DNA from: Pseudomonas laurentiana
GTDB taxonomy: Bacteria; Pseudomonadota; Gammaproteobacteria; Pseudomonadales; Pseudomonadaceae
DNA: 64,000 nucleotides
Reading direction: 5' to 3'
NCBI RefSeq assembly: GCF_014648275.1
Contig: NZ_BMQU01000009.1
Coordinates: forward strand, 142,161-206,160
This document shows positions 1 to 64,000 of this stretch, piece after piece. Below the pieces are notes generated by a model, which was not told the DNA's origin, ran no database searches, and saw only the letters and a program-made list of their open reading frames with translations. The first letter of the stretch is position 1; each line of letters starts with the position of its first letter. The position numbers and the translations under genes were made by a program.

Positions 1-9
1 TTTGGGCTC

Positions 10-507
10 CTACTGCAATACGAAATTGGTGAACAGCAACTGGTCGACGACCAGCTTGCCAACTTCCTTCTGCGCCACTTCCTGAACACTGGCAGTGGCC
101 TTCTGGCGCAACATTTCCTGGCCGACCGGCGTTGCCAGGGTATCGAAGCCCTGACCGGAGAACAGCATGACCAGGTTGTTGCGGATTACCGGCATATGCA
201 CCTTCAGTGCATCCAGCGCTGCCTGATCGCGCCCCTGCATGGTGATACTCACCTGCATGAAACGCTGACGACCGTTCTGGTTGAAGTTGACTACGAATGC
301 AGGAGACAGCGGTTCGTAGATCGCTGCCGGCTTGACGTTGGTCGCCTGCGCGGGTTCGGCCTCAGGCTTGCTGCCAGCCTTGTGCAGGAAGAACCAAGTG
401 GCCCCCACGGACAAACCAATCGCCAGGAGCAATGCCAATACCAGCAGCAGGATCAGTTTGAGTTTGCCTTTCGAGGCGGGGTCTTTCACTGCGTCGCTCT
501 TCGCCAT
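10..507 (-). CDS. fliL: Flagellar basal body-associated protein FliL
   Basis: Inner-membrane protein that sits around the stator at the flagellar motor and supports torque and stator stability. The 165-residue product has a short basic cytoplasmic N terminus, one transmembrane segment at about residues 18-41, an Ala/Pro/Glu linker and a periplasmic FliL domain, the usual layout and length. The ATG start gives this layout. It is the first gene after a strong sigma-54 promoter and would lead into fliM, whose start lies beyond the left edge. It is separated from fliK by a terminator, so it heads its own operon (fliLMNOPQ in relatives). Confidence 0.95.
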   Translation of the reverse strand: MAKSDAVKDPASKGKLKLILLLVLALLLAIGLSVGATWFFLHKAGSKPEAEPAQATNVKPAAIYEPLSPAFVVNFNQNGRQRFMQVSITMQGRDQAALDALKVHMPVIRNNLVMLFSGQGFDTLATPVGQEMLRQKATASVQEVAQKEVGKLVVDQLLFTNFVLQ

Positions 508-557
508 GCCAATAATCCGTCACTCATCAAGAGATTTCAGTCAGATGGCGAGGGTTG

Positions 558-573
558 AGCAAGTGTTATGCCA
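558..573 (-). promoter_or_regulatory. Sigma-54 promoter of fliL operon
   Basis: The minus strand reads TGGCATAACACTTGCT, which matches the RpoN consensus TGGCACG-N4-TTGCW with GG and GC ten bases apart. It lies about 50 bases upstream of the fliL start, right after the fliK terminator. In Pseudomonas, fliL operons are sigma-54/FleR dependent, so the position is as expected. Confidence 0.85.
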
Positions 574-622
574 GTTTTCCGGAACAGCTGATCGATTCCC
601 GGAAGCACCGGCAAGGTCGCCC

Positions 623-659
623 GAAAAAAACCGAAAGGGGCCAGCCTTGCGCGGGCCCC
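623..659 (-). terminator. Rho-independent terminator after fliK
   Basis: On the minus strand a GGGGCC / GGCCCC stem with an 11-base loop is followed by TTTCGGTTTTTTT. It stands just after the fliK stop and before the fliL promoter, separating the two operons. Confidence 0.75.
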
Positions 660-672
660 GCTGCGACTCACA

Positions 673-2034
673 TCAGGCGTAGTAATCCACTGCACTGGAG
701 CCGATCACCACCTGCCGCTCGACCGCTTTGACGCCCGCTTCACCCTCGCTCAGCTCGCCGGACTCGCCAGACTCACTGCGCCGCGAAGCAACACCGCTCA
801 GGCGCGGACCTTCTTCAGCGCCCTGTTGCTGACCACGCGACTGATCGGAAACGTTGACATCCGGCTGCGCCAGCCCCTGCTGGGCAAACAATTCACGCAG
901 ACGATGTACCTGCCCCTCAAGCGCATCGCGAACCACGACATGACCACTGACGAAAGTGATCTGGGCCGGCTGGTCGGCCGCCAGGTTGACACGAATGTCC
1001 AGGCGCCCCAGCTCAGCAGGCTGCAGCTGGATATCGGCTGACTTCAGGTTCTGACTGGACAGGTACATGACACGGTTGACCAGACCTTCGGTCCACCCGC
1101 TCTGGTTCATGGCCAGCGGTTGATTCAGGGGCGCTGCTGCAACCGGTACGGCATTGGCTGTCTTGGCGGTTGCCGCCTGGGTCAAGGCACTCAAGCGCTC
1201 GGCAAAGTTATCGACACGCGTATCACTGGCGGCCGCCTTGGGATCTTTCAGACCGTCGTCCAGCAGCGCACCAAACGCCTTGTCACCAGGCTCGCCCTGC
1301 TCCGTCTCGGCACCTGGCTTGTCGACGATGGCCGCCAGTGTATTGACGGCAGACTGCCCCGGAACCGCTTCAGATTGTGGCTGAGCCGATTTGCCGGTTG
1401 TAGCGGCATTCACCGACGTCGTTCCCTGGGCCTGAGCACTCTGCTCCAGTGCAAGACGCAGTGTCGGCAAATCCGCAAGCGGATCAGCCTCAGGATCGAA
1501 AGGTGGTTCTTGCGGGACATCCTCGGCAACCGGCGCCTGCGCCTGGAGCTGCGCAGCCTGTACCACAGGCGCGACCGCTTCGGCCTGAGCCTGGATCAGT
1601 TGCGCCCCTGGCTGCGCGTCGGTGATCTGACCGGCAACCAGACTCGGATCAAGTAACTGCGGATCGGTCTGATCGACCGTGCCATCTGCCGCCACAGCGT
1701 CTTCCGCTGGCGCAGGGTCGGCGGCCTGAGCGTCATCCTGACGCTGAACGTCTTTTTTATCCGCTTTATCCGCAGGCAAGTTTTTGCCGCTGACGGCAAC
1801 TTTCTGCTGCCCGTCGACCTTGCTGTTGCCACTATTGGCAGCACCGGTCGGCACAGCCGACTTATCGACCGAAGGCGCATCTGCGACCTTGTCCCTGGAT
1901 TGCGAAAGCACTTGGGAGAAGCCTGAAGCCTTGTCGCCAAGCGCCTGCTGAGACTTGTCCGAGGACGCAACGGATGCCCGCGATGAATTGGCTACGGAGC
2001 CCGATTGCAGCAATGGGTTTGTGGCGACAGGCAT
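673..2034 (-). CDS. fliK: Flagellar hook-length control protein FliK
   Basis: Secreted molecular ruler that measures hook length and triggers the substrate switch of the flagellar export gate. The product is 453 residues. The first ~300 residues are low-complexity and rich in Ala, Gln, Asp and Pro, as in other FliK rulers. A conserved C-terminal hook-length domain follows at about residues 310-400 (core: ADIQLQPAELGRLDIRV), then a Gln/Glu/Ser-rich tail. I chose the internal ATG (protein starts MPVATNPLLQ) because it has a GGAG ribosome site eight bases upstream; a longer reading frame extends upstream without such support. It follows hptB closely and precedes a terminator. Confidence 0.9.
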   Translation of the reverse strand: MPVATNPLLQSGSVANSSRASVASSDKSQQALGDKASGFSQVLSQSRDKVADAPSVDKSAVPTGAANSGNSKVDGQQKVAVSGKNLPADKADKKDVQRQDDAQAADPAPAEDAVAADGTVDQTDPQLLDPSLVAGQITDAQPGAQLIQAQAEAVAPVVQAAQLQAQAPVAEDVPQEPPFDPEADPLADLPTLRLALEQSAQAQGTTSVNAATTGKSAQPQSEAVPGQSAVNTLAAIVDKPGAETEQGEPGDKAFGALLDDGLKDPKAAASDTRVDNFAERLSALTQAATAKTANAVPVAAAPLNQPLAMNQSGWTEGLVNRVMYLSSQNLKSADIQLQPAELGRLDIRVNLAADQPAQITFVSGHVVVRDALEGQVHRLRELFAQQGLAQPDVNVSDQSRGQQQGAEEGPRLSGVASRRSESGESGELSEGEAGVKAVERQVVIGSSAVDYYA

Positions 2035-2131
2035 GAAAGGGTCTCCGTGACAGCGTGTCTGATACAGTGATGGAAAAGATACTGCAAAAGTCACGCCAGC
2101 CCGAAGCAGCACGCCACGTCGGCAACACACA

Positions 2132-2479
2132 TCACCCGATCAGGATCCGTTGTCGCTCAGCACAGTACAGCTGACGAACCGCCGCATATTCACGATCAAT
2201 GCGGTTGATGAGATCCTCGATGCCGTAGAGCGGGCGCTGCTTTACTCGCTCCTCAAGCTGCTGACACAGTTCGGCCAACACCATTGCCCCCATATTGCCG
2301 GTGCTGCCCTTGAAGCTATGGGCAGCCAAGCCGAGCTCCTCGGCATCCTTGGCCTCATGCAACTGGCTAAGGCGCTCCTCAGAGTCCGAGAGAAAGGTTT
2401 CAAGCAGATACAGATAGCCATCTTCCATGACTTCCTGCAAATCGCTCAGTACCTTGCGATCAATATGATTGTCTGACAC
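2132..2479 (-). CDS. hptB: Histidine phosphotransfer protein HptB
   Basis: Single-domain Hpt protein of 115 residues that relays phosphate from hybrid sensor kinases to the response regulator HsbR. The phosphorylated histidine is His54 in the motif AAHSFKGS. The start is GTG, with AAGGAG seven bases upstream. It is the last gene of an hsbA-hsbR-hptB set. In P. aeruginosa the same pathway (HptB, HsbR, HsbA, FlgM) tunes motility versus biofilm through sigma-28 and a diguanylate cyclase. The name rests on gene order and domain content. Confidence 0.85.
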   Translation of the reverse strand: MSDNHIDRKVLSDLQEVMEDGYLYLLETFLSDSEERLSQLHEAKDAEELGLAAHSFKGSTGNMGAMVLAELCQQLEERVKQRPLYGIEDLINRIDREYAAVRQLYCAERQRILIG

Positions 2480-2504
2480 TTGTTCACTCCTTGATCAAGC
2501 TGGA

Positions 2505-4208
2505 TTATGCCTCAGACACCCAGACGAACACTACGCAGGCGCGACGCCCGCCATCAAGCCATTGCGCCTGCTGGCTCAAACCGCGTATCAAGCTCAAGCC
2601 ACGGCCAAAAAAACCTTGCCCAGCCCGCGAGCACCCAAGCACGCTCTCGACGTCGAAGCCCGCGCCGCTGTCTTCGACTTCAATGGTCAGACGCCCACCC
2701 GAGGCGAGAGGCTCCACCTGCAGGCCCACGCGAATGTAACCCTCCTGCAAGGCCTGTAGACGCCGATTTCGCTCCCGATAGTACTCGGTAAACCCGCAGG
2801 CATCTCGCTTCAACCGGGAATCAAGCGCCAACACGCCGTGCTCCAGCGCATTGGAGTACAACTCGCTGAGCACGCTGTGCAACTCACCACTGCGAACCCG
2901 CAAACCATGAATTTCCTGCAACAGGTGCAAGAGGAAGGGCAGCGGATTAAAGCGCTTGAGGCTTTCAGCACGAAACTCCAGGTGGAGCGACCAGTCCAGC
3001 GGGCTGGATTGACCGCTGTCGGTGTAAGTGAGCGGCGGCAGCGACAACGCATGAGACTCGACCATGCACAGGTCCATCATGCTCACATCATCACGGGGCT
3101 GCCCGCCAAAATGCGCTAACGCCGCCTGGATATCCTCAAACAGCTGCCCGGGCACCTGATTGGCGATGAGCACCTGACGCAGGCGCTCAGCACCAAACAA
3201 CTGCTCATTTTCATCACGGGTATCGACAACGCCATCGCTGAGCAGAAACAGACGATCCCCCACCGCCATGGGCACCACCTGCGTATGGTCATCGAATTGC
3301 TCTGGGGGCAGAACACCCAGTGGCAGGAAATGTGACACCAGCGGCAATGGCTCGCCGCCGGTAGCCCGCAGCAAGTAGGCATCGGGCATACCGCCGTTCC
3401 ACACCTCAACCGTACGCCGCTGAAAACTCACATTGAGCAGAACCGCACAACAGAACATGTCCACCGGCAATATACGTTTGAGCTTGGCGTTCATCTCGCG
3501 CAAGGTCTCCGCCAGGCCGTAGCCCTTGGCCGTCATGCCATAGAACACCTCCGCCAATGGCATCGCGCCCACTGCAGCGGGCAAGCCATGGCCTGTGAAG
3601 TCGCCCAGCAGCACATGCATATCCCCGGAGGGTGTAAAGGCTGCCAGCATCAAGTCGCCGTTGAACAGCGCATAAGGGGACTGCAGGAAACGGATGTTCG
3701 GCGAGTCCAGGCAACCTGCATGCGCCACCTTATCGAAAACCGCCTTGGCCACCCGCTGCTCATTGAGCAGATGACGGTGATGATGGGCAAGCTGATCACG
3801 CTGCTCAAGCACCGTCGCCTGCAGGCGACGCATGCGCTCCATGGCCTTGATTTTCGCCGCCAGGATCACCTGACTGTAAGGCTTGGCGAGAAAGTCATCC
3901 CCGCCGGCCTCCAGGCAACGCACCAGCGCTTCCTCTTCGCTCAGCGAAGTCAGAAAGATCACAGGCACCAGGGTTTCACCCGCCAAAAGCTTGATCGTGC
4001 GCGCCGCCTCAAAGCCATCCATGACCGGCATCAAGGCATCGAGCAGCACCAGGTGCGGTCGTTGGGCCGCAAACAAGGCAACCGCCTGTTCGCCATTTTC
4101 CGCCATCAACACCTGGTGCCCTTGCTTTTGAACGATAGCGGCCAGCAACAACCGATCAGTCGCGCTGTCTTCGGCAATCAGTACGGTCAAGACATCCTGA
4201 CTTGACAT
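2505..4208 (-). CDS. hsbR: Response regulator with PP2C phosphatase and anti-sigma-like kinase domains (HsbR)
   Basis: A 567-residue three-part regulator. Residues ~8-125 are a receiver domain with the phospho-acceptor Asp57 (VLLDALMP). A SpoIIE/PP2C phosphatase domain follows at roughly 180-390 (DFTGHGLPAA; DGVVDTRDE). The C-terminal ~140 residues are a HATPase_c anti-sigma kinase domain with an N-box (SELYSNALEHG) and a G-box (DSGAGFD). In P. aeruginosa HsbR phosphorylates or dephosphorylates HsbA depending on phosphate received from HptB. I take the ATG start; an upstream TTG overlapping the hsbA stop is the alternative, and neither has a strong ribosome site. Confidence 0.85.
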   Translation of the reverse strand: MSSQDVLTVLIAEDSATDRLLLAAIVQKQGHQVLMAENGEQAVALFAAQRPHLVLLDALMPVMDGFEAARTIKLLAGETLVPVIFLTSLSEEEALVRCLEAGGDDFLAKPYSQVILAAKIKAMERMRRLQATVLEQRDQLAHHHRHLLNEQRVAKAVFDKVAHAGCLDSPNIRFLQSPYALFNGDLMLAAFTPSGDMHVLLGDFTGHGLPAAVGAMPLAEVFYGMTAKGYGLAETLREMNAKLKRILPVDMFCCAVLLNVSFQRRTVEVWNGGMPDAYLLRATGGEPLPLVSHFLPLGVLPPEQFDDHTQVVPMAVGDRLFLLSDGVVDTRDENEQLFGAERLRQVLIANQVPGQLFEDIQAALAHFGGQPRDDVSMMDLCMVESHALSLPPLTYTDSGQSSPLDWSLHLEFRAESLKRFNPLPFLLHLLQEIHGLRVRSGELHSVLSELYSNALEHGVLALDSRLKRDACGFTEYYRERNRRLQALQEGYIRVGLQVEPLASGGRLTIEVEDSGAGFDVESVLGCSRAGQGFFGRGLSLIRGLSQQAQWLDGGRRACVVFVWVSEA

Positions 4209-4216
4209 GGGCAGGC

Positions 4217-4519
4217 TCAACTGATGTCAAACAGCTTGTCAAAATTGGAAATCGCCAGGATCTTGCGCACATCCGAGCCGACATTGACCATGCTGACCTG
4301 CGACTTGTCGCCCCCCATATGGTCACGCAACAGCAACAGCATGCCCAGCGCAGAGCTGTCGAGGTACGTTGCCTCCTTGAGGTCGACCACAACACAGCGA
4401 GGTACGGATTGAAGGCGCTCGTATGAACCCCGGAACTCCATGTGCCTGCCAAAGTCAAACCGACCCTTCACGCGAATGGTCAGTTTCCCGTCCTGGGATA
4501 GCTCGGATTCCACAGCCAT
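4217..4519 (-). CDS. hsbA: Anti-sigma factor antagonist HsbA (STAS domain)
   Basis: A 100-residue STAS-domain protein. The phosphorylated serine is expected at Ser56 in the motif YLDSSALGML, the same position reported for P. aeruginosa HsbA. Known role of the family member: unphosphorylated HsbA binds the anti-sigma factor FlgM and frees FliA, while the phosphorylated form acts on a diguanylate cyclase. It has its own ribosome site (GAAGGAATCG) and precedes hsbR, whose possible TTG start overlaps its stop. Confidence 0.85.
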   Translation of the reverse strand: MAVESELSQDGKLTIRVKGRFDFGRHMEFRGSYERLQSVPRCVVVDLKEATYLDSSALGMLLLLRDHMGGDKSQVSMVNVGSDVRKILAISNFDKLFDIS

Positions 4520-4607
4520 TTATGCGATTCCTTCGAAGATGGCAATTGCAGACAAAGGAAGGTGTAGCAGCCCTCCCACGCCACGACAACCCAAACCGTA
4601 CTAAATA

Positions 4608-5060
4608 TCAGTAACGATCATGCCTGGGCAGGCGCTGCGACAGCTCGTCGAGCAGCTTTTGCTCGCGCTTGTCCTCCACCATCCGCGCTTCGTCAATGTA
4701 ACGCTGCACCAGTTTGCGCAATCCCTCGACGCGCGCATAGGCTTGCTGCCAGGTCGTGCGGGCGTTATGCAGATTACTCTTGTGCCAGGTCAGGCTCTGG
4801 TGCTGCTGGGCCATTGCCGTGTCCAACTGACTGAGAAAGCGTTGATACCCCATCAACCAGTTACCCGTAACCCCCTGCCCGCCCCGCTGCAGCCACTGCT
4901 GCTGATACTCTTCGCGAAAGCGATCAAGCTCGGCAAGCTTGGCCTGAGCCATATTCACCTGCTGCTGGAACTGGCCGAGGCGCTGAGCTGCCTGACGCTC
5001 ATTGTTCTCGGCCATTTCCACTACGGGCGCAAGACGCGCCGCTCGACTTGGCTGGGCCAT
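4608..5060 (-). CDS. fliJ: Flagellar export chaperone FliJ
   Basis: Cytoplasmic 150-residue coiled-coil protein of the export ATPase complex. It threads the FliI hexamer and escorts empty chaperones back to the gate. The sequence is almost entirely helical, rich in Gln, Arg, Leu and Glu, with long heptad-like stretches and no other domain, as in all FliJ. It starts six bases after the fliI stop and ends the fliEFGHIJ run. Confidence 0.9.
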   Translation of the reverse strand: MAQPSRAARLAPVVEMAENNERQAAQRLGQFQQQVNMAQAKLAELDRFREEYQQQWLQRGGQGVTGNWLMGYQRFLSQLDTAMAQQHQSLTWHKSNLHNARTTWQQAYARVEGLRKLVQRYIDEARMVEDKREQKLLDELSQRLPRHDRY

Positions 5061-5066
5061 GATCTA

Positions 5067-6425
5067 TCAGCCCGGCGCGACGGGCGCGAACACACTGGCC
5101 AACTGTTCGCCGCTCGCAGCGAGGCTGACGTTGTCGTTCAGCCCTTGGCGCAGGAAGTGCACCAACTTCGGTTGCAGCGAAATCGCCAGGTCGGTCTCGC
5201 GGTCGCCCCCGGCAACGTAGGCGCCCACACTGATCAGGTCGCGGCTTTGCGAAAGGCGCGACCACAGCTGCTTGAACTGCTGGGCTTGCCCCATCTGCTC
5301 AGGGCTGACCACCTGCGGCATCACCCGACTGATAGAGGCTTCGATATCAATGGCCGGGTAATGCCCTTCTTCAGCCAGCCGCCGCGACAGCACGATATGG
5401 CCATCGAGCACGCCCCGCGCCGAATCCGCAATCGGGTCTTGCTGGTCATCACCTTCGGACAATACGGTATAGAACGCAGTGATCGAGCCACCACCGGCCT
5501 CACCGTTACCGGCTCGCTCCACTAGCTTGGGCAGCTTGGCAAACACCGACGGCGGATACCCCTTGGTCGCCGGCGGCTCGCCGATGGCCAGGGCAATTTC
5601 CCGCTGTGCCTGGGCAAAGCGCGTCAGTGAATCCATCAGCAACAGGACATTCTTGCCCTTGTCGCGGAAATACTCGGCGATACGCGTGCAGTACATGGCG
5701 GCCCGCAAGCGCATCAGCGGTGCATCATCGGCGGGCGAGGCAACCACGACGGAGCGTTTCAAGCCTTCAGTACCCAGGATGTGCTCGATGAACTCCTTGA
5801 CCTCACGCCCCCGCTCACCAATCAGCCCGACGACGATGATGTCGGCTTCGGTAAACCGGGTCATCATGCCCAGCAGCACACTCTTGCCCACGCCGGTACC
5901 GGCGAACAGCCCCAGGCGCTGGCCGCGCCCCACGGTGAGCAGGCCATTGATACTGCGGATGCCGACATCCAGAGGCTGGCTGATCGGGTCGCGGTTGAGC
6001 GGGTTGATCGTCGGACCATCCATCGGCACCCAATCTTCAGCCCTCATGCCGCCCTTGCCGTCCAGCGCACGACCGGCACCGTCAAGCACCCGCCCGAGCA
6101 TGCTCATGCCCATCGGCAGGCGGCCGCTCTCAGCGAGCGGTACGACCCGGGCTCCCGGCGCGATACCCGCCACGCTGCCCACCGGCATCAGAAACACCTT
6201 GCCACCGGAGAAGCCCATGACCTCGGCTTCAACCTGCACCGGGTGATAGCTATCGTCATTGATGACCACGCAACGACTGCCGACTGCCGCACGTAACCCC
6301 TCGGCCTCCAGCGTAAGGCCGACCATGCGCAACAACCGCCCTTCGACAACCGGCTGAGACGGCAACTTGACGGCGTCGGCATAGGTGCCGAGACGCTTGC
6401 CGAAGCTGGTACGCTCAAGGCGCAT
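5067..6425 (-). CDS. fliI: Flagellum-specific ATPase FliI
   Basis: ATPase of the flagellar type III export apparatus, related to the F1 beta subunit. The 452-residue product carries the Walker A motif AGTGVGKS at residues 175-182, a Walker B strand [10 protein letters not shown] and the conserved GERGREV segment. The start ([13 protein letters not shown]) overlaps the fliH end by 11 bases and matches the usual N terminus; a much longer in-frame extension upstream lies within fliH and is not coding. Confidence 0.95.
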
Positions 6426-7176
6426 CGGGCGCGTCCAGTTCGATGGCCAGGTCCGGCGCTGCCGGATGCAGGCTCTGGTCGTGCAACTGGTCGAACAACT
6501 GCGCCACGGCTTTCTCGATACGCGTTTCCATGGTCGCGTCAATGCGGCTCTGGGAAGTCTCGATACGGCAACCTCCCGGCAGCAGCGCTTCATCTTCGAG
6601 CAGACGCCAGCTTTCTTCATGACGTTCGCGCAGCGCCTTGGCCAGCTCGAAGTCCTGCGGATTGACGTGAATACGGATATTGTCCGCACCCATCGGCAGC
6701 AGCTTCAACGCTTCGCGCAGCACATGGGTGATCTCACTGGAGTCGATGCGCAGCTCACGGCCAACGACCTGCCGCGAGATGTGCGCAACCAGATGTACCA
6801 GAGACTTTTCGATCTGGACATCCTGCTCGGCAATCGGCTCAAGCAGGTTGCTCATCAGTTGCTCAAGACTGGCCAACTTGGCGGCCAGGGCCACTTCGGC
6901 CTCTTGCCGAACCTTGAGCTGAGTGCTGTGGAAGCCTTCGCGCTCACCGGTGGCGAAGCCCTCGTTGTAGGCCTCCTGACGGATACTCTCCAACTCTTCA
7001 AGCGTCAGCGGCTGGACTTCCTCCAGCGGCACTTCCTCTATCTCGTCTTCGACGATCTCGGGTTCCGGTTCAGGCTCGGGTTCTGGCTCCGGGTCGAACG
7101 AAGGCAAAGCCCAACGATCGAAGGCTTCCAGGTCGCCAGCGCGAATCAGTTCAGTTAAATGCTCGTTGGTCGACAT
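6415..7176 (-). CDS. fliH: Flagellar assembly protein FliH
   Basis: Regulator of FliI that docks the ATPase to the export gate and C ring. The product is 253 residues: an N-terminal acidic stretch, an uninterrupted Pro-Glu dipeptide run at about residues 29-40 followed by more Glu, then a long helical region and the conserved FliH/HrpE C-terminal domain. The Pro-Glu run is encoded by imperfect hexamers of the GGTTCC type. It overlaps fliI by 11 bases. A 135-base gap with a stem-loop separates it from fliG. Confidence 0.92.
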
Positions 7177-7268
7177 GATTCCACGCGCTCAAAATAAAGC
7201 ACCGTATCGGCACTGGCGTGCCAGCGATGCGAACACCGCGCATCCACCGGCATCGCATTGATCCTATC

Positions 7269-7301
7269 GCGGGTGCCGGCCTGCAATGTGACGGCACCCG
7301 C
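7269..7301. other. Intergenic stem-loop between fliG and fliH
   Basis: Arms GCGGGTGCCG and CGGCACCCGC pair perfectly over 10 bases around a 13-base loop. It lies just after the fliG stop, inside an otherwise continuous operon. No run of T follows on the minus strand, so it looks like an mRNA stability or processing hairpin rather than a terminator. Confidence 0.6.
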
Positions 7302-7311
7302 ATCAAGGTCG

Positions 7312-8331
7312 TTAGATCATTTCCTCGGCACCCTTGCCGCCAAGCACGATTTCTCCAGCTTCGGCCATGCGTCGGGCAATGGTGAGGATTTCTTTCTGCG
7401 CCGCTTCGACATCGCTGACACGAACCGGCCCCTTGGCCTCAAGATCGTCACGCAGCAACTCCGAAGCACGCTTGGACATGTTCTTGAAGACCTTGTCCTT
7501 GACCCGCTCATCAGCACCTTTGAGCGAAACCACCAGCACGTCGGAGGACACTTCGCGCAACAGGGCCTGAATGCCTCGGTCGTCGACATCGGCAAGGTTG
7601 TTGAAGACAAACATGAGGTCTTCGATCTGCTCGGAAAGATCGCCATCCACATCGCGGATCGCGTCCATGAGCTGGCCTTCGACGGAACTGTCGAGGAAGT
7701 TCATGATGTCGGCAGCACGCTTGATACCACCCAGCGTCGTCCGAGCAGCATTGGAGTTGCCAGAGAACTGCTTCTCGAGGATCTGGTTCAGTTCCTTGAG
7801 TGCCGCTGGCTGAACCGTATTCAGTGACGATACACGCAGGATGATGTCCAGGCGCACCTTGTGGTCGAAGTTGCTCAGCACCTCACCCGCCTGGTCAGGG
7901 TCGAGATAGGCCACGACAATGGCCTGAATCTGCGGGTGCTCGTAACGAATCACATCGGCTACAGCGCGCGGCTCCATCCATTTCAGGCTGTCCAGGCCAC
8001 TGGTGTTACCACCGAGCAGGATACGATCGATCAGGCCGTTGGCCTTGTCTTCACCCAATGCCTGGGTCAGCATCTTGCGGATGTAACCGTCGGAGCCGAC
8101 GCCAAGGCTGGTCTGGTCGCCGACGATCTCGACGAACTCGCTCATCACCTGCTCGACCTGCTCGCGATGCACGTTGCCCATTTGCGCCATGGCCACGCCG
8201 ACCCGCTGGACCTCCTTGGGCCCCATGTGGCGCAACACTTGTGCAGCGTCGGTTTCACCCAATGACAACAGCAGGATAGCGGCCTTGTCGACACGGGTCA
8301 GTTTGGCGGTAACCGCTCGGTTATCACTCAT
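7312..8331 (-). CDS. fliG: Flagellar motor switch protein FliG
   Basis: Rotor protein that binds the MS ring through its N-terminal domain and transmits torque from the stator through charged residues in its C-terminal domain. At 339 residues it is the normal length. The C-terminal domain contains the characteristic segment RGIQALLREV and the DVLVVSLKGAD region with the torque helix after it. It overlaps the fliF end by eight bases. Confidence 0.96.
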   Translation of the reverse strand: MSDNRAVTAKLTRVDKAAILLLSLGETDAAQVLRHMGPKEVQRVGVAMAQMGNVHREQVEQVMSEFVEIVGDQTSLGVGSDGYIRKMLTQALGEDKANGLIDRILLGGNTSGLDSLKWMEPRAVADVIRYEHPQIQAIVVAYLDPDQAGEVLSNFDHKVRLDIILRVSSLNTVQPAALKELNQILEKQFSGNSNAARTTLGGIKRAADIMNFLDSSVEGQLMDAIRDVDGDLSEQIEDLMFVFNNLADVDDRGIQALLREVSSDVLVVSLKGADERVKDKVFKNMSKRASELLRDDLEAKGPVRVSDVEAAQKEILTIARRMAEAGEIVLGGKGAEEMI

Positions 8332-10102
8332 CGGCGTTGATCCACTCTTTCACGACCTGGGCCACACGGCCCGGGTCTTCGGCCACCAGGCTCTTGATTG
8401 CATTGAGCTGAGCGTCATAGCCCTCGCTCGGGCTCGGCAAGAGAATGCTTTGCGGACCACCCAGGGTTACCCGGTCGTTGGCCAGTTCGCCATCCAGACC
8501 GATCATACCGCCCAGTTCCATGTCGCCATCGCCAGCGGCTTGCTTGCCATTGCCGGTGATGTTGTTGAGCACCGGACGCAATACACCGAACACCAGCACC
8601 AGGATAAAGAGCACACCAAGCACTTGCTTGACGATGTCCCAGAACCAGGGCTGCGAATAGAACGGAATATCGGCGATCTCTTCGCCACGGTCGGCAGCAA
8701 ACGGTACGTTGATCACACTGACGCTGTCACCGCGGCTGGCATCAAAGCCCACTGCGTCCTGAACCAGGCGGGTAAAGCGCGCCAAATCTTCGGCACCCCA
8801 AGGCGTACGCGTGGTCTCGCCGGTAGCAGGGTCGAGCTTGACCTGATCGTCAACCACCACGGCAACCGACAGGCGCGTCAGACGCCCTTGCTGCTGACGG
8901 GTATGGCTGATGGAGCGGTCCAGTTCAAAGTTCTTGGTCGACTGCTGGCGTTTGTCTGCCGGGTACGGCGCAAGCATTGGCTGGCCGGTTGCCGGGTCCA
9001 TGATCTGCTGCCCATTGGCATCGAGCAGTGGCTGGCCTGGCTGAATCATGCCAGCGGCGGCCTGCGCCTGGCCGGTCTGTTGTGGCGCCGAAGCAGGACC
9101 GGGAGGCTGGTTGCTCAGCGCCCCTGGCACACCTTGCGGCCCCATGCTGCTGGAGCGCTGTTCATTGACCGACTGCTCGCTACGCAAGGCAGGCTGGTCT
9201 GGGTTGAACTGTTCAGAGGTCGACTCGACCGCACTGAAGTCGACGTCGGTGGACACTTCCGCCTTGTAGCGGTCATTGCCCAGTACAGGGTTCAGGATGT
9301 TGTGTACGCGCTGAGTCAGCATGCCTTCCATGCGGCGGCTGTAATCGAACTGTTTGCCAGCCATGCTCAGTTCGGAGTTCTGCACCTGATCGGAGAGCAG
9401 GTTGCCCTTCTGGTCAACCACGGTGACCTGAGACTTTTCCAGCTCCGGTACGCTGGTTGCCACCAGGTTGATGATGGCCATCACCTGACCAGGCTCAAGA
9501 CCACGGCCCGGGTACAACTCGACCAGAATCGAGGCGCTGGGTTTTCGCTCGTCACGGACGAACACCGAACTTTTCGGAATCGCCAGATGGACACGCGCGC
9601 CCTTGACATTGCTCAGGCTGGAAATGGTCCGCGCCAGCTCACCTTCGAGGCCCCGACGATAGCGGGTCGCTTCCATGAACTGGCTGGTGCCCAGCCCCTG
9701 CTCCTTGTCGAGGATTTCAAAACCGACATTGCCATCGCTCGGCGCTACGCCGGCAGCAGCCAGTTTCAAGCGGGCACGGGAAATATCCTCGGACTTGACC
9801 AGCAACGCACCCGAGTTGGGTTCGACGTTGTACGGGATATCCGCAGCAGCCAGCGTTTCCATGACCTGCTTGGTGTCCATGCCGGTGAGGCTGCCATACA
9901 GCGGACGGTAGTCAGGCTGCTGTGACCAAAGCACTACGGCAAAGCCAATCGCCACGCTCGCGGCAAGACCGACCAGCAGACCGACCTGACGCAGCACCGG
10001 CATCTGCGAAATATTTTCCAGGAACGACAAACCGAATAAAGGCGGCTTGGGAGCTGGCGGCCTGCTATTGGCTGGCACGTTATCGACGACTGCTTCGGCC
10101 AT
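8324..10102 (-). CDS. fliF: Flagellar MS-ring protein FliF
   Basis: Builds the MS ring in the inner membrane. The 592-residue product has an N-terminal transmembrane helix at about residues 40-62, two ring-building motifs in the periplasmic part, a Gly/Ala/Pro/Gln-rich insertion near the middle (around 310-365), a second transmembrane helix around 475-495, and a cytoplasmic tail that binds FliG (VAQVVKEWINADE). Length and layout fit the family. Confidence 0.96.
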   Translation of the reverse strand: MAEAVVDNVPANSRPPAPKPPLFGLSFLENISQMPVLRQVGLLVGLAASVAIGFAVVLWSQQPDYRPLYGSLTGMDTKQVMETLAAADIPYNVEPNSGALLVKSEDISRARLKLAAAGVAPSDGNVGFEILDKEQGLGTSQFMEATRYRRGLEGELARTISSLSNVKGARVHLAIPKSSVFVRDERKPSASILVELYPGRGLEPGQVMAIINLVATSVPELEKSQVTVVDQKGNLLSDQVQNSELSMAGKQFDYSRRMEGMLTQRVHNILNPVLGNDRYKAEVSTDVDFSAVESTSEQFNPDQPALRSEQSVNEQRSSSMGPQGVPGALSNQPPGPASAPQQTGQAQAAAGMIQPGQPLLDANGQQIMDPATGQPMLAPYPADKRQQSTKNFELDRSISHTRQQQGRLTRLSVAVVVDDQVKLDPATGETTRTPWGAEDLARFTRLVQDAVGFDASRGDSVSVINVPFAADRGEEIADIPFYSQPWFWDIVKQVLGVLFILVLVFGVLRPVLNNITGNGKQAAGDGDMELGGMIGLDGELANDRVTLGGPQSILLPSPSEGYDAQLNAIKSLVAEDPGRVAQVVKEWINADE

Positions 10103-10117
10103 GACTCAATCTCGCCC

Positions 10118-10447
10118 TTAAACCGGCATCTGCATGATGTCTTGATAGGCCTGCACCAGCTTGTTGCGCACCTGGGTCAAGGCTTGAAAGGAAACGCTCG
10201 CTTTCTGCGAAGCAATCATTACGTCGGTGAGGTCGACGCCGCTCTTGCCAACTTCAAACGCATTGGCCAACTGAGTAGACGCATTCTGGGTGTCGCTGAC
10301 CTTGTTGATCGCCTGGCCGAGCATGTCGGCAAAATTGCTAGAGCCTAGCTCAGACGCTGGTGCCGCAGCCTTCGGCATGGACATGGCGTCCATCTGCATG
10401 GCGCGCATGTCCAACATCAATCGATTAAATTCAACACCTTGGCTCAT
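10118..10447 (-). CDS. fliE: Flagellar hook-basal body complex protein FliE
   Basis: Small 109-residue rod-base protein joining the MS ring to the rod. The conserved core is [16 protein letters not shown] and the end is the usual [18 protein letters not shown]. The ATG chosen ([10 protein letters not shown]) has GGAGAG upstream; a longer frame runs into the promoter and is rejected. First gene of the fliEFGHIJ operon. Confidence 0.94.
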
Positions 10448-10508
10448 GGACTTCTCTCTCCGACGGCCCGCATTTTTTTGACACTCACGCAGCGGATAGG
10501 CTGGACTT

Positions 10509-10524
10509 AGCAACAAGAGTGCCA
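10509..10524 (-). promoter_or_regulatory. Sigma-54 promoter of fliEFGHIJ
   Basis: The minus strand reads TGGCACTCTTGTTGCT, an almost perfect RpoN -24/-12 element, about 60 bases upstream of the fliE ATG and just after the fleR stop. Confidence 0.88.
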
Positions 10525-10566
10525 GCTACGTAACGAGCCGAATAAAAACTCTAAATAACCAGGGCT

Positions 10567-11958
10567 TTAGCCGCCCGAGGCGTACAGGCTGGCTTCGACA
10601 TCCACCCCTGCATCACGCATCTGCGCAAGCTTGTAACGCAGGGTACGAGGACTGATGCCCAGTCGCTCGGCGGCCTCTTTGCGGCGACCGCGCTCAGCGC
10701 GAAGGGTGTCGATGATCATCTGGAATTCGTGCCGACGCAAGTCATCTCCCAGGCCGTTGACTTCTTGTTCAGGCAACGAAGGGGCTAACGCCTGCGGCTC
10801 GACAGATGCCGGTGCCAACGCAGGCAGGACGCCCGCCAGACAGAAATCTTCCGCTTCGATCACGCCGCCCTGCTGCAAAATCAGCGCCCTCTGGATCGCA
10901 TTATCCAGCTCACGCACGTTGCCTGGCCACGGGTATTCCTGCAAGCAGGACTGGGCACCAGGGGACAACTTGACCGGCGCATGTTTCATTTTATTGACGT
11001 GGCGCGCCAGCAAACGCTCGGCCAGCGGCAGAATATCGGCACTGCGCTCGCGCAAGGGGCGCCAGGCGAGGGGAAACACCGACAAACGATAGTAGAGATC
11101 TTCACGGAACCGCCCCGCCGCCACTTCACCGGCCAAGTCACGGTTGGTAGTGGCGACCACACGGATATCCAGCGCAATCGGCTTACGCCCACCCACTCGC
11201 TCCACCTCGCGCTCTTGCAGCACACGCAAGAGCTTGGCCTGCAAGCCCAGTGGCATTTCGGAAATTTCATCAAGCAGCAAGGTACCGCCATCCGCCTGCT
11301 CGAACTTTCCCGCCTGAGCGGCAATGGCCCCGGTAAACGAACCCTTCTCGTGACCGAACAGGGTAGCCTCGAGCATGTTGTCGGGAATTGCTGCGCAGTT
11401 GATCGCTACAAACGGTTGCTGGGCCCGCGGCGACTGCTGATGGATGTAGCGCGCCAGCACCTCTTTACCGGTACCGGACTCACCGGAAATCAGCACGGTA
11501 GAATCACTGCGAGCCACCCTTGCCGCCAGTTCCAGCAACTGGGCACTGGCCGGTTCGCGCGCCACAGGACCGTCACCTTCAGCACTGTCGGGCGCCCCGA
11601 CGGCATGACAACCCACCAGGTCCAGCAGGGCGCGCGGCTCGAACGGCTTGACCAGATAATCGACAGCCCCTTGGCGCATCGCCTGCACGGCGCGCTCAAC
11701 CGCTGCGTGCGCCGTCATCAACAGCACGGGCAACTGCGGATGGCGGGCCCGCAACAGCGCCAGCAGTTGGTGACCGTCCATGCCCGGCATATTCACATCA
11801 CTGACCACCAGACTGAAGGCCTGCTCAGCAACCGCCGCCAACGCCTCTTCCGCAGAACTCACCGCCAGATAGTCGACCCCCCCCAACATCAGGGTATCGC
11901 CAAGGGCTTGGCGCAGCACCCGGTCATCTTCGACCAGCAACACCTTGATCGCCGTCAC
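10567..11958 (-). CDS. fleR: Sigma-54 dependent response regulator FleR
   Basis: Activator of the middle flagellar operons, phosphorylated by FleS. The 463-residue product has a receiver domain with Asp54 (VVSDVNMPGMDG), an AAA+ domain with Walker A GESGTGKE, and a C-terminal Fis-type helix-turn-helix (AAERLGISPRTLRYKL). The sigma-54 contact loop reads GSFTGA instead of the common GAFTGA. The start is GTG, with AGGAGG seven bases upstream, and overlaps the fleS stop by four bases; an upstream ATG in frame lies inside fleS. Confidence 0.94.
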   Translation of the reverse strand: MTAIKVLLVEDDRVLRQALGDTLMLGGVDYLAVSSAEEALAAVAEQAFSLVVSDVNMPGMDGHQLLALLRARHPQLPVLLMTAHAAVERAVQAMRQGAVDYLVKPFEPRALLDLVGCHAVGAPDSAEGDGPVAREPASAQLLELAARVARSDSTVLISGESGTGKEVLARYIHQQSPRAQQPFVAINCAAIPDNMLEATLFGHEKGSFTGAIAAQAGKFEQADGGTLLLDEISEMPLGLQAKLLRVLQEREVERVGGRKPIALDIRVVATTNRDLAGEVAAGRFREDLYYRLSVFPLAWRPLRERSADILPLAERLLARHVNKMKHAPVKLSPGAQSCLQEYPWPGNVRELDNAIQRALILQQGGVIEAEDFCLAGVLPALAPASVEPQALAPSLPEQEVNGLGDDLRRHEFQMIIDTLRAERGRRKEAAERLGISPRTLRYKLAQMRDAGVDVEASLYASGG

Positions 11959-13163
11959 GCTACACCCTCCTGCGCACCGATCAAGGGCAAGCTGACACGG
12001 GCACACGTACCTCGCCCAGGACGCGAGCGCAACTGCAGCTCGCCCTGATGCGCCCGCACCACCGCCTTGACCACCGCCAGACCCAGCCCGGTACCGGTCG
12101 CCTTGGTGGTCAGGAACGGTTCACCCAAGCGCGCCAGCAACCCGGCATCAATACCCTCCCCGGCATCACTCACGCTCACGTACAGCACCTGATCTCGGCG
12201 ATACAGGTGAATTTTCAAACGAGCCTGATCCGTACTGGCCTGTATCGCGTTCTCAATCAGATTGAGCAACGCCCCAACCAAGGTGTCGCGGTTGCACAAC
12301 AGATCACCCAGATGGCTGTCACATTGCCAACGCACCAGGTGCCCCTGAACATGAGGGTGTGCGGCCTGCTGCAAGGCCTGAAACAACGCCTTGGGTGTCA
12401 GGCGATCGGTTAATGGCAACTCGCCGCGAGCGAACACCAGCATGTCGCGCACCTGATGCTCCAGCTCGTGCAAACGCTCCTTGAGGGTAGCGGCGAAACG
12501 CTGCTGAGTTTCCACAGGCAAGGTCTGCTCCGCCAGGTGACTGGCGTACAGCAAGGCCGCAGACAAGGGCGTGCGAATCTGATGGGCGAGCGACGCTACC
12601 ATTCGCCCCAGCGACGACAGACGCTGATGGCGCGCAAGCTGATCCTGAAGATGGCGGGTTTCGGTCAGGTCATTGAGCAGCACCAACTGCCCCGGCTCGG
12701 CATCAAGCGATCGAGTGGCTATAGACAGACGCCGACCATCGCGCAATGACACCTCATGACCATCATCTTCACGTGGTGCAAAGCTGCGCGCGATCACATG
12801 GCGCCACAACTCACCGTCCAACGGCTCACCCAGCAATTCACGCGCAGCGGGGTTGGCTTCACGCACCCGGCCCAACGCATCGATGACAATGACGCCCCCC
12901 GGCAGCAAATCCAGAAGATTCTGCAGACGGTTGGCCAACCGCTCTTTCTCTGCCAGTTCAGCCATCCGCTGAGCGCTGACCACCGCCAGCTCACCCTTGA
13001 GCTCTGTGACTCGCGCCTCAAGCAGGTTGTAGGATTGATTGAGCTGCGTCGACATCTGGTCGAACAGGGCAAAGGCCTGCTCAAGCCCGTTACGACTTTC
13101 CTGCTCACAAGTGTTCGCTCCCTTCAGCTCAGGGAGACTGGAGATGGTAGCGGCGTGGGGCAT
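11955..13163 (-). CDS. fleS: Flagellar sensor histidine kinase FleS
   Basis: Cytoplasmic sensor kinase partner of FleR. The 402-residue product has an N-terminal coiled coil, a PAS domain at about 65-170 (VIDALGRVREANPAARELLG), a HisKA domain with the phospho-histidine in SLAHQIRTPLSAAL, and a HATPase domain ending with the G2 box GTGLGLAVVKAVV. No transmembrane segment is seen. It is translationally coupled to fleR. Confidence 0.94.
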   Translation of the reverse strand: MPHAATISSLPELKGANTCEQESRNGLEQAFALFDQMSTQLNQSYNLLEARVTELKGELAVVSAQRMAELAEKERLANRLQNLLDLLPGGVIVIDALGRVREANPAARELLGEPLDGELWRHVIARSFAPREDDGHEVSLRDGRRLSIATRSLDAEPGQLVLLNDLTETRHLQDQLARHQRLSSLGRMVASLAHQIRTPLSAALLYASHLAEQTLPVETQQRFAATLKERLHELEHQVRDMLVFARGELPLTDRLTPKALFQALQQAAHPHVQGHLVRWQCDSHLGDLLCNRDTLVGALLNLIENAIQASTDQARLKIHLYRRDQVLYVSVSDAGEGIDAGLLARLGEPFLTTKATGTGLGLAVVKAVVRAHQGELQLRSRPGRGTCARVSLPLIGAQEGVA

Positions 13164-13215
13164 CGTGCACTCTCGCGTGGCTGACCGTCATAAAACGGTA
13201 TGTTGCCAGCGATAT

Positions 13216-13231
13216 AGCAATAGCCGTGCCG
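13216..13231 (-). promoter_or_regulatory. Sigma-54 promoter of fleSR
   Basis: The minus strand reads CGGCACGGCTATTGCT, matching the RpoN consensus. The -24 half is one arm of a GTGCCG-N11-CGGCAC inverted repeat that extends upstream. FleQ with RpoN is known to drive fleSR in Pseudomonas, so this could be part of its control region. Confidence 0.85.
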
Positions 13232-13367
13232 GATACTTTTCACGGCACAGCCACGCTACCTGCAAACACCAGCGAGAACCAACGGCGACGGGCACTACAG
13301 CCCTGCAAAGGATAAGGATATTGGCGGCGACAGTAGCACTTCGACTTCCGCCGCCGCCCGGCAGGTG

Positions 13368-14843
13368 TCAATCTTCTGCCTGCTCATCGCCCTCACGTCG
13401 ACTCATGCCGTACTTGCGCATTTTCTCGACCAACGTGGTACGCCGGATACGCAAACGCTCTGCAGCACGCGCCACCACACCACTGGCGTCGTCAAGCGCC
13501 TGCTGGATCAAGCCCTGCTCCAGACTGCCGAGGTAGTCCTTGAGATCCAGCCCCTCGGGCGGCAGCATGGCGTGACTGGAGAAGTTCGGCGTGTGACCGT
13601 TGATTGCCACGCGCTCCTCAAGATCAGAGCGCAAACTGTCGACCAGATGCTCATCCTCATCGTCGACATAGCGGAACTTCTTAGGCAGCTCGGAGACCCC
13701 GATCACCCCATATGGGTGCATGATCGCCATGCGCTCGACCAGGTTGGCCAGCTCACGGACGTTGCCCGGCCAGCCATGACGGCACAGCGACATGATCGCA
13801 GCCGAATTGAAGCGGATAGAGCCACGCTTTTCGTGCTCCATGCGCGAGATCAACTCGTTCATCAGCAACGGGATGTCTTCAACCCGCTCTCGCAGGGGAG
13901 CCATTTCGATGGGGAAAACGTTAAGCCGGTAATACAGGTCCTCACGGAAGGACCCCACCTCGATCATGCTCTCGAGGTTTTTGTGGGTCGCGGCGATGAT
14001 ACGCACATCAATGCTCTGGGTTTTGTTGCTGCCCACACGCTCGAAGGTTCGCTCCTGCAGCACCCGCAGCAGCTTGACCTGCATCGGCAGCGGCATGTCG
14101 CCAATTTCATCAAGGAACAGGGTGCCGCCATTGGCCAACTCGAAACGCCCGGCACGGCTGGTGATTGCACCGGTGAAGGCGCCCTTCTCATGGCCGAACA
14201 ATTCGCTTTCCAGCAGCTCTGCCGGAATCGCACCACAGTTCACTGGCACGAACGGCGCTTCGCGGCGCTTGGAATGGTAATGAAGGTTGCGCGCAACCAC
14301 TTCCTTGCCAGTGCCCGACTCACCCAGGATCAACACACTGGCGTCGGTATCAGCCACCTGCTGCATCATCTGCCGCACATGCTGGATGGCACGACTGGTG
14401 CCGACCAGGCTGCGAAACAGGTTCGGCTCACGCTGCCGACCACGCTCACGGGCAGCATCGTACATCTCGCGATAGACCTGCGCACGGTGCAGGGAATCCA
14501 GCAACTTGCTGTAGCTGGGCGGCATTTCAAGGCTGGACAGCACGCGGCGGCGCAACTCATCTGGCAGATCGGCAGAAGAAATTTCGCCCAAAAGCAACAC
14601 AGGAAGGAACTCATCCCAGGCTGCCACGGTCTTAAGCAAGCCCGAAAGACTTGCCGGAGCATTCACAGCACCAATCAGGACGCAAAGTACTTCACGACTG
14701 GATGACAACGACTCGACGACCTGCTGCCAGTCATGGCTTGAGCAGGATAAATTGTCTTCGCCGAGAAAATTCAGGACCACCGCTAAATCGCGGCGGCGAA
14801 CACTGTCGTCATCGATCAGGAGAATTTTGGTTTCACGCCACAT
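13368..14843 (-). CDS. fleQ: Master flagellar regulator FleQ
   Basis: Sigma-54 activator at the top of the Pseudomonas flagellar cascade, and a c-di-GMP-responsive regulator of exopolysaccharide genes. The 491-residue product has a receiver-like N-terminal domain, the c-di-GMP-binding LFRS motif at residues 142-145, an AAA+ domain with Walker A GESGTGKE at 174-181, the sigma-54 loop GAFTGA, and a C-terminal helix-turn-helix ([16 protein letters not shown]). ATG start with AGGGAAG upstream. Its upstream region shows only a weak sigma-70-like TTGACT-N17-TTAACT. Confidence 0.96.
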
Positions 14844-15016
14844 GCAATAGCAACTTCCCTAGTCAACTCAGCGCCCCACGCTCAGGGCTTGCTCGACATC
14901 ATTCCGACTGAACCGTCAGTGCTTGGACGTCAACATTTAGAAAACAGCCACTAGTTAAGTCAAAAAGTCGCACATAGTCAAATTTATGGCGCACTTCTTT
15001 TTCGAATCGGCCAGCG

Positions 15017-15313
15017 TCAGGTAAACAGATGGTATACCTTTGCCGCGTTTTTGGCTTGTCGGATCTGTGCCAATTCATCGACTATTGTTTGACGCTCACC
15101 ACTTGCAACCTCAATTAATTGCCGATAGACACCGAGCAACTCCTCAAGCTTGACGCGCAACACCGCCTCATCCAGCTCGGGCTCACCCAGCACATCATCG
15201 ACGCAGAGGCGGCAATTCACATCCAGATCACTGATCGCATCCCAGTCACGATTGGCCAATGCTCCCAGTAGTGCGTCACGGGTTTGTTCAATACGCTCGA
15301 GCACGGCGCTCAT
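15017..15313 (-). CDS. fliT: FliT-like flagellar export chaperone
   Basis: A 98-residue, all-helical acidic protein placed directly after fliS, 24 bases downstream. In this position Pseudomonas carries a FliT-family protein, the chaperone of the cap protein FliD. The ATG with GAGGAGG five bases upstream is preferred over the adjacent upstream GTG. Sequence identity to enteric FliT is not evident by eye, so the name rests on position, size and helical character. Confidence 0.75.
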   Translation of the reverse strand: MSAVLERIEQTRDALLGALANRDWDAISDLDVNCRLCVDDVLGEPELDEAVLRVKLEELLGVYRQLIEVASGERQTIVDELAQIRQAKNAAKVYHLFT

Positions 15314-15337
15314 CACAACCTCCTCGGCGCAAGCGAA

Positions 15338-15718
15338 TTATTCGCCAATTGCGTCCCAGCCTTCCTTGACGGTAATCAGCAAACGAGCTACCTCGTTGAG
15401 AATTTCCGGATCGTTCTGCACATTGGCTTCGACCAGACGCTTACTCATGTAGGCATACAGGCTGTCCAGGTCCGCCAATGAATCAGCATGATTTTCCAGA
15501 TCCAGCCCCTCGCGCAAGCCGCCGACGATACCGATGACCTTGCCGATCAGGATGCCTTTCTGGGCGATATCATTGCGCGCCATGGCGCCCTTGGCCTGAG
15601 CAATACGGTCCAGGCCGCCCTGCATCAGCATTTGCACCAAGCGGTGCGGGCTAGCCTCGGAGGTCTGCGCCTGACCGTTAACTTTCTGGTATTGCCGAAG
15701 GGCCAACATAGGGTTCAT
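15338..15718 (-). CDS. fliS: Flagellin export chaperone FliS
   Basis: Cytoplasmic chaperone that binds the flagellin C terminus and prevents premature polymerisation. The 126-residue product begins with the typical segment around ALRQYQKVN and contains SPHRLVQMLMQGGLDRI, the FliS signature. Ribosome site GAGGTAGAAC. It has its own sigma-28 promoter and lies behind a terminator that ends fliD transcription. Confidence 0.95.
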   Translation of the reverse strand: MNPMLALRQYQKVNGQAQTSEASPHRLVQMLMQGGLDRIAQAKGAMARNDIAQKGILIGKVIGIVGGLREGLDLENHADSLADLDSLYAYMSKRLVEANVQNDPEILNEVARLLITVKEGWDAIGE

Positions 15719-15756
15719 GTTCTACCTCGTCACACAAAAGGATTCATATAACGGCT

Positions 15757-15783
15757 GTATCGACAGCGCGTCAAAAAACTTTA
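15757..15783 (-). promoter_or_regulatory. Sigma-28 (FliA) promoter of fliS-fliT
   Basis: The minus strand carries TAAAGTTT, an 11-base spacer and GTCGATAC, one of the best matches in the window to the FliA consensus TAAAGTTT-N11-GCCGATAA. It ends about 40 bases upstream of the fliS start. Confidence 0.8.
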
Positions 15784-15795
15784 GCCACCATGTAC

Positions 15796-15832
15796 AAAGC
15801 CCGGCGCACCCAAAGGGTGACGCCGGGCTTTT
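15796..15832. terminator. Terminator after fliD
   Basis: A long hairpin (AAAGCCCGGCG with ACCC against GGGT with CGCCGGGCTTT, tetraloop-like AAA centre) follows the fliD stop, with T runs on the flank for the minus strand. It could act in both directions. Confidence 0.75.
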
Positions 15833-15847
15833 GGCACCGCCAATCGA

Positions 15848-17260
15848 TCAGGAATTCCGTTGCTGCGCAGTGATCGCCTCAAAGATCGAGGTGATGCTAT
15901 TAGCCTGCGCCTTCAGCTTACCCACCACGGTATCCATAGCGATGTACTTCTTGGTCAGCGAAGCTGTGAGCAGTTCGACACGACGATCAAGGTCTTCTTG
16001 CTGCTGATCAAGCCGCTTCTGCAGCGCATTCAGATTATTGGCACGCGAAGTCAGAACACCATCAGTCTTGATGTAGGGCTCAATCGCTTTGTTCATCCGC
16101 TCAAAGACACCATTGGTGCCCGTGAACAGCTCCTGGACCTCATTGCCCAGTTTCTTGTCATTCATGGCAGCGGTGAACTTGGTGCCATTGAACTCAAGCG
16201 TGCCGTCTTTTTGCGTATTAATACCCAACTGGCTTAGCGATGTCAGGCGATCACCTGAACCAATGGTTGCCAACTCACTACGAATATCCGCCAACAGCGA
16301 ACGCGTAGTTGCATCCCCAGTCAGCGAACCAAGCACCGTATTGCCATTTGCATCCGTACTGGTCGCTGTCAGCGCATTGACCGCCTTGACCATCGTATTG
16401 TAGGCATCGACGAACTGCTGCACCGAAGCTTTCAGCCCGTCATTGTTGGCACCGACTGTTACCTTAGTGGTAGCCGCGCCCGAGCTCACTGCAACGAGAT
16501 CAAGCGTAATACCACTGATAGCATTCTCGACGGTATTGGATTTGCTCGTGACAGCCAGACCGTCAATGGTCAGTTTCGCGTCCTGAGCAAGCGCACTAAT
16601 GTAACCGGAACCATTGGTAGCCATGGGCTTGGTACCATCGATACTAATGCCCGTAGCCCCCCCTATCACCTTGATATCGGAACCAGCACCGGTAGTCGTC
16701 GAACCCAGCACCAGGCGCGCACCGCCAGATTCATTGATGATGTTCGCACTGATGCCGTTCACTGCAAGGGCGTCGTTGATCGAGTCGCGCACGCTTTGCA
16801 GCGTGGCGCCATCACCGATGCTTACCGTATAGGTCTTGCCGTTCTGCTCAATGGCCAGGTCGCCCTTGGGAATAGGGGTCGCAGCGCCACCGTCAGCGGT
16901 GGCAAACAACCTGCTGGCCACCTTGGAACCCGTCGCCAATTGGGAGACGTTGACTTCATAGGTACCGGGAACTGCAGTGTTGCTTGCCGTAGCCTTGAGA
17001 ACATTCTCATTGGCGGAGCTAGCAGCATAGGCATTGAATGAAGGTGCAGCGCTATCGTTAAGCTTCTTCATGGAAGCCTGATAAGCCGCCAGCGCACTCT
17101 TGAGCGCACCGACACCGGAGATGTAGGCCTTGTTGTTGGTCGTCTGACGGGTGATCTGGGCCTGCTTGGCGGCCGTGTCGGAGTTAACCAGTGCCTCGAC
17201 GATCGAACCGATGTTCAGCCCCGAGCCCATGCCCGTAGTGGAGGTAATTGGACTTGCCAT
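15848..17260 (-). CDS. fliD: Flagellar filament cap protein FliD
   Basis: Hook-associated protein 2, which caps the filament tip and folds incoming flagellin. The 470-residue product has the conserved N terminus (TGMGSGLNIGSIVEALV), a variable Ser/Thr/Gly-rich middle exposed on the cap and a coiled C-terminal segment (LQKRLDQQQEDLDRRVELL) involved in self-assembly. Normal length for Pseudomonas. ATG start with AGAGGG upstream. Confidence 0.95.
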   Translation of the reverse strand: MASPITSTTGMGSGLNIGSIVEALVNSDTAAKQAQITRQTTNNKAYISGVGALKSALAAYQASMKKLNDSAAPSFNAYAASSANENVLKATASNTAVPGTYEVNVSQLATGSKVASRLFATADGGAATPIPKGDLAIEQNGKTYTVSIGDGATLQSVRDSINDALAVNGISANIINESGGARLVLGSTTTGAGSDIKVIGGATGISIDGTKPMATNGSGYISALAQDAKLTIDGLAVTSKSNTVENAISGITLDLVAVSSGAATTKVTVGANNDGLKASVQQFVDAYNTMVKAVNALTATSTDANGNTVLGSLTGDATTRSLLADIRSELATIGSGDRLTSLSQLGINTQKDGTLEFNGTKFTAAMNDKKLGNEVQELFTGTNGVFERMNKAIEPYIKTDGVLTSRANNLNALQKRLDQQQEDLDRRVELLTASLTKKYIAMDTVVGKLKAQANSITSIFEAITAQQRNS

Positions 17261-17330
17261 TGTTAATCCCTCTAGGTTTCGCGCTTCCCTAGCCCAGCGA
17301 GACTAGCGAACACATGGTAAGTCTGCCAGT

Positions 17331-17678
17331 TCAGGCCTTCGCGTTGAACAGCAGGCTATTTACATCGCTGAGGCTGTTAGCAATCTTCAAGACTTCTTCC
17401 GATGGAATCTGGCGCACCAGCTCACCGGTCTCGCTAGCGATGACTTTGACCACAATCTTGCCGGATTCTTCGTCCGTGGAGAATTCGAGATTTCGTCGGT
17501 TCGAGGCCAGGAATTTTTCGATTTCCTTGACAGCACTCTTCACCTTTTCAGTATCGGGCACACCCTTGTCGGCTGTATCCCGCGACGGCTCACTTTGTTT
17601 TGCCGTGGCTTTTTCGGCGACCTGCTCGGTGGGTCGCACTGCCGGGTAAGACTGGTTCAGCTTCACGCTCATATCCAT
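17331..17678 (-). CDS. flaG: Flagellar protein FlaG
   Basis: A 115-residue FlaG-family protein that affects filament length in Pseudomonas and Vibrio. The conserved C-terminal half reads LEFSTDEESGKIVVKVIASETGELVRQIP (only part of it is needed for recognition: VIDxETGELVRQIP-like core). I chose the ATG with AAGAGGTG seven bases upstream; an upstream GTG is less well placed. It sits between the fliC terminator and fliD and shows no promoter of its own that I can see. Confidence 0.88.
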   Translation of the reverse strand: MDMSVKLNQSYPAVRPTEQVAEKATAKQSEPSRDTADKGVPDTEKVKSAVKEIEKFLASNRRNLEFSTDEESGKIVVKVIASETGELVRQIPSEEVLKIANSLSDVNSLLFNAKA

Positions 17679-17696
17679 GTCTGTCACCTCTTAATG

Positions 17697-17734
17697 CAAA
17701 AGGCGGGGGAACGCCATGAACGCACTCCCCCGCC
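17697..17734 (-). terminator. Rho-independent terminator of fliC
   Basis: On the minus strand GGCGGGGGA and TCCCCCGCC pair perfectly around a 15-base loop, followed by TTTT. It lies 17 bases past the fliC stop and just before the flaG ribosome site. Confidence 0.85.
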
Positions 17735-17750
17735 GATAACCATCAGGTGA

Positions 17751-18602
17751 TTACTGAAGCAGTTTCAGCACGGCAGATGGCAACTGGTTGGCTTGAGCCA
17801 GAACCGAAGTCGACGCTTGTTGCAGAGTTTGCTGCTTGGTCAACTGAGCAGTCTCGGCAGCGAAGTCAGTGTCCTGTACGCGACCAAGTGCAGCGGAGGC
17901 GTTTTCGTTGATGTTCTGCAGGTTGTTGATGGTGCTGCTCAGACGGTTCTGTGCAGCACCGAGGTCAGCACGAGTGGTGTTGATGGTTTGCAGGGCAGTG
18001 TCGATTGCAGTGATCGCTTTCTGGAAGCTTGCCTCTGCAGTAGTACTATCCGAACCAGTGATAGCAACAGCGTCGGAGTCAACGCCCAGCTTCACTGCAC
18101 CCATCGAGTCGCTCAGGGTGATGGAGATCTGGTCCGAAACGCCATTGTTGGAACCAACCTGGAAAGTCATTGTACCAGCGTTACCGTTCAGCAGGTTCTT
18201 GCCGTTGAGCTGGGTGCTGCTTGCGATACGAGTCAGTTCGTCGGACATTGCCGCGAACTCTTTGTTCAGCGCTGCACGGTCAGTGGTGCTGTTAGTGTCG
18301 TTTCGCGACTGAATAGCCAGTTCACGCATACGCTGCAGAATGTTGGTCTGCTCTTGCATCGCGCCTTCAGCGGTCTGGGCGATGGAGATACCGTCGTTGG
18401 CGTTTTTGATTGCCATGGTCTGACCGCGGATCTGCGAGGTCATACGGGTAGCGATCTGCAGGCCGGCAGCGTCATCTTTAGCGCTGTTGATTTTCAGGCC
18501 GGAAGACAGACGAGTCATCGAGTTGCTAAGTGCATCAGAGGCCCTGCTCAGGTTCTTCTGAACTGTCAGCGACGCAACGTTGGTGTTTACGGTTAATGCC
18601 AT
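17751..18602 (-). CDS. fliC: Flagellin FliC (short type)
   Basis: Filament subunit of 283 residues. It has full conserved D0/D1 ends (MALTVNTNVASLTVQKNL; C-terminal QQASTSVLAQANQLPSAVLKLLQ) and only a small central domain (about residues 130-205), like the syringae/fluorescens flagellins and much shorter than P. aeruginosa types. The flg22 immune-epitope region at residues 30-51 contains LSSGLKINSAKDDAAGLQ, the same as I recall for P. syringae. The TLR5 segment LQRMRELAIQ is intact. Serines and threonines cluster in the central domain (for example Ser164, Ser176, Ser184, Ser192), where flagellin O-glycans are attached in P. syringae. Driven by a sigma-28 promoter and closed by a strong terminator. 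Confidence 0.97.
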   Translation of the reverse strand: MALTVNTNVASLTVQKNLSRASDALSNSMTRLSSGLKINSAKDDAAGLQIATRMTSQIRGQTMAIKNANDGISIAQTAEGAMQEQTNILQRMRELAIQSRNDTNSTTDRAALNKEFAAMSDELTRIASSTQLNGKNLLNGNAGTMTFQVGSNNGVSDQISITLSDSMGAVKLGVDSDAVAITGSDSTTAEASFQKAITAIDTALQTINTTRADLGAAQNRLSSTINNLQNINENASAALGRVQDTDFAAETAQLTKQQTLQQASTSVLAQANQLPSAVLKLLQ

Positions 18603-18682
18603 GACGAATTCCTCGTTTGTGGGATACTGCGGCTTCCGGCCTTGGCAACCGCCGGGTTTGGCCTAGAGAACCTTCGTAATAG

Positions 18683-18709
18683 TTATCGTCGTCAAGGCAC
18701 GTTGCTTTA
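18683..18709 (-). promoter_or_regulatory. Sigma-28 (FliA) promoter of fliC
   Basis: The minus strand carries TAAAG, 14 bases, then GACGATAA, matching the FliA consensus. It lies about 80 bases upstream of the fliC ATG, leaving a leader that includes the ribosome site GAGGAATTC. Confidence 0.85.
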
Positions 18710-18898
18710 GGGATTTTTTGAAAATTTTTACTGGCATCGTGCCAGCCCAATGAAATCAAGGGTTTGACGCCATAAAAACAGCGCCGCCCTACCCCCCCTC
18801 ACACCACCCAACGCCCTGTGAAGCGCTCGCAAGCATGCAGCACCTGCATCGCTGGCAAGCCTGCGCCAGTAAACCTGGAACCCGAAAAAGAACGCCCT
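18710..18898. other. Non-coding gap between fliC promoter and upstream terminator
   Basis: This part of the 348-base gap between the ketoacyl synthase gene and fliC holds no supported gene. It contains a C-rich stretch and, near its right side, a REP-like palindrome. Confidence 0.6.
18847..18869. repeat. Degenerate REP-like palindrome
   Basis: CATCGCTGGCAAGCCTGCGCC resembles the core of Pseudomonas repetitive extragenic palindromes (GGCAAGCC flanked by a short inverted repeat CTGGC / GCCAG). Only one copy is seen here, so it may be a decayed element. Confidence 0.4.
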
Positions 18899-18937
18899 GA
18901 AAAAACGAACCCCCGCTAAAAAGCGGGGGGTTCGTCA
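18899..18937 (-). terminator. Terminator after the ketoacyl synthase gene
   Basis: On the minus strand a GAACCCCC-type stem of about 11 pairs with loop TTTTT is followed by GTTTTTTC, immediately after the stop of the ketoacyl-ACP synthase gene. A clear intrinsic terminator that isolates fliC from upstream transcription. Confidence 0.85.
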
Positions 18938-18950
18938 TCAGTCGCTGTGC

Positions 18951-19880
18951 TTAGTCCGCACGCTGGATGATCGCCGATCCCCAGGACAGGCCAACACCAA
19001 AGCCACTCAACGCCACACGCTTGAAATTCGACTCAAGCACGTGCTTTTCCAGCAACAGCGGAATGCTCGACGACACGGTATTACCCGTCTCGACCATGTC
19101 TTTGATGAACTTCTCCGGGTCGTCCTCGAAACGTCGTGCAACCGCATCCACGATGGCCGCGCTGCCCTGATGGATACAGAACGCATCGATATCTGCCGGC
19201 TGCAGGCCGCTTTCACCCAGCAATTCATGCAGGTGGGCCGGGACCTTGAGCAAGGCAAAGTTGAACACCTGACGGCCGTTCATGAAAAATACACCATCAG
19301 TGACCTTCAGGTGTGCTGCACCAGAACCGTCGGTACCGAACTTGGCTTTACCCAACTGCCACGGTGCATCTTCGCCCATCCAGGTAGCAGTGGCCGCATC
19401 ACCAAACAGCATGGTGGTATTGCGGTCTTCCGGATCGACGATCTTCGAATAAGGGTCAGCCGTGATCAGCAGGCCGTTCTTCAGGCCTGTGGCTTCCATG
19501 AAGCCCTTGAGCGCGTAGATACCATAGACGTAGCCCGAGCAGCCCAGCGAGATATCAAACGCAGCCACATGAGTCGGCAGGCCCAGCTTGTCCTGAACGA
19601 TGGCAGCGGTATGCGGCAAGCCTTCTTCGTCACCATTCTGAGTAACGACAATCAACGCATCGATGGATTCACGCGAAAGCTGCGGGTTGGCCGCAAACAA
19701 GGCATTGACAGCTTCTACACAGAGGTCCGAGGTTTCCTGAGCGACATCTTTGCGTGGCAGGAAAGCGGAACCGATCTTGCCCAGGATGAAAGCTTCATCC
19801 TTTTCGAATTTTGCGCCTTGAGCGTAGTTGTCCACGCCAGCGGCCGGCACGTAACTGGCGATGCTTTTAATGCCAATCAT
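18951..19880 (-). CDS. 3-oxoacyl-ACP synthase III-like enzyme (FabH family)
   Basis: A 309-residue thiolase-fold condensing enzyme. The catalytic triad of ketoacyl synthase III is visible: Cys114 (DISLGCSGYVYG), His237 (FCIHQGS) and Asn267 (ETGNTVSSSIP). Family enzymes join an acyl-CoA to malonyl-ACP. It stands alone, with its own terminator, between the glycosylation operon and fliC. In P. syringae, FabH-like genes sit in the flagellin-glycan (viosamine) island and supply an acyl group for the sugar, so a similar role is a reasonable inference. I chose the second in-frame ATG (MIGIKSIASYVPA) because GGGAAG lies just upstream. Housekeeping FabH is usually elsewhere. Confidence 0.85.
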   Translation of the reverse strand: MIGIKSIASYVPAAGVDNYAQGAKFEKDEAFILGKIGSAFLPRKDVAQETSDLCVEAVNALFAANPQLSRESIDALIVVTQNGDEEGLPHTAAIVQDKLGLPTHVAAFDISLGCSGYVYGIYALKGFMEATGLKNGLLITADPYSKIVDPEDRNTTMLFGDAATATWMGEDAPWQLGKAKFGTDGSGAAHLKVTDGVFFMNGRQVFNFALLKVPAHLHELLGESGLQPADIDAFCIHQGSAAIVDAVARRFEDDPEKFIKDMVETGNTVSSSIPLLLEKHVLESNFKRVALSGFGVGLSWGSAIIQRAD

Positions 19881-20253
19881 ATGGCTTCCCATTAATTAAC
19901 AACTGAATACCCGCCGCTCGCACAGTGGAGAGGCACCGACAATCAGGGATGTTTGCCACCCAAAAACGCGGCGAAGCAGGCTGCCAGGGAGGCCTGGCAG
20001 GCACATACCGGATGGCAGGGCGATTCCCGGTCCTGACAATATACAGTGAAGATGCGCGATATGACTCGCAGGTCACGCTTAATTTGCCGAATTGCTGACA
20101 AGCCAACAACACCCAGACCAATGGATTACACATCGAAAAAGCCGAAATTGCCGGCAATGCTTTTCCGTTCTATCGAGATTCAGTCGCTAAAGTCAGCCAC
20201 CTTGAATCCTTCCGATCCTTCACTTGAATACCCTTCCCAACCTCGCTAACCTT

Positions 20254-20285
20254 CGCCCGGTCACTGCAAATTCAGTGACCGGGCG
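20254..20285. other. Perfect 13-bp hairpin
   Basis: CGCCCGGTCACTG and CAGTGACCGGGCG are exact reverse complements around the six-base loop CAAATT. No T run follows on either strand, so it is not a standard terminator; it may be a protein-binding palindrome or a structured transcript. Confidence 0.6.
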
Positions 20286-20313
20286 TCGCGGCCCGTATAG
20301 CAAAAGGCGCTAC

Positions 20314-20348
20314 AGCGCCCCACCAACACAATTCCAGGCGCTTTTTTT
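20314..20348 (+). terminator. Possible weak terminator
   Basis: AGCGCC and GGCGCT pair across a 17-base loop and are followed by a run of T. No upstream plus-strand gene is apparent, so its role is unclear. Confidence 0.3.
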
Positions 20349-20368
20349 GTGCCCGTTTTCTGTGTAAT

Positions 20369-20443
20369 GGCGGCTGTGCGTGGGAGACCTTCGGGTCTGC
20401 CGAGTTCCTTTTGCCTCGGTCCGCGAACCCGCGCACAGCTGCC
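20369..20443 (+). ncRNA. Structured leader upstream of the DUF3077 gene
   Basis: The RNA of this stretch would fold as a closed multi-branch element. An outer stem of 12 pairs (GGCGGCTGTGCG at 20369-20380 with CGCACAGCTGCC at 20432-20443, one G-U) continues through a U-G pair into GGG/CCC (16 pairs in all). Inside are two hairpins: AGACC-TTCG-GGTCT at 20385-20398 with a UUCG tetraloop, and CCGAG / CTCGG at 20400-20419 with a 10-base loop. It ends 41 bases before the ribosome site of the next gene. I recall near-identical sequences before DUF3077 genes in other fluorescent pseudomonads, but could not verify this. A TGTAAT box just upstream (20363-20368) could be a -10 element; if so, transcription would start inside the first arm and only the inner 10 pairs would form. 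Confidence 0.6.
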
Positions 20444-20496
20444 ACCCTATCGTTTCGCGGCGATAACTGGCAGCTCCATTGCAAAAGGAGTTCACC

Positions 20497-20817
20497 ATGC
20501 ACAAAGTCGTCCCTGACCCTCCACCCACCTGCACCTTGCAAAGAACCGCCAGCGCCACTTTCGGCTCTTGCGAAGGCAGCCATGACCCGCTATTCAGCGT
20601 TCGCCCCGGCATCAATGCAGAAGATGCGCTGATACACCTGTCCATTCTTCTGCGTTCCGCCTACGCCACCAACGCAAAAGCCTGTGAGGTGGTCGACAAC
20701 CAAACCCTCAGCGTGCTCTGGTCCACACGTACCAGCATTGAGATGGCACTTGGATTAGTAGAAGCGCTACTTGATGGCATAGACGTGCAGCCCTCTCACT
20801 CACTACAGAGCGGCTGA
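20497..20817 (+). CDS. Small DUF3077-type protein of unknown function
   Basis: A 106-residue cytoplasmic protein without signal peptide or membrane segment. The C-terminal two thirds (PLFSVRPGINAEDALIHLSILLRSAYATNA onward, of which VRPGINAEDALIHLS is the core) look like the DUF3077 family found in many copies in fluorescent Pseudomonas. ATG start with AAGGAG six bases upstream. It is the only plus-strand gene within the minus-strand flagellar/glycosylation region and lies behind the structured leader. Function is unknown. Confidence 0.75.
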   Translation: MHKVVPDPPPTCTLQRTASATFGSCEGSHDPLFSVRPGINAEDALIHLSILLRSAYATNAKACEVVDNQTLSVLWSTRTSIEMALGLVEALLDGIDVQPSHSLQSG

Positions 20818-20913
20818 GTGCTCTATTGGGGGTAGCAGCCTTGCATCGTCCCTCCTCTTACGCAGTGCGGATAGCTCCGTGCAAGGCAGCCCAGGCCACA
20901 CCTGCCCCTATAA

Positions 20914-20953
20914 AAAAAGCCACGAACACCCCTAGGCGCTCGTGGCTTTTGAT
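20914..20953. terminator. Bidirectional terminator between convergent genes
   Basis: AAAAGCCACGA and TCGTGGCTTTT form an 11-pair stem with T runs on both strands, between the end of the DUF3077 gene and the end of the glycosyltransferase operon. Confidence 0.85.
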
Positions 20954-20971
20954 TAGTGGCGTACCGGGCGA

Positions 20972-23902
20972 TTAACCGACCAGCACCTCCCACTCCACAG
21001 CCGTTGGAGCACCCAGGCCAAAGGTTCTGCCCGTGCGCGCATGGCTCGCGTTATAGGCCGGATCGTTTTCCAGATAGCCCGGCCACTTCTCACGCAACGC
21101 CTGCAAAGCCGCTTCCTCATGCCCGACAGCGCCGTGATGAATCACTTGCACCTGAGGCGTCCATACCGTCAGGTAACCCGCCTGAGCGGATTTCAAGCAC
21201 AGGTCGACATCGGCGTAATGGGTCATGAAATCGACTTCATCGAGGCCTTCCAGTGCCAGATACAGTTCCTTGCGGATCATCAGGCACGCGGCAGACAGGG
21301 CCGAAACGTTATGCTCGACATGCAGCCGCTGCATATAGCCAGCCGCGTCCTTGCCCTCACCTGCCAGAGCCGGCGCAACGCCTGCCCCAAAGCCCAGCAC
21401 CAGGCCAGCCTGAGTGACCGTACCCGCCCGGTCGAGCAGCTTGCCACCCACGATACCAACCTCTGGACGCTGCGCCTGGTTAAGCAGGCTTTCCAGCCAG
21501 TTGGCGTTTACCACTTCGCCATCACTGGCCAGCAACACCAGATATTCCCCGATCGCCTGCTGACAGGCCAGGTTGGTCATCGCCGACGGGCTGATGGTCT
21601 GTTCGCTACGTACCACCCGAATACGATCGCCACCTGCGCTCAGGCTAGACAACCACGCCAGCAATTGCGGCGACTGGCTGTTGTTATCGGCAATGACAAT
21701 CTCGTGATTCCGGTAACGGGTACGCTGCAGCACGCTCACCAGACAAGGCTGCAGTTGCTCCATGTTGTCCTGGCAATAAAGCACAATCGACACGAGTGGG
21801 CGTGCTTCATGACGATAGTCGATCTGGTAAGTACCCGGCTTTGCCGAACTGACCTGCCCCGGATAGCCGCGCTGTATTACCTGTCGCGTCAGGCTTGCAC
21901 GCTCATGCTCATTGGACTCGAGCACGCGCGCCTGACCGATCAACAGCGGCTCGGCCAAGTGAGCCAACCCAGCCAGTCCACCCTGCCCGATCAGGCGGAG
22001 CAACAGGTCGAATTCCAGTGCCCGGGCAAACTCAGCATCGTAACCGCCCACCTCAAGCAACAACTCGCGACGCACCAGCCAATGCCGCGCCATCAGACCC
22101 GGAACACTCTGCAACATGTCGAGACTGGCGCCTGGGCGTAAAACCTCTACCAGGGTACCGTCGGCCTGACGCATCACCTCATCCATTGCCACCGCACGGC
22201 AACCATCGGCCTCCAGCAACTCCAGGCTGGCGCGCAGCAAACCACCTGCCGTGAAACAGTCGCCAGCCTCGACAAGAATCACCCAGTCGGTGCCGAGGGT
22301 AGTCAGCGCACGATTGAGTTTGTCGACATGATCCTCTGCAGTGACCTTGACGAAGTGTACGGTCTGCTCCGGTGTCGTGTTGGCGGGCAAATCGCCCGTG
22401 GTCAGCACCACAATCTTGAAAGCCTTGTAATGGCCCGCCATCAAGCTGTCGAAGGTCGCCTGCAGCTTGAACATGTCGGCATCCAGGTCCAACAGCAGAA
22501 TGCCGAAGGTCGGACCACCGGCATGACGAGCCAGACGCTTATTGGCCAGACGAACCTGGACAGCTGTTGGATTGCGCGCTTCCAGCCAGTTCAGCAAACG
22601 CCCGGACGCCATACTGTCGAGCAGTATCTTGCGATCATACGCGGGCACGCTGCACAAACGCTCAAACCAGCCTTGAAGCGGGGCAACCTCTTCATCATCG
22701 CCAGTGGCACGCAGCGACTTCAACAAACGCTCTACCACCGTACGGTTGAACGGGCTCAACCCCAAGGCTTCCCACAAGCGACTCTTGATCGTGCGCTCGG
22801 TGTCGTTGGCATGAACCTGCATCAGTTCCGATTGACGCAGCAAGATCGGCTCCAGCTCCTGAAGCTGCAAGCGACCCGCCGGCATGGCGTGAATCAGGAA
22901 CTCGATACGTGCAAGCAGATCGAACATCGTCTTGTTATAGAACGGCATCTCGACGAATTGTTTCTCGCCAAAGAAGCGCACAGGCTCAGCCCCCGGCTGC
23001 GACCACTCGGAGCGAACGATCATGCAGGCTTCCAGCGCCCGCCCGCTTTGCAAGCCACGGGCCATTGCGGTAAAGCTCATCAACGCGATGTGCTTGATCT
23101 GATCAGGTGTCTTGTTGCGAAAGCCCATTGGCGTCGACGCCAGGAACTGAGCAAACGCCTCACGCTCGGCCACGGACTTGGAGTCGGTGTAGGTCAATAC
23201 GGTCAAGACATTGGTGTTGTGCTCCGAGCCACCGTAGTTGACCTCTCGCACAGCATAGGGAATGGGCAGGATCCTGGCCTTGGCACAGGCAAGCAGGTAG
23301 AACGCGTGACCAATTTCCTGCCATTCAAAACTGGTATTGGCCGGCAGCACGGCATACCACTGCTGCAGCAGGTCGGTGCGCGTCACCGCATAAAATGGCG
23401 GCAAGAACTGCCCGAGGAAGTCCAGCACCCGCTCTTCGGAAAGATCAGAGTTGTAGTCTTCACAAACCCGCTTGTCTCGGCGATAGAAGTTCACCTCGGT
23501 GCCACGCGCCAGGTACATCATGCCGTAGCCATGGCATAACCCATACTCGGGATTTGCCTCAAGGAAGGCTACGGATTCAGCCAACGCATCGTGCAGGAGG
23601 AAATCGTCGTCGGCAGCAAAAGCCATGTAAGGCGTGTTGACCTGCGCCACACCGTAGACCAGCTTATCCTGAAGGCCCTTGTAGCTGAACGCCGGCAGGT
23701 GGCGATAATCCACCTCAGGATAATCCTGGACAAGATCGTCTGCCGCCTCGCGCGAAGAATCCAGGACCAGCACTTTACCGCTAAAGCCTTGGTAGTACTG
23801 CAGCGTACGACGCAAGAAAGCCGGCCGTTCATGACTGATAATGACCAGCGTAAAACGCTCTTTCAGCGCTGCGCCTTCTTGTGCAATGTGTTCAACGTGC
23901 AT
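20972..23902 (-). CDS. Large modular glycosyltransferase (976 aa)
   Basis: Probable flagellin glycosyltransferase with three modules. Residues ~10-230 are a family-2-like domain (LVIISHERPAFLRRTL; acidic cluster AADDDFLLHDAL). Residues ~460-650 are a second GT2-like domain (WVILVEAGDCF). Residues ~700-976 are a third (PLVSIVLYCQDN; LVLLASDGEVVNANWL; DVDLCLKSAQAGY). No membrane segments, so a soluble cytoplasmic enzyme. The last two modules are clearly related to those of the 1189-residue enzyme at the other end of the operon. The internal ATG is chosen for its AGGAAAG ribosome site; the upstream extension overlaps the spacer. Last gene of the operon. Acceptor and sugar are inferred from position next to fliC. 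Confidence 0.85.
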   Translation of the reverse strand: MHVEHIAQEGAALKERFTLVIISHERPAFLRRTLQYYQGFSGKVLVLDSSREAADDLVQDYPEVDYRHLPAFSYKGLQDKLVYGVAQVNTPYMAFAADDDFLLHDALAESVAFLEANPEYGLCHGYGMMYLARGTEVNFYRRDKRVCEDYNSDLSEERVLDFLGQFLPPFYAVTRTDLLQQWYAVLPANTSFEWQEIGHAFYLLACAKARILPIPYAVREVNYGGSEHNTNVLTVLTYTDSKSVAEREAFAQFLASTPMGFRNKTPDQIKHIALMSFTAMARGLQSGRALEACMIVRSEWSQPGAEPVRFFGEKQFVEMPFYNKTMFDLLARIEFLIHAMPAGRLQLQELEPILLRQSELMQVHANDTERTIKSRLWEALGLSPFNRTVVERLLKSLRATGDDEEVAPLQGWFERLCSVPAYDRKILLDSMASGRLLNWLEARNPTAVQVRLANKRLARHAGGPTFGILLLDLDADMFKLQATFDSLMAGHYKAFKIVVLTTGDLPANTTPEQTVHFVKVTAEDHVDKLNRALTTLGTDWVILVEAGDCFTAGGLLRASLELLEADGCRAVAMDEVMRQADGTLVEVLRPGASLDMLQSVPGLMARHWLVRRELLLEVGGYDAEFARALEFDLLLRLIGQGGLAGLAHLAEPLLIGQARVLESNEHERASLTRQVIQRGYPGQVSSAKPGTYQIDYRHEARPLVSIVLYCQDNMEQLQPCLVSVLQRTRYRNHEIVIADNNSQSPQLLAWLSSLSAGGDRIRVVRSEQTISPSAMTNLACQQAIGEYLVLLASDGEVVNANWLESLLNQAQRPEVGIVGGKLLDRAGTVTQAGLVLGFGAGVAPALAGEGKDAAGYMQRLHVEHNVSALSAACLMIRKELYLALEGLDEVDFMTHYADVDLCLKSAQAGYLTVWTPQVQVIHHGAVGHEEAALQALREKWPGYLENDPAYNASHARTGRTFGLGAPTAVEWEVLVG

Positions 23903-23951
23903 ATCACTTTCCTGCCGGCCACTGGGGCCTGTGCGCTTTAGACCAGAGAAT

Positions 23952-24689
23952 TCAACGAACCCGACGCAGATAGCCGTCCGGCGCCACACTAATCAGCAAT
24001 TTGTCGTTCATTTGCTGATCGATTTCAAAATCGCCGTTTTCCTCCAGGTAGGCCCAGACCGCAGTCTTCGGGTTATCACCTGGCCCCCAGGGACGATCAG
24101 GAAAAGCATCGGCCGGCATGTCTTCAACCACCGTGTCCATCACGACGCAGTAGCTGCCCAGCGAAACCAGTGGTGCATACAGCCGCAGTTCCTCAAGCAC
24201 ATGCTCATGGGTATGGTTGGAATCGAGTACCAAGATAACCTTCTTGCCCGCCGCCAACGCACGAACCTGTTCGACGACGGCCAAATCAACGCTGGACCCC
24301 TCGATCATGCGAATACGCTTGAACATCGGATGGTTTTCGATGGCCTGGCGGTTGTGTGGGCGAATATCCCTGTCGATACCGAGCACCTCACCGTGCCCTT
24401 GCAGCTCCAGCAGCGAGGCGTAGTAGATAATCGAGCCGCCATGGGCAATACCGCACTCGATCACCAGGTCCGGCTTGATGTTCCAGATCAGCTCCTGCAT
24501 TGCCATCATGTCCTGAGGCAATTGAATGATGGGACGCCCCATCCACGAGAAGTGATAACTGTACTTATGCCGGGCCGATTCATTGAAAAAGTCGCGAGCC
24601 AGACCTTTTAGCGTTTCGTTCTGGCCCTGGGCATCGATCTCAGCCTTGCACTCAGCCTCAAAAGCCTGATGTACGTTATTGTCAGTCAT
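23952..24689 (-). CDS. CmcI/cephalosporin hydroxylase-like SAM methyltransferase
   Basis: A 245-residue class I methyltransferase-fold protein of the CmcI family, which includes rhamnosyl O-methyltransferases. Visible features are WMGRPIIQLPQDMMAMQELI, the SAM loop IECGIAHGGSIIYYAS, the acidic strand end LGIDRDI and the metal-site-like LVLDSNHTHEHV. ATG start chosen over an upstream GTG; the ribosome site is weak. Likely adds an O-methyl group to the sugar made by its neighbours. Despite the family name, hydroxylation is not expected. Confidence 0.8.
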   Translation of the reverse strand: MTDNNVHQAFEAECKAEIDAQGQNETLKGLARDFFNESARHKYSYHFSWMGRPIIQLPQDMMAMQELIWNIKPDLVIECGIAHGGSIIYYASLLELQGHGEVLGIDRDIRPHNRQAIENHPMFKRIRMIEGSSVDLAVVEQVRALAAGKKVILVLDSNHTHEHVLEELRLYAPLVSLGSYCVVMDTVVEDMPADAFPDRPWGPGDNPKTAVWAYLEENGDFEIDQQMNDKLLISVAPDGYLRRVR

Positions 24690-24707
24690 GTAGGGTCTCA
24701 CTGATTG

Positions 24708-25775
24708 TCATTGAAACGAGGCGCTGTCTACAGCGTGGTAGACATAGCGCTCATCGGTCATGCGCTTGATTTCTTCGAGGTAGTTCGAGTTCATTACAAA
24801 CAGGTTTGCGCCATCTGGGAGGCTGTCCAGCACCTCTTGCGGCGATGAAACGCGCAAACCACTGAGCGGCAGGTAACGCCCCTGCTTGGCCGGGTTGATG
24901 TCGACCACATGGTCCACCGCGACGCCAGCGCGCTGCAGGAACAGCGAATAGATAACCCCCTTGGACGACGCCCCCCAGATCGCTGCGCGCTGATCGGGAG
25001 CGTCCTTGATGATCTGTACCGCCCGCTCAAGGCTGGCGGTGAACCCCGTCGGCATTTGCAGCAGGGCTGAGCCCGTACGCGGCGCGCGCAAACTGGCAAG
25101 ATCGGCGACGACATAGAGGTATTGCCCGCCAAACAGATGGCCGGTTTCGTGAACCGTGCCGAAGAGCCGTCGCAGATCGTCAAGCCGGAAATAATTGACG
25201 TGCTCGTAGAACACGTCGAACCATGCATGGTGCTCGACAATCCAGTCAAAGCACGGTACTTCGATGTAGATTTTTCCACCCTGGTTGGCGGCGGCAATTT
25301 CACTCAGGAATGCCTGCGGATCAGCCATGTGTTCCAGAACATGGCGCAAGACAATACCCTCGGCGGACAGCCCCAACTGACGCGTGAAAGGTGCCTTGAT
25401 CACATCAGGATTATCGCCCTCGTAGGAAGGGTCGACGCCGGTGATGGTGTAGCCCCGCTCGCGCAACATCTCCAGGAAGTAACCTTTCCCGCAACCGACC
25501 TCAATCAAGCGCTGCCCACTGAAGTGGCGGGCCAGAATCTGCTCGACATCCCCCAAGTGCTTCTGAAACTGCGTCGAATGCGCCTGCTCGTTCTGGTAGT
25601 CCGCATCGTAGATCAGCTTGCTGCCATCAAACGCCTGATTGAAGATCAGACCGCTCTGCTCATCCTGTACCAGCACGATGTCCGCGTATCCGCTGGCGCG
25701 CGCCTCTTCGGCCGTCGCAAAGGTGCGGTTCTGCAAAACGGGCAAGCCTTGCGCCCGGTATAGCTCATGCGTCAT
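24708..25775 (-). CDS. Sugar C-methyltransferase family protein
   Basis: A 355-residue SAM-dependent methyltransferase of the nucleotide-sugar C-methyltransferase type (TylCIII-like). The N-terminal part resembles the zinc-binding region of that family but lacks its cysteines (LVQDEQSGLIF where relatives have Cys-x-x-Cys). The SAM site is LIEVGCGKGYFLEML with acidic VDPSYEGDNP. The C-terminal domain has IWGASSKGVIYSLFL. Such enzymes methylate C-3 of 4-keto-6-deoxy sugars. It overlaps the preceding reductase gene by 11 bases, so the two are co-translated. Confidence 0.8.
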   Translation of the reverse strand: MTHELYRAQGLPVLQNRTFATAEEARASGYADIVLVQDEQSGLIFNQAFDGSKLIYDADYQNEQAHSTQFQKHLGDVEQILARHFSGQRLIEVGCGKGYFLEMLRERGYTITGVDPSYEGDNPDVIKAPFTRQLGLSAEGIVLRHVLEHMADPQAFLSEIAAANQGGKIYIEVPCFDWIVEHHAWFDVFYEHVNYFRLDDLRRLFGTVHETGHLFGGQYLYVVADLASLRAPRTGSALLQMPTGFTASLERAVQIIKDAPDQRAAIWGASSKGVIYSLFLQRAGVAVDHVVDINPAKQGRYLPLSGLRVSSPQEVLDSLPDGANLFVMNSNYLEEIKRMTDERYVYHAVDSASFQ

Positions 25776-26622
25776 GCCGCTCTCCTGTCAGGTCTCGCAA
25801 ACGCTCGGTCGAGCCCCAGAACGCCATGGGTTCATGATGCGAATAGGGGTAGTACCCAAGGTTCAAGGTAATCGCCGAATGGCGCTGGCGAACCCGCTGC
25901 TCGACCAGTGTGCGAACCGACACGGGCTTGCCACTGCAGCAGTTGATCACACCGGAAAACGTCCGCTGTTTCAGCACACTCAACAGCAGCCCGGCGGCTT
26001 CTTCGATGCTCAGGTAATCACGCAACTGCTCACCCGCCGACATGTTGAATTGTTCATCGTTGGCATCGATGGCGCGATCCAGGCCGGCCAATAAGCTATT
26101 GGGCGCTTGCCCGGGGCCATGCAGATAGAACAACCGGGCCCACTGCAGGGTAAAGGGCTGCTCGCCCTGCAAACGTTCCAGGAACAGCCTCAAGGTATGC
26201 TTGGCAAGACCGTAGGCCGTGTTGGGTTGCGCTGGGCAGTGCTCGCTCAACTGGCCGTTCTGCATGCCGTACTCAAAACAGGTGCCCGTCACCAGAACCT
26301 GCCGCACCCCCGCCTCGACGACACGCTTGAGAAAGGCGTAGTCAGCCGGCAAATTGCGTTCGAAATGAAACAGCGCCTGATAGTTCGGCAGGCCAGGCCA
26401 GGCCAGGTGGGCAACCGCGTCCACCCCCTCGACCAATGCATCGATTGGCAGCGCTGCGGCATGCACGTCGACCGCCATGAACTCGACCTGATCAAACCAG
26501 GGCATTTCCCGCGCCAGTTCAAGTCGACGGGCAACAGCCCGTACCGCAATGCCTTCAGCCAGCAAGGCAGCGACCAGATGTCGCCCTACAAACCCGGTAG
26601 CGCCGGTAACCAGCACCTTCAT
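25765..26622 (-). CDS. NAD-dependent epimerase/dehydratase (sugar 4-reductase-like)
   Basis: A 285-residue short-chain dehydrogenase of the extended type. It has the GxxGxxG nucleotide-binding motif (VTGATGFVGRHL, residues ~5-16) and catalytic Tyr-x-x-x-Lys (AYGLAKHTL). Threonine of the active site is in VLVTGTCFEYG. By position it would reduce C-4 (or epimerise) the CDP-4-keto-6-deoxy sugar after C-methylation. Start at the ATG giving MKVLVTGATG; longer readings upstream run into the rfbC-like gene. The ribosome site is weak, consistent with coupling. Confidence 0.82.
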   Translation of the reverse strand: MKVLVTGATGFVGRHLVAALLAEGIAVRAVARRLELAREMPWFDQVEFMAVDVHAAALPIDALVEGVDAVAHLAWPGLPNYQALFHFERNLPADYAFLKRVVEAGVRQVLVTGTCFEYGMQNGQLSEHCPAQPNTAYGLAKHTLRLFLERLQGEQPFTLQWARLFYLHGPGQAPNSLLAGLDRAIDANDEQFNMSAGEQLRDYLSIEEAAGLLLSVLKQRTFSGVINCCSGKPVSVRTLVEQRVRQRHSAITLNLGYYPYSHHEPMAFWGSTERLRDLTGERHDA

Positions 26623-26633
26623 CGGCCGCTGGC

Positions 26634-27194
26634 TCACACGCGCACACCCGCAAAATCGGCATCGAGCAACGGATGCACCGCATCCTTGGCGGAGAGATTG
26701 CACACGGGCAACGGCCAGGAAATAGCCAAAGCAGGATCACTCACCAACAACCCGGCCTCATGCGCTGGCGCATAGTCGGCATCCGTGAAGTAGAGCACTT
26801 CAGCCTCATCACTGAGTGCCTGAAAACCATGGGCAAAACCCGCTGGAATCAACAGGCTCCGACCATCGTCGGCGACCAGCTCCTCAGCATGCCATTGGAG
26901 GAACGTTGGCGAATCAGGGCGCAGATCGACAGCCACATCCCAGATAGCACCACGCACACAGGTGATCAATTTCGCTTCGGCGTAGCCCGCCTGCTGGTAA
27001 TGCAGACCACGCACACTGCCCTTGCCGAGGGTACGTGAATGGTTGATCTGGCGAATCTCGAAGGATCGGCCCTGCACACTGAGCCGGCTCTGGCAAAACA
27101 AGCGGGCGAAGCGGCCACGATGGTCATGGAAGACTTTTTGCTGGATCAGGCAAAGCCCTTCAAGCGCTAGCGGCTGCAGATCAAAGTCACTCAT
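26634..27194 (-). CDS. rfbC: RmlC-like 4-keto-6-deoxysugar 3,5-epimerase
   Basis: A 186-residue cupin-fold epimerase. Conserved residues include the Arg-Gly start (DHRGRFARLF), catalytic His in VRGLHYQ, the DLRPDSPTF strand with catalytic Asp, PAGFAHGFQ and Tyr in VLYFTDADYAP. Family enzymes invert C-3 and C-5 (or only one) of NDP-4-keto-6-deoxyglucose. The neighbours make CDP-glucose, so the substrate is probably CDP- rather than dTDP-linked, which needs testing. Its ATG overlaps the stop of the dehydratase gene by four bases. Confidence 0.85.
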   Translation of the reverse strand: MSDFDLQPLALEGLCLIQQKVFHDHRGRFARLFCQSRLSVQGRSFEIRQINHSRTLGKGSVRGLHYQQAGYAEAKLITCVRGAIWDVAVDLRPDSPTFLQWHAEELVADDGRSLLIPAGFAHGFQALSDEAEVLYFTDADYAPAHEAGLLVSDPALAISWPLPVCNLSAKDAVHPLLDADFAGVRV

Positions 27195-28273
27195 GACCAG
27201 TCCTTGTAAAGGTTCAGTTGATAAAGCGTTACCGCACGCATGTCCTTGCCCGCCTGCCAGGCCATATGCCAACCCACGGTCTGCTCCAGGCACTGCTGCA
27301 ACGACCAGCGTGGCTGCCAACCAAGCAACTGCCGAGCGCGGCTGCTGTCCAGGCGCAGCAGGCCGGCTTCGTGCATGTCGCTGGGCTCAACGCGCAAACC
27401 CGGCGCCTGTGGCCACTGACTGGCAAGCGAGGCAATCACCTCACCCACACTGCACATGTCGGCGTCATCAGGCCCAAAGTTCCACGCGCCGGCAAACACC
27501 GGCCCCTGCTCATAAAGCGCAGCCGCCAATTGCAGGTAACCCGCCAGGGGCTCCAGCGCGTGCTGCCAGGGCCTGACGGCCTTGGGATAACGCAGCGTCA
27601 CCGGTTCATCGGCCGACCAGGCCTTGAGCACGTCCGGGATCAGGCGCTCGGCAGAAAAATCGCCACCACCCAACACGTTCCCGGCACGCGCGGTCGCCAG
27701 GGCCAAGCCATGCTCGGCATACTGCTGTGGATTGAAGAATGATGCCCCATAGGACTGCGCCAGAATCTCGCAACACGCCTTGCTGCTGCTGTAGGGGTCA
27801 TGCCCCCCCAACGCTTCATCTTCACGATAGGGCCACAACCACTCCCGATTGGCATAGACCTTGTCGGTGGTCACCAGCACGCATGCACGTACGCCACCGA
27901 CCTGCCGAATCGCTTCCAGCAGATTCAGGGTACCCATGACATTGCTTGAGTACGTACCCAACGGATCGCGGTAACTTTCACGCACCAGGGGCTGTGCCGC
28001 CAAGTGCAAGACGATCTCGGGCTGTACTTCGGCCAGCAGCTCCAGCAGCACGCCCAGATCGCGCACATCGCCACGGCGATCATCAATCCCCTCGGCCACC
28101 CTTGCCAGCGCAAACAGGCTGGGCTCGGTGGCCGGGTCAAGGGCAAAGCCTGTGACCTGGGCACCCATGCTCTGTAACCAAAGCGTCAACCAGCTGCCTT
28201 TGAAACCCGTGTGGCCGGTAAGCAGCACACGCTTACCTTCCCAGAACGCACGGCTTAGTCCCATTGTTTCCAT
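27191..28273 (-). CDS. rfbG: CDP-glucose 4,6-dehydratase
   Basis: A 360-residue extended short-chain dehydrogenase that converts CDP-glucose to CDP-4-keto-6-deoxyglucose. The NAD motif is [13 protein letters not shown] and the catalytic Tyr-Lys pair is in [19 protein letters not shown] is typical for the RfbG branch. Start at [10 protein letters not shown] with GGGGAGG four bases upstream; the ATG three codons later is possible. It overlaps the end of the cytidylyltransferase gene by 19 bases. Confidence 0.92.
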
Positions 28274-29028
28274 GGGGCCTCCCCGCTCTGCCAGAGGTGC
28301 TCCAGGTGATTCTTGTCACGCAGTGTATCCATCGGCTGCCAGAAACCATCATGCTGGAAAGCATGCAGTTGCCCTTCACTGGCCAGGCGACTGAGGGGTT
28401 CGGCTTCCCAGGAGGTTGCATCACCCGCAATGTAAGGCAGTACCTTGGGGGATAGAACGAAGAACCCGCCATTGATCCAGCCGCCATCGCCACGCGGTTT
28501 CTCAGTGAAACCCAGCACTTGATTGCCCTCGCGCTGCAACGCGCCATAACGACCTGGCGGCTGAACAGCGGTCACGGTTGCCAGCTTGCCATGGGACAGG
28601 TGGAAATCGACCAGCGCACCGATGTTCAGGTCAGAGACACCATCGCCGTAGGTAAAGCAGAAGGCTTGTTCGTCCTCAAGGTAACGCCCGGCACGGCGCA
28701 AACGGCCACCGGTCATTGTCTCCTCGCCGGTGTCCACCAGCGTAACGCGCCACGGCTCGCTGTAGTTCTGATGAACGTCCATGCGGTTGTTGCGCATGTC
28801 GAAGGTGACATCGGAGGTGTGCAGAAAGTAGTTGGCGAAAAAATCCTTGATCGCATAACCCTTGTAGCCCAGGCAAATCACGAAGTCGTGAATGCCGTGC
28901 GCAGAGTACTGCTTCATGATGTGCCAAAGAATTGGCTTACCACCGATCTCGATCATCGGTTTAGGTTTGAGGTGCGACTCTTCGCTGATCCGCGTGCCGA
29001 GACCACCCGCCAAAATGACTGCCTTCAT
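28255..29028 (-). CDS. rfbF: Glucose-1-phosphate cytidylyltransferase
   Basis: A 257-residue nucleotidyltransferase making CDP-glucose from CTP and glucose-1-phosphate. The N-terminal signature is [13 protein letters not shown] with [18 protein letters not shown], and [11 protein letters not shown] is characteristic of RfbF. Start chosen at MKAVILAGG with GAGGAAACCG directly upstream. It commits the pathway to CDP-linked sugar and pairs with the next gene. Confidence 0.93.
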
Positions 29029-29133
29029 CGGTTTCCTCATGTTCTTCGCACGGCCCATCCAGGCCAGAGTGAAGGATTTATGGCGATATGAAGGAGGACT
29101 TGCAGGAAGTGCGCCAAGTACGCGGCAGGTGTC

Positions 29134-29156
29134 AGCGGCGCGCTTGCAGCGCCGCT
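29134..29156. other. Stem-loop in the 147-base gap before rfbF
   Basis: AGCGGCGC and GCGCCGCT form an 8-pair stem around a 7-base loop, just after the stop of the 1189-residue glycosyltransferase. No T run follows, so it may act as an RNA stability element between the first gene and the sugar genes. Confidence 0.45.
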
Positions 29157-29175
29157 ACAGGGAAGGTGTGCAGGA

Positions 29176-32100
29176 TCAGTCGGCCAACCAGCCCCACACC
29201 CAGTGCTGCAGGTTGTCCGCACGCAATACAAAGTCGCGCAGCACCGCTTCACGCAACTCATCGCCCATGCGATAGCTGGCGGCCGGGTCAGCCAGGTGCA
29301 TACGGATCGCCTGCAGCCACTCCTGGGTAGAGTTGCTGCGAACCCGTGTGCAAGGCAAGTATCCCCGGTAGGCCTCGGTATCGGTACAGACCACCGGATA
29401 ACCACAGGCGCCATACTCCAGCAGACGCAGGTTGCTCTTGCAGTCGTTGAAGATATGGAACTCCAACGGTGCCAGGGCCAGGTCCAGGTCCAGGCTGGCC
29501 AGCTTCGCTGGGTAGTTTTCCAACGAAACGACGGGATGATACTCATGGATGTAGGGCTTAAGGTTCTCCGGGCACATGCCAAAGAACACCCACTCCACCT
29601 CATTGGCCAGCTCGCGGACCACCTCGGCAATGATTTCCAGGTCGCCGCTATGGCTGGTACCCCCCCCCCAACCCACCCGTGGCTTGTTCGACGTGCCACG
29701 CTTGCTGTTCAGGCCCAGCCACAAATGCGGCGCCAGCATGTTCGGCACCACGCGAATATCTCGGTGCATACTGGAAAGTGCATTGGCCAGGGCGTCCGTG
29801 GTGACCACGACGCGATCACACAAACCTATGCCTCGGCGCAGATGCTGCTCAGTATCACGCGGTTTGTTACGCGCATGGATATTTTTCTTCGGCGCCTCCA
29901 GGACGTAGTCGTCGATCTCGTAGATCCGGCGTGCCGAAGCGATATTCTTGACCCGCTCGATGTCATTGACACTTTCCGAGGAGTGGCGAAGCTGGATGAT
30001 CACCACATCCGGATTCATCCGCGCGATTTCGACCGAAGGCGGGACCTCAAAGCTGATTCGCCCGAACACACGCCCTGCGGCTTCAAGCTCACGCAGCGGC
30101 TGATTCACACGATAATGACCCACTGCGGTGTTGTTGACCGGCAACGCCAGAATGGAAGGCAGCGTGCGCAGAACCAGAGGGTTCCAACTGTCACGCAAGC
30201 TGGGCTCCAACGTAAACGCCGAACGGGTCAGACTCAGGCTAGGGTTGTAGGCTGGGTCACGGATTACACTGGGTAGCCAGCGCTGGATCAGCGCTTCCTG
30301 CTCTGGCTTTCCAGCCACCTCCCCCAAGTAGCACGGCTTGTCTTCACGCGTCTGAACGACGGTTGCATAGGGCGTTCCGACCACGAGGTAACCCGCCTGG
30401 CCGACCCGCAAACACAAATCAATGTCGGCCAGGCTCTGGGCAAACGTCGCCTCATCGAAACCACCCAGATCCTTGAAAACCTGAGTGCGTATCATCAGGC
30501 AACTTCCGCTCACCGCACTCCAGTTCTGAGCCACCTGAAGACGCTGCATGTACCCCCGCGCATCCGAAAGCTCGCCAGCAAATGCAGGCCCCGCCGCACC
30601 ACCCAAGCCGAGGATGACGCCGGTATTGGCAACCTTACCCTTGGGATCAACGAGGCGTGCGCCAACGACACCCACTTCCGGTCGCTGCGCGTGGTTAAGC
30701 AGCTCAGCCAGCCATTGAGCCTGACAAACCAGGTTATCAGCTGCAAAGAACAGCAAGTACTCGCCCCGCGCCTGCTCGGCAGCAAGGTTGTTGATGGCCG
30801 CTACACCAGCACCTTGCGGTGCCTCCAGCACGCGCAAGAGGCCACCGCCCATCTGCGCCATCGCGTCGAGCCAGTCACGCATGCCAGCATTGCATTCCGG
30901 CCTGCCGACAATCAGCAGCTCGTATTGGCTGTATGTGGTGCTCTCCAGCACCCCCTCAACACAGCGCTGAATGGCTGATACGTCATCACCCGCGACGATG
31001 ATGAGCGAGACCAGCGGCTGTTCCGCATGCAGGTACTCAACGCGATTGAGCAATGGCAACGCGTCATGATGAATCCGATACTCGACCCCCAATCGGTTCA
31101 AGTGCGCAGCGAGTAGCGCACTGCTCTGCTCGATCACCGATGGCAACGACAGCCACTGGGTGTAGGAGAATGCAGACTCCACCTGAATCTCGGCAATATG
31201 CTCGATTGCAGACAGGCCACTGGACTCTGCAATACGCCAGACCATGTCATGGGGCGCAAGCTCACCCAGTGACGACTCGAAACCACCCAGGGCAAGCACC
31301 TGTTGGCGCTGGAACGCCAAGGTTCGACCCACATAGGGGTAGGCGCGCATCAAATCGAGGTTGAAGTCGGGCTTGAACACCGGGTCACAGGACTCGCCGT
31401 CCCACACGGCACCTTCATCGCTGTAGGCGCAACGCATACCGGGTGTTGCAGCAATGCGCTCGGCAAGCAGCAGCAACGCCGACTCACTCAACCGGTCACC
31501 AGCCCGCAGCAGGTAGATCCAGTCCACCCCTTCCAGCGCCGGCATCGCACTGTTGACCTGCGCCGCCCAGTTCTCAGCGAGCGGCAAATGCACAACATGC
31601 GGCTCGACCACACACTCGGCATTGGAAAGCAACAACACCGCCGTCGGCGCGTAAAGTTGAGCGGCCAGGCTATCGAGCGTGACCTTCAGTGCAGCCTTAT
31701 CCTGCTCTGGGTCGACAATAACCGGAACGATTTTCGGCTGCGAAGGCCATTTGAACACCTGCTCGCACACCATCCGCCGCTGAACTTCCGAGAACCGTCG
31801 TGCCGCAAGCCATTGGCGGTAAAACTCGGCATAACTTTCACAATTGCTCCCCACACGCCCCTGAATCACGGTGTGCCAGTTACTCAGCGCACGTACCAGG
31901 TATAACTCTTTCCAGTCGCGACCTGACTCATTGGCATCGGCCAGCTCGACATAGCGAACCCAACCACGGACAGGCGCATCGTCACAAGTGCGGGCGGCTA
32001 GCATCTGACGCAACCAGTTCCGCTCGCTTTTTGCAGCTCGGATGATTTCAGGCTGCTTGCTCAGGCGCTCCGGGTGCAGCCGCTCAACACTCAGTACATG

Positions 32101-32745
32101 GGTTAGCAGCGTCATATTGCCTCGACGCAATAGGCACATGAACAGCGCTTGCTCGATCAATGTGACAAAGCCTACACCTGTTGTAGTCAACGCCCGTAGC
32201 ATCTCTTGAACATCCTGGGTTCGCATCAGGGAAGATGAGAAGTTGCCCAGAAAATTGACATCCAATACATCGAGAACGGTCAGCAGGTCTTCGCCCTTGA
32301 ACACTGAATCAATCGAGGTAAACGGGCAATTGTCACCTCGCACAGGCAACACAAAATCATCGGTATCGACCTGCAAGCGATAGGCTTGAACAAGATTGAC
32401 CTCAGGATGCTGGATGAGCACCTGTGCTTGCAGTTCGATACACCGGGCAAACAGTCGGTCATCGTCACAGAGAACCTTGATGTACTCGCCTTGCGCCTCC
32501 TCGACACAGCGCAATAAATTGCGCTGGAAACCGAGCCGTTTTGGGTTGCGCAAGTACCGAATACGGGCGTTGCCCTGCCCCTCAAGGGAACCGGTGATCT
32601 GCTCGATATCCTCATCACGACTGTCATCACAGACAACGATTTCAAGGTTTTCGTAGGTCTGGCCCAAGGCGCTCCGCAAGGTCATGGAGAAAAAGCGCGC
32701 GCTGAAGGCTGGGATAACGATGCTGACGAGGGGGGCTGTAATCAC
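29176..32745 (-). CDS. Very large modular glycosyltransferase (1189 aa)
   Basis: Probable flagellin glycosyltransferase with four modules. Residues ~5-220 are a GT2 domain (PLVSIVIPAFSARFF; VVCDDSRDED). Residues ~337-560 are a second GT2-like domain (WIYLLRAGDRL). Residues ~577-830 are a third (PLVSLIIVAGDD; LLFFAADNLVCQAQWL; DIDLCLRVGQAGY). Residues ~877-1189 form a GT-B-like domain (GWGGGTSHSGDLE; LRLLEYGACGYPVVCTD). The start is GTG with GAGAG nine bases upstream. First gene of the sugar operon and next to flgL. Modules two and three match those of the 976-residue enzyme. Large genes at this position (fgt) glycosylate flagellin in P. syringae. Confidence 0.85.
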   Translation of the reverse strand: MITAPLVSIVIPAFSARFFSMTLRSALGQTYENLEIVVCDDSRDEDIEQITGSLEGQGNARIRYLRNPKRLGFQRNLLRCVEEAQGEYIKVLCDDDRLFARCIELQAQVLIQHPEVNLVQAYRLQVDTDDFVLPVRGDNCPFTSIDSVFKGEDLLTVLDVLDVNFLGNFSSSLMRTQDVQEMLRALTTTGVGFVTLIEQALFMCLLRRGNMTLLTHVLSVERLHPERLSKQPEIIRAAKSERNWLRQMLAARTCDDAPVRGWVRYVELADANESGRDWKELYLVRALSNWHTVIQGRVGSNCESYAEFYRQWLAARRFSEVQRRMVCEQVFKWPSQPKIVPVIVDPEQDKAALKVTLDSLAAQLYAPTAVLLLSNAECVVEPHVVHLPLAENWAAQVNSAMPALEGVDWIYLLRAGDRLSESALLLLAERIAATPGMRCAYSDEGAVWDGESCDPVFKPDFNLDLMRAYPYVGRTLAFQRQQVLALGGFESSLGELAPHDMVWRIAESSGLSAIEHIAEIQVESAFSYTQWLSLPSVIEQSSALLAAHLNRLGVEYRIHHDALPLLNRVEYLHAEQPLVSLIIVAGDDVSAIQRCVEGVLESTTYSQYELLIVGRPECNAGMRDWLDAMAQMGGGLLRVLEAPQGAGVAAINNLAAEQARGEYLLFFAADNLVCQAQWLAELLNHAQRPEVGVVGARLVDPKGKVANTGVILGLGGAAGPAFAGELSDARGYMQRLQVAQNWSAVSGSCLMIRTQVFKDLGGFDEATFAQSLADIDLCLRVGQAGYLVVGTPYATVVQTREDKPCYLGEVAGKPEQEALIQRWLPSVIRDPAYNPSLSLTRSAFTLEPSLRDSWNPLVLRTLPSILALPVNNTAVGHYRVNQPLRELEAAGRVFGRISFEVPPSVEIARMNPDVVIIQLRHSSESVNDIERVKNIASARRIYEIDDYVLEAPKKNIHARNKPRDTEQHLRRGIGLCDRVVVTTDALANALSSMHRDIRVVPNMLAPHLWLGLNSKRGTSNKPRVGWGGGTSHSGDLEIIAEVVRELANEVEWVFFGMCPENLKPYIHEYHPVVSLENYPAKLASLDLDLALAPLEFHIFNDCKSNLRLLEYGACGYPVVCTDTEAYRGYLPCTRVRSNSTQEWLQAIRMHLADPAASYRMGDELREAVLRDFVLRADNLQHWVWGWLAD

Positions 32746-32760
32746 GGCGGAACACTCTCA

Positions 32761-32796
32761 AACAAAGGGCGCCAGCCATTACCTGGCGAGGCGCCC
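32761..32796 (-). terminator. Terminator after flgL
   Basis: On the minus strand GGGCGCC and GGCGCCC pair, with an inner CCAG/CTGG possibility, followed by TTTGTTTG. It separates the flgFGHIJKL operon from the glycosylation operon, though the modest T tract could allow read-through. Confidence 0.6.
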
Positions 32797-32837
32797 TAGA
32801 AGCAGGAACAAATCCCGGCCCCTCAGGACCAGGAAAC

Positions 32838-34406
32838 TCAGAGCTGATTGAACAGGCTCAACGACGATATCTTGCTGAACGCGAGCTGAGAGGCCTGCAG
32901 CATGGTCTGCTGCAAGTTCAGACGAATCAGCACTTCAGCCGGGTCTGCATCACGTATCGAGCTCTGAGTCTTGGTGTTGGCCATCTTCAGGCTTTCATTG
33001 GTTTCAGCCTGAACATCCAGTGCCGCACCGCGGGCGCCAATGTCACTTATGGCCGAAGAAACCTGATTCAAGCCACTGGCAACGTTACCAATAGCCGAAT
33101 CCAGTGCAGCCAGGAATTGCTGCTTGGCCAGCGGATCGTTATCGACTGGCAAGGCCAATGCCGTGCGCAACTGACCAATAGTGTCGAGGATGTTCTGGGT
33201 CTGATGGGTATCGACCTGAATGGAGAACTGATCACCTGTTGCGGGCGCACCGGCCAGGTCAAAGGTCACCCCTGCCGCCGTGGCGGTGGTGCCACTGAGC
33301 GTACCGGTCGACACCGGTTTGCTGTTGGCGGTAAGCGGCTGCGCATACAGTTCAAAGTCAGTGGCGCTGGTGAACTTCAGAATGGCGCCGCCACCCGGAA
33401 AGGCACTGTTGTAAGCCGTAGCATCGGCGATGGAGGCATTGGTGACCTGCGACGAAGAGCTGTTGCCTGGGCTGCGCGAACCAGAAATGGAGTCGGGTTT
33501 GGCCGCCAGTGTGAAGGTGTGCCCCGCAATCGCCGCGTCCGGGTTGGCGTTATCGCCCGGCTGGAAGTTAATCGCCAGGCGCATATCAACACCACGGAAG
33601 CCGATCATCTTGTTGCTGGAGGCTGGATCAAACGTGCCGCCTTGCGTGGCTTCCAGCGTGACGTCGTTGTTGGACGCATCGGTGATCTTGAACTGTGTGC
33701 TGCTGAGGAAGGTGATGGTATAGGGCTCACCGCTGCGGAAGCGGTCATTGTACGTCGCACTGCCAGACACCTGACCGTTGGACAACTGAACCCGCCCATC
33801 ATCAACAGCAGGCGAAATCAGGTTCGTCTCACTACGACTGGTATTGAGTGCCTGCTCAAACACGGCATAACCACTTTCATTGGTCGCCATTGTGAGCATG
33901 TCACCCACCTGCAAGTTCAAGGTGCCCTGGTCACCCTGATAGGTGTAGGTGCCATCCGAATTGCGCACATACGGCTGGGTATCGCCTCGCGAACCGGAGA
34001 ACAGGTATTTACCGTTCTCGTCACGGCTGTTCATCAGCGAATAGAGTTGCTCTTCAAGCTGCCCCAGCTCCTGGGCGTTGGCCTTGCGATCGGCGTCAGT
34101 GAAGCCGGCGTTACCGGAACTGATAGTCAGTTCGTTGACCCGCTGCAAAATCGCGCTGATGCCGTTAAGTACACCCTCAGAGGCGCCCAGCGAGTTACGC
34201 ACGTTGGTCGTATTATCGCCGTACTGGCCCAACAGGTTGCTTTGCTGCTCCAGCTGCAACAGCCGCGCTGCGCCGACCGGGTCATCCGCTGCGGTCCGTA
34301 TACGCAAGTTGTCACTGACCTGCTCGCCCGATCTCACCGCATTGGCGAAATTGCGCTGATAGGTTGAAGTGCTGCTTTCGTAATACTGGGAAGTAGAAAT
34401 ACGCAC
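32838..34406 (-). CDS. flgL: Hook-filament junction protein FlgL (HAP3)
   Basis: Joins the hook to the filament together with FlgK. The product is 522 residues: flagellin-like N terminus (MRISTSQYYESSTSTYQRN) and C terminus (MLQASQLAFSKISSLSLFNQL), and an enlarged, low-complexity centre at roughly residues 170-400. Enteric FlgL is about 317 residues, so the surface domain is large. The start is GTG with AAGGAG nine bases upstream. Last gene of the flgF-L operon. Confidence 0.94.
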   Translation of the reverse strand: MRISTSQYYESSTSTYQRNFANAVRSGEQVSDNLRIRTAADDPVGAARLLQLEQQSNLLGQYGDNTTNVRNSLGASEGVLNGISAILQRVNELTISSGNAGFTDADRKANAQELGQLEEQLYSLMNSRDENGKYLFSGSRGDTQPYVRNSDGTYTYQGDQGTLNLQVGDMLTMATNESGYAVFEQALNTSRSETNLISPAVDDGRVQLSNGQVSGSATYNDRFRSGEPYTITFLSSTQFKITDASNNDVTLEATQGGTFDPASSNKMIGFRGVDMRLAINFQPGDNANPDAAIAGHTFTLAAKPDSISGSRSPGNSSSSQVTNASIADATAYNSAFPGGGAILKFTSATDFELYAQPLTANSKPVSTGTLSGTTATAAGVTFDLAGAPATGDQFSIQVDTHQTQNILDTIGQLRTALALPVDNDPLAKQQFLAALDSAIGNVASGLNQVSSAISDIGARGAALDVQAETNESLKMANTKTQSSIRDADPAEVLIRLNLQQTMLQASQLAFSKISSLSLFNQL

Positions 34407-34419
34407 GGTCTACGACTCC

Positions 34420-36465
34420 TTAAAGGCTGTTGATCAGCGTGGTAAAGATTTCCTGGGCAGCCTTGATGATTTGCGACGAGGCCGTGTAGTACTGCTGATA
34501 CTTGATCAGGTTACTGGCCTCTTCATCGAGCTGAACACCAGAAAGCGAATCGCGGCCTGCCTTGGCCGAGGTCTGCAGGGCATTCGTCGCATTGCTGTCC
34601 ATTTGCGCTTGCGCGGTCTTGCCACCCACGTTTTCAACCAGCTTGCCGTAGGCATCGGTCAGGCTGATGCCCTTACCGTTGGCCCCGACTTCAACCGTGG
34701 CCTTGGTTTGCAGGTCAATCACCGCCTGGCCGTTGCGGTTGTCGGCAGAACCAGCACCGGTCAGTGAGACGGTGTAGTTATCACCCTCTTTCGGAGAGCC
34801 GGCGACTGTCATTTCAAAATTGAAGGTTTTCTGAGTGGCGCCATCCATGATCGGGTTGCCACTGGCATCGACCATCGGCACGCTCAACTGCAGTTTGTTG
34901 CTCTCACCCGGAATAATGGTCCCGGAGGACAACTCGGTGCCTTGGGCATCGAAAAGCTTGTAGGTTTGCGGGTTGGTTTTCTCATCGCCAAAAACCAACT
35001 TCACCGGCGTGGAGTACTTCAGGCCGTTTTGCAGATCAATGCGCTGGGTCGAATCATAGATATCCAGCTTCGAGGTCAACTCAGGCTGAGTGATGACACC
35101 CGTGCCCTGATTACCGGAGCCACTGATACCCGACAACGGCGCCGCCAGCGCGATGCGCTTCGGATCGGTCAATACCGTGTCGAGCTTGGCTGCCGCGTTG
35201 CGGGTCGGGGTAATCTTGAAACTGTCACCGGCGCTGGGCGCCCCGCCATTGAGGGCAAGCTTGAAGCCATCAATTTCCTGCGGGGGTGTTGCAGTGATGT
35301 CATAAGGCCCCTGAGCATCGCCGTCTGGCAGCTTCTTGACCGTATATTGAGTCGCACTGCTGAAGGTGACCTGGTAATCGGACGTGCTCAGCTTGCCAGT
35401 ATCACTGATGGTCACATCCAGATTGCCAGCCCCCGCACTGTTGCCTGCCTGGGCAATGCTGCGCTGGCTGATCAAGGCGGCACTGTTGATATCACCGAAC
35501 AACGCGGCGCCAAACTCGCCATTCTTGTCGATGCCTTGGGCCAACTGCTGGTTGATGCTATCGGCAACCACCAGGGCAATACGCCCCAGCTCGTTCATCG
35601 ACGGGTCCAGCACCTCGCTACGGTAGCGCAGCAGGCCACCCATTTCACCGCCCGTAATGCTGGAGGTGATGTCCATGCTGGTGCTACCACGGTTGAGCTG
35701 CAGGCTCATCCGGGTGGGATCGGTCTTGCTCGGCGCGGTTTCCAGGGTGTTAATGGTCTTGCCCATTACCAGCGGCTGACCATTGGCCAGGTAAACGTCG
35801 AAGTTACCCTCGCGCTCGACCACCTGAGCGCCAACCAGTTCGTTAAGCTGGCGCACGGCCTCGTTACGCTGGTCGAGCAGGTCGTTCGGGCTACCCTGCA
35901 CGGCCGAAACACGGGAAATCTGATCGTTGTACTGGGCAATGGTGGCTGACAGCTTGTTCACTTGATCAGCCATCGACGCCAGGTTGCCGTTGATGTTGCT
36001 GTTCTGCTCATTGAGCTGCGCGGCAATGGTATTGAAGCGCTTGCTCAGTGACTGGGCACTGGTCAGCAGCAATTGCCGCGAAGCGTCTTCTGTCGGCTTG
36101 GCCGATGCACTTTGCAGCGCCGTGAAAAAGCTCTTCAACGCACCGGTGATACCGGTATCGGCATCCGACAACAGGTTGTCGATCGGGGCGACCTGATTCA
36201 GGTAAGCGGATGCGTCGCTGTTCAGCGACGTGGTCGTTCGCAGCTGATTCTCAAGGAACGCGTTGTACACCCGACGAACATCGGACAGCGTCGTGCCAGT
36301 GCCGATGAACACATTACCGCTCTGGATTGAACTCTTGGCGCTTTGTACGTTCTGCTGGCGTGAGTAACCGGCAACGTCGGCGTTGGCAATGTTGTTACCC
36401 GTGGTAAACAGGCCCGACTGCGAGGCTCCAAGCCCCGATACGCCGATATTGATCAAGCTCGCCAT
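34420..36465 (-). CDS. flgK: Hook-associated protein FlgK (HAP1)
   Basis: First hook-filament junction protein, 681 residues, normal for Pseudomonas. The N terminus shows the rod/hook motif (SGLGASQSGLFTTGNNIANADVAGY) and the C terminus ends EASNLIKYQQYYTASSQIIKAAQEIF, the D0 coiled segments. The centre contains Gly/Ser/Thr-rich variable domains. It lies 13 bases before flgL. Confidence 0.95.
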   Translation of the reverse strand: MASLINIGVSGLGASQSGLFTTGNNIANADVAGYSRQQNVQSAKSSIQSGNVFIGTGTTLSDVRRVYNAFLENQLRTTTSLNSDASAYLNQVAPIDNLLSDADTGITGALKSFFTALQSASAKPTEDASRQLLLTSAQSLSKRFNTIAAQLNEQNSNINGNLASMADQVNKLSATIAQYNDQISRVSAVQGSPNDLLDQRNEAVRQLNELVGAQVVEREGNFDVYLANGQPLVMGKTINTLETAPSKTDPTRMSLQLNRGSTSMDITSSITGGEMGGLLRYRSEVLDPSMNELGRIALVVADSINQQLAQGIDKNGEFGAALFGDINSAALISQRSIAQAGNSAGAGNLDVTISDTGKLSTSDYQVTFSSATQYTVKKLPDGDAQGPYDITATPPQEIDGFKLALNGGAPSAGDSFKITPTRNAAAKLDTVLTDPKRIALAAPLSGISGSGNQGTGVITQPELTSKLDIYDSTQRIDLQNGLKYSTPVKLVFGDEKTNPQTYKLFDAQGTELSSGTIIPGESNKLQLSVPMVDASGNPIMDGATQKTFNFEMTVAGSPKEGDNYTVSLTGAGSADNRNGQAVIDLQTKATVEVGANGKGISLTDAYGKLVENVGGKTAQAQMDSNATNALQTSAKAGRDSLSGVQLDEEASNLIKYQQYYTASSQIIKAAQEIFTTLINSL

Positions 36466-36475
36466 AGTTCAAACC

Positions 36476-37681
36476 TTATAATTTCGTGGAAGTGTCAATC
36501 GCAGCAAAGCTTTCGTACGACTTCATTTGTTTCGCGATCTGCGAGATTTTGCTGGCGTAATCCGGATCGGTTGCATAACCGGCCTTCTGCAGCTCTCGCA
36601 CAAACTGTTCTGGTTTATCGGCAGACTTGATCGCTTCTTGATAGCGCGAATTGTTTTGCAACAGGCTTACCAGGTCGTGGAAGCTGTCCTGGAACGAATC
36701 ATAGGAACGGAACGCTGCCGTCTCCTTGACCATTTGCCCATTGCGGAACTCACTGGTGATCGCTCGCGCCTGACCACCTTGCCAATTACCCGTCGCCTTG
36801 ATGCCAAACAGGTTGTGACTGCTGCTGCCATCAGGCTGGCGCATGATCGACTTGCCCCAACCGGTTTCCAGCGCGGCCTGCGCCACCAGGTAACGCGGGT
36901 CGATACCGATACGCGCGGCAGCTTGCTCGGCCATTGGGAGCATGGTGGCGACAAACTCATCGGACGAACCGAAGGCACGCTTGGCCGGCGCCAGAGGTGG
37001 CTGGGCCATGGCCCGACCGTAGATACGCATGCTGCCCGGTGCACCAAAGGATTGTGCCGGCTCCCAGTCACCCTTGATGACTGCATCACCGACGGCACCC
37101 GAACGATTGGCCAGCGTGTTGCCCGGGGTAGCAGCCGTTGCAGTACCTGCCGACGGAACAATTCCGGCCAGCAGGCGATCAGTGAGCTTGCTGGGCAGAT
37201 TCAAACGGCGCTGATTGAGCAACGCCATGTCGTTACGCGAAGCGGTTTGCTCTGACCTTACAGGCTCTGCCACGCGTGAGGCCCACAGTGCGCGCTGCTG
37301 CCCTTCCACATGCGGGAACGGACTGCCGCCTGCATGCGCCGCGGCCGTCGATTTCGTTTTCGACAACTGGCGCATCAGCACATCCTGCAGTCCGATACCG
37401 CCGCCCTCACGCGACAGGCTGACCGACAGTTGCTGGTCGTACATCTGCTGGTACTGCTTGGTGGTCTCGGTGTTAAGCGGGTTGTCCTTGGCCAGCACAT
37501 CGTTGGCCGAACGCATCGACTTGAGCATCTCGTTGAGAAACAGCGACTCGAACTCCTGGGCCACCTTGCGCAGGTTGGCCTCGCTGTCACGGTCGCCGAC
37601 TTTCAGGGAGTTCAGCCGATTGAGGTCGGTATAGGCACCGGTATCGGCGCCTGCGGAAACTCCACTCTTGGGCATATCCAT
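36476..37681 (-). CDS. flgJ: Peptidoglycan hydrolase / rod cap FlgJ
   Basis: Dual-function protein that caps the growing rod and opens the peptidoglycan. The 401-residue product has the rod-binding N-terminal domain (VAQEFESLFLNEMLKSMRSA, residues ~40-105), a linker and a C-terminal glucosaminidase domain from about residue 240, with the catalytic Glu in AQAALETGWGKS. Ribosome site GAGG nine bases upstream. Eleven bases from flgK. Confidence 0.95.
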   Translation of the reverse strand: MDMPKSGVSAGADTGAYTDLNRLNSLKVGDRDSEANLRKVAQEFESLFLNEMLKSMRSANDVLAKDNPLNTETTKQYQQMYDQQLSVSLSREGGGIGLQDVLMRQLSKTKSTAAAHAGGSPFPHVEGQQRALWASRVAEPVRSEQTASRNDMALLNQRRLNLPSKLTDRLLAGIVPSAGTATAATPGNTLANRSGAVGDAVIKGDWEPAQSFGAPGSMRIYGRAMAQPPLAPAKRAFGSSDEFVATMLPMAEQAAARIGIDPRYLVAQAALETGWGKSIMRQPDGSSSHNLFGIKATGNWQGGQARAITSEFRNGQMVKETAAFRSYDSFQDSFHDLVSLLQNNSRYQEAIKSADKPEQFVRELQKAGYATDPDYASKISQIAKQMKSYESFAAIDTSTKL

Positions 37682-37691
37682 AGCCTGCGCC

Positions 37692-38801
37692 TCAGATCAC
37701 AATCAGGTCGGCCTGCAACGCGCCGGCCTGTTTCAGGGCTTCAAGAATCGCCATCAGGTCACTCGGGGCAGCACCCACCTGATTGACCGCACGTACAATC
37801 TCATCCAGCGTGGTGCCCGGGCCAAACTTGAACATCGGCTTGGCTTCCTGGTCAGCGTTCACACGCGAGCGCGGCACGACCGCTGTCTGGCCATTGGAGA
37901 ACGGCCCTGGCTGGCTGACAACCGGGTCTTCGGTAATGGTAACCGTCAGGCTGCCGTGGGTAACCGCCGCTGGCGACACCTTGACGTTCTGGCCAATAAC
38001 GATCGTGCCAGTACGCGAGTTGATAATGACCTTGGCCACCGCCTGACCCGGATCGATTTCCAGGTTTTCCAGGATCGACAGGTAATCGACACGCTGGCTT
38101 GGGTCCATCGGCGCGGTCACCCGCACGGAGCCACCGTCCAACGCCTGTGCAACACCTGGACCGAGGAGTTCGTTGACCTTGTCGACAATGCGCTTGGCTG
38201 TGGTGAAGTCAGGACGATTGAGGTTCAGGGTCAGGCTGTTGCCCTGGTTGAAGCCGCTAGGCACAGCACGCTCAACCGTCGCACCGCCGGGAATGCGACC
38301 CGCTGACGGAACGTTGACGGTAATCTTGGAACCGTCACGACCTTCGGCATCAAAACCACCCACCACCAGGTTGCCCTGGGCAATGGCATAGACGTTGCCG
38401 TCGATACCCTTGAGCGGGGTCATCAACAGGCTACCGCCGCGCAGGCTTTTCGAGTTACCAATCGAGGATACGGTAATGTCCACCGACTGGCCCGGCTTGG
38501 CGAACGGCGGCAGATCGGCGTGAATCGACACCGCAGCCACGTTCTTCAACTGGACGTTACCCGACCCGGCCGGCACCTTGATGCCGAACTGCGACAGCAT
38601 GTTGTTGAAGGTCTGCAGGGTAAATGGTGTCTGGGTGGTCTGGTCACCCGTACCGTTAAGCCCCACCACCAGGCCATAACCAATCAACTGGTTGGACCGC
38701 ACCCCGGAAATGCTGGCGATGTCCTTCAGGCGTTCAGCCTGAACACCAAACGCCGTGGACAGCAGGATCGTCGCGGCAAGCAGCCGACTGAACTTGAGCA
38801 T
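37692..38801 (-). CDS. flgI: Flagellar P-ring protein FlgI
   Basis: Forms the periplasmic P ring in the peptidoglycan layer. The 369-residue precursor has a signal peptide ending near AFGVQA, then [31 protein letters not shown], the signature start of mature FlgI. Length is standard. Exported through Sec and assembled with the chaperone FlgA, which is encoded further along in this window. Confidence 0.96.
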
Positions 38802-38813
38802 GGTTATCCGAAC

Positions 38814-39509
38814 CTAGAAAGGCCAAAGCGGGCTGATAAAGAAGCGGTCGAGCCACCCGGGCTGACTCGCATCGGCAAACGAACCGGTACCCGAGTAAGT
38901 AATGCGAGCATCGGCGACGCGAGTCGAAGGCACCGTGTTGTCAGTCGCGATATCGTCGGCACGAACCATACCGGCAATGCGTACCAACTCGTCACCCGTG
39001 TTCAAGGTCATCCATTTCTCACCACGCACAGCGATGATGCCGTTAGGCAGGACGTCAGCCACCGTCACGGTAATCGAACCGGTCAGGCTGTTGCCCTGCC
39101 CCGCCTTGCTGTCACCCTTGGTGGTGCGATCACCACTGTAACCCGCCTCAAGGGAGAGGTCGCCAGAGCCCAGCGGGTTGTTGGTATTGGGAACGGTCCC
39201 AAACAGGGATGTCAGCCCGATATCGGCCTTGCTGTTCTTGGCGATCTGGGAGTTGGCGTTCTTGCTTGCCTGAGTCTTCTCATTCAGGGTGATGGTGATG
39301 ATGTCACCGACGCGGAACGCCTTGCGGTCGCTATACAGGTTCTGCTCGAAACCGGCCTGATAGATCGAGCCGTTGTTGGCCGCCGCCGGCAACGGTGTAC
39401 GCGGCAGTACCGGCGCGTAGTAAGGGTCGTTGGGCTTGGGCGTCGGTGCGACGCAACCGGCCAGCAACACGACCCCACCCAGGGCAAGTACGGAAAACAA
39501 ACGACTCAT
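38814..39509 (-). CDS. flgH: Flagellar L-ring lipoprotein FlgH
   Basis: Outer-membrane L-ring lipoprotein of 231 residues. The signal peptide ends in the lipobox LLAGC, with Cys at about residue 18. The conserved part includes GSIYQAG and [21 protein letters not shown]-like sequence (here [18 protein letters not shown]). The internal ATG ([12 protein letters not shown]) gives a proper lipoprotein signal; a longer frame upstream is rejected. Confidence 0.95.
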
Positions 39510-39563
39510 GACGCTAACCTCATGGTGTAACAGGCGCTGCACCAGCGCCCTTGAGAGCTTCAC

Positions 39564-40349
39564 TTACAGGTTCTGGGTAACGAACGAGAGCATCTGGTCG
39601 GCAGTGGAGATGACCTTGGAGTTCATTTCGTAGGCACGCTGCGTGGTGATCATGTTCACCAGCTCTTCTACCGTGCTGACGTTGGAGTTTTCCAGGGTGT
39701 TCTGCAATGTGGTACCGAAGCCGTTCAAACCTGGAGTGCCGACCTGCGGCGCACCACTGGCAGCCGTTTCCAGGAACAGGTTGTTACCCACCGCCTGCAG
39801 ACCCGCCGGGTTGATGAAGTCGGCGGTCTGGATGTTGCCGATGACCTGTGCCGCCGGGTTGCCAGCGGTCGTGATGGAGACGGTACCGTCAATGCCGACG
39901 GTGAAGGTCTGCGCATCGGGCGGCACGACGATCGCCGGTTCCAGGGCAAAGCCGTTGGCGGTGACGATCTGACCATCGGAGTTCAGGTGGAAGGTACCGT
40001 CACGGGTATAGGAAACAGTGCCATCGGGCTGCAGGATCTGGAAGAAACCACGGCCATTGACTGCCATGTCCAGCGGCTGCTCGGTGGTCTGCAGGCTACC
40101 GGCATTGAAGTTCTTCTGAGTGCCGACAATGCGCACACCAGTACCCAACTGCAGGCCCGACGGCAGTTCGCTGTCCTGGGTAGACTGAGCACCCGCTTGA
40201 CGACGGGTTTGATAAAGCAGGTCCTGGAATTCGGCGCGGTCGCGCTTGAAACCCGTGGTCGAAACGTTGGCCAGGTTGTTGGAAATGGTCGTCAGGTTCA
40301 TGTCCTGAGCGGCCAGACCTGTTTTACTGACCCAAAGAGCCGGAAGCAT
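39564..40349 (-). CDS. flgG: Flagellar distal rod protein FlgG
   Basis: Builds the distal rod. The 261-residue product starts MLPALWVSKTGLAAQD and has the rod/hook N motif (TTISNNLANVSTTGFKRDRAEF) and C-terminal ENSNVSTVEELVNMITTQRAYEMNSKVI, both diagnostic. Length is standard. Confidence 0.96.
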   Translation of the reverse strand: MLPALWVSKTGLAAQDMNLTTISNNLANVSTTGFKRDRAEFQDLLYQTRRQAGAQSTQDSELPSGLQLGTGVRIVGTQKNFNAGSLQTTEQPLDMAVNGRGFFQILQPDGTVSYTRDGTFHLNSDGQIVTANGFALEPAIVVPPDAQTFTVGIDGTVSITTAGNPAAQVIGNIQTADFINPAGLQAVGNNLFLETAASGAPQVGTPGLNGFGTTLQNTLENSNVSTVEELVNMITTQRAYEMNSKVISTADQMLSFVTQNL

Positions 40350-40394
40350 GCTGTTCTCCTGGAGCGCCTGTTTTACGGCGCTACGCCTGTGTAA

Positions 40395-41135
40395 TTAGCC
40401 GATTTGCAAAACACGCGCCATGGCTTCATCACCTTCCTTGGCCGTGGTCATCATTTTGACGTGCAGTTCGAATTGACGGGACAGCGCCAACACCGAGGTC
40501 ATTTCCTCGACCGCGTTGACGTTACTGGCCTCGAGGAAACCCGACACCAGCTGAACCGAGCCATCGGCATCGGCCGGCTTACCGCTCTTGGTGTGGATCA
40601 TGCCGTCCAGGCCCTTGGTCATGTTCTTCAGGTCCGGGTTGACCAGCTTGATTCGATCGACCTCGGCCATGACTCGCGGCCCCTCGCCCATGGCGCGGAT
40701 GCTGACGGTACCGTCCTGGCCAATCTCGACCTTTTGCTCAGGCGGCACGGCAATCGGCCCGCCATTGCCCATGATCGGCATGCCATTACCGGCCCGCAGC
40801 ACACCCAGCGCATCGATGTTCATGCTGGCGGTGCGCACGTAGGCTTCGCTGCCATCCGGCGCCTGCACAGCAATCCAGCCATTGCCACCGACGGCAACAT
40901 CCAGATCACGCCCGGTTTCCTGCAAGGCACCCGGCGTGAAATCCGTCGCCGGCCGCTCACTCATGGCATAGGCTCGCGCCGGAAAGCTGTCGCCGAACAC
41001 CGGCATCGAACGCGCCTGCTCCAGGTCACGCTGAAAACCGCTGGTGGAAATGTTGGCCAGGTTGTTGGCATGGGCCTTCTGCGCCAGCGCGTTCTGGCTG
41101 GCGCCGGTCATGGCCACGTAAAGCATCTTGTCCAC
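40395..41135 (-). CDS. flgF: Flagellar proximal rod protein FlgF
   Basis: Proximal rod protein of 246 residues, with N motif NALAQKAHANNLANISTSGF and C motif LEASNVNAVEEMTSVLALSR. I choose the GTG start (protein MDKMLYVAMTGASQ): GGAGG lies six bases upstream of it, while it directly abuts the ATG two codons further up, which is too close. First gene of the flgFGHIJKL operon behind a sigma-54 promoter. Confidence 0.93.
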   Translation of the reverse strand: MDKMLYVAMTGASQNALAQKAHANNLANISTSGFQRDLEQARSMPVFGDSFPARAYAMSERPATDFTPGALQETGRDLDVAVGGNGWIAVQAPDGSEAYVRTASMNIDALGVLRAGNGMPIMGNGGPIAVPPEQKVEIGQDGTVSIRAMGEGPRVMAEVDRIKLVNPDLKNMTKGLDGMIHTKSGKPADADGSVQLVSGFLEASNVNAVEEMTSVLALSRQFELHVKMMTTAKEGDEAMARVLQIG

Positions 41136-41194
41136 AGTCATCCTCCGCTGCGCTGGCGAACATTTGCCGTTCGCCGCTGCTCTGCGCTGCTAGA

Positions 41195-41210
41195 AGCAAT
41201 TATCGAACCA
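41195..41210 (-). promoter_or_regulatory. Sigma-54 promoter of flgFGHIJKL
   Basis: The minus strand reads TGGTTCGATAATTGCT, with GG and GC ten bases apart and a perfect TTGCT; two positions of the -24 box differ from consensus. It lies about 60 bases upstream of flgF. Confidence 0.7.
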
Positions 41211-41375
41211 AGTTTCGGACGACCATCGAAAGGACCGTATTTGCGAGGCCTTCCCCTACCTCATGGCCACCAGAAAAAAAACAGAAGACAAATTCTCGGC
41301 GGCATTCTGCCGTCAGCGGCAAAACCTCGCCTCATTGCCTGACGGCAACGAAAGAATCCAGGCAGCGCCCCCCGA

Positions 41376-41573
41376 TCAGTTATCGCGACAGGCACCATTG
41401 TTGTAGGGCCCGGAAAACAGCCGCCACCCCTCTCCGGGCGAAACCTGCGCACACACCAGACGGCCAGTAGCCTGACTTTCCCAGCGATACCACGAGGCCA
41501 TAGCAGCCCAGGACTGCGCAGCAAGCAGCAGCACACCCAGAAGCACACCTACCCTGAGCAATCGTCTCAACAT
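41376..41573 (-). CDS. Small predicted secreted protein between flgE and flgF
   Basis: A 65-residue protein with a clear signal peptide (RRLLRVGVLLGVLLLAAQSWA, cleavage expected near residue 23) and a mature part of about 42 residues with two cysteines, three tryptophans and a Gly-rich end (GEGWRLFSGPYNNGACRDN). Probably periplasmic, with one disulfide. GAGGT lies eight bases upstream of the ATG. It stands between the flgE terminator and the flgF promoter. I do not recognise a family; it may be a Pseudomonas-specific flagellar accessory protein. Confidence 0.65.
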   Translation of the reverse strand: MLRRLLRVGVLLGVLLLAAQSWAAMASWYRWESQATGRLVCAQVSPGEGWRLFSGPYNNGACRDN

Positions 41574-41582
41574 CGTCAGTAC

Positions 41583-41620
41583 CTCAAAAACGACAAACCC
41601 CTTCCATGAGAAAGGGGCTT
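41583..41620 (-). terminator. Terminator after flgE
   Basis: On the minus strand CCCCTT and AAGGGG pair around an 8-base loop, followed by TTTGTCGTTTTTG, shortly after the flgE stop. Ends the flgBCDE operon. Confidence 0.7.
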
Positions 41621-41648
41621 GGCTGTGCATCACTGCCTCATGGGCCCA

Positions 41649-42962
41649 TCAGGTCATCTGAATGATGGTCTGCATGATGGTGCTTTGAGTCGAGATGGTC
41701 TTGGCGTTGGCCTGGTAGTTGCTCTGTGCCTTGATCAGCTCGACCAACTCCTGCGTCAGGTTGACGTTGGACGCTTCCAGCGCATTGGAGGTGATACCCC
41801 CCAGGGTACCGGTCTTCGGCGCATCAATGCCCGGGATACCCGAGGCAAAGGTTTCTTTCCAGCGCGTACCACCCATCTGCTCCAGACCCTGCTCGTTGGC
41901 GAAGCTGGCGATTGCCACCTGACCAATTGCACGGGACTGCTGGTTGCTGAAGCTGGCGAACATGACACCCGTCGAGTCGATGCTCAGGCTGGACAGGATA
42001 CCGGTTGCATAACCATCCTGAGATTGCGACAGGCGGGCTGTCTCGGTGTTGTACGAGGTGGTCGAGGTCATGTCGAGGCGAATACCGGAAGCACTCCCCT
42101 GAGAACCGTTCGACACCCAGGCACCCGAGGCATCCTTGGCAGCCGGCACCCAACCCTGAAGCACAAAGACATTGTTTTTCACTTCGAAGCTGGTGTCTGG
42201 CGTTGGGTAACTTTCACTGCCCGTCATGGCCTTGACACTGCCATCAGGATTGAACGTGATAGTGCCCGAGAGCGGTGCCGTAGAGGTCGGATCTTGCGGG
42301 TTACGCCCATCGATCAGGGTGTAGGTAGACCACGAGTTCTGCCCCGTCTTCACATAGTACTGATCCATGACATGCTCATTACCCTGGCTGTCGTAGACCT
42401 TCGTGGGAAAGGTCTTGGTATAGGTACTGGTATCAGCCGGATCGAAGGTCGCCGTAATGTCATCCGCCGAGGAGTTCAGGTTGATACCCTGATCAACCAA
42501 GGTCGTGGACTTGGGCGCCAGTGCCGAAGTATCGATCTTCAGGTCAGTGAGTACACCATTGATGATCTTGCCATTGGCATCAGCAGCATAACCCTGCAGA
42601 CGAATGCCATCGGACGTTACGACGTAGTTGTCCTTGTTGGTCTGGAAGGCACCGGCACGGGTGTAGCTCAGCGAACCGTTATCGCTCAGCACGAAGAAGC
42701 CTTGCCCCTGGATACCCATGTCCAGCACGTTGCCGGTATTGTTGATGTCGCCCTGACCGAACTGCTGAGATACCGCCGCCAGGCGCACACCATTACCCAC
42801 GGTCTTGCTGCCCACGCCCAGCTTGCTTGCCGAGTACACGTCGGAAAATTCTGCGCGCGAGGATTTGAAGCCAGTGGTCGCAACGTTGGCGATGTTGTTG
42901 CCCGTTACGTCCAGCTGCTTGTTGGCTGCATAGAGACCGCTAAGGCCGATATTGAATGACAT
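41649..42962 (-). CDS. flgE: Flagellar hook protein FlgE
   Basis: Hook subunit of 437 residues. N motif SGLYAANKQLDVTGNNIANV and C motif LEASNVNLTQELVELIKAQSNYQANAK are diagnostic, with a Ser/Thr/Asp-rich exposed middle. Length is typical for fluorescent Pseudomonas. Last gene of flgBCDE. Confidence 0.96.
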   Translation of the reverse strand: MSFNIGLSGLYAANKQLDVTGNNIANVATTGFKSSRAEFSDVYSASKLGVGSKTVGNGVRLAAVSQQFGQGDINNTGNVLDMGIQGQGFFVLSDNGSLSYTRAGAFQTNKDNYVVTSDGIRLQGYAADANGKIINGVLTDLKIDTSALAPKSTTLVDQGINLNSSADDITATFDPADTSTYTKTFPTKVYDSQGNEHVMDQYYVKTGQNSWSTYTLIDGRNPQDPTSTAPLSGTITFNPDGSVKAMTGSESYPTPDTSFEVKNNVFVLQGWVPAAKDASGAWVSNGSQGSASGIRLDMTSTTSYNTETARLSQSQDGYATGILSSLSIDSTGVMFASFSNQQSRAIGQVAIASFANEQGLEQMGGTRWKETFASGIPGIDAPKTGTLGGITSNALEASNVNLTQELVELIKAQSNYQANAKTISTQSTIMQTIIQMT

Positions 42963-42992
42963 CTTTCACTCCTTGTGCCGTGTACGCCGGCT

Positions 42993-43727
42993 CTATATAC
43001 CGATAGTTTGGACTTTGGACAGCGCGATGGTGCCCAGACCCGCCAGGTTCAGCATCATCTCGCCGCCAGTCTGGCTCAAGGTGACACTGCTGACCGTGGC
43101 CGGCAGGTAGGTCGTCAGTGCGGTAGCGGTACCGTCGATCTTGCTGCTGGCAGCAAAGGTGTAGGTACCCGGATCAACCGCCTCGCCCGCATCGTTCTTG
43201 CCATCCCAGACGAAGTCGGCCTTGCCGGCCGACTGCCCGCCCAGCTCGATGGTCTTGATGGTCTTGCCGTCCTTGTCGGTGATCTTGATCGACAGGTTGC
43301 TGACCGACTGCGGGACACTGACGCTACCGGTGAAGCTCTTGGTGGTATCGACTACCGACTTGTCGGTCTGGACGATAACCGAGCGCCCCACCAGCGAAGA
43401 GGCCTGCAACGCCTGAGACGATTTGAAGGTGCCGGAGATCGCCGTCACCGAATCGTTCAGCGAGGTAATACCCTCGAGGCTGGAGAACTGCGCCAACTGC
43501 GCAACGAACTCACTGTTACCCTGCGGCTCAAGCGGGTTCTGGTGCTGCATCTGCGTCACCAGCAACTGCAGGAACGCATCCTTGCCGAGCGCCTGACCAG
43601 AACCCGTCTTGCTGCTGGTAGCCGCAGCAATACCGCTGCCACTGTTGGTACTGGTCGTCTTGGCTCCGGAGGCCTTCAGAACATCGTTCAGGTTCACGCC
43701 GGTGGTTGTATCGTTAATGCTGGCCAT
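42993..43727 (-). CDS. flgD: Hook cap / scaffold protein FlgD
   Basis: Assembles the hook and is discarded afterwards. The 244-residue product contains the conserved AFLQLLVTQMQHQNPLEPQGNSEFVAQLAQFSSLEG region (core: LLVTQMQHQNPLEP), then a FLN-like and Tudor-like C-terminal part (GKNDAGEAVDPGTYTF). Standard length. Confidence 0.95.
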   Translation of the reverse strand: MASINDTTTGVNLNDVLKASGAKTTSTNSGSGIAAATSSKTGSGQALGKDAFLQLLVTQMQHQNPLEPQGNSEFVAQLAQFSSLEGITSLNDSVTAISGTFKSSQALQASSLVGRSVIVQTDKSVVDTTKSFTGSVSVPQSVSNLSIKITDKDGKTIKTIELGGQSAGKADFVWDGKNDAGEAVDPGTYTFAASSKIDGTATALTTYLPATVSSVTLSQTGGEMMLNLAGLGTIALSKVQTIGI

Positions 43728-43742
43728 TGATTTAGTCCCTTA

Positions 43743-44186
43743 TCACTGACCCAGGGTCAGAACCTTCTGCATCATGGTTTTGGCAGTGTTCATCAGTTCA
43801 GCATTGGTCTGGAACGAACGGCTGGCGGAAATCATGTCGGCCATTTCTTCGACCACATTGACGTTCGGGTAGTAGACGTAGCCATCCTTGTTCGCCGCCG
43901 GATGATTCGGCTCGTAGCGCGCTTCCAGATTGCTCTGGTCTTCGACCACACCCAGCACCTGTACGCCCTGGCCTGCGGCATCCTGATCCTGGAACAGCGA
44001 CTGACCGACACCGCTCTGCGCTTGCTGGAACGTGGTGGCAAACACCGGGTGGCGGGCACGGTAGGTCTGGTCGATGCTCGACGAAACGGTCTCGGCGTTG
44101 GCGATGTTACTGGCGACGGTGTTGAGTCGCGTTGTCTGGGCACTCATGCCGCTACCGGCGATATTGAATACACTGGCGAGGGACAT
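43743..44186 (-). CDS. flgC: Flagellar proximal rod protein FlgC
   Basis: Rod protein of 147 residues. N motif SGMSAQTTRLNTVASNIANAET and C motif YPNVNVVEEMADMISASRSFQTN are diagnostic. Starts three bases after the flgB stop. Confidence 0.96.
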   Translation of the reverse strand: MSLASVFNIAGSGMSAQTTRLNTVASNIANAETVSSSIDQTYRARHPVFATTFQQAQSGVGQSLFQDQDAAGQGVQVLGVVEDQSNLEARYEPNHPAANKDGYVYYPNVNVVEEMADMISASRSFQTNAELMNTAKTMMQKVLTLGQ

Positions 44187-44189
44187 GAA

Positions 44190-44597
44190 TTACTCTCCGC
44201 GCAGGGCCGATACCAGCCCTTTGAATTTACTGTTGAGCAGCGTGAAGCTGGCCTGGAAACCTACGGCGTTCTCGGCGTAACTGGATTGCTCCAGCTGTGC
44301 GTCGACCGTGTTCTGGTCAACCGACGGCTGCATCGGGGTGCGGTACTTCAGCGCCTCGTCACCCATGCTCAAGCCTTCAGCATCGATATGGCGACTGTTG
44401 GTCCGCTCCAGCGAAAAGGTGCCGTTTTTGGCCTTGTCGGCCTGCGCTGCCAACACCTCGGAGAAGTCCAGATCCCGCGCCTTGTAGTTTGGGGTATCAG
44501 CGTTGGTGATGTTGTTGGCCAACACTTCGGCACGCTGAGCGCGAAAGCCCAATGCCTTTTCGTGAATGCCGAGCGCTTTATCGAAACTGATGCTCAT
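44190..44597 (-). CDS. flgB: Flagellar proximal rod protein FlgB
   Basis: Rod protein of 135 residues. N-terminal motif FRAQRAEVLANNITNADTP is diagnostic for FlgB. First gene of flgBCDE, about 50 bases after a sigma-54 promoter. Confidence 0.96.
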   Translation of the reverse strand: MSISFDKALGIHEKALGFRAQRAEVLANNITNADTPNYKARDLDFSEVLAAQADKAKNGTFSLERTNSRHIDAEGLSMGDEALKYRTPMQPSVDQNTVDAQLEQSSYAENAVGFQASFTLLNSKFKGLVSALRGE

Positions 44598-44646
44598 GTC
44601 GGGGAAACCTTCGAAGGTTGACCGGATTGTTCGTTGTCAGACTTAG

Positions 44647-44662
44647 AGCAAGTCTCATGCCA
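44647..44662 (-). promoter_or_regulatory. Sigma-54 promoter of flgBCDE
   Basis: The minus strand reads TGGCATGAGACTTGCT, matching the RpoN consensus, with spacing GG-N10-GC, about 50 bases upstream of flgB. Confidence 0.85.
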
Positions 44663-44789
44663 AAAAACAAAACCCAACAAAACCGGGCACATCAGCTTAC
44701 TGCCGGCAGTGGCAATGCCAGAAAAGCGGCAAAGGATTTCCGCTTGGCGCCAGCAAAGCGGCAATGCGGCGGGAGAACACCTGCGGCAG
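44663..44789. other. Upstream region of flgBCDE
   Basis: No gene is seen here. The stretch beside the promoter is A- and C-rich and then contains GCCGGC, GGCAATGCC and similar short inverted repeats, a plausible site for an enhancer-binding protein such as FleR or FleQ; no defined operator could be recognised. Confidence 0.4.
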
Positions 44790-44854
44790 AAACAAAAACA
44801 GGCAAGGCCGGAACCCCTGCACCGCAGGTGACACCGGACTTGCCTGTTTTTTGT
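44790..44854. terminator. Bidirectional terminator after cheR
   Basis: AACAGGCAAGGCCGG and CCGGACTTGCCTGTT form a 15-pair stem with one mismatch around a 22-base loop, flanked by T runs on both strands (TTTTTT on plus; TTTTTG on minus). Confidence 0.85.
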
Positions 44855-44859
44855 CGCCG

Positions 44860-44923
44860 CTTACCTGGCCTGGTACTTACCTAGTCTGGTACTTACCTGG
44901 CCACGAACTTACTTGGCCTGGTA
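44860..44923 (-). repeat. Four tandem 16-bp copies of the cheR 3' end
   Basis: Reading the plus strand the units are CTTACCTGGCCTGGTA, CTTACCTAGTCTGGTA, CTTACCTGGCCACGAA and CTTACTTGGCCTGGTA, head to tail without gaps. The last unit is the end of cheR itself (codons for Tyr-Gln-Ala-Lys and the TAA stop). The other three lie past the stop and precede the terminator. It looks like a local slippage expansion. Confidence 0.85.
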
Positions 44924-45736
44924 AATGATACCTGGGCTGCACTGAACCATCTGGTAGTGATCCGGCAAGCCGTTGAGCGCCTCGGAAGCTCCCAGAAACA
45001 GGTAGCCACCAGGCTTGAGCGTGCCATGAATACGCATCAGGATGTCTTTCTTGACCTGCGCCGAGAAGTAGATCAGCACGTTACGGCAAAACACGATATC
45101 GAACTTGCCCAGGCTCGCGTAACTGTCCAGCAGGTTGAACGCACGAAATTCGACGCGGCTGCGAATCGGCGCCTTGATCGCCCAGCGTCCCGCCCCTTTC
45201 GGGTCAAAATAACGCTGCAGACGCTCTTGAGAGAGGCCACGCGCAATAGCCAGGCTGTCGTACTCACCGGTCTTGCAATTGGCCAGCATGGAACCCGACA
45301 AATCGGTCGCGACAATCTGCGCGCCCATTTTCAACTGGCCGATATTGCTACGCTCGAACTCGTCGATCGCCATTGAGATCGAGTAAGGCTCCTGCCCAGA
45401 CGAGCAGGCTGCCGACCAGATGCGCAAACGCTGACCGGGATTGGCCTTGATCTGCTCAGGCAGCACCTTGTTCTTCAACACTTCGAATGGATAGGTATCA
45501 CGAAACCAAAGGGTCTCGTTGGTGGTCATGGCATCCACCACCTGCTCACGCAAACCGCTGCGCGGCTGGGTCTGGATGCGCTGCACCAGCTCACCCAGGC
45601 TTTTGATACCTTGCTGCTCCATCAGCTTGTTGAGACGGCTGGAAACCAGGTACTGCTTATTTTCGCCGAGCAGGATGCCACAGGCTTTTTCCAGGAAGAC
45701 CCGGAATTGTTCGAAATCCAAATTACCCGTAGACAA
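44909..45736 (-). CDS. cheR: Chemotaxis protein methyltransferase CheR
   Basis: Methylates glutamates of chemoreceptors with SAM. The 275-residue product has the N-terminal helical CheR domain (FLEKACGILLGENKQYLVSSRL) and the C-terminal methyltransferase domain with ETLWFRDTYPFEVL, the SAM loop WSAACSSGQEPYSISMAI and FCRNVLIYF. The only reasonable start is TTG, since an in-frame TAA lies five codons upstream and no ATG or GTG is available there; AGAGG is eight to nine bases upstream. Downstream of cheV and probably co-transcribed. Confidence 0.95.
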   Translation of the reverse strand: MSTGNLDFEQFRVFLEKACGILLGENKQYLVSSRLNKLMEQQGIKSLGELVQRIQTQPRSGLREQVVDAMTTNETLWFRDTYPFEVLKNKVLPEQIKANPGQRLRIWSAACSSGQEPYSISMAIDEFERSNIGQLKMGAQIVATDLSGSMLANCKTGEYDSLAIARGLSQERLQRYFDPKGAGRWAIKAPIRSRVEFRAFNLLDSYASLGKFDIVFCRNVLIYFSAQVKKDILMRIHGTLKPGGYLFLGASEALNGLPDHYQMVQCSPGIIYQAK

Positions 45737-45786
45737 TGATGCCGCCTCTTACAATCGTGTGTACCACCAGAGAAACCCCCTGGCCG

Positions 45787-46716
45787 TTAATGCGTAGCCT
45801 TGATCCGGTCGACAACCCGCTGAGCCAGGTCGTCCGGCCTGAACTTGGCAAGAAAATCATCGGCGCCAACTTTCTTCACCATGGCCTGGTTGAATACGCC
45901 AGAAAGTGAAGTATGCAGGATGATGTGCAGTTTTTGCATGCGCGGGTCGCTGCGAATCTCCGCGGTCAGCGTATAACCATCCATTTCCGGCATCTCGATA
46001 TCGGAAATCATCATCAGGAACTCTTCTTCCGGACGCTTGCCCTCATCCACCAGCTTACGCAGGTAGTCAAGCGCCTGACGGCCATCATTGAGCGCAACAA
46101 CCTCGACCCCGACTGTCTGCAGGCAACGACTGACCTGCTTGCGAGCCACCGAAGAGTCATCCACCGTCAGTACCCGCAGCATCACCGCCTTGTCCTGCAC
46201 ATCGGCATCGACAACGCCTTCGGAAATCGCTTCGGATGTTGGTGCGACCTCGGCGAGGATCTTCTCGACGTCGATGATCTCTACCAGCTTGTTGTCGACT
46301 CGGGTAACCGCTGTCAGGTAATGGTCACGACCCGTCCCCTTGGGTGGCGGATGAATCTCCTCCCAGTTCATGTTGACGATGCGCTCGACCGAATGCACCA
46401 GAAACCCCTGGGTCTTGGTGTTGTACTCCGTGATGATCACGAAACGGTTGCTCACGTCCTCATTCTGACCGGGCAAGCCGGTCGCCATCGCCAGATCGAG
46501 GATCGGGATGGTCGCCCCACGAATATTCGCGACACCGCGTACTACCGGGCTGGATTTTGGCAGCAAGGTCAGGTTCGGGCATTGCAACACTTCCCGTACC
46601 TTGAACACATTGATCCCATACAACTGTTCGCCATTAAGGCGAAATAACAGCAGTTCGAGGCGATTTTGCCCCACCAGTTGAGTACGCTGGTTCACTGAAT
46701 CCATTACACCAGCCAT
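45787..46716 (-). CDS. cheV: Chemotaxis coupling protein CheV
   Basis: A 309-residue CheW-receiver fusion that couples receptors to CheA. Residues ~18-165 form the CheW domain (LLLFRLNGEQLYGINVFKVREVL). Residues ~180-305 form a receiver domain with the acceptor Asp in MMISDIEMPEMDGYTL. I chose the ATG giving MAGVMDSVNQR, with AAGGAG six bases upstream. Divergent from flgA with overlapping promoter elements. Confidence 0.95.
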   Translation of the reverse strand: MAGVMDSVNQRTQLVGQNRLELLLFRLNGEQLYGINVFKVREVLQCPNLTLLPKSSPVVRGVANIRGATIPILDLAMATGLPGQNEDVSNRFVIITEYNTKTQGFLVHSVERIVNMNWEEIHPPPKGTGRDHYLTAVTRVDNKLVEIIDVEKILAEVAPTSEAISEGVVDADVQDKAVMLRVLTVDDSSVARKQVSRCLQTVGVEVVALNDGRQALDYLRKLVDEGKRPEEEFLMMISDIEMPEMDGYTLTAEIRSDPRMQKLHIILHTSLSGVFNQAMVKKVGADDFLAKFRPDDLAQRVVDRIKATH

Positions 46717-46752
46717 GCCAGACTCCTTCACCAAAGCTTGGGCCTTCGTACC

Positions 46753-46779
46753 CAGTCGGCACGCGCCTTGCTTTTTTAA
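46753..46779 (-). promoter_or_regulatory. Candidate sigma-28 promoter of cheV
   Basis: The minus strand carries TTAAAAAA, an 11-base spacer and GCCGACTG, a fair FliA match about 35 bases upstream of cheV. It overlaps the sigma-54 element for flgA on the other strand. Confidence 0.45.
46757..46772 (+). promoter_or_regulatory. Sigma-54 promoter of flgA
   Basis: CGGCACGCGCCTTGCT matches the RpoN consensus with correct spacing. The -12 GC is only about 13 bases before the flgA ATG, so transcription would start at or next to that codon. Confidence 0.7.
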
Positions 46780-46783
46780 CTGT

Positions 46784-47536
46784 ATGAACACGAAAACGAC
46801 ATTTTTCCGACGCCTGCCCCACCGCCTGCCCCGCATCCTTGCCGTGCTGTGCCTGCTGGCCCCTGGCGTTCGACCTCTGGCTGACAACTTCACCTTGCCT
46901 GAACAGCTTATCGGTGTCACCCAAGGCTTTCTTGAATTCTCTGTGGAAGATTACCTGGCAACCAGCCAGACCGAAGGCCGCTACGATATCCAGGTCAACA
47001 ACCTGGACCCTCGTTTGCGCATGCCGGTGTGCGACCAGCAACTGAACGCCACACTGGAAAGCCCGGCTCAACCACTGGGACGCGTCACCGTGCGCGTGCG
47101 CTGTGACGGTAGCTCACCCTGGACGGTGTTCGTGCCCGCCCAGGTACGCCTGTTTCGCAACGTGGTCACAGCCACCCGCCCTCTCAAGCGTGAAAGTATC
47201 GTTTCAGAGCAGGATGTCGCCCTGCGCGAACGCGATGTAGGCTCACTGAATCAAGGCTTTCTCAGCTCGCTGGATCAAGCCATCGGGCAAAAGATTATCC
47301 GACCAGCGGTCATCGACCAGGTACTCACTCCCGCACACCTGGAGCAGGCCGAAGTTGTACGCAAGGGCGACCAGGTCGTAATCACCGCACGCAGCGGCAC
47401 ACTCAGCGTGCGCATGCCGGGAGAGGCACTGAGCAAAGGTGGCTTCAGCGAGCAGATACGCGTGCGCAACCTGAACTCCAAGCGGGTAGTAAAAGCCAGG
47501 GTGACCGGGCCTGGACAGGTGGAAGTGGCCATGTAG
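46784..47536 (+). CDS. flgA: P-ring assembly chaperone FlgA
   Basis: Periplasmic chaperone for FlgI. The 250-residue precursor starts with a basic region and a hydrophobic signal (RILAVLCLLAPGVRPLA), followed by the FlgA SAF-like fold; the C-terminal part (KGDQVVITARSGTLSVRMPGEAL; GFSEQIRVRNLNSKRVVKARV) is diagnostic. No ribosome site precedes the ATG, consistent with a very short leader or a start slightly further in. Confidence 0.92.
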   Translation: MNTKTTFFRRLPHRLPRILAVLCLLAPGVRPLADNFTLPEQLIGVTQGFLEFSVEDYLATSQTEGRYDIQVNNLDPRLRMPVCDQQLNATLESPAQPLGRVTVRVRCDGSSPWTVFVPAQVRLFRNVVTATRPLKRESIVSEQDVALRERDVGSLNQGFLSSLDQAIGQKIIRPAVIDQVLTPAHLEQAEVVRKGDQVVITARSGTLSVRMPGEALSKGGFSEQIRVRNLNSKRVVKARVTGPGQVEVAM

Positions 47537-47640
47537 CGACGCCAAGGCAAGATCAATGCTGGCGATCAAGCAGCGCTTTTCCTAAACTGTGCCCTGTTCG
47601 GGCCAAGGACTTGCCGTGCAAGCCACGTTGCATTTGCGCC

Positions 47641-47667
47641 TAAAGTTTTTTTCGGGTTGGCCGAAAA
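47641..47667 (+). promoter_or_regulatory. Sigma-28 (FliA) promoter of flgMN
   Basis: TAAAGTTT, an 11-base spacer and GCCGAAAA closely match the FliA consensus, 36 bases upstream of flgM. FliA control of its own anti-sigma factor is the classic feedback. Confidence 0.82.
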
Positions 47668-47703
47668 CAAGGCAAGCGTCCAATACCCAGAGGTTTTCCA
47701 ATC

Positions 47704-48018
47704 ATGGTCATCGACTTTAGTCGTTTGAACAATTCCCCGTCCGTGACGAGCGGTGCGCGCACCGGCAACAGCCCGGAAAGCAGCGCCAGCACCGCATCTG
47801 CCAGTACTACGGCTGCTGCCAGCACCCAAAGCGGGGAAACCGTACACCTGAGCCAAGAGGCACAGCAGTTGCAGAAGATCAGCGAAAAGCTGCGCGAGCA
47901 ACCCGTTGTCAACAGCGCCCGAGTGGCCGAGTTGAAGCAGGCTATCGCCGACGGCAGCTATAAGATCGACAGCAACCGTATCGCCAGCAAACTGCTTAAT
48001 TTCGAAGCACAGCGCTAG
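47704..48018 (+). CDS. flgM: Anti-sigma-28 factor FlgM
   Basis: A 104-residue inhibitor of FliA, exported through the completed hook-basal body. The first half is Ser/Thr/Ala-rich and disordered; the C-terminal half (VNSARVAELKQAIADGSYKIDSNRIASKLLNFE) is the FliA-binding domain. Also the target of HsbA, encoded elsewhere in this window. Followed by flgN. Confidence 0.95.
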   Translation: MVIDFSRLNNSPSVTSGARTGNSPESSASTASASTTAAASTQSGETVHLSQEAQQLQKISEKLREQPVVNSARVAELKQAIADGSYKIDSNRIASKLLNFEAQR

Positions 48019-48064
48019 CCCTTCGGCGCGCTGACTTCAGGACGCTGAAAACCAAGAGCCAGCC

Positions 48065-48532
48065 ATGCACGACATCACTCTGCTGCAACTGATCGAAGAC
48101 GATATTGCTCCAGCGCAACAACTGCTCGAGTTACTGCAAACCGAGCTGATAGCCCTGCACGGCCGCGATATGCAGCTGCTGGAGAACATTCTGGCCCGCA
48201 AGCAATCGCTGGTGGTGCTGCTTGATCAGCAGGGACGTCGGCGCAGTCAGGCGCTTGCCAACCTTGGCCTGAGCCCTGACCGTAGCGGTTTCGAAACCCT
48301 CGCCAGTCAGTCGTCGCTCGGCAAGCAGATGATGGAAAAACTCGAAGAGCTGGCAAAGATCATGGCCCAGTGCCAGGCCGCAAACGAGATCAATGGTCGT
48401 TCCATCCAGATTCAGCAAGCGACCACCGACAACCAGATTAGAATTCTCATGGGCGGCGAGTCACCGTCGCTGTATGACAGCCGCGGCGCCACCTCGCCCC
48501 TCGCCAAACCTCGCACACTCAGCCAAGTGTGA
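48065..48532 (+). CDS. flgN: Flagellar export chaperone FlgN
   Basis: Cytoplasmic chaperone for the junction proteins FlgK and FlgL. The 155-residue product is helical through most of its length (LLELLQTELIALHGRD; KQSLVVLLDQQGRRR), as in the family, with a loose C-terminal tail. 46 bases after flgM. Confidence 0.92.
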   Translation: MHDITLLQLIEDDIAPAQQLLELLQTELIALHGRDMQLLENILARKQSLVVLLDQQGRRRSQALANLGLSPDRSGFETLASQSSLGKQMMEKLEELAKIMAQCQAANEINGRSIQIQQATTDNQIRILMGGESPSLYDSRGATSPLAKPRTLSQV

Positions 48533-48612
48533 TTAACCTATACCAAGGTGCGAAGCATACTGGCAGAATGCCTGCGCTTGCGTGTGTGTTTTAGTCTGGA
48601 GATTGATCAACC

Positions 48613-49356
48613 GTGTTGAATGAAGTAGATGCTCCGCAGCCACCCAAGGTGTTGACCACACCAATGGAAATTGCCGCCAACCTGCGGCTGCTGCAAGAGA
48701 GCCATGATCCGCTGATCATTACTTTTCATGAACGTAGCCAGCGTTTCCAGAGCTACGTGGTAGAAGTCGACCGGGAAACCAATAAACTGGCGCTGGACGA
48801 AATGATCCCGCGTGACGGCGAACGCTTTTTGCAAAATGGCGAGCCGTTTCGTGTCGAAGGTTTTCATGATGGTGTGCGAATCGCGTGGGAGTCCACCGAG
48901 CCGCTGAGCATCAAGGAGGCTGACGGCCACCGTAGCTACCACGGCGCCCTGCCACTGGAAGTCACCTATCACCAGCGGCGTAATGCGTTCCGCGCTGCAC
49001 TGAAGCTATCGCAACTGGTCGATGTGTTGCTGAGCGGTGACAAGCTCAAGGGCGAAGGCGCCCTCAAGGGCAAGCTTCTGGATATCTCGGCGACTGGCTG
49101 CAAACTGCGTTTCGAAGGCAATGTCGAAGAGCGCCTGCAGTTGGGCCAAGTGTACGAAAAGTTCAGCGCCAGCCAGTTGTTTGGTAGCACGACGACAGCA
49201 GTTGAGCTGCGTCACCTGCACTTTGAGGAACGCTTCAACACCACGTTTGCAGGCGTACGCTTCCACAACCTGAACGGGCAAATGCAACGCAAGGTCGAGA
49301 GCTTCGTCTACCAATTGCAGCGTGAAGCGCGTCGTTTCGATAAAGACGACTACTGA
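48613..49356 (+). CDS. flgZ: c-di-GMP-binding flagellar brake protein FlgZ (YcgR/PilZ)
   Basis: PilZ-domain brake that binds c-di-GMP and slows the flagellar motor. The 247-residue product has an N-terminal YcgR domain and a C-terminal PilZ domain with the ligand motifs RRNAFR (residues 122-127) and DISATG (157-162). The start is GTG with GGAG eleven bases upstream. Downstream of flgMN; a weak GG-N10-GC element near 48565 might be a separate sigma-54 promoter, but I do not list it. Confidence 0.92.
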
Positions 49357-49446
49357 TCAGCATTTGAAGGCGCCGGTGCTACCGGCGATGGCCTTGACCG
49401 GGTGTGAGCTCAGTACTCGACACCCGGATTGCCAGCACCCTGCCGC
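49357..49446. other. Convergent gap with two hairpins
   Basis: Between the ends of flgZ and the MFS gene lie CGCCGGT-GCT-ACCGGCG (7 pairs) and CCGGGTGT / ACACCCGG (8 pairs, 14-base loop). Neither has a T run; they may still end transcription from both sides. Confidence 0.45.
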
Positions 49447-50784
49447 CTACACAGGTTTTACCGGCTCAACCTCTTCTTTCGCCTGCTGCTCCTCGGCCTC
49501 GGTACCTTCGGTATCCTCTGCCGCTACAGGCGCCTGCATTTGATCCTGAACGTCCTGCTCGGTAACACGCGGGTCAAGTGCCGCTGCCAAAGGTGAACTG
49601 GCCGCAGGCATCGCTACGTGAAGCAATGGCGCATCGTCGACCTGATGCAGGTTGGTGACCGCCTGCGGCCGTATCCGCCAAACCAGTACCAGCGAGAAGA
49701 ATGTAAAGAAGGCGTAGAGCATCTGATCGCCCAACTGCTGCATTAACACGCCCGCCACCAATGGGCCGATACTGGCGCCCACGCCATAGGTCACCAGCAA
49801 CATGGCGGTCAACGAGACACGCCGCTCACTCTCGACATGGTCATTGGAAAATGCCACTGCCAATGGATACAGGCAGAACTGCAGCAATGACACCAGGAAA
49901 CCGGCAGCAAACAGCACCACCATCGGTACACTTGGCCAAATCGCCAGCGGCAATGCGGCTACCGCCAAACCAATTGCCGCGCCACGAATCAGCACAGCCC
50001 GATCATAGCGGTCGGACAGCCAGCCAAGCGGCCATTGCACGAGCAATCCGGCAAAGATGCAGGACCCCATGAAGATACCAACCTGCTCGGTACTCAAGCC
50101 CTGCTTGGCTGCATACAAAGGCGCCAAACCATAGAACGAGCCAACGATCAGGCCTGACCCCAGCACGGTACTCAGCGACTGCGGTACGCGCTTGATGAAA
50201 AAGCGCGGGTCTAGCGGTGCCGGACGCAGCGGAGCCGGGTGAATGCGACGGGTCAGTGCCACCGGCACCAGACACAGGGCAAAACACATTGCCACCAGCA
50301 TCAAGAGTTCCGGACCCAGCTGTGGATGGGCTACCAGAATCAACTGCCCCAGCACCAACCCCAGGTACGACGCAATCATGTAACCGCTGAACACGGCGCC
50401 TCGTTGCTTGGCATCGGCCTGCTCATTGAGCCAGCTCTCAATGACCATGTACTGGCACATCATGCCCAAACCAACGATGACCCGCAGAAAAAGCCAGGCC
50501 GGCAGCCAACTGACCATGCCATGGCCAAGCACTGCCGCACCGACAATACCGGCACAGGTCGCATAGGCCCGAATATGCCCGACTCGGGCAATCAGTCGGT
50601 GACCGATCTTGCCGCCCAGGGCCAAGCCAAAATAGTTAGCCGCCATCAAGGCACCGACCCACAGACTATCGACCTGATCGGCCGCCAGACGCAGAGCCAG
50701 ATAGGTACTTAACAGGCCCGAACCGATCAGCATCATCAGGGCAGCGAAATACAGCGCGCGAAAAGACTTCCAGATCTGTCGCAT
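49447..50784 (-). CDS. MFS transporter
   Basis: A 445-residue major facilitator superfamily transporter with about 12 hydrophobic segments. The motif after helix 2 (NYFGLALGGKIGHRLIARVG) and its counterpart after helix 8 (GWLSDRYDRAVLI) are visible. The last ~45 residues are an acidic, Glu/Gln-rich cytoplasmic tail. I chose the ATG giving MRQIWKSFRALYF, because the longer frame upstream is not typical. Substrate cannot be told from sequence; the neighbouring ligase-like gene could point to an amine or amino acid. Confidence 0.85.
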   Translation of the reverse strand: MRQIWKSFRALYFAALMMLIGSGLLSTYLALRLAADQVDSLWVGALMAANYFGLALGGKIGHRLIARVGHIRAYATCAGIVGAAVLGHGMVSWLPAWLFLRVIVGLGMMCQYMVIESWLNEQADAKQRGAVFSGYMIASYLGLVLGQLILVAHPQLGPELLMLVAMCFALCLVPVALTRRIHPAPLRPAPLDPRFFIKRVPQSLSTVLGSGLIVGSFYGLAPLYAAKQGLSTEQVGIFMGSCIFAGLLVQWPLGWLSDRYDRAVLIRGAAIGLAVAALPLAIWPSVPMVVLFAAGFLVSLLQFCLYPLAVAFSNDHVESERRVSLTAMLLVTYGVGASIGPLVAGVLMQQLGDQMLYAFFTFFSLVLVWRIRPQAVTNLHQVDDAPLLHVAMPAASSPLAAALDPRVTEQDVQDQMQAPVAAEDTEGTEAEEQQAKEEVEPVKPV

Positions 50785-50961
50785 CGGCGTCCCGGTTGGC
50801 TCCTTTAGCAAGTGGGGGAAAAAACAGATGAAGCATAAGTGAAAAAACACCGACGGCGCAGCAACAACCGTAGACACAAAAACAGGTGGGAAACACCGCC
50901 GACAAATCGTCAAACATTGTTTCGCCACCTGCTGTTCCCAATGCGCCTAAAAGGGCGCCAT

Positions 50962-52305
50962 TTACGCCTGTGCTGCGAGTACTCGACGCTCCCACGGCGT
51001 GATCTCATCGAAGAAGCTGGTCAGCTCCAGGGTCTTGGAAGCGATATAGCCTTCGATGAACTCTTTACCGAACAGCTCGCGTGCCAGCGCACTGCGTTTC
51101 AGACGCTCCAGTGCCGCATGCAAGGTACACGGCAGCGACAGGTTCTCCGGCACCTCGAATTCACCTTGAATTGCCGGGGCAGGCGTCAATCGTTGCTCGA
51201 TGCCATACAAGCCGGCCGCCAGGCTTGCCGCCAGCGCCAGGTAAGGGTTGGTGTCGGCACCCGGCAGACGGTTCTCGACCCGCCGAGCCGCAGGACCGCT
51301 GGCCGGAATACGCAAGCCGGCAGCGCGGTTGTCTTCGGACCAGCACGCATTGTTCGGTGAAGCGTACGGATGGCACAGGCGTTGGTAGGAGTTCACATTG
51401 GGCGCGAACAGCGCCGTGAAATCAGCCATGCATGCCTGCAAGCCGCCGATGAAATGATAGAAGGTATCTGTCGCCTGGCCATCGGCATCACTGAACACGT
51501 TACGCCCACTGTCGATGTCCACCAGGCTTTGGTGGATATGCATGGAGCTGCCTGGGGTTTTGGCCAGTGGCTTGGCCATGCAAACGACCGTCAGGCCATG
51601 TTTGAGCGCGACTTCCTTGAGCAGGTGCTTGAAGAGGAAGGTCTGGTCAGCCAGCAGCAGCGGGTCGCCGTGCAACAGGTTGATCTCGAACTGGCTGACG
51701 CCCATTTCATGCATGAAGGTATCGCGCGGTAGCCCGAGGGCCGCCATGCAGCGATAGACTTCATTGAAGAACGGACGCAGGCCGTTGTTGGAGCTGACGC
51801 TGAACGCCGAGGCGCCGTCTTCGCGTCGCCCATCCAGACCAACAGGCGGCTGGAACGGCTGAGTGGGGTCGCTGCTCGGGGCAAAAACAAAAAACTCAAG
51901 CTCGGTGGCTACCACAGGCTTCAAACCGTGAGCCGCGTAACGTGCGATCACCGCCTTGAGTTGTGCCCGGGTAGACAGCCGACAGCCTTCGCCGCTCAAG
52001 TCGTCCGCATCGCAAATGGCCAAGGCCCGCGGTGTATCGCTCCACGGCAGGCGATGAATCTGTTGTGGGTCAGGAACAAGTGCCAAATCGCCGTCATCGC
52101 TGCCGTAGAAACGGGTCGGCGGGTAGCCCCCCATGATGCACTGCAACAACACCCCGCGAGCCATCTGCAAGCGCCGTCCTTCCAGGAAACCTTCGGCGGT
52201 CATTACCTTGCCGCGAGGTATACCGTTTAGGTCCGGAGTGACGCATTCGATTTCATCAATGCCCGTCAGTCGCTCGGCGAGTGAACGTTGGCCATTGCTC
52301 GTCAT
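50962..52305 (-). CDS. Glutamine synthetase family protein (gamma-glutamyl-amine ligase-like)
   Basis: A 447-residue member of the glutamine synthetase fold resembling PuuA/SpuI-type gamma-glutamylpolyamine synthetases rather than nitrogen-assimilation GlnA. Visible features include VVATELEFFVF, the ATP/glutamate region GSSMHIHQSLVD, and NPYLALAASLAAGLYGIEQ near the end; it lacks the usual GlnA adenylylation context. AAGGA lies eight bases upstream of the ATG. Followed on the same strand by the MFS gene, so the pair may serve uptake and gamma-glutamylation of an amine. Confidence 0.82.
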   Translation of the reverse strand: MTSNGQRSLAERLTGIDEIECVTPDLNGIPRGKVMTAEGFLEGRRLQMARGVLLQCIMGGYPPTRFYGSDDGDLALVPDPQQIHRLPWSDTPRALAICDADDLSGEGCRLSTRAQLKAVIARYAAHGLKPVVATELEFFVFAPSSDPTQPFQPPVGLDGRREDGASAFSVSSNNGLRPFFNEVYRCMAALGLPRDTFMHEMGVSQFEINLLHGDPLLLADQTFLFKHLLKEVALKHGLTVVCMAKPLAKTPGSSMHIHQSLVDIDSGRNVFSDADGQATDTFYHFIGGLQACMADFTALFAPNVNSYQRLCHPYASPNNACWSEDNRAAGLRIPASGPAARRVENRLPGADTNPYLALAASLAAGLYGIEQRLTPAPAIQGEFEVPENLSLPCTLHAALERLKRSALARELFGKEFIEGYIASKTLELTSFFDEITPWERRVLAAQA

Positions 52306-52470
52306 GACTTGATCCTTATTGTTTTAGCAAGCCGCGAACGGCGACGTGTACAAAATAAGCACCAGCCGTTCAAAATATCAAGCACTTAAGCGCAACCGCC
52401 TTACGTAATGCCTATAAAAATGGGCTTTAGCGCTGATCGAGTCGGCGCCGTGTCAATTATTACGCTACAG

Positions 52471-52956
52471 CTACCCGCGCAAGGTCAGGCCATTGGCAGG
52501 CAATGGCAAGGCCGTCTTGTAGCGCACCTGCTTGAGGGCAAAACTGGAGCGAATATTGGCCACCCCCGGCAGACGCGTCAGGTAATCGAGAAAGCGCTCC
52601 AAGGCTTGGATGCTGGGCAACAACACCCGCAATAAATAGTCGGGGTCGCCAGTCATCAAGTAGCACTCCATCACTTCCGGGCGTTCGGCAATTTCTTCCT
52701 CAAAACGGTGTAGCGCTTGCTCCACCTGCTTCTCCAGGCTGACATGGATGAATACATTGACATCCAGCCCCAACACTTCGGGTGCCAGCAAGGTCACCTG
52801 CTGGCGAATAACCCCCAAGTCCTCCATCGCCTTGACCCGGTTGAAGCAGGGTGTCGGGGAGAGGTTCACCGAGCGGGCAAGCTCGGCGTTGGTGATACGA
52901 GCATTTTCCTGGAGGCTGTTGAGAATGCCGATATCGATGCGATCCAGTTTACGCAT
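52471..52956 (-). CDS. bkdR: Lrp/AsnC-family activator BkdR
   Basis: Activator of the bkd operon, responsive to branched-chain amino acids. The 161-residue product has an N-terminal helix-turn-helix ([28 protein letters not shown]) and a C-terminal RAM ligand-binding domain ([16 protein letters not shown]). It is divergent from bkdA1 across a 199-base A/T-rich region, the arrangement known in P. putida. Confidence 0.94.
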
Positions 52957-54388
<1,432 letters not shown>

Positions 54389-54389
54389 C

Positions 54390-55448
54390 ATGAACGATCA
54401 CAACAACAATATCCAGTTGGACACCGCCATGGCGACGACCACAATGACCATGATCCAGGCCCTGCGCTCGGCCATGGACATCATGCTAGAGCGCGATGAT
54501 AACGTAGTGATCTACGGCCAGGACGTCGGCTATTTCGGTGGTGTGTTCCGCTGTACCGAAGGTCTGCAGAACAAGTACGGCAAGTCCCGCGTCTTTGATG
54601 CGCCGATCTCCGAGAGCGGTATCGTCGGTACTGCCGTGGGCATGGGTGCCTACGGCCTGCGTCCGGTCGTGGAAATTCAGTTCGCTGACTATTTCTACCC
54701 TGCCTCCGACCAGATCGTTTCGGAAATGGCACGCTTGCGCTACCGTTCGGCGGGCGAGTTCATCTCCCCACTGACCCTGCGCATGCCCTGTGGTGGCGGT
54801 ATCTACGGCGGTCAGACCCACAGCCAGAGCCCTGAGGCGATGTTCACTCAGGTGTGCGGCCTGCGCACGGTCATGCCGTCCAACCCTTACGACGCCAAGG
54901 GCCTGTTGATCGCCTCGATCGAAAACGATGACCCAGTGATTTTCCTCGAGCCCAAACGCCTGTACAACGGACCGTTCGACGGTCACCACGACCGTCCGGT
55001 AACCCCGTGGTCCAAGCACCCGGCCAGCGCCGTACCGGACGGCTACTACACCGTCCCGCTGGACAAAGCCGCGATCACCCGACCCGGCAAAGCCGTGACC
55101 GTACTGACCTATGGCACCACGGTGTATGTGTCCCAGGTGGCCGCCGAGGAAGTGGGCATCGATGCCGAAGTCATCGACCTGCGCAGCCTATGGCCGCTGG
55201 ACCTGGAGACCATCGTCAACTCAGTGAAAAAGACGGGTCGCTGCGTCGTCGTACACGAAGCCACGCGCACCTGTGGTTTTGGCGCCGAACTGGTCGCCCT
55301 GATCCAGGAGCACTGCTTCCATTACCTGGAAGCGCCGATCGAACGCGTCACCGGTTGGGACACCCCCTACCCGCACGCACAGGAGTGGGCGTACTTCCCC
55401 GGTCCATCACGAGTGGGCGCGGCATTGAAACGGGTCATGGAGGTCTGA
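54390..55448 (+). CDS. bkdA2: Branched-chain 2-oxoacid dehydrogenase E1 beta
   Basis: Partner subunit of E1 alpha, 352 residues. Conserved segments are RVFDAPISESGIVGTAVGMG, QFADYFYPASDQIVSEMARLRY and EVIDLRSLWPLD. The ATG begins one base after the bkdA1 stop; an upstream in-frame extension lies inside bkdA1 and is rejected. Confidence 0.96.
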   Translation: MNDHNNNIQLDTAMATTTMTMIQALRSAMDIMLERDDNVVIYGQDVGYFGGVFRCTEGLQNKYGKSRVFDAPISESGIVGTAVGMGAYGLRPVVEIQFADYFYPASDQIVSEMARLRYRSAGEFISPLTLRMPCGGGIYGGQTHSQSPEAMFTQVCGLRTVMPSNPYDAKGLLIASIENDDPVIFLEPKRLYNGPFDGHHDRPVTPWSKHPASAVPDGYYTVPLDKAAITRPGKAVTVLTYGTTVYVSQVAAEEVGIDAEVIDLRSLWPLDLETIVNSVKKTGRCVVVHEATRTCGFGAELVALIQEHCFHYLEAPIERVTGWDTPYPHAQEWAYFPGPSRVGAALKRVMEV

Positions 55449-56738
55449 ATGGGCACGCACGTCATCAAGATGCCGGACATCGGCGAAGGCATCGCACAGG
55501 TTGAACTGGTGGAGTGGTTCGTCAAAGTCGGCGACACCATCACCGAAGATCAAGTCGTCGCCGACGTCATGACCGACAAGGCAACAGTGGAGATCCCCTC
55601 TCCCGTCAGCGGCAAGGTGCTGGCGCTGGGCGGCCAGCCCGGTGAAGTCATGGCTGTGGGCAGCGAACTGATACGTATTGAGGTCGAGGGTGCCGGCAAC
55701 CTGCAAGAGAGTGCCTCGGCGCCTGCTGCAGCGACACAGGCAACCGCAGCGCCGATTATGCCTGCCCCTGCCCCTGCCCCTGAAGCAGCGGCCCCGGCCC
55801 CCAAAGCTACGGTCGCAGCGTCGGCACCGTACGAACCGGCGCCGTTTGTTGCGCGCGAAGCCAGCGAGCGGCCACTCGCTTCGCCAGCCGTGCGCAAACG
55901 CGCACTGGATGCCGGTATCGAGCTTCGCTATGTACAGGGTAGTGGCCCTGCCGGGCGCATCCTGCACGAGGACCTGGATGCGTTTCTGAGGCAACCGAGC
56001 ACAACCTCCGCCTCAGTGCCTGGCGGCTATGCCAAGCGCACCGATGCCGAACAGATTCCGGTTATCGGCCTGCGCCGCAAGATCGCGCAACGCATGCAGG
56101 ATGCCAAGCGTCGGGTAGCACACTTCAGTTATGTCGAAGAAATCGATGTTACGGCACTGGAAGAACTGCGCGTTCATCTCAACGAAAAATGGGGCGCCAG
56201 TCGCGGTAAATTGACCCTGCTGCCTTTCCTGGTCCGTGCCATGGTCGTGGCCTTGCGCGACTTCCCGCAAATCAATGCGCACTACGACGATGAAGCACAG
56301 GTCATTACCCGCCACGGTGCAGTGCATGTCGGCATCGCTACTCAGGGCGACAATGGCTTGATGGTGCCGGTACTGCGCCACGCCGAAGCCGGCAGCCTGT
56401 GGAGCAACGCGGGTGAAATCGTCCGTCTGGCTACCGCTGCCCGCACCAACAAGGCCAGCCGCGAAGAACTCTCCGGCTCGACCATCACCCTGACCAGCCT
56501 TGGTGCGCTAGGCGGTATCGTCAGTACCCCGGTAGTGAATACCCCAGAGGTGGCTATTGTCGGTGTCAACCGCATAGTCGAACGGCCTATGGTCGTTCGC
56601 GGTCAGATTGTGGTGCGCAAAATGATGAACCTCTCCAGCTCGTTCGATCACCGGGTGGTCGACGGCATGGATGCAGCGCTCTTCATTCAGGCCATTCGTG
56701 GCCTGCTCGAACAACCCGCCAGCCTGTTTGTGGAGTGA
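55449..56738 (+). CDS. bkdB: Branched-chain 2-oxoacid dehydrogenase E2 (dihydrolipoyl acyltransferase)
   Basis: Core acyltransferase of 429 residues. One lipoyl domain with lipoyl-Lys44 ([13 protein letters not shown]), an Ala/Pro linker at about 85-135, a peripheral-subunit-binding domain ([19 protein letters not shown], about 140-180) and the catalytic domain ending with [15 protein letters not shown], which holds the catalytic His and Asp. It directly follows the bkdA2 stop. Confidence 0.96.
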
Positions 56739-56740
56739 TC

Positions 56741-58132
56741 ATGCACCAGACCCTCAACACTACCCTGCTGATCATTGGTGGCGGCCCCGGCGGCTATGTG
56801 GCGGCGATTCGTGCTGGCCAACTGGGCATCCCGACCGTACTGATCGAAGGCCAGGCACTGGGTGGCACCTGCTTGAACATCGGCTGCATTCCGTCCAAGG
56901 CGCTGATCCATGTGGCCGAGCAGTTCCACCAGACCCACGCCCACAGCCAGCACTCGGCCCTCGGTATCAACGTCGCACCTCCGACCCTGGACATCACGCA
57001 AAGCGTTGCCTGGAAAGACGGCATCGTCGACCGCTTGACCAGCGGAGTCGCAGCCCTGCTGAAAAAGCATGGCGTGAAGGTCATTCATGGCTGGGCGCGG
57101 ATCATTGACGGGAAAACGGTCGAAGTCGACGGACAGGACCTGCGCGTCCAGTGTGAGCACCTGCTGCTCGCCACCGGTTCCAGCACGGTCGAATTGCCGA
57201 TGTTACCGCTGGGCGGCCCGATCATTTCGTCCACCGAAGCCTTGGCGCCCACTCATCTGCCCAAGCGCCTGACCGTTGTTGGGGCGGGCTACATTGGCCT
57301 GGAGCTGGGTATCGCTTACCGCAAACTGGGCGTGGAGGTCAGCGTGGTCGAGGCCCGTGAGCGAATCCTGCCCACCTATGACAGCGAACTCACACAACCG
57401 GTAGCCGAGTCACTGAAAAAGCTTGGAATCACCCTGTACCTCAAGCACAGCGTCGAAGGCTTTGATAGCACCACGCAGAGCCTGAAGGTGCGCGACCCGG
57501 CGGGCGAGCCACTGGCACTGACTACTGATCAGGTACTGGTTGCTGTCGGCCGCCGGCCGCGAACCCAGGGTTTCAACCTGGAGGCCCTGGACCTGAAAAT
57601 GAACGGCAGTGCCATTGCCATCGATGCACACTGCCAAACCAGCATGCGCAACGTCTGGGCAATTGGTGACCTGAGCGGTGAGCCGATGCTCGCCCACCGC
57701 GCCATGGCGCAGGGCGAAATGGTTGCCGAGCTGATTGCAGGCAAGCAACGCCGCTTTGAGCCGGTTGCGATTGCCGCCGTATGTTTCACCGATCCAGAGC
57801 TGGTAGTTGTCGGCAAAACCCCGGAGAACGTACAGCAGGAAGGCCTGGATTGTATCGTGGCGCAATTCCCCTTCGCAGCCAACGGTCGCGCCATGACCCT
57901 GGAATCGAAAAGTGGTTTCGTGCGCGTGGTTGCGCGCCGTGACAACCACCTGATCCTCGGCTGGCAAGCTGTGGGGGTAGGTGTTTCGGAGCTGTCTACA
58001 GCCTTCGCCCAGTCACTGGAGATGGGCGCCTGCCTTGAAGATGTCGCTGGCACCATCCACGCCCATCCGACCTTGGGTGAGGCCGTGCAGGAAGCCGCCT
58101 TGCGCGCATTGGGGCATGCACTGCACCTGTAA
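56741..58132 (+). CDS. lpdV: Dihydrolipoyl dehydrogenase LPD-Val (E3)
   Basis: Flavoprotein that reoxidises the lipoyl group of the branched-chain complex. 463 residues; FAD motif [12 protein letters not shown], redox-active Cys44/Cys49 in [16 protein letters not shown] motif [12 protein letters not shown] and C-terminal interface with the active His in [13 protein letters not shown]. The ATG has GGAG five bases upstream; a GTG two codons earlier overlaps the bkdB stop. Confidence 0.96.
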
Positions 58133-58156
58133 CACTCAACCAGGCAAGATGTTTAG

Positions 58157-58182
58157 ACGCCCACCACAAGGTGGGCGTTTAA
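58157..58182. terminator. Terminator after lpdV
   Basis: ACGCCCACC-ACAA-GGTGGGCGT followed by TTTAACGTT on the plus strand. It probably also serves the convergent GGDEF gene. Confidence 0.8.
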
Positions 58183-58202
58183 CGTTCCAGATACCGTCAC
58201 GC

Positions 58203-59207
58203 TCAACCGACCCGGTTTTTACCCGCAGCTTTGGCGCTGTACAGCGCTTGATCGGCGCGGTTGACCAAGTGCTCCGGCAGCTCTTCATTTGCCCATTCCG
58301 CCACACCGAAACTGGCCGTCAATCGACACTCCCCCACGGCGGGAAGCTGACTCAATTGCCGCTGAATACACTCGGCCCGTTCGCGGGCAGACGCTTGAGT
58401 GCTATGGGGCATGACAATCATGAACTCATCGCCGCCCCAACGCGCAAGTAGATCCTGTGAACGCAAACAGGCCTTGATGCACTCGACCACTTGAAGGAGC
58501 ACCCGGTCTCCTCGGACATGGCCGTACCGGTCATTGATAGGCTTGAAATCATCCAGATCCATGACCACCAATGAGAGCGGCTGGCGAAACCGCCGGGAAC
58601 GCTCACACTCTTGCCGCAGCACCTTTTCCAGACGATAACGGTTGGCGACGAGCGTCAGTGCATCACGTTCCGCCAGATCGCGATTTTCTTCGAGCTGACG
58701 CTGCAATTGCTCATTGACCCAAGACAGCTCGCGGGTTCGCGCAGCGACCAGCGCTTCCAATGAGTGATTTTTCTGCTCGAGCTGCTGCACCAGACGCTTG
58801 CGATCGTCGATATCGCGATGGGCACCGAGCATCCGTGCAACCGAACCGTCGGCGTTACGTGCAATCACATGGCCGCTGTCTTCGATCCACAGATAGCTAC
58901 CATCTCGACGGCGGCAACGGTACTCGATTCGGTACTGCTCGACCTGCTGATTCAGGTAGGCCTCAAAATGCGCCATCACCCGGGGATAATCCTCTGGGTG
59001 AATGACACTCTCCCAGGTAAACACCGTGTTATCCAGCGAATGGCTGGCGTACCCCAGCATTCGGTACCAGCCCGGGTTGCGGTAGACATGACCCGTGTTG
59101 GCATTCCAGTCCCAGACACCATCACTGATCAGGTTCAGCAGTGCATTCAGTTGTTCCTCAGCAAATTCGCCAGGCATGGCCTTGCCGCTTGTGGACTCAT
59201 GACTCAC
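58203..59207 (-). CDS. PAS-GGDEF diguanylate cyclase
   Basis: Soluble c-di-GMP synthase of 334 residues. A PAS domain (DGVWDWNANTGHVYRNPGWYRMLGY; about 20-135) is followed by a coiled linker and a GGDEF domain with an intact GGDEF signature at about residues 258-262 and an inhibitory-site RSQD five residues before it. The start is uncertain: I prefer the GTG (MSHESTSGK) seven bases after GGGGGAGA; an ATG 13 codons upstream and one further in are alternatives. Lies downstream of and convergent with bkd. Confidence 0.88.
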   Translation of the reverse strand: MSHESTSGKAMPGEFAEEQLNALLNLISDGVWDWNANTGHVYRNPGWYRMLGYASHSLDNTVFTWESVIHPEDYPRVMAHFEAYLNQQVEQYRIEYRCRRRDGSYLWIEDSGHVIARNADGSVARMLGAHRDIDDRKRLVQQLEQKNHSLEALVAARTRELSWVNEQLQRQLEENRDLAERDALTLVANRYRLEKVLRQECERSRRFRQPLSLVVMDLDDFKPINDRYGHVRGDRVLLQVVECIKACLRSQDLLARWGGDEFMIVMPHSTQASARERAECIQRQLSQLPAVGECRLTASFGVAEWANEELPEHLVNRADQALYSAKAAGKNRVG

Positions 59208-59362
59208 TGCCACTCTCCCCCTGTCCTCGCAGCTTCGCCTCAACATGAGGCAGTGCTGCCCACTGATAGGCTACGTCACGCATGACCAAGCGGCCCCCAT
59301 ACCTGCGCCGCAATACCTTGATCCTCTGAACAACTAAAGCACAGTTCTGGACCGGCCGAAGC

Positions 59363-59785
59363 TCAGAGATTGTGGCGCTTGATAATGTCTACCAGCGTGG
59401 CGGTCATCATGGCCGTTGAAACACCAAACATCAGAATGCCGTTACCGGCCTCCAGCGGGCTGAGCAGACGCCAATGCTCTGACAGCACCACATCACCATA
59501 ACCGACCGTGGAAAACGTCACGCCAGAGAAGTAAACCGCTGTAGAGAAATCGGCAAACTCACCCAACAACAGATACAGCACCGCCCACAGGGCCATCTGG
59601 ATAAAGTTGCCTAACAGCATCAGCAACATCACCAGCGACAACAACACGATGCTGGTCACGGGTCCGATTTTACCGCTCTGCGGGCGCAGCCGCAGGTAAA
59701 GGCGTAGCGTGAGAACGACAAACAGCGCCTGCAGGATCAGGCATAACAGCATTACCGGTGCGCCTGTCAGCATGTTGTGCAACAT
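59363..59785 (-). CDS. Two-TM potassium-channel-like protein
   Basis: A 140-residue inner-membrane protein with hydrophobic segments at about 10-30, 44-73 and 112-133, and a pore loop bearing the K+ selectivity filter TVGYGD at residues 93-98 (FSGVTFSTVGYGDVV). It is the Ion_trans_2 type without a cytoplasmic RCK or voltage sensor. ATG with GGAG nine bases upstream. Monocistronic. Confidence 0.85.
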   Translation of the reverse strand: MLHNMLTGAPVMLLCLILQALFVVLTLRLYLRLRPQSGKIGPVTSIVLLSLVMLLMLLGNFIQMALWAVLYLLLGEFADFSTAVYFSGVTFSTVGYGDVVLSEHWRLLSPLEAGNGILMFGVSTAMMTATLVDIIKRHNL

Positions 59786-60081
59786 AGTGACGCTCCCCTG
59801 GAATGACGAACCCACTGATCCGCAAACAGTGCGGCAGCGTGATTCTAGCTTTTCAAGCAGGTTGTGCACGGCACCACGACTGCAGGGCAACAAGGAAAGG
59901 CAGCGCAATCATCACACCCCATGCACGCAGGCTGCACACCCGATCCAAGCTGCTACGCTAGAGTGGAAAGCTTCCCCTGACGACTTCTTACGATGCCGCA
60001 CGCACCCCGGCAGAAGGTAAGTTGCGGAGTAACGGGTCAGGCTGACAGGTGAGTTCGATATTGTTGAGCAAAGGAGTACAA

Positions 60082-61497
60082 ATGCCTTCCAACAAGAAAT
60101 CATCGACCAAACGCACTGCGAAAAGGTCAGCAGCTCCGGTGTTCGAACCTACCTTTCGCTCACGCAGGGAACGCCTTCGTCTGGGCGAAAGCCTGCGCGA
60201 AAAGGTACCGCTGTCCAGCCACGCCGAATGGAAGCCACCGCGCAAGCACCGTGACCCGATCGACATACTGGAAGTGTCCAACCGTTATCGACTTCCCAGC
60301 CTGGTACCCATTCGCTACGGGCGCATGTTACGCAGTGCCTTTACCTTCCTGCGGGGCTCTGCCGGCCTGATGGCCCACGATCTGGCCATTACCCCGAATA
60401 CCGGTATTCAGGTTCAGGCCTGTGGCGATTGCCATATGTTGAACTTTGGCCTGTTCGCAACCCCTGAGCGTAATCTGATCTTCGACATCAACGACTTCGA
60501 TGAAACGCTTCCCGCCCCGTGGGAGTGGGATATCAAACGACTGGCCATCAGCTTTACAGTCGCGGCACGCGATAACCGACTCAGCGCGAAGCAAGCCGAA
60601 GCCTGCGCGGTTGAATGTGTTCGCGCTTACCGTGAACGCCTGCGTGAGTGCTCAAAGATGAGCCCGCTGGAAGTCTGGTATGACCGCTTGGATGCCCAAA
60701 CGATTCTAGATATGGCACCCACCTCAAAAATCAGAAAAAACCGGGAACAGTTGATTGCGAAAGCCAGGACACGTGTAGGCGACTACCTCTACCCAACGAT
60801 CAGCGACGAAGTCGGCGGTCGACGGCGCCTTATCGATCAGCCCCCCATACTGTTTCACGTTCAGGAAGAAGGCTTTGAGCAAAGTGTTGAATACGCACTG
60901 AAGGACTATCGACTCTCCCTGCCTCACGAACGCCGAGTACTCTTTGATCGTTACCGCATGGAAGACATCGCCATAAAAGCCGTGGGGATTGGCAGTGTGG
61001 GCACGTACTGTTTTGTGAGCTTGTTCTTTTCAGCGGAAAACCACCCACTGCTCCTGCAATTCAAGGAGGCGAGCCCTTCCGTACTTGAGCCTTATGCAGG
61101 CAAAAGTCTTTACGAAAACCATGGGCAACGCGTCGTCACCGGTCAGCGCTTGATGCAGTCCTCCAGCGATATCTTTCTGGGCTGGACAGAAGGCAAGAAA
61201 GGTCGACATTTCTTTGTACGCCAGTTGCGGGACATGAAAATGTCGGCGCCGATCGAAGGTGCGACAGCGGAGCAGATGAGCATGTACGCAGAACTGTGCG
61301 GCATGACACTGGCCAGATCACATGCCAAATCGGGCGATGCCGCGATGATCAGTGGCTATCTGGGCAAATCGAATGAGTTCGACAAAGCCATCGGAAAATT
61401 TGCGATGGCCTATGCCAATCAAAACGCCAAGGACCATGCGGCACTGAGGGCTGCGGAGAAATCTGGACGGATCAAAGCGCTGATCGAGGAAGAGTAA
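60082..61497 (+). CDS. DUF2252 family protein
   Basis: A 471-residue cytoplasmic protein. The N-terminal ~45 residues are basic. The core starts with RSAFTFLRGSAGLMAHDLA; GDCHMLN at 115-121 and FDINDFDE at 134-141 resemble the catalytic loop (GD-x-H-x-x-N) and the metal-binding Asp of aminoglycoside-phosphotransferase-like kinases, but no biochemical role is established that I know of. The ATG with AAAGGAG upstream is chosen over an earlier one. It is followed 84 bases later by the lipoprotein gene. Confidence 0.82.
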   Translation: MPSNKKSSTKRTAKRSAAPVFEPTFRSRRERLRLGESLREKVPLSSHAEWKPPRKHRDPIDILEVSNRYRLPSLVPIRYGRMLRSAFTFLRGSAGLMAHDLAITPNTGIQVQACGDCHMLNFGLFATPERNLIFDINDFDETLPAPWEWDIKRLAISFTVAARDNRLSAKQAEACAVECVRAYRERLRECSKMSPLEVWYDRLDAQTILDMAPTSKIRKNREQLIAKARTRVGDYLYPTISDEVGGRRRLIDQPPILFHVQEEGFEQSVEYALKDYRLSLPHERRVLFDRYRMEDIAIKAVGIGSVGTYCFVSLFFSAENHPLLLQFKEASPSVLEPYAGKSLYENHGQRVVTGQRLMQSSSDIFLGWTEGKKGRHFFVRQLRDMKMSAPIEGATAEQMSMYAELCGMTLARSHAKSGDAAMISGYLGKSNEFDKAIGKFAMAYANQNAKDHAALRAAEKSGRIKALIEEE

Positions 61498-61581
61498 TGA
61501 AACGGCTCCATGCCCGTTACTTTTGACCCGCGCTTCAACCGTATCTGTCCACAATCCCAACACCGCTTGTGAGGCTGAACC

Positions 61582-62694
61582 ATGGCTCAGGTGTCTTCAA
61601 CAGCGAAGATAAAGCGCCTCCCGAGCCCCAACCGTGTTGCTGTGCTGTTCGCGATCGTGTGCTATATCGCGGGCTGTACAACATTGGGACCTGCTTCGGT
61701 ACAACGTGATCGAACCGACTATGGCGGCGCATTGGCCACCACCTGGAAGGAACAGACGCTGCTCAACATCGTCAAGTTGCGCTACGGCGATGCTCCCGTC
61801 TACCTGGAGGTTTCATCCGTCATCAGTTCCAGCGCAATGGAAAGCCAGGTCAGCCTGGGTGCCACTTGGTTTTCGGGATGGCCCAATGACGGGAACAGCC
61901 AGGCATTGGGTGCCTATGGACGTTACACAGACCGCCCAACCATCAGCTACACACCGCTCTCGGGGGAAAGGTTCTCGCGTTACCTCTTGCGACCACTTTC
62001 TCCTGCCGCCGTGTTTTCTCTTGTTCAGGCCGGTTACCCAATTGATCGCGTACTGCAACTGACCACACGTGCGGTCAATGGCGTGTACAACCGGTCTGCC
62101 TCGCCCTTCCGCGCCCGCGCAGCGGATCCGCGCTTCTATCAGATGCTTGAAGCCCTTAGGCGAGTACAGCGTTCGGAAGCCTTGGGAATTCGGATCAATC
62201 AACCCGGTGACAAAGAAAATACGCTAATCATCGTCAACCGTGGTGTCCCCGACGCTGTCAGCAACGACAGTCGTACCGTACGGGAGATCCTGAATTTACG
62301 CCCCGAAGCAACCGAGCTGGCGCTGACCTTCGGCATGGTGCAGCGTAACGACACTGAGGTGGCCCTACTCACCCGCTCTATGTCGGAGATATTCGTCGAG
62401 CTCGCCGCAACAGCCGAAGTACCACCAACCCACTTACAGGAGGGACGGGCCAACCCGGCACCTGCCGAGCCAGCCTCTGACAGCCCGTGGGACCAGCCAT
62501 TGGTACGCATCCATTCAAGTGCGACACGCCCCGCTGATGCCTATGCCGCCGTCCCCTATCGCGGCTATTGGTTCTGGATCGACGACAAAGACATGCGCTC
62601 CAAATCAGAGTTCCTGTTTATCCTCGTCCTGTTCTCGCTGGCCGAGACCGGGGTGACACCACAGGCTCCTGTCATCACGGTGCCGGCGAACTGA
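61582..62694 (+). CDS. Predicted lipoprotein of unknown function
   Basis: A 370-residue protein with a hydrophobic signal and a lipobox-like end (CYIAGCTTLG, acylated Cys expected at residue 32). The mature part has conserved-looking segments TTWKEQTLLNIVKLRYGDAPVY and RIHSSATRPADAYAAVPYRGYWFWIDD, the latter near the end before FLFILVLFSLAETG. I do not recognise the family by name; similar proteins occur in Pseudomonas. Probably anchored at the outer membrane. No motif points to a function. Confidence 0.75.
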   Translation: MAQVSSTAKIKRLPSPNRVAVLFAIVCYIAGCTTLGPASVQRDRTDYGGALATTWKEQTLLNIVKLRYGDAPVYLEVSSVISSSAMESQVSLGATWFSGWPNDGNSQALGAYGRYTDRPTISYTPLSGERFSRYLLRPLSPAAVFSLVQAGYPIDRVLQLTTRAVNGVYNRSASPFRARAADPRFYQMLEALRRVQRSEALGIRINQPGDKENTLIIVNRGVPDAVSNDSRTVREILNLRPEATELALTFGMVQRNDTEVALLTRSMSEIFVELAATAEVPPTHLQEGRANPAPAEPASDSPWDQPLVRIHSSATRPADAYAAVPYRGYWFWIDDKDMRSKSEFLFILVLFSLAETGVTPQAPVITVPAN

Positions 62695-62713
62695 TGGGGT
62701 TGTGATACACGTC

Positions 62714-64000
62714 CTAGCTGGACTGGGCAATGCTCTCTTCCGAGACCTCTTCCAAGGACTCCTGCTGCGCCATTGACTCGGTGACAACGCTGAAGTCACT
62801 CACTTCAACAGCACCCTGCCCATAGCCCAGAAGATGGAAGGAAAATGCCTTGCGCGGTTCCGGATTGTAAAAGGTGAAATCCATCTCCAGCGGCTGATCA
62901 GGTGTGACGAGCATTTCAGCAGGCAGTGCCAGCGGTACATCCTGCTCCAATTGCTTGGCCTTGAGCAGGATGTACGCATTGTGTTGTGGGTCTGCCGAGC
63001 GCACGGTCAGGCGCACACGCGTGTGTGAGCCCTTGGGCATTTCCAGGTATTGGGCACCAATCAGGTTGTCGGCCCAATCGTCGTCGATCTGTGCCTTAAG
63101 TGGAATGACCGCGGTGCTGCCAAACTGATAATGCTGGTTCAAGGGTGTACGCAACAACGTCTGATCAAGAGCGGCTGCCCGCGCCGCAATCTGTCGAGCA
63201 CGCTTACCACCGTACTGCCCAAGCAAGGTCACCTGGTCCTCAATGAAACCCGGACTCGCGTAATACCGGCAGCGTTGTTGAAAATCACATTCGGTCAACG
63301 TCCCCTGGCCATCGTGGTAGCGAAGCTTGCCATTGGTGAATGACATGATCTCACGACCTGTTTCATAGTTTCGGAACAGCGAGCGGCCACTCAAGGTCGC
63401 AGGTACAGGTAACGCAAAATAATCGAGTATCGACGCACTCAGGTCGACATGCCCATACACACCGGTGTTGATCTTGGGCAGTTGCTCTTGCTCAGGTGCC
63501 AACATCAGGTTGAATCCCCAGGAGGAGGCCAACCGCACACCATCGATGCCATGGGATTCGTCCGAGGTAATAACCACCAGTGTGTCTTTCAATATGCCCT
63601 GGCGCTCAAGGCCGGTGAGGAACTGCTCAAGCGCATCATCCAGATAACCCACGGCAGCCTGCTTGGGTGTGTCATAACGCTGTAGGTAGTCCTCTGGTGC
63701 GGAGTACGGCTGGTGTGTACCCACGGTCAGCAGAGTGAGCATCCAGGGCTGCGGCTTTTTCTGCAACTGCCCAACGTAGTCCAGTGCCCCTTCAAAGAAC
63801 GACTTGTCATCCTTGCCCCATGGAAAATTCAGATACGACGCATTGGTGAACCAATCGAGGCCCAGCGTAGTGTCGAAACCGATATGCGGCATGATCTTGT
63901 CTTTGGCCATAAAACGCAGGCCTGCACCTTGCAGGTAATGCGTGCATTGGTCATGGAAACCCTTTAAAAACAAGCTCTTGTGTGGCTGCTCGCTGCAAAC
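62714..64000 (-). CDS. Sulfatase / LTA synthase-like phosphoglycerol transferase (5' part off window)
   Basis: The C-terminal 428 or so codons of an alkaline-phosphatase-superfamily membrane enzyme; the reading frame runs open to the right edge (…EQPHKSLFLKGFHD). The sulfatase core contains TLLTVGTHQPYSAPEDYL and the metal-binding VVITSDESHGIDG with a later GVYGHVDLSASILDYF. A β-rich C-terminal extension of about 150 residues ends in a Gln/Glu/Ser tail. The missing N-terminal part should hold membrane helices and the nucleophile Thr. Family members transfer phosphoglycerol or phosphoethanolamine groups to envelope glycans. Confidence 0.82.
   Translation of the reverse strand, partial: VCSEQPHKSLFLKGFHDQCTHYLQGAGLRFMAKDKIMPHIGFDTTLGLDWFTNASYLNFPWGKDDKSFFEGALDYVGQLQKKPQPWMLTLLTVGTHQPYSAPEDYLQRYDTPKQAAVGYLDDALEQFLTGLERQGILKDTLVVITSDESHGIDGVRLASSWGFNLMLAPEQEQLPKINTGVYGHVDLSASILDYFALPVPATLSGRSLFRNYETGREIMSFTNGKLRYHDGQGTLTECDFQQRCRYYASPGFIEDQVTLLGQYGGKRARQIAARAAALDQTLLRTPLNQHYQFGSTAVIPLKAQIDDDWADNLIGAQYLEMPKGSHTRVRLTVRSADPQHNAYILLKAKQLEQDVPLALPAEMLVTPDQPLEMDFTFYNPEPRKAFSFHLLGYGQGAVEVSDFSVVTESMAQQESLEEVSEESIAQSS

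Follow-up and report, generated by a model that had tools for sequence, protein, structure and literature searches.

Multicopy C4 antisense RNA cassettes with predicted copy-specific targets upstream of DUF3077/DUF6124-like genes in Pseudomonas

Introduction

In phages P1 and P7 the C4 antisense RNA serves as the immunity RNA (immI), and heteroimmunity is coded by sequence. In the portions of the published accounts available, the folded RNA carries two elements, a' and b'; matching sites a1/b1 lie before it and a2/b2 after it, and b' pairs over the ribosome site. The first gene behind C4 in P1, icd, blocks cell division. C4 RNAs were reported for Proteobacteria and phages (Weinberg 2010, in the part available). 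At the isrK/orf45/anrP locus of Salmonella Gifsy-1, as partially accessible descriptions have it, a short a1b1-like RNA with a terminator is found together with a stable RNA (STnc1160), which we read as the counterpart of C4, and with a controlled small ORF. The Group 1 C4-like small RNAs of Acinetobacter baumannii are described, in the text available, as multicopy, chromosomal and variable in a'. A literature search with partial full-text coverage found no paper tying C4 to DUF3077 or DUF6124, or dealing with C4 arrays in Pseudomonas, and almost nothing on either protein family (a single paper on DUF3077, none on DUF6124). In a furfural-tolerant line of P. putida, a one-base insertion in a DUF3077 pseudogene is said to restore the reading frame (PMC9630843, in the part available).

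Here, a C4 cassette of Pseudomonas laurentiana is described. It lies in a stretch of 64,000 nt, referred to as the window (assembly GCF_014648275.1, contig NZ_BMQU01000009.1, positions 142,161 to 206,160); coordinates are those of the window and all features are on the plus strand. The cassette shares with P1 and P7 the fold, the a' and b' elements and the arrangement of their partner sites. It differs in that C4 RNAs of this type are present in many chromosomal copies, beside host-type genes in the ten checked, in that the partner is a small DUF3077/DUF6124-like gene and not icd-ant, and in that there is nearly one code per copy; the ant antirepressor gene of immI was not found behind the window C4. 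The predicted a1b1 RNA, the terminator-like site and the putatively controlled small ORF have their likeness in Gifsy-1, but the isrK match of the window is marginal, a single gene stands behind C4, and the neighbours are not phage genes: orf45-anrP downstream and antQ upstream of the isrK-like RNA are absent, and ACP-synthase-III-like and glycosyltransferase genes are found instead. Multiple chromosomal copies with a variable a' are shared with A. baumannii, where the available text does not assign the individual copies matched genes downstream; here such a gene mostly starts 45-58 nt after C4. The window C4 is a further member of a known family; what appears to be new, in the literature searched, is the array of cassettes predicted to be self-addressed, with a different partner gene.

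Results

Fold and family of the RNA element

A sequence-only reading of the window had described an ordered fold at 20369-20443 and knew of no named family for it. The predicted fold has an outer stem of 12 pairs (one G-U), which extends through a U-G pair into GGG/CCC and encloses two hairpins, one with 5 pairs and a UUCG cap and the other with 5, or 6 when a G-U is counted; all the pairs described before were found. The minimum free energy was -47.1 kcal/mol. Two hundred dinucleotide shuffles averaged -28.8 (sd 3.2; z = -5.76), and none of them folded equally well, which bears out the claim that the fold is far beyond chance. The covariance model of the Rfam C4 antisense RNA (RF01695) matched at 20363-20449 with 86.1 bits (cut-off, 45) and with all 87 model positions aligned. 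The element is a C4-type antisense RNA. A match to an existing Rfam family had been named in advance as evidence against the earlier account; such a match was found, and an unnamed family is ruled out by it. Three Rfam matches exceeded their cut-offs in the window (C4, c4-a1b1 and isrK), all inside one cassette. The earlier account was of the fold itself and left aside the intermolecular part, in which the two single-stranded elements of C4 are complementary to a1/b1 upstream and a2/b2 at the gene start.

For comparison across copies, 100 of the 104 C4 matches in three genomes were studied (26 of 26 in the window's own genome, G000, 39 of 42 in G005 and 35 of 36 in G010); the four omitted were below the cut-off and one of them was also partial. 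The C4 stems were 94.2% paired in these copies, against 83.5% in shuffles (reached by 0 of 500), and two-sided changes were present at 21 of the 27 pairs, so that compensatory change, which the sequence-only reading had proposed as a check, was observed. At the ends, GG was nearly constant (model positions 7-8, 99 of the 100 copies) and ACC frequent (positions 82-84, 88 copies); we take these ends to be a likeness to tRNA, as expected of an RNase P substrate.

Anatomy of the cassette

The order of elements is a weak promoter-like site, a1b1, a terminator-like site, C4, a2/b2 and the gene. The promoter-like site (TTGAAT-N17-TAACCT, 20224..20252, read by eye) stands right before the a1 hairpin; a strict promoter scan of the window found none. 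Of 80 cassettes, 40 have the layout TTG..TAnnnT upstream of the hairpin at a distance of 4-16 nt, where mononucleotide shuffles gave 0.5 (sd 0.7); the window cassette is not one of the 40. The hairpin and a1 form a c4-a1b1 element (RF03163; 20247..20299; 50.1 bits, cut-off 46.7). The a1 site TCGCGG (20286..20291) is predicted to pair with a' of C4 through 6 Watson-Crick pairs, and the b1 site GCAAAAGG (20300..20307) with the b' loop through 8. Overlapping them is a marginal match to isrK (RF01394; 20260..20348; 50.7 bits, cut-off 50), whose end is a terminator-like AGCGCC..GGCGCU-T7. Runs of at least six T within 110 nt upstream of C4 were found in 14 of 100 copies, the window copy among them.

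C4 follows at 20363..20449, and G20369 is the expected 5' end after RNase P cleavage, by analogy with P1/P7 and Acinetobacter in the accounts available. The b' loop GUUCCUUUUGCC (20404..20415) was placed between the P3 strands from the Rfam alignment and the pairing. Downstream, the a2 site TTCGCGG (20454..20460) forms 7 Watson-Crick pairs with a', and the b2 site GCAAAAGGAGU (20481..20491), which includes the Shine-Dalgarno sequence of the gene, forms 11 pairs with b', two of them G-U. The ribosome site is at about the 41 nt 3' of the element given by the sequence-only reading. Complementarity of b' to the ribosome site, complementarity of a' to a2 and upstream a1/b1 sites, by which C4 RNAs are recognised, are all present in the window; a1b1, C4 and a2/b2 are on one predicted transcript and fold together. 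Elsewhere in the same genome (contig C3, 3517-4099), three tandem C4 RNAs stand before one gene, and the upstream two are without a good a2/b2 match.

The downstream gene

The gene behind C4 (20497..20817) encodes a 106-aa protein with the N-terminus MHKVVPDPP, DUF3077/DUF6124-like by its profile scores: 21.0 bits for DUF3077 (PF11275) at a cut-off of 21, and 24.3 bits, below the cut-off of 27, for DUF6124 (PF19619). The earlier assignment to DUF3077 therefore holds as to type, with the protein a borderline member. A two-helix hairpin was predicted (mean pLDDT 74.7). A fold search of PDB and BFVD gave no match at E <= 0.001, and the best matches in a PDB sequence search were at E 0.31 or worse. 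PADLOC (4 proteins) gave no match; the one NCBIfam match (5 proteins searched) was a chance match (E 0.065). For the window protein, PHROGs, phage records and plasmid records gave no match, and a single-sequence search of viral contigs was likewise negative. A DUF3077 protein of G005 matched phrog_36471, a family with no assigned function (E 5.5e-10); a search of phages with a DUF3077 protein of that genome gave no match, and a DUF6124 protein of G010 had matches in one phage record and 55 viral loci and none in plasmids. The neighbouring genes tested (ACP-synthase-III-like, flagellin, FlaG and glycosyltransferase) are not phage genes.

In 60 of the 80 proteins, residues 6-9 are P(N/D)PP. At each proline of this motif all four Pro codons occur, which indicates that it is conserved as protein. 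Since no significant fold match was obtained, a role can be proposed from position alone. The place behind C4, where antirepressor-type genes can stand elsewhere, and the presence in prophages suggest a part in phage or prophage control, and an antirepressor-like or phage-exclusion function may be considered, as the least certain element of this study; by the example of icd, growth control may be another possibility.

Copy number and distribution

The window's own genome has 26 C4 copies. Twelve relatives of the same genus, searched first, had 1 to 42 each, and among six genomes of other genera in the same search one had a single C4. In wider scans at least one C4 was found in 231 of 249 genomes of the genus, the own genome included, and in 17 of 273 other genomes of the class (18 of 274 counting the own); at most 16 (genus) or 15 (class) candidates were scored per genome, so that copy numbers from these scans are floors. 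C4 cassettes have multiplied in this genus, up to dozens per genome. DUF6124 was present in 47 of 59 genus genomes, with up to 43 matches per genome, and in 0 of 273 other genomes of the class. Five of the 12 genomes without DUF6124 (G019, G026, G033, G034 and G047) were also without C4; the other seven had it. Genome G009 had 38 C4 copies and 2 DUF6124 matches, which, with the DUF6124 profile as the sole measure, suggests that other partner genes may exist.

Association of C4 with a small gene

A gene of the family (DUF3077/DUF6124-like or a related small gene) was found within up to 900 nt downstream of 94 of the 100 C4 copies, a count in which tandem C4 RNAs can share one gene and the stretch was shorter at some loci. 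Eighty-five of these had a gene of family 1 (DUF3077/DUF6124-like) and 11 one of family 2, two being in both. The families were built by iteration over the same 100 loci; the seed of family 1, which was picked for beginning with P(N/D)PP, contains one Bro-N gene (G005:3201382). The two families look distantly related by profile comparison (hhalign probability 87.5). The gene start was 30-80 nt after C4 in 80 copies, mostly at 45-58 nt, and was not in that range in 20; several of these starts are wrongly placed (C1:375859, G005:1866546, G010:337507 and G010:3097680 among them). Conversely, 41 of 47 gene-profile matches in three genomes (15 of 18, 8 of 9 and 18 of 20; coordinates compared by eye) had a C4 on the same strand just upstream, and six (3 of 18, 1 of 9 and 2 of 20) had none. 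Similar elements before such genes, mentioned for other fluorescent pseudomonads in the sequence-only reading, are recurrent among related genomes.

Bro-N antirepressor-type genes stand behind 2 of the 39 C4 copies studied in G005, and one of them begins MIKVTPNPP, like family 1. At another locus of the own genome (G000:C7:128007, L002; by eye), C4 is followed by a short PDPP reading frame and then by a separate DUF3077 gene, whose start it overlaps (ATGA); the layout resembles that of orf45-anrP, in which a small ORF is coupled to the main gene.

Loop and target sequences

Pairing energies were compared between each loop and its own target in 80 cassettes and after permutation within genomes. 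The mean b'-b2 energy was -12.84 kcal/mol, against -6.62 (sd 0.26) for permuted targets, and that of a'-a2 was -9.99, against -7.36 (sd 0.21); neither was reached in 10,000 permutations, and the upstream a1 and b1 sites gave 0 of 10,000 each. For 59 of the 80 loops the own b2 target was the best or tied-best in its genome, and for 21 it was not. The own a2 was best for 16 of 80, because a' codes are more shared. The own target of the window copy came first when the 14 intact copies of its genome were compared; with all 26 included, it ranked third for b' and second for a'. The b' loop of the window copy is the same as that of a broken copy at C16 and nearly the same as that of copy C4:154439.

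Related copies are taken as independent in the permutation, and independent pairs of sisters (proteins at least 50% identical) were used as the control for kinship. The own b' pairing was better than the swapped one in all 33 valid pairs, and the own a' pairing in all 27 pairs with differing a'. The tandem pair C1:376087/375859 shares one gene and was left out as invalid (34 of 34 with it). The advantage of own over swapped pairing held even between sisters with 98% identical proteins; this figure is given in place of the top valid pair (0.99), in which the protein is cut by the end of the stretch. In ten of the closest valid pairs, mean identity was 0.86 for the C4 backbone, 0.87 for the gene and 0.61 for b', for which random pairs gave 0.56. 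Distinct b' loops numbered 14 of 14, 34 of 34 and 31 of 32 in the three genomes. Judged from these sequences, nearly all C4 copies bear a loop/target code of their own, in which loop and target change together.

Cassettes at other loci and in phages

By blastn, a Pseudomonas defluvii locus (L104) aligned with the window over the cassette only (499 nt, 71%), which places the cassette at another locus there. Its a' differs from that of the window, and its a1 and a2 are each altered to match (by eye). In L104 (226-3422) the cassette is beside two genes that resemble type I restriction-modification subunits (by eye). In the own genome, one flanking gene was identified at each of ten C4 loci, and all ten were of host-type families, among them exonuclease VII and S-adenosylhomocysteine hydrolase.

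Relatives of a DUF6124 protein are encoded at 55 viral contig loci, and C4 was found upstream in all 14 of those scanned, in L179 at about 550 nt. Phage P2 carries the lysogenic-conversion (moron) genes Z/fun between tail-fibre-type and further tail genes. The cassette has a comparable position in L156 and L162, two prophage contigs of P2-like type: tail-fibre-type genes precede it, and tail-assembly or, in L162, sheath genes come after it. The likeness drawn to Z/fun is one of position, and the cassette is C4-linked. In a phage record (L207, EU982300, 18697-20354) a C4-DUF6124 cassette lies divergently beside the prophage repressor gene prtR (C4 by eye). Eleven stretches from other genera, which together hold 14 C4 copies, were also read. 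Two of these copies have antirepressor-type genes behind them, AntA and Rha, and others have small ORFs, in stretches with DUF927, an integrase or a sub-cut-off Toprim match. These stretches gave no relative of family 1 and one of family 2, behind the C4 of L209 (E 1.5e-14).

Phage and chromosomal codes were compared for 15 cassettes (13 from viral contigs, one from a phage record, and L104). Their own pairing was better than permuted (0 of 10,000), with the own target best for 11 of the 15. Some one of the 80 chromosomal loops outscored the own loop in 10 cassettes and tied in 2, so that energy by itself does not settle whether chromosomal codes guard against phage cassettes. Viral contig L166 and chromosomal copy G005:6430111 (C1) have an identical 12-nt b' loop, with an alignment limited to about 690 nt at 80% and a 64-nt stretch. 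L152 and G010:4470270 have a common code and 1.8 kb at 95%, which makes them probably the same prophage.

Discussion

The observations are very probably best explained, taken as a whole, by self-addressed cassettes in which a C4 RNA freed from a common transcript by RNase P keeps the small gene off and a1b1 acts as a decoy. This mechanism is drawn from the analogy with P1/P7 and isrK, as far as these are covered by the accounts available. One transcript would comprise a1b1, C4 and the gene, and RNase P would cut it at the 5' end of the C4 stem, as in phage P1. The freed C4 would then block translation by pairing at two places, b' with b2 over the Shine-Dalgarno sequence and a' with a2. The a1b1 leader, which carries the same target sites, may relieve this repression as a decoy, and where a terminator-like site stands between a1b1 and C4, as in the window, a short isrK-like decoy RNA may be made and the gene be turned on. 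Between the cis-acting leader and the released small RNA offered by the sequence-only reading, a regulatory RNA is retained, most likely a small RNA freed from its leader.

A leader acting in cis only, in which a1/b1 and a2/b2 are alternative partners of C4 in one molecule and no RNA is freed, would agree with the presence of all elements on one predicted transcript that folds together, and with the alternative leader structures of Gifsy-1 isrK in the published account as available; an end pattern that resembles RNase P substrates (GG almost always, ACC often) and the apparent processing of C4-like RNAs in Acinetobacter, in the part of that work available, speak against it, and it is considered improbable. 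It is a little less probable still that the cassettes are selfish phage relics, repeatedly domesticated and decaying, with codes that differ by separate origin and no present function. Similar cassettes do occur in viral contigs, and some copies have gene remnants or in-frame stops, but sisters with 97-98% identical proteins and different codes each still match their own target, P(N/D)PP is conserved as an amino-acid motif, its prolines being encoded by all four Pro codons, and the loops of ten close sister pairs are near-random while backbone and gene are 86-87% identical.

A third alternative is a C4 that works mainly in trans, as a family of multi-target small RNAs for which the link to the adjacent gene is incidental. 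Host targets were proposed for the multicopy Group 1 RNAs of A. baumannii, in the portion of that report available, and the window loop recurs in the broken copy at C16 and nearly so in C4:154439; against this, the own downstream target was better than permuted targets (0 of 10,000) and than the swapped targets of sisters (33 of 33), and this account is held to be the least likely of those weighed.

With self-addressed repression preferred, and since nearly every copy has its own code, each cassette would be expected to act mainly on itself and on incoming elements that share its code. A more speculative proposal, which we regard as possible but doubtful, is that the C4 immunity specificities of the genus form a library whose members are insulated from one another. 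Any one cassette would silence only itself and incoming elements with its code, an element with a new code would escape and fire its small protein on entry, and selection for insulation would make the codes change faster than the genes they control.

A C4 device in up to dozens of copies per genome would offer a natural test bed for the evolution of antisense specificity, and the cassettes provide many candidate orthogonal repressor pairs. For the DUF3077 and DUF6124 families, the linkage to C4 gives a handle on their study.
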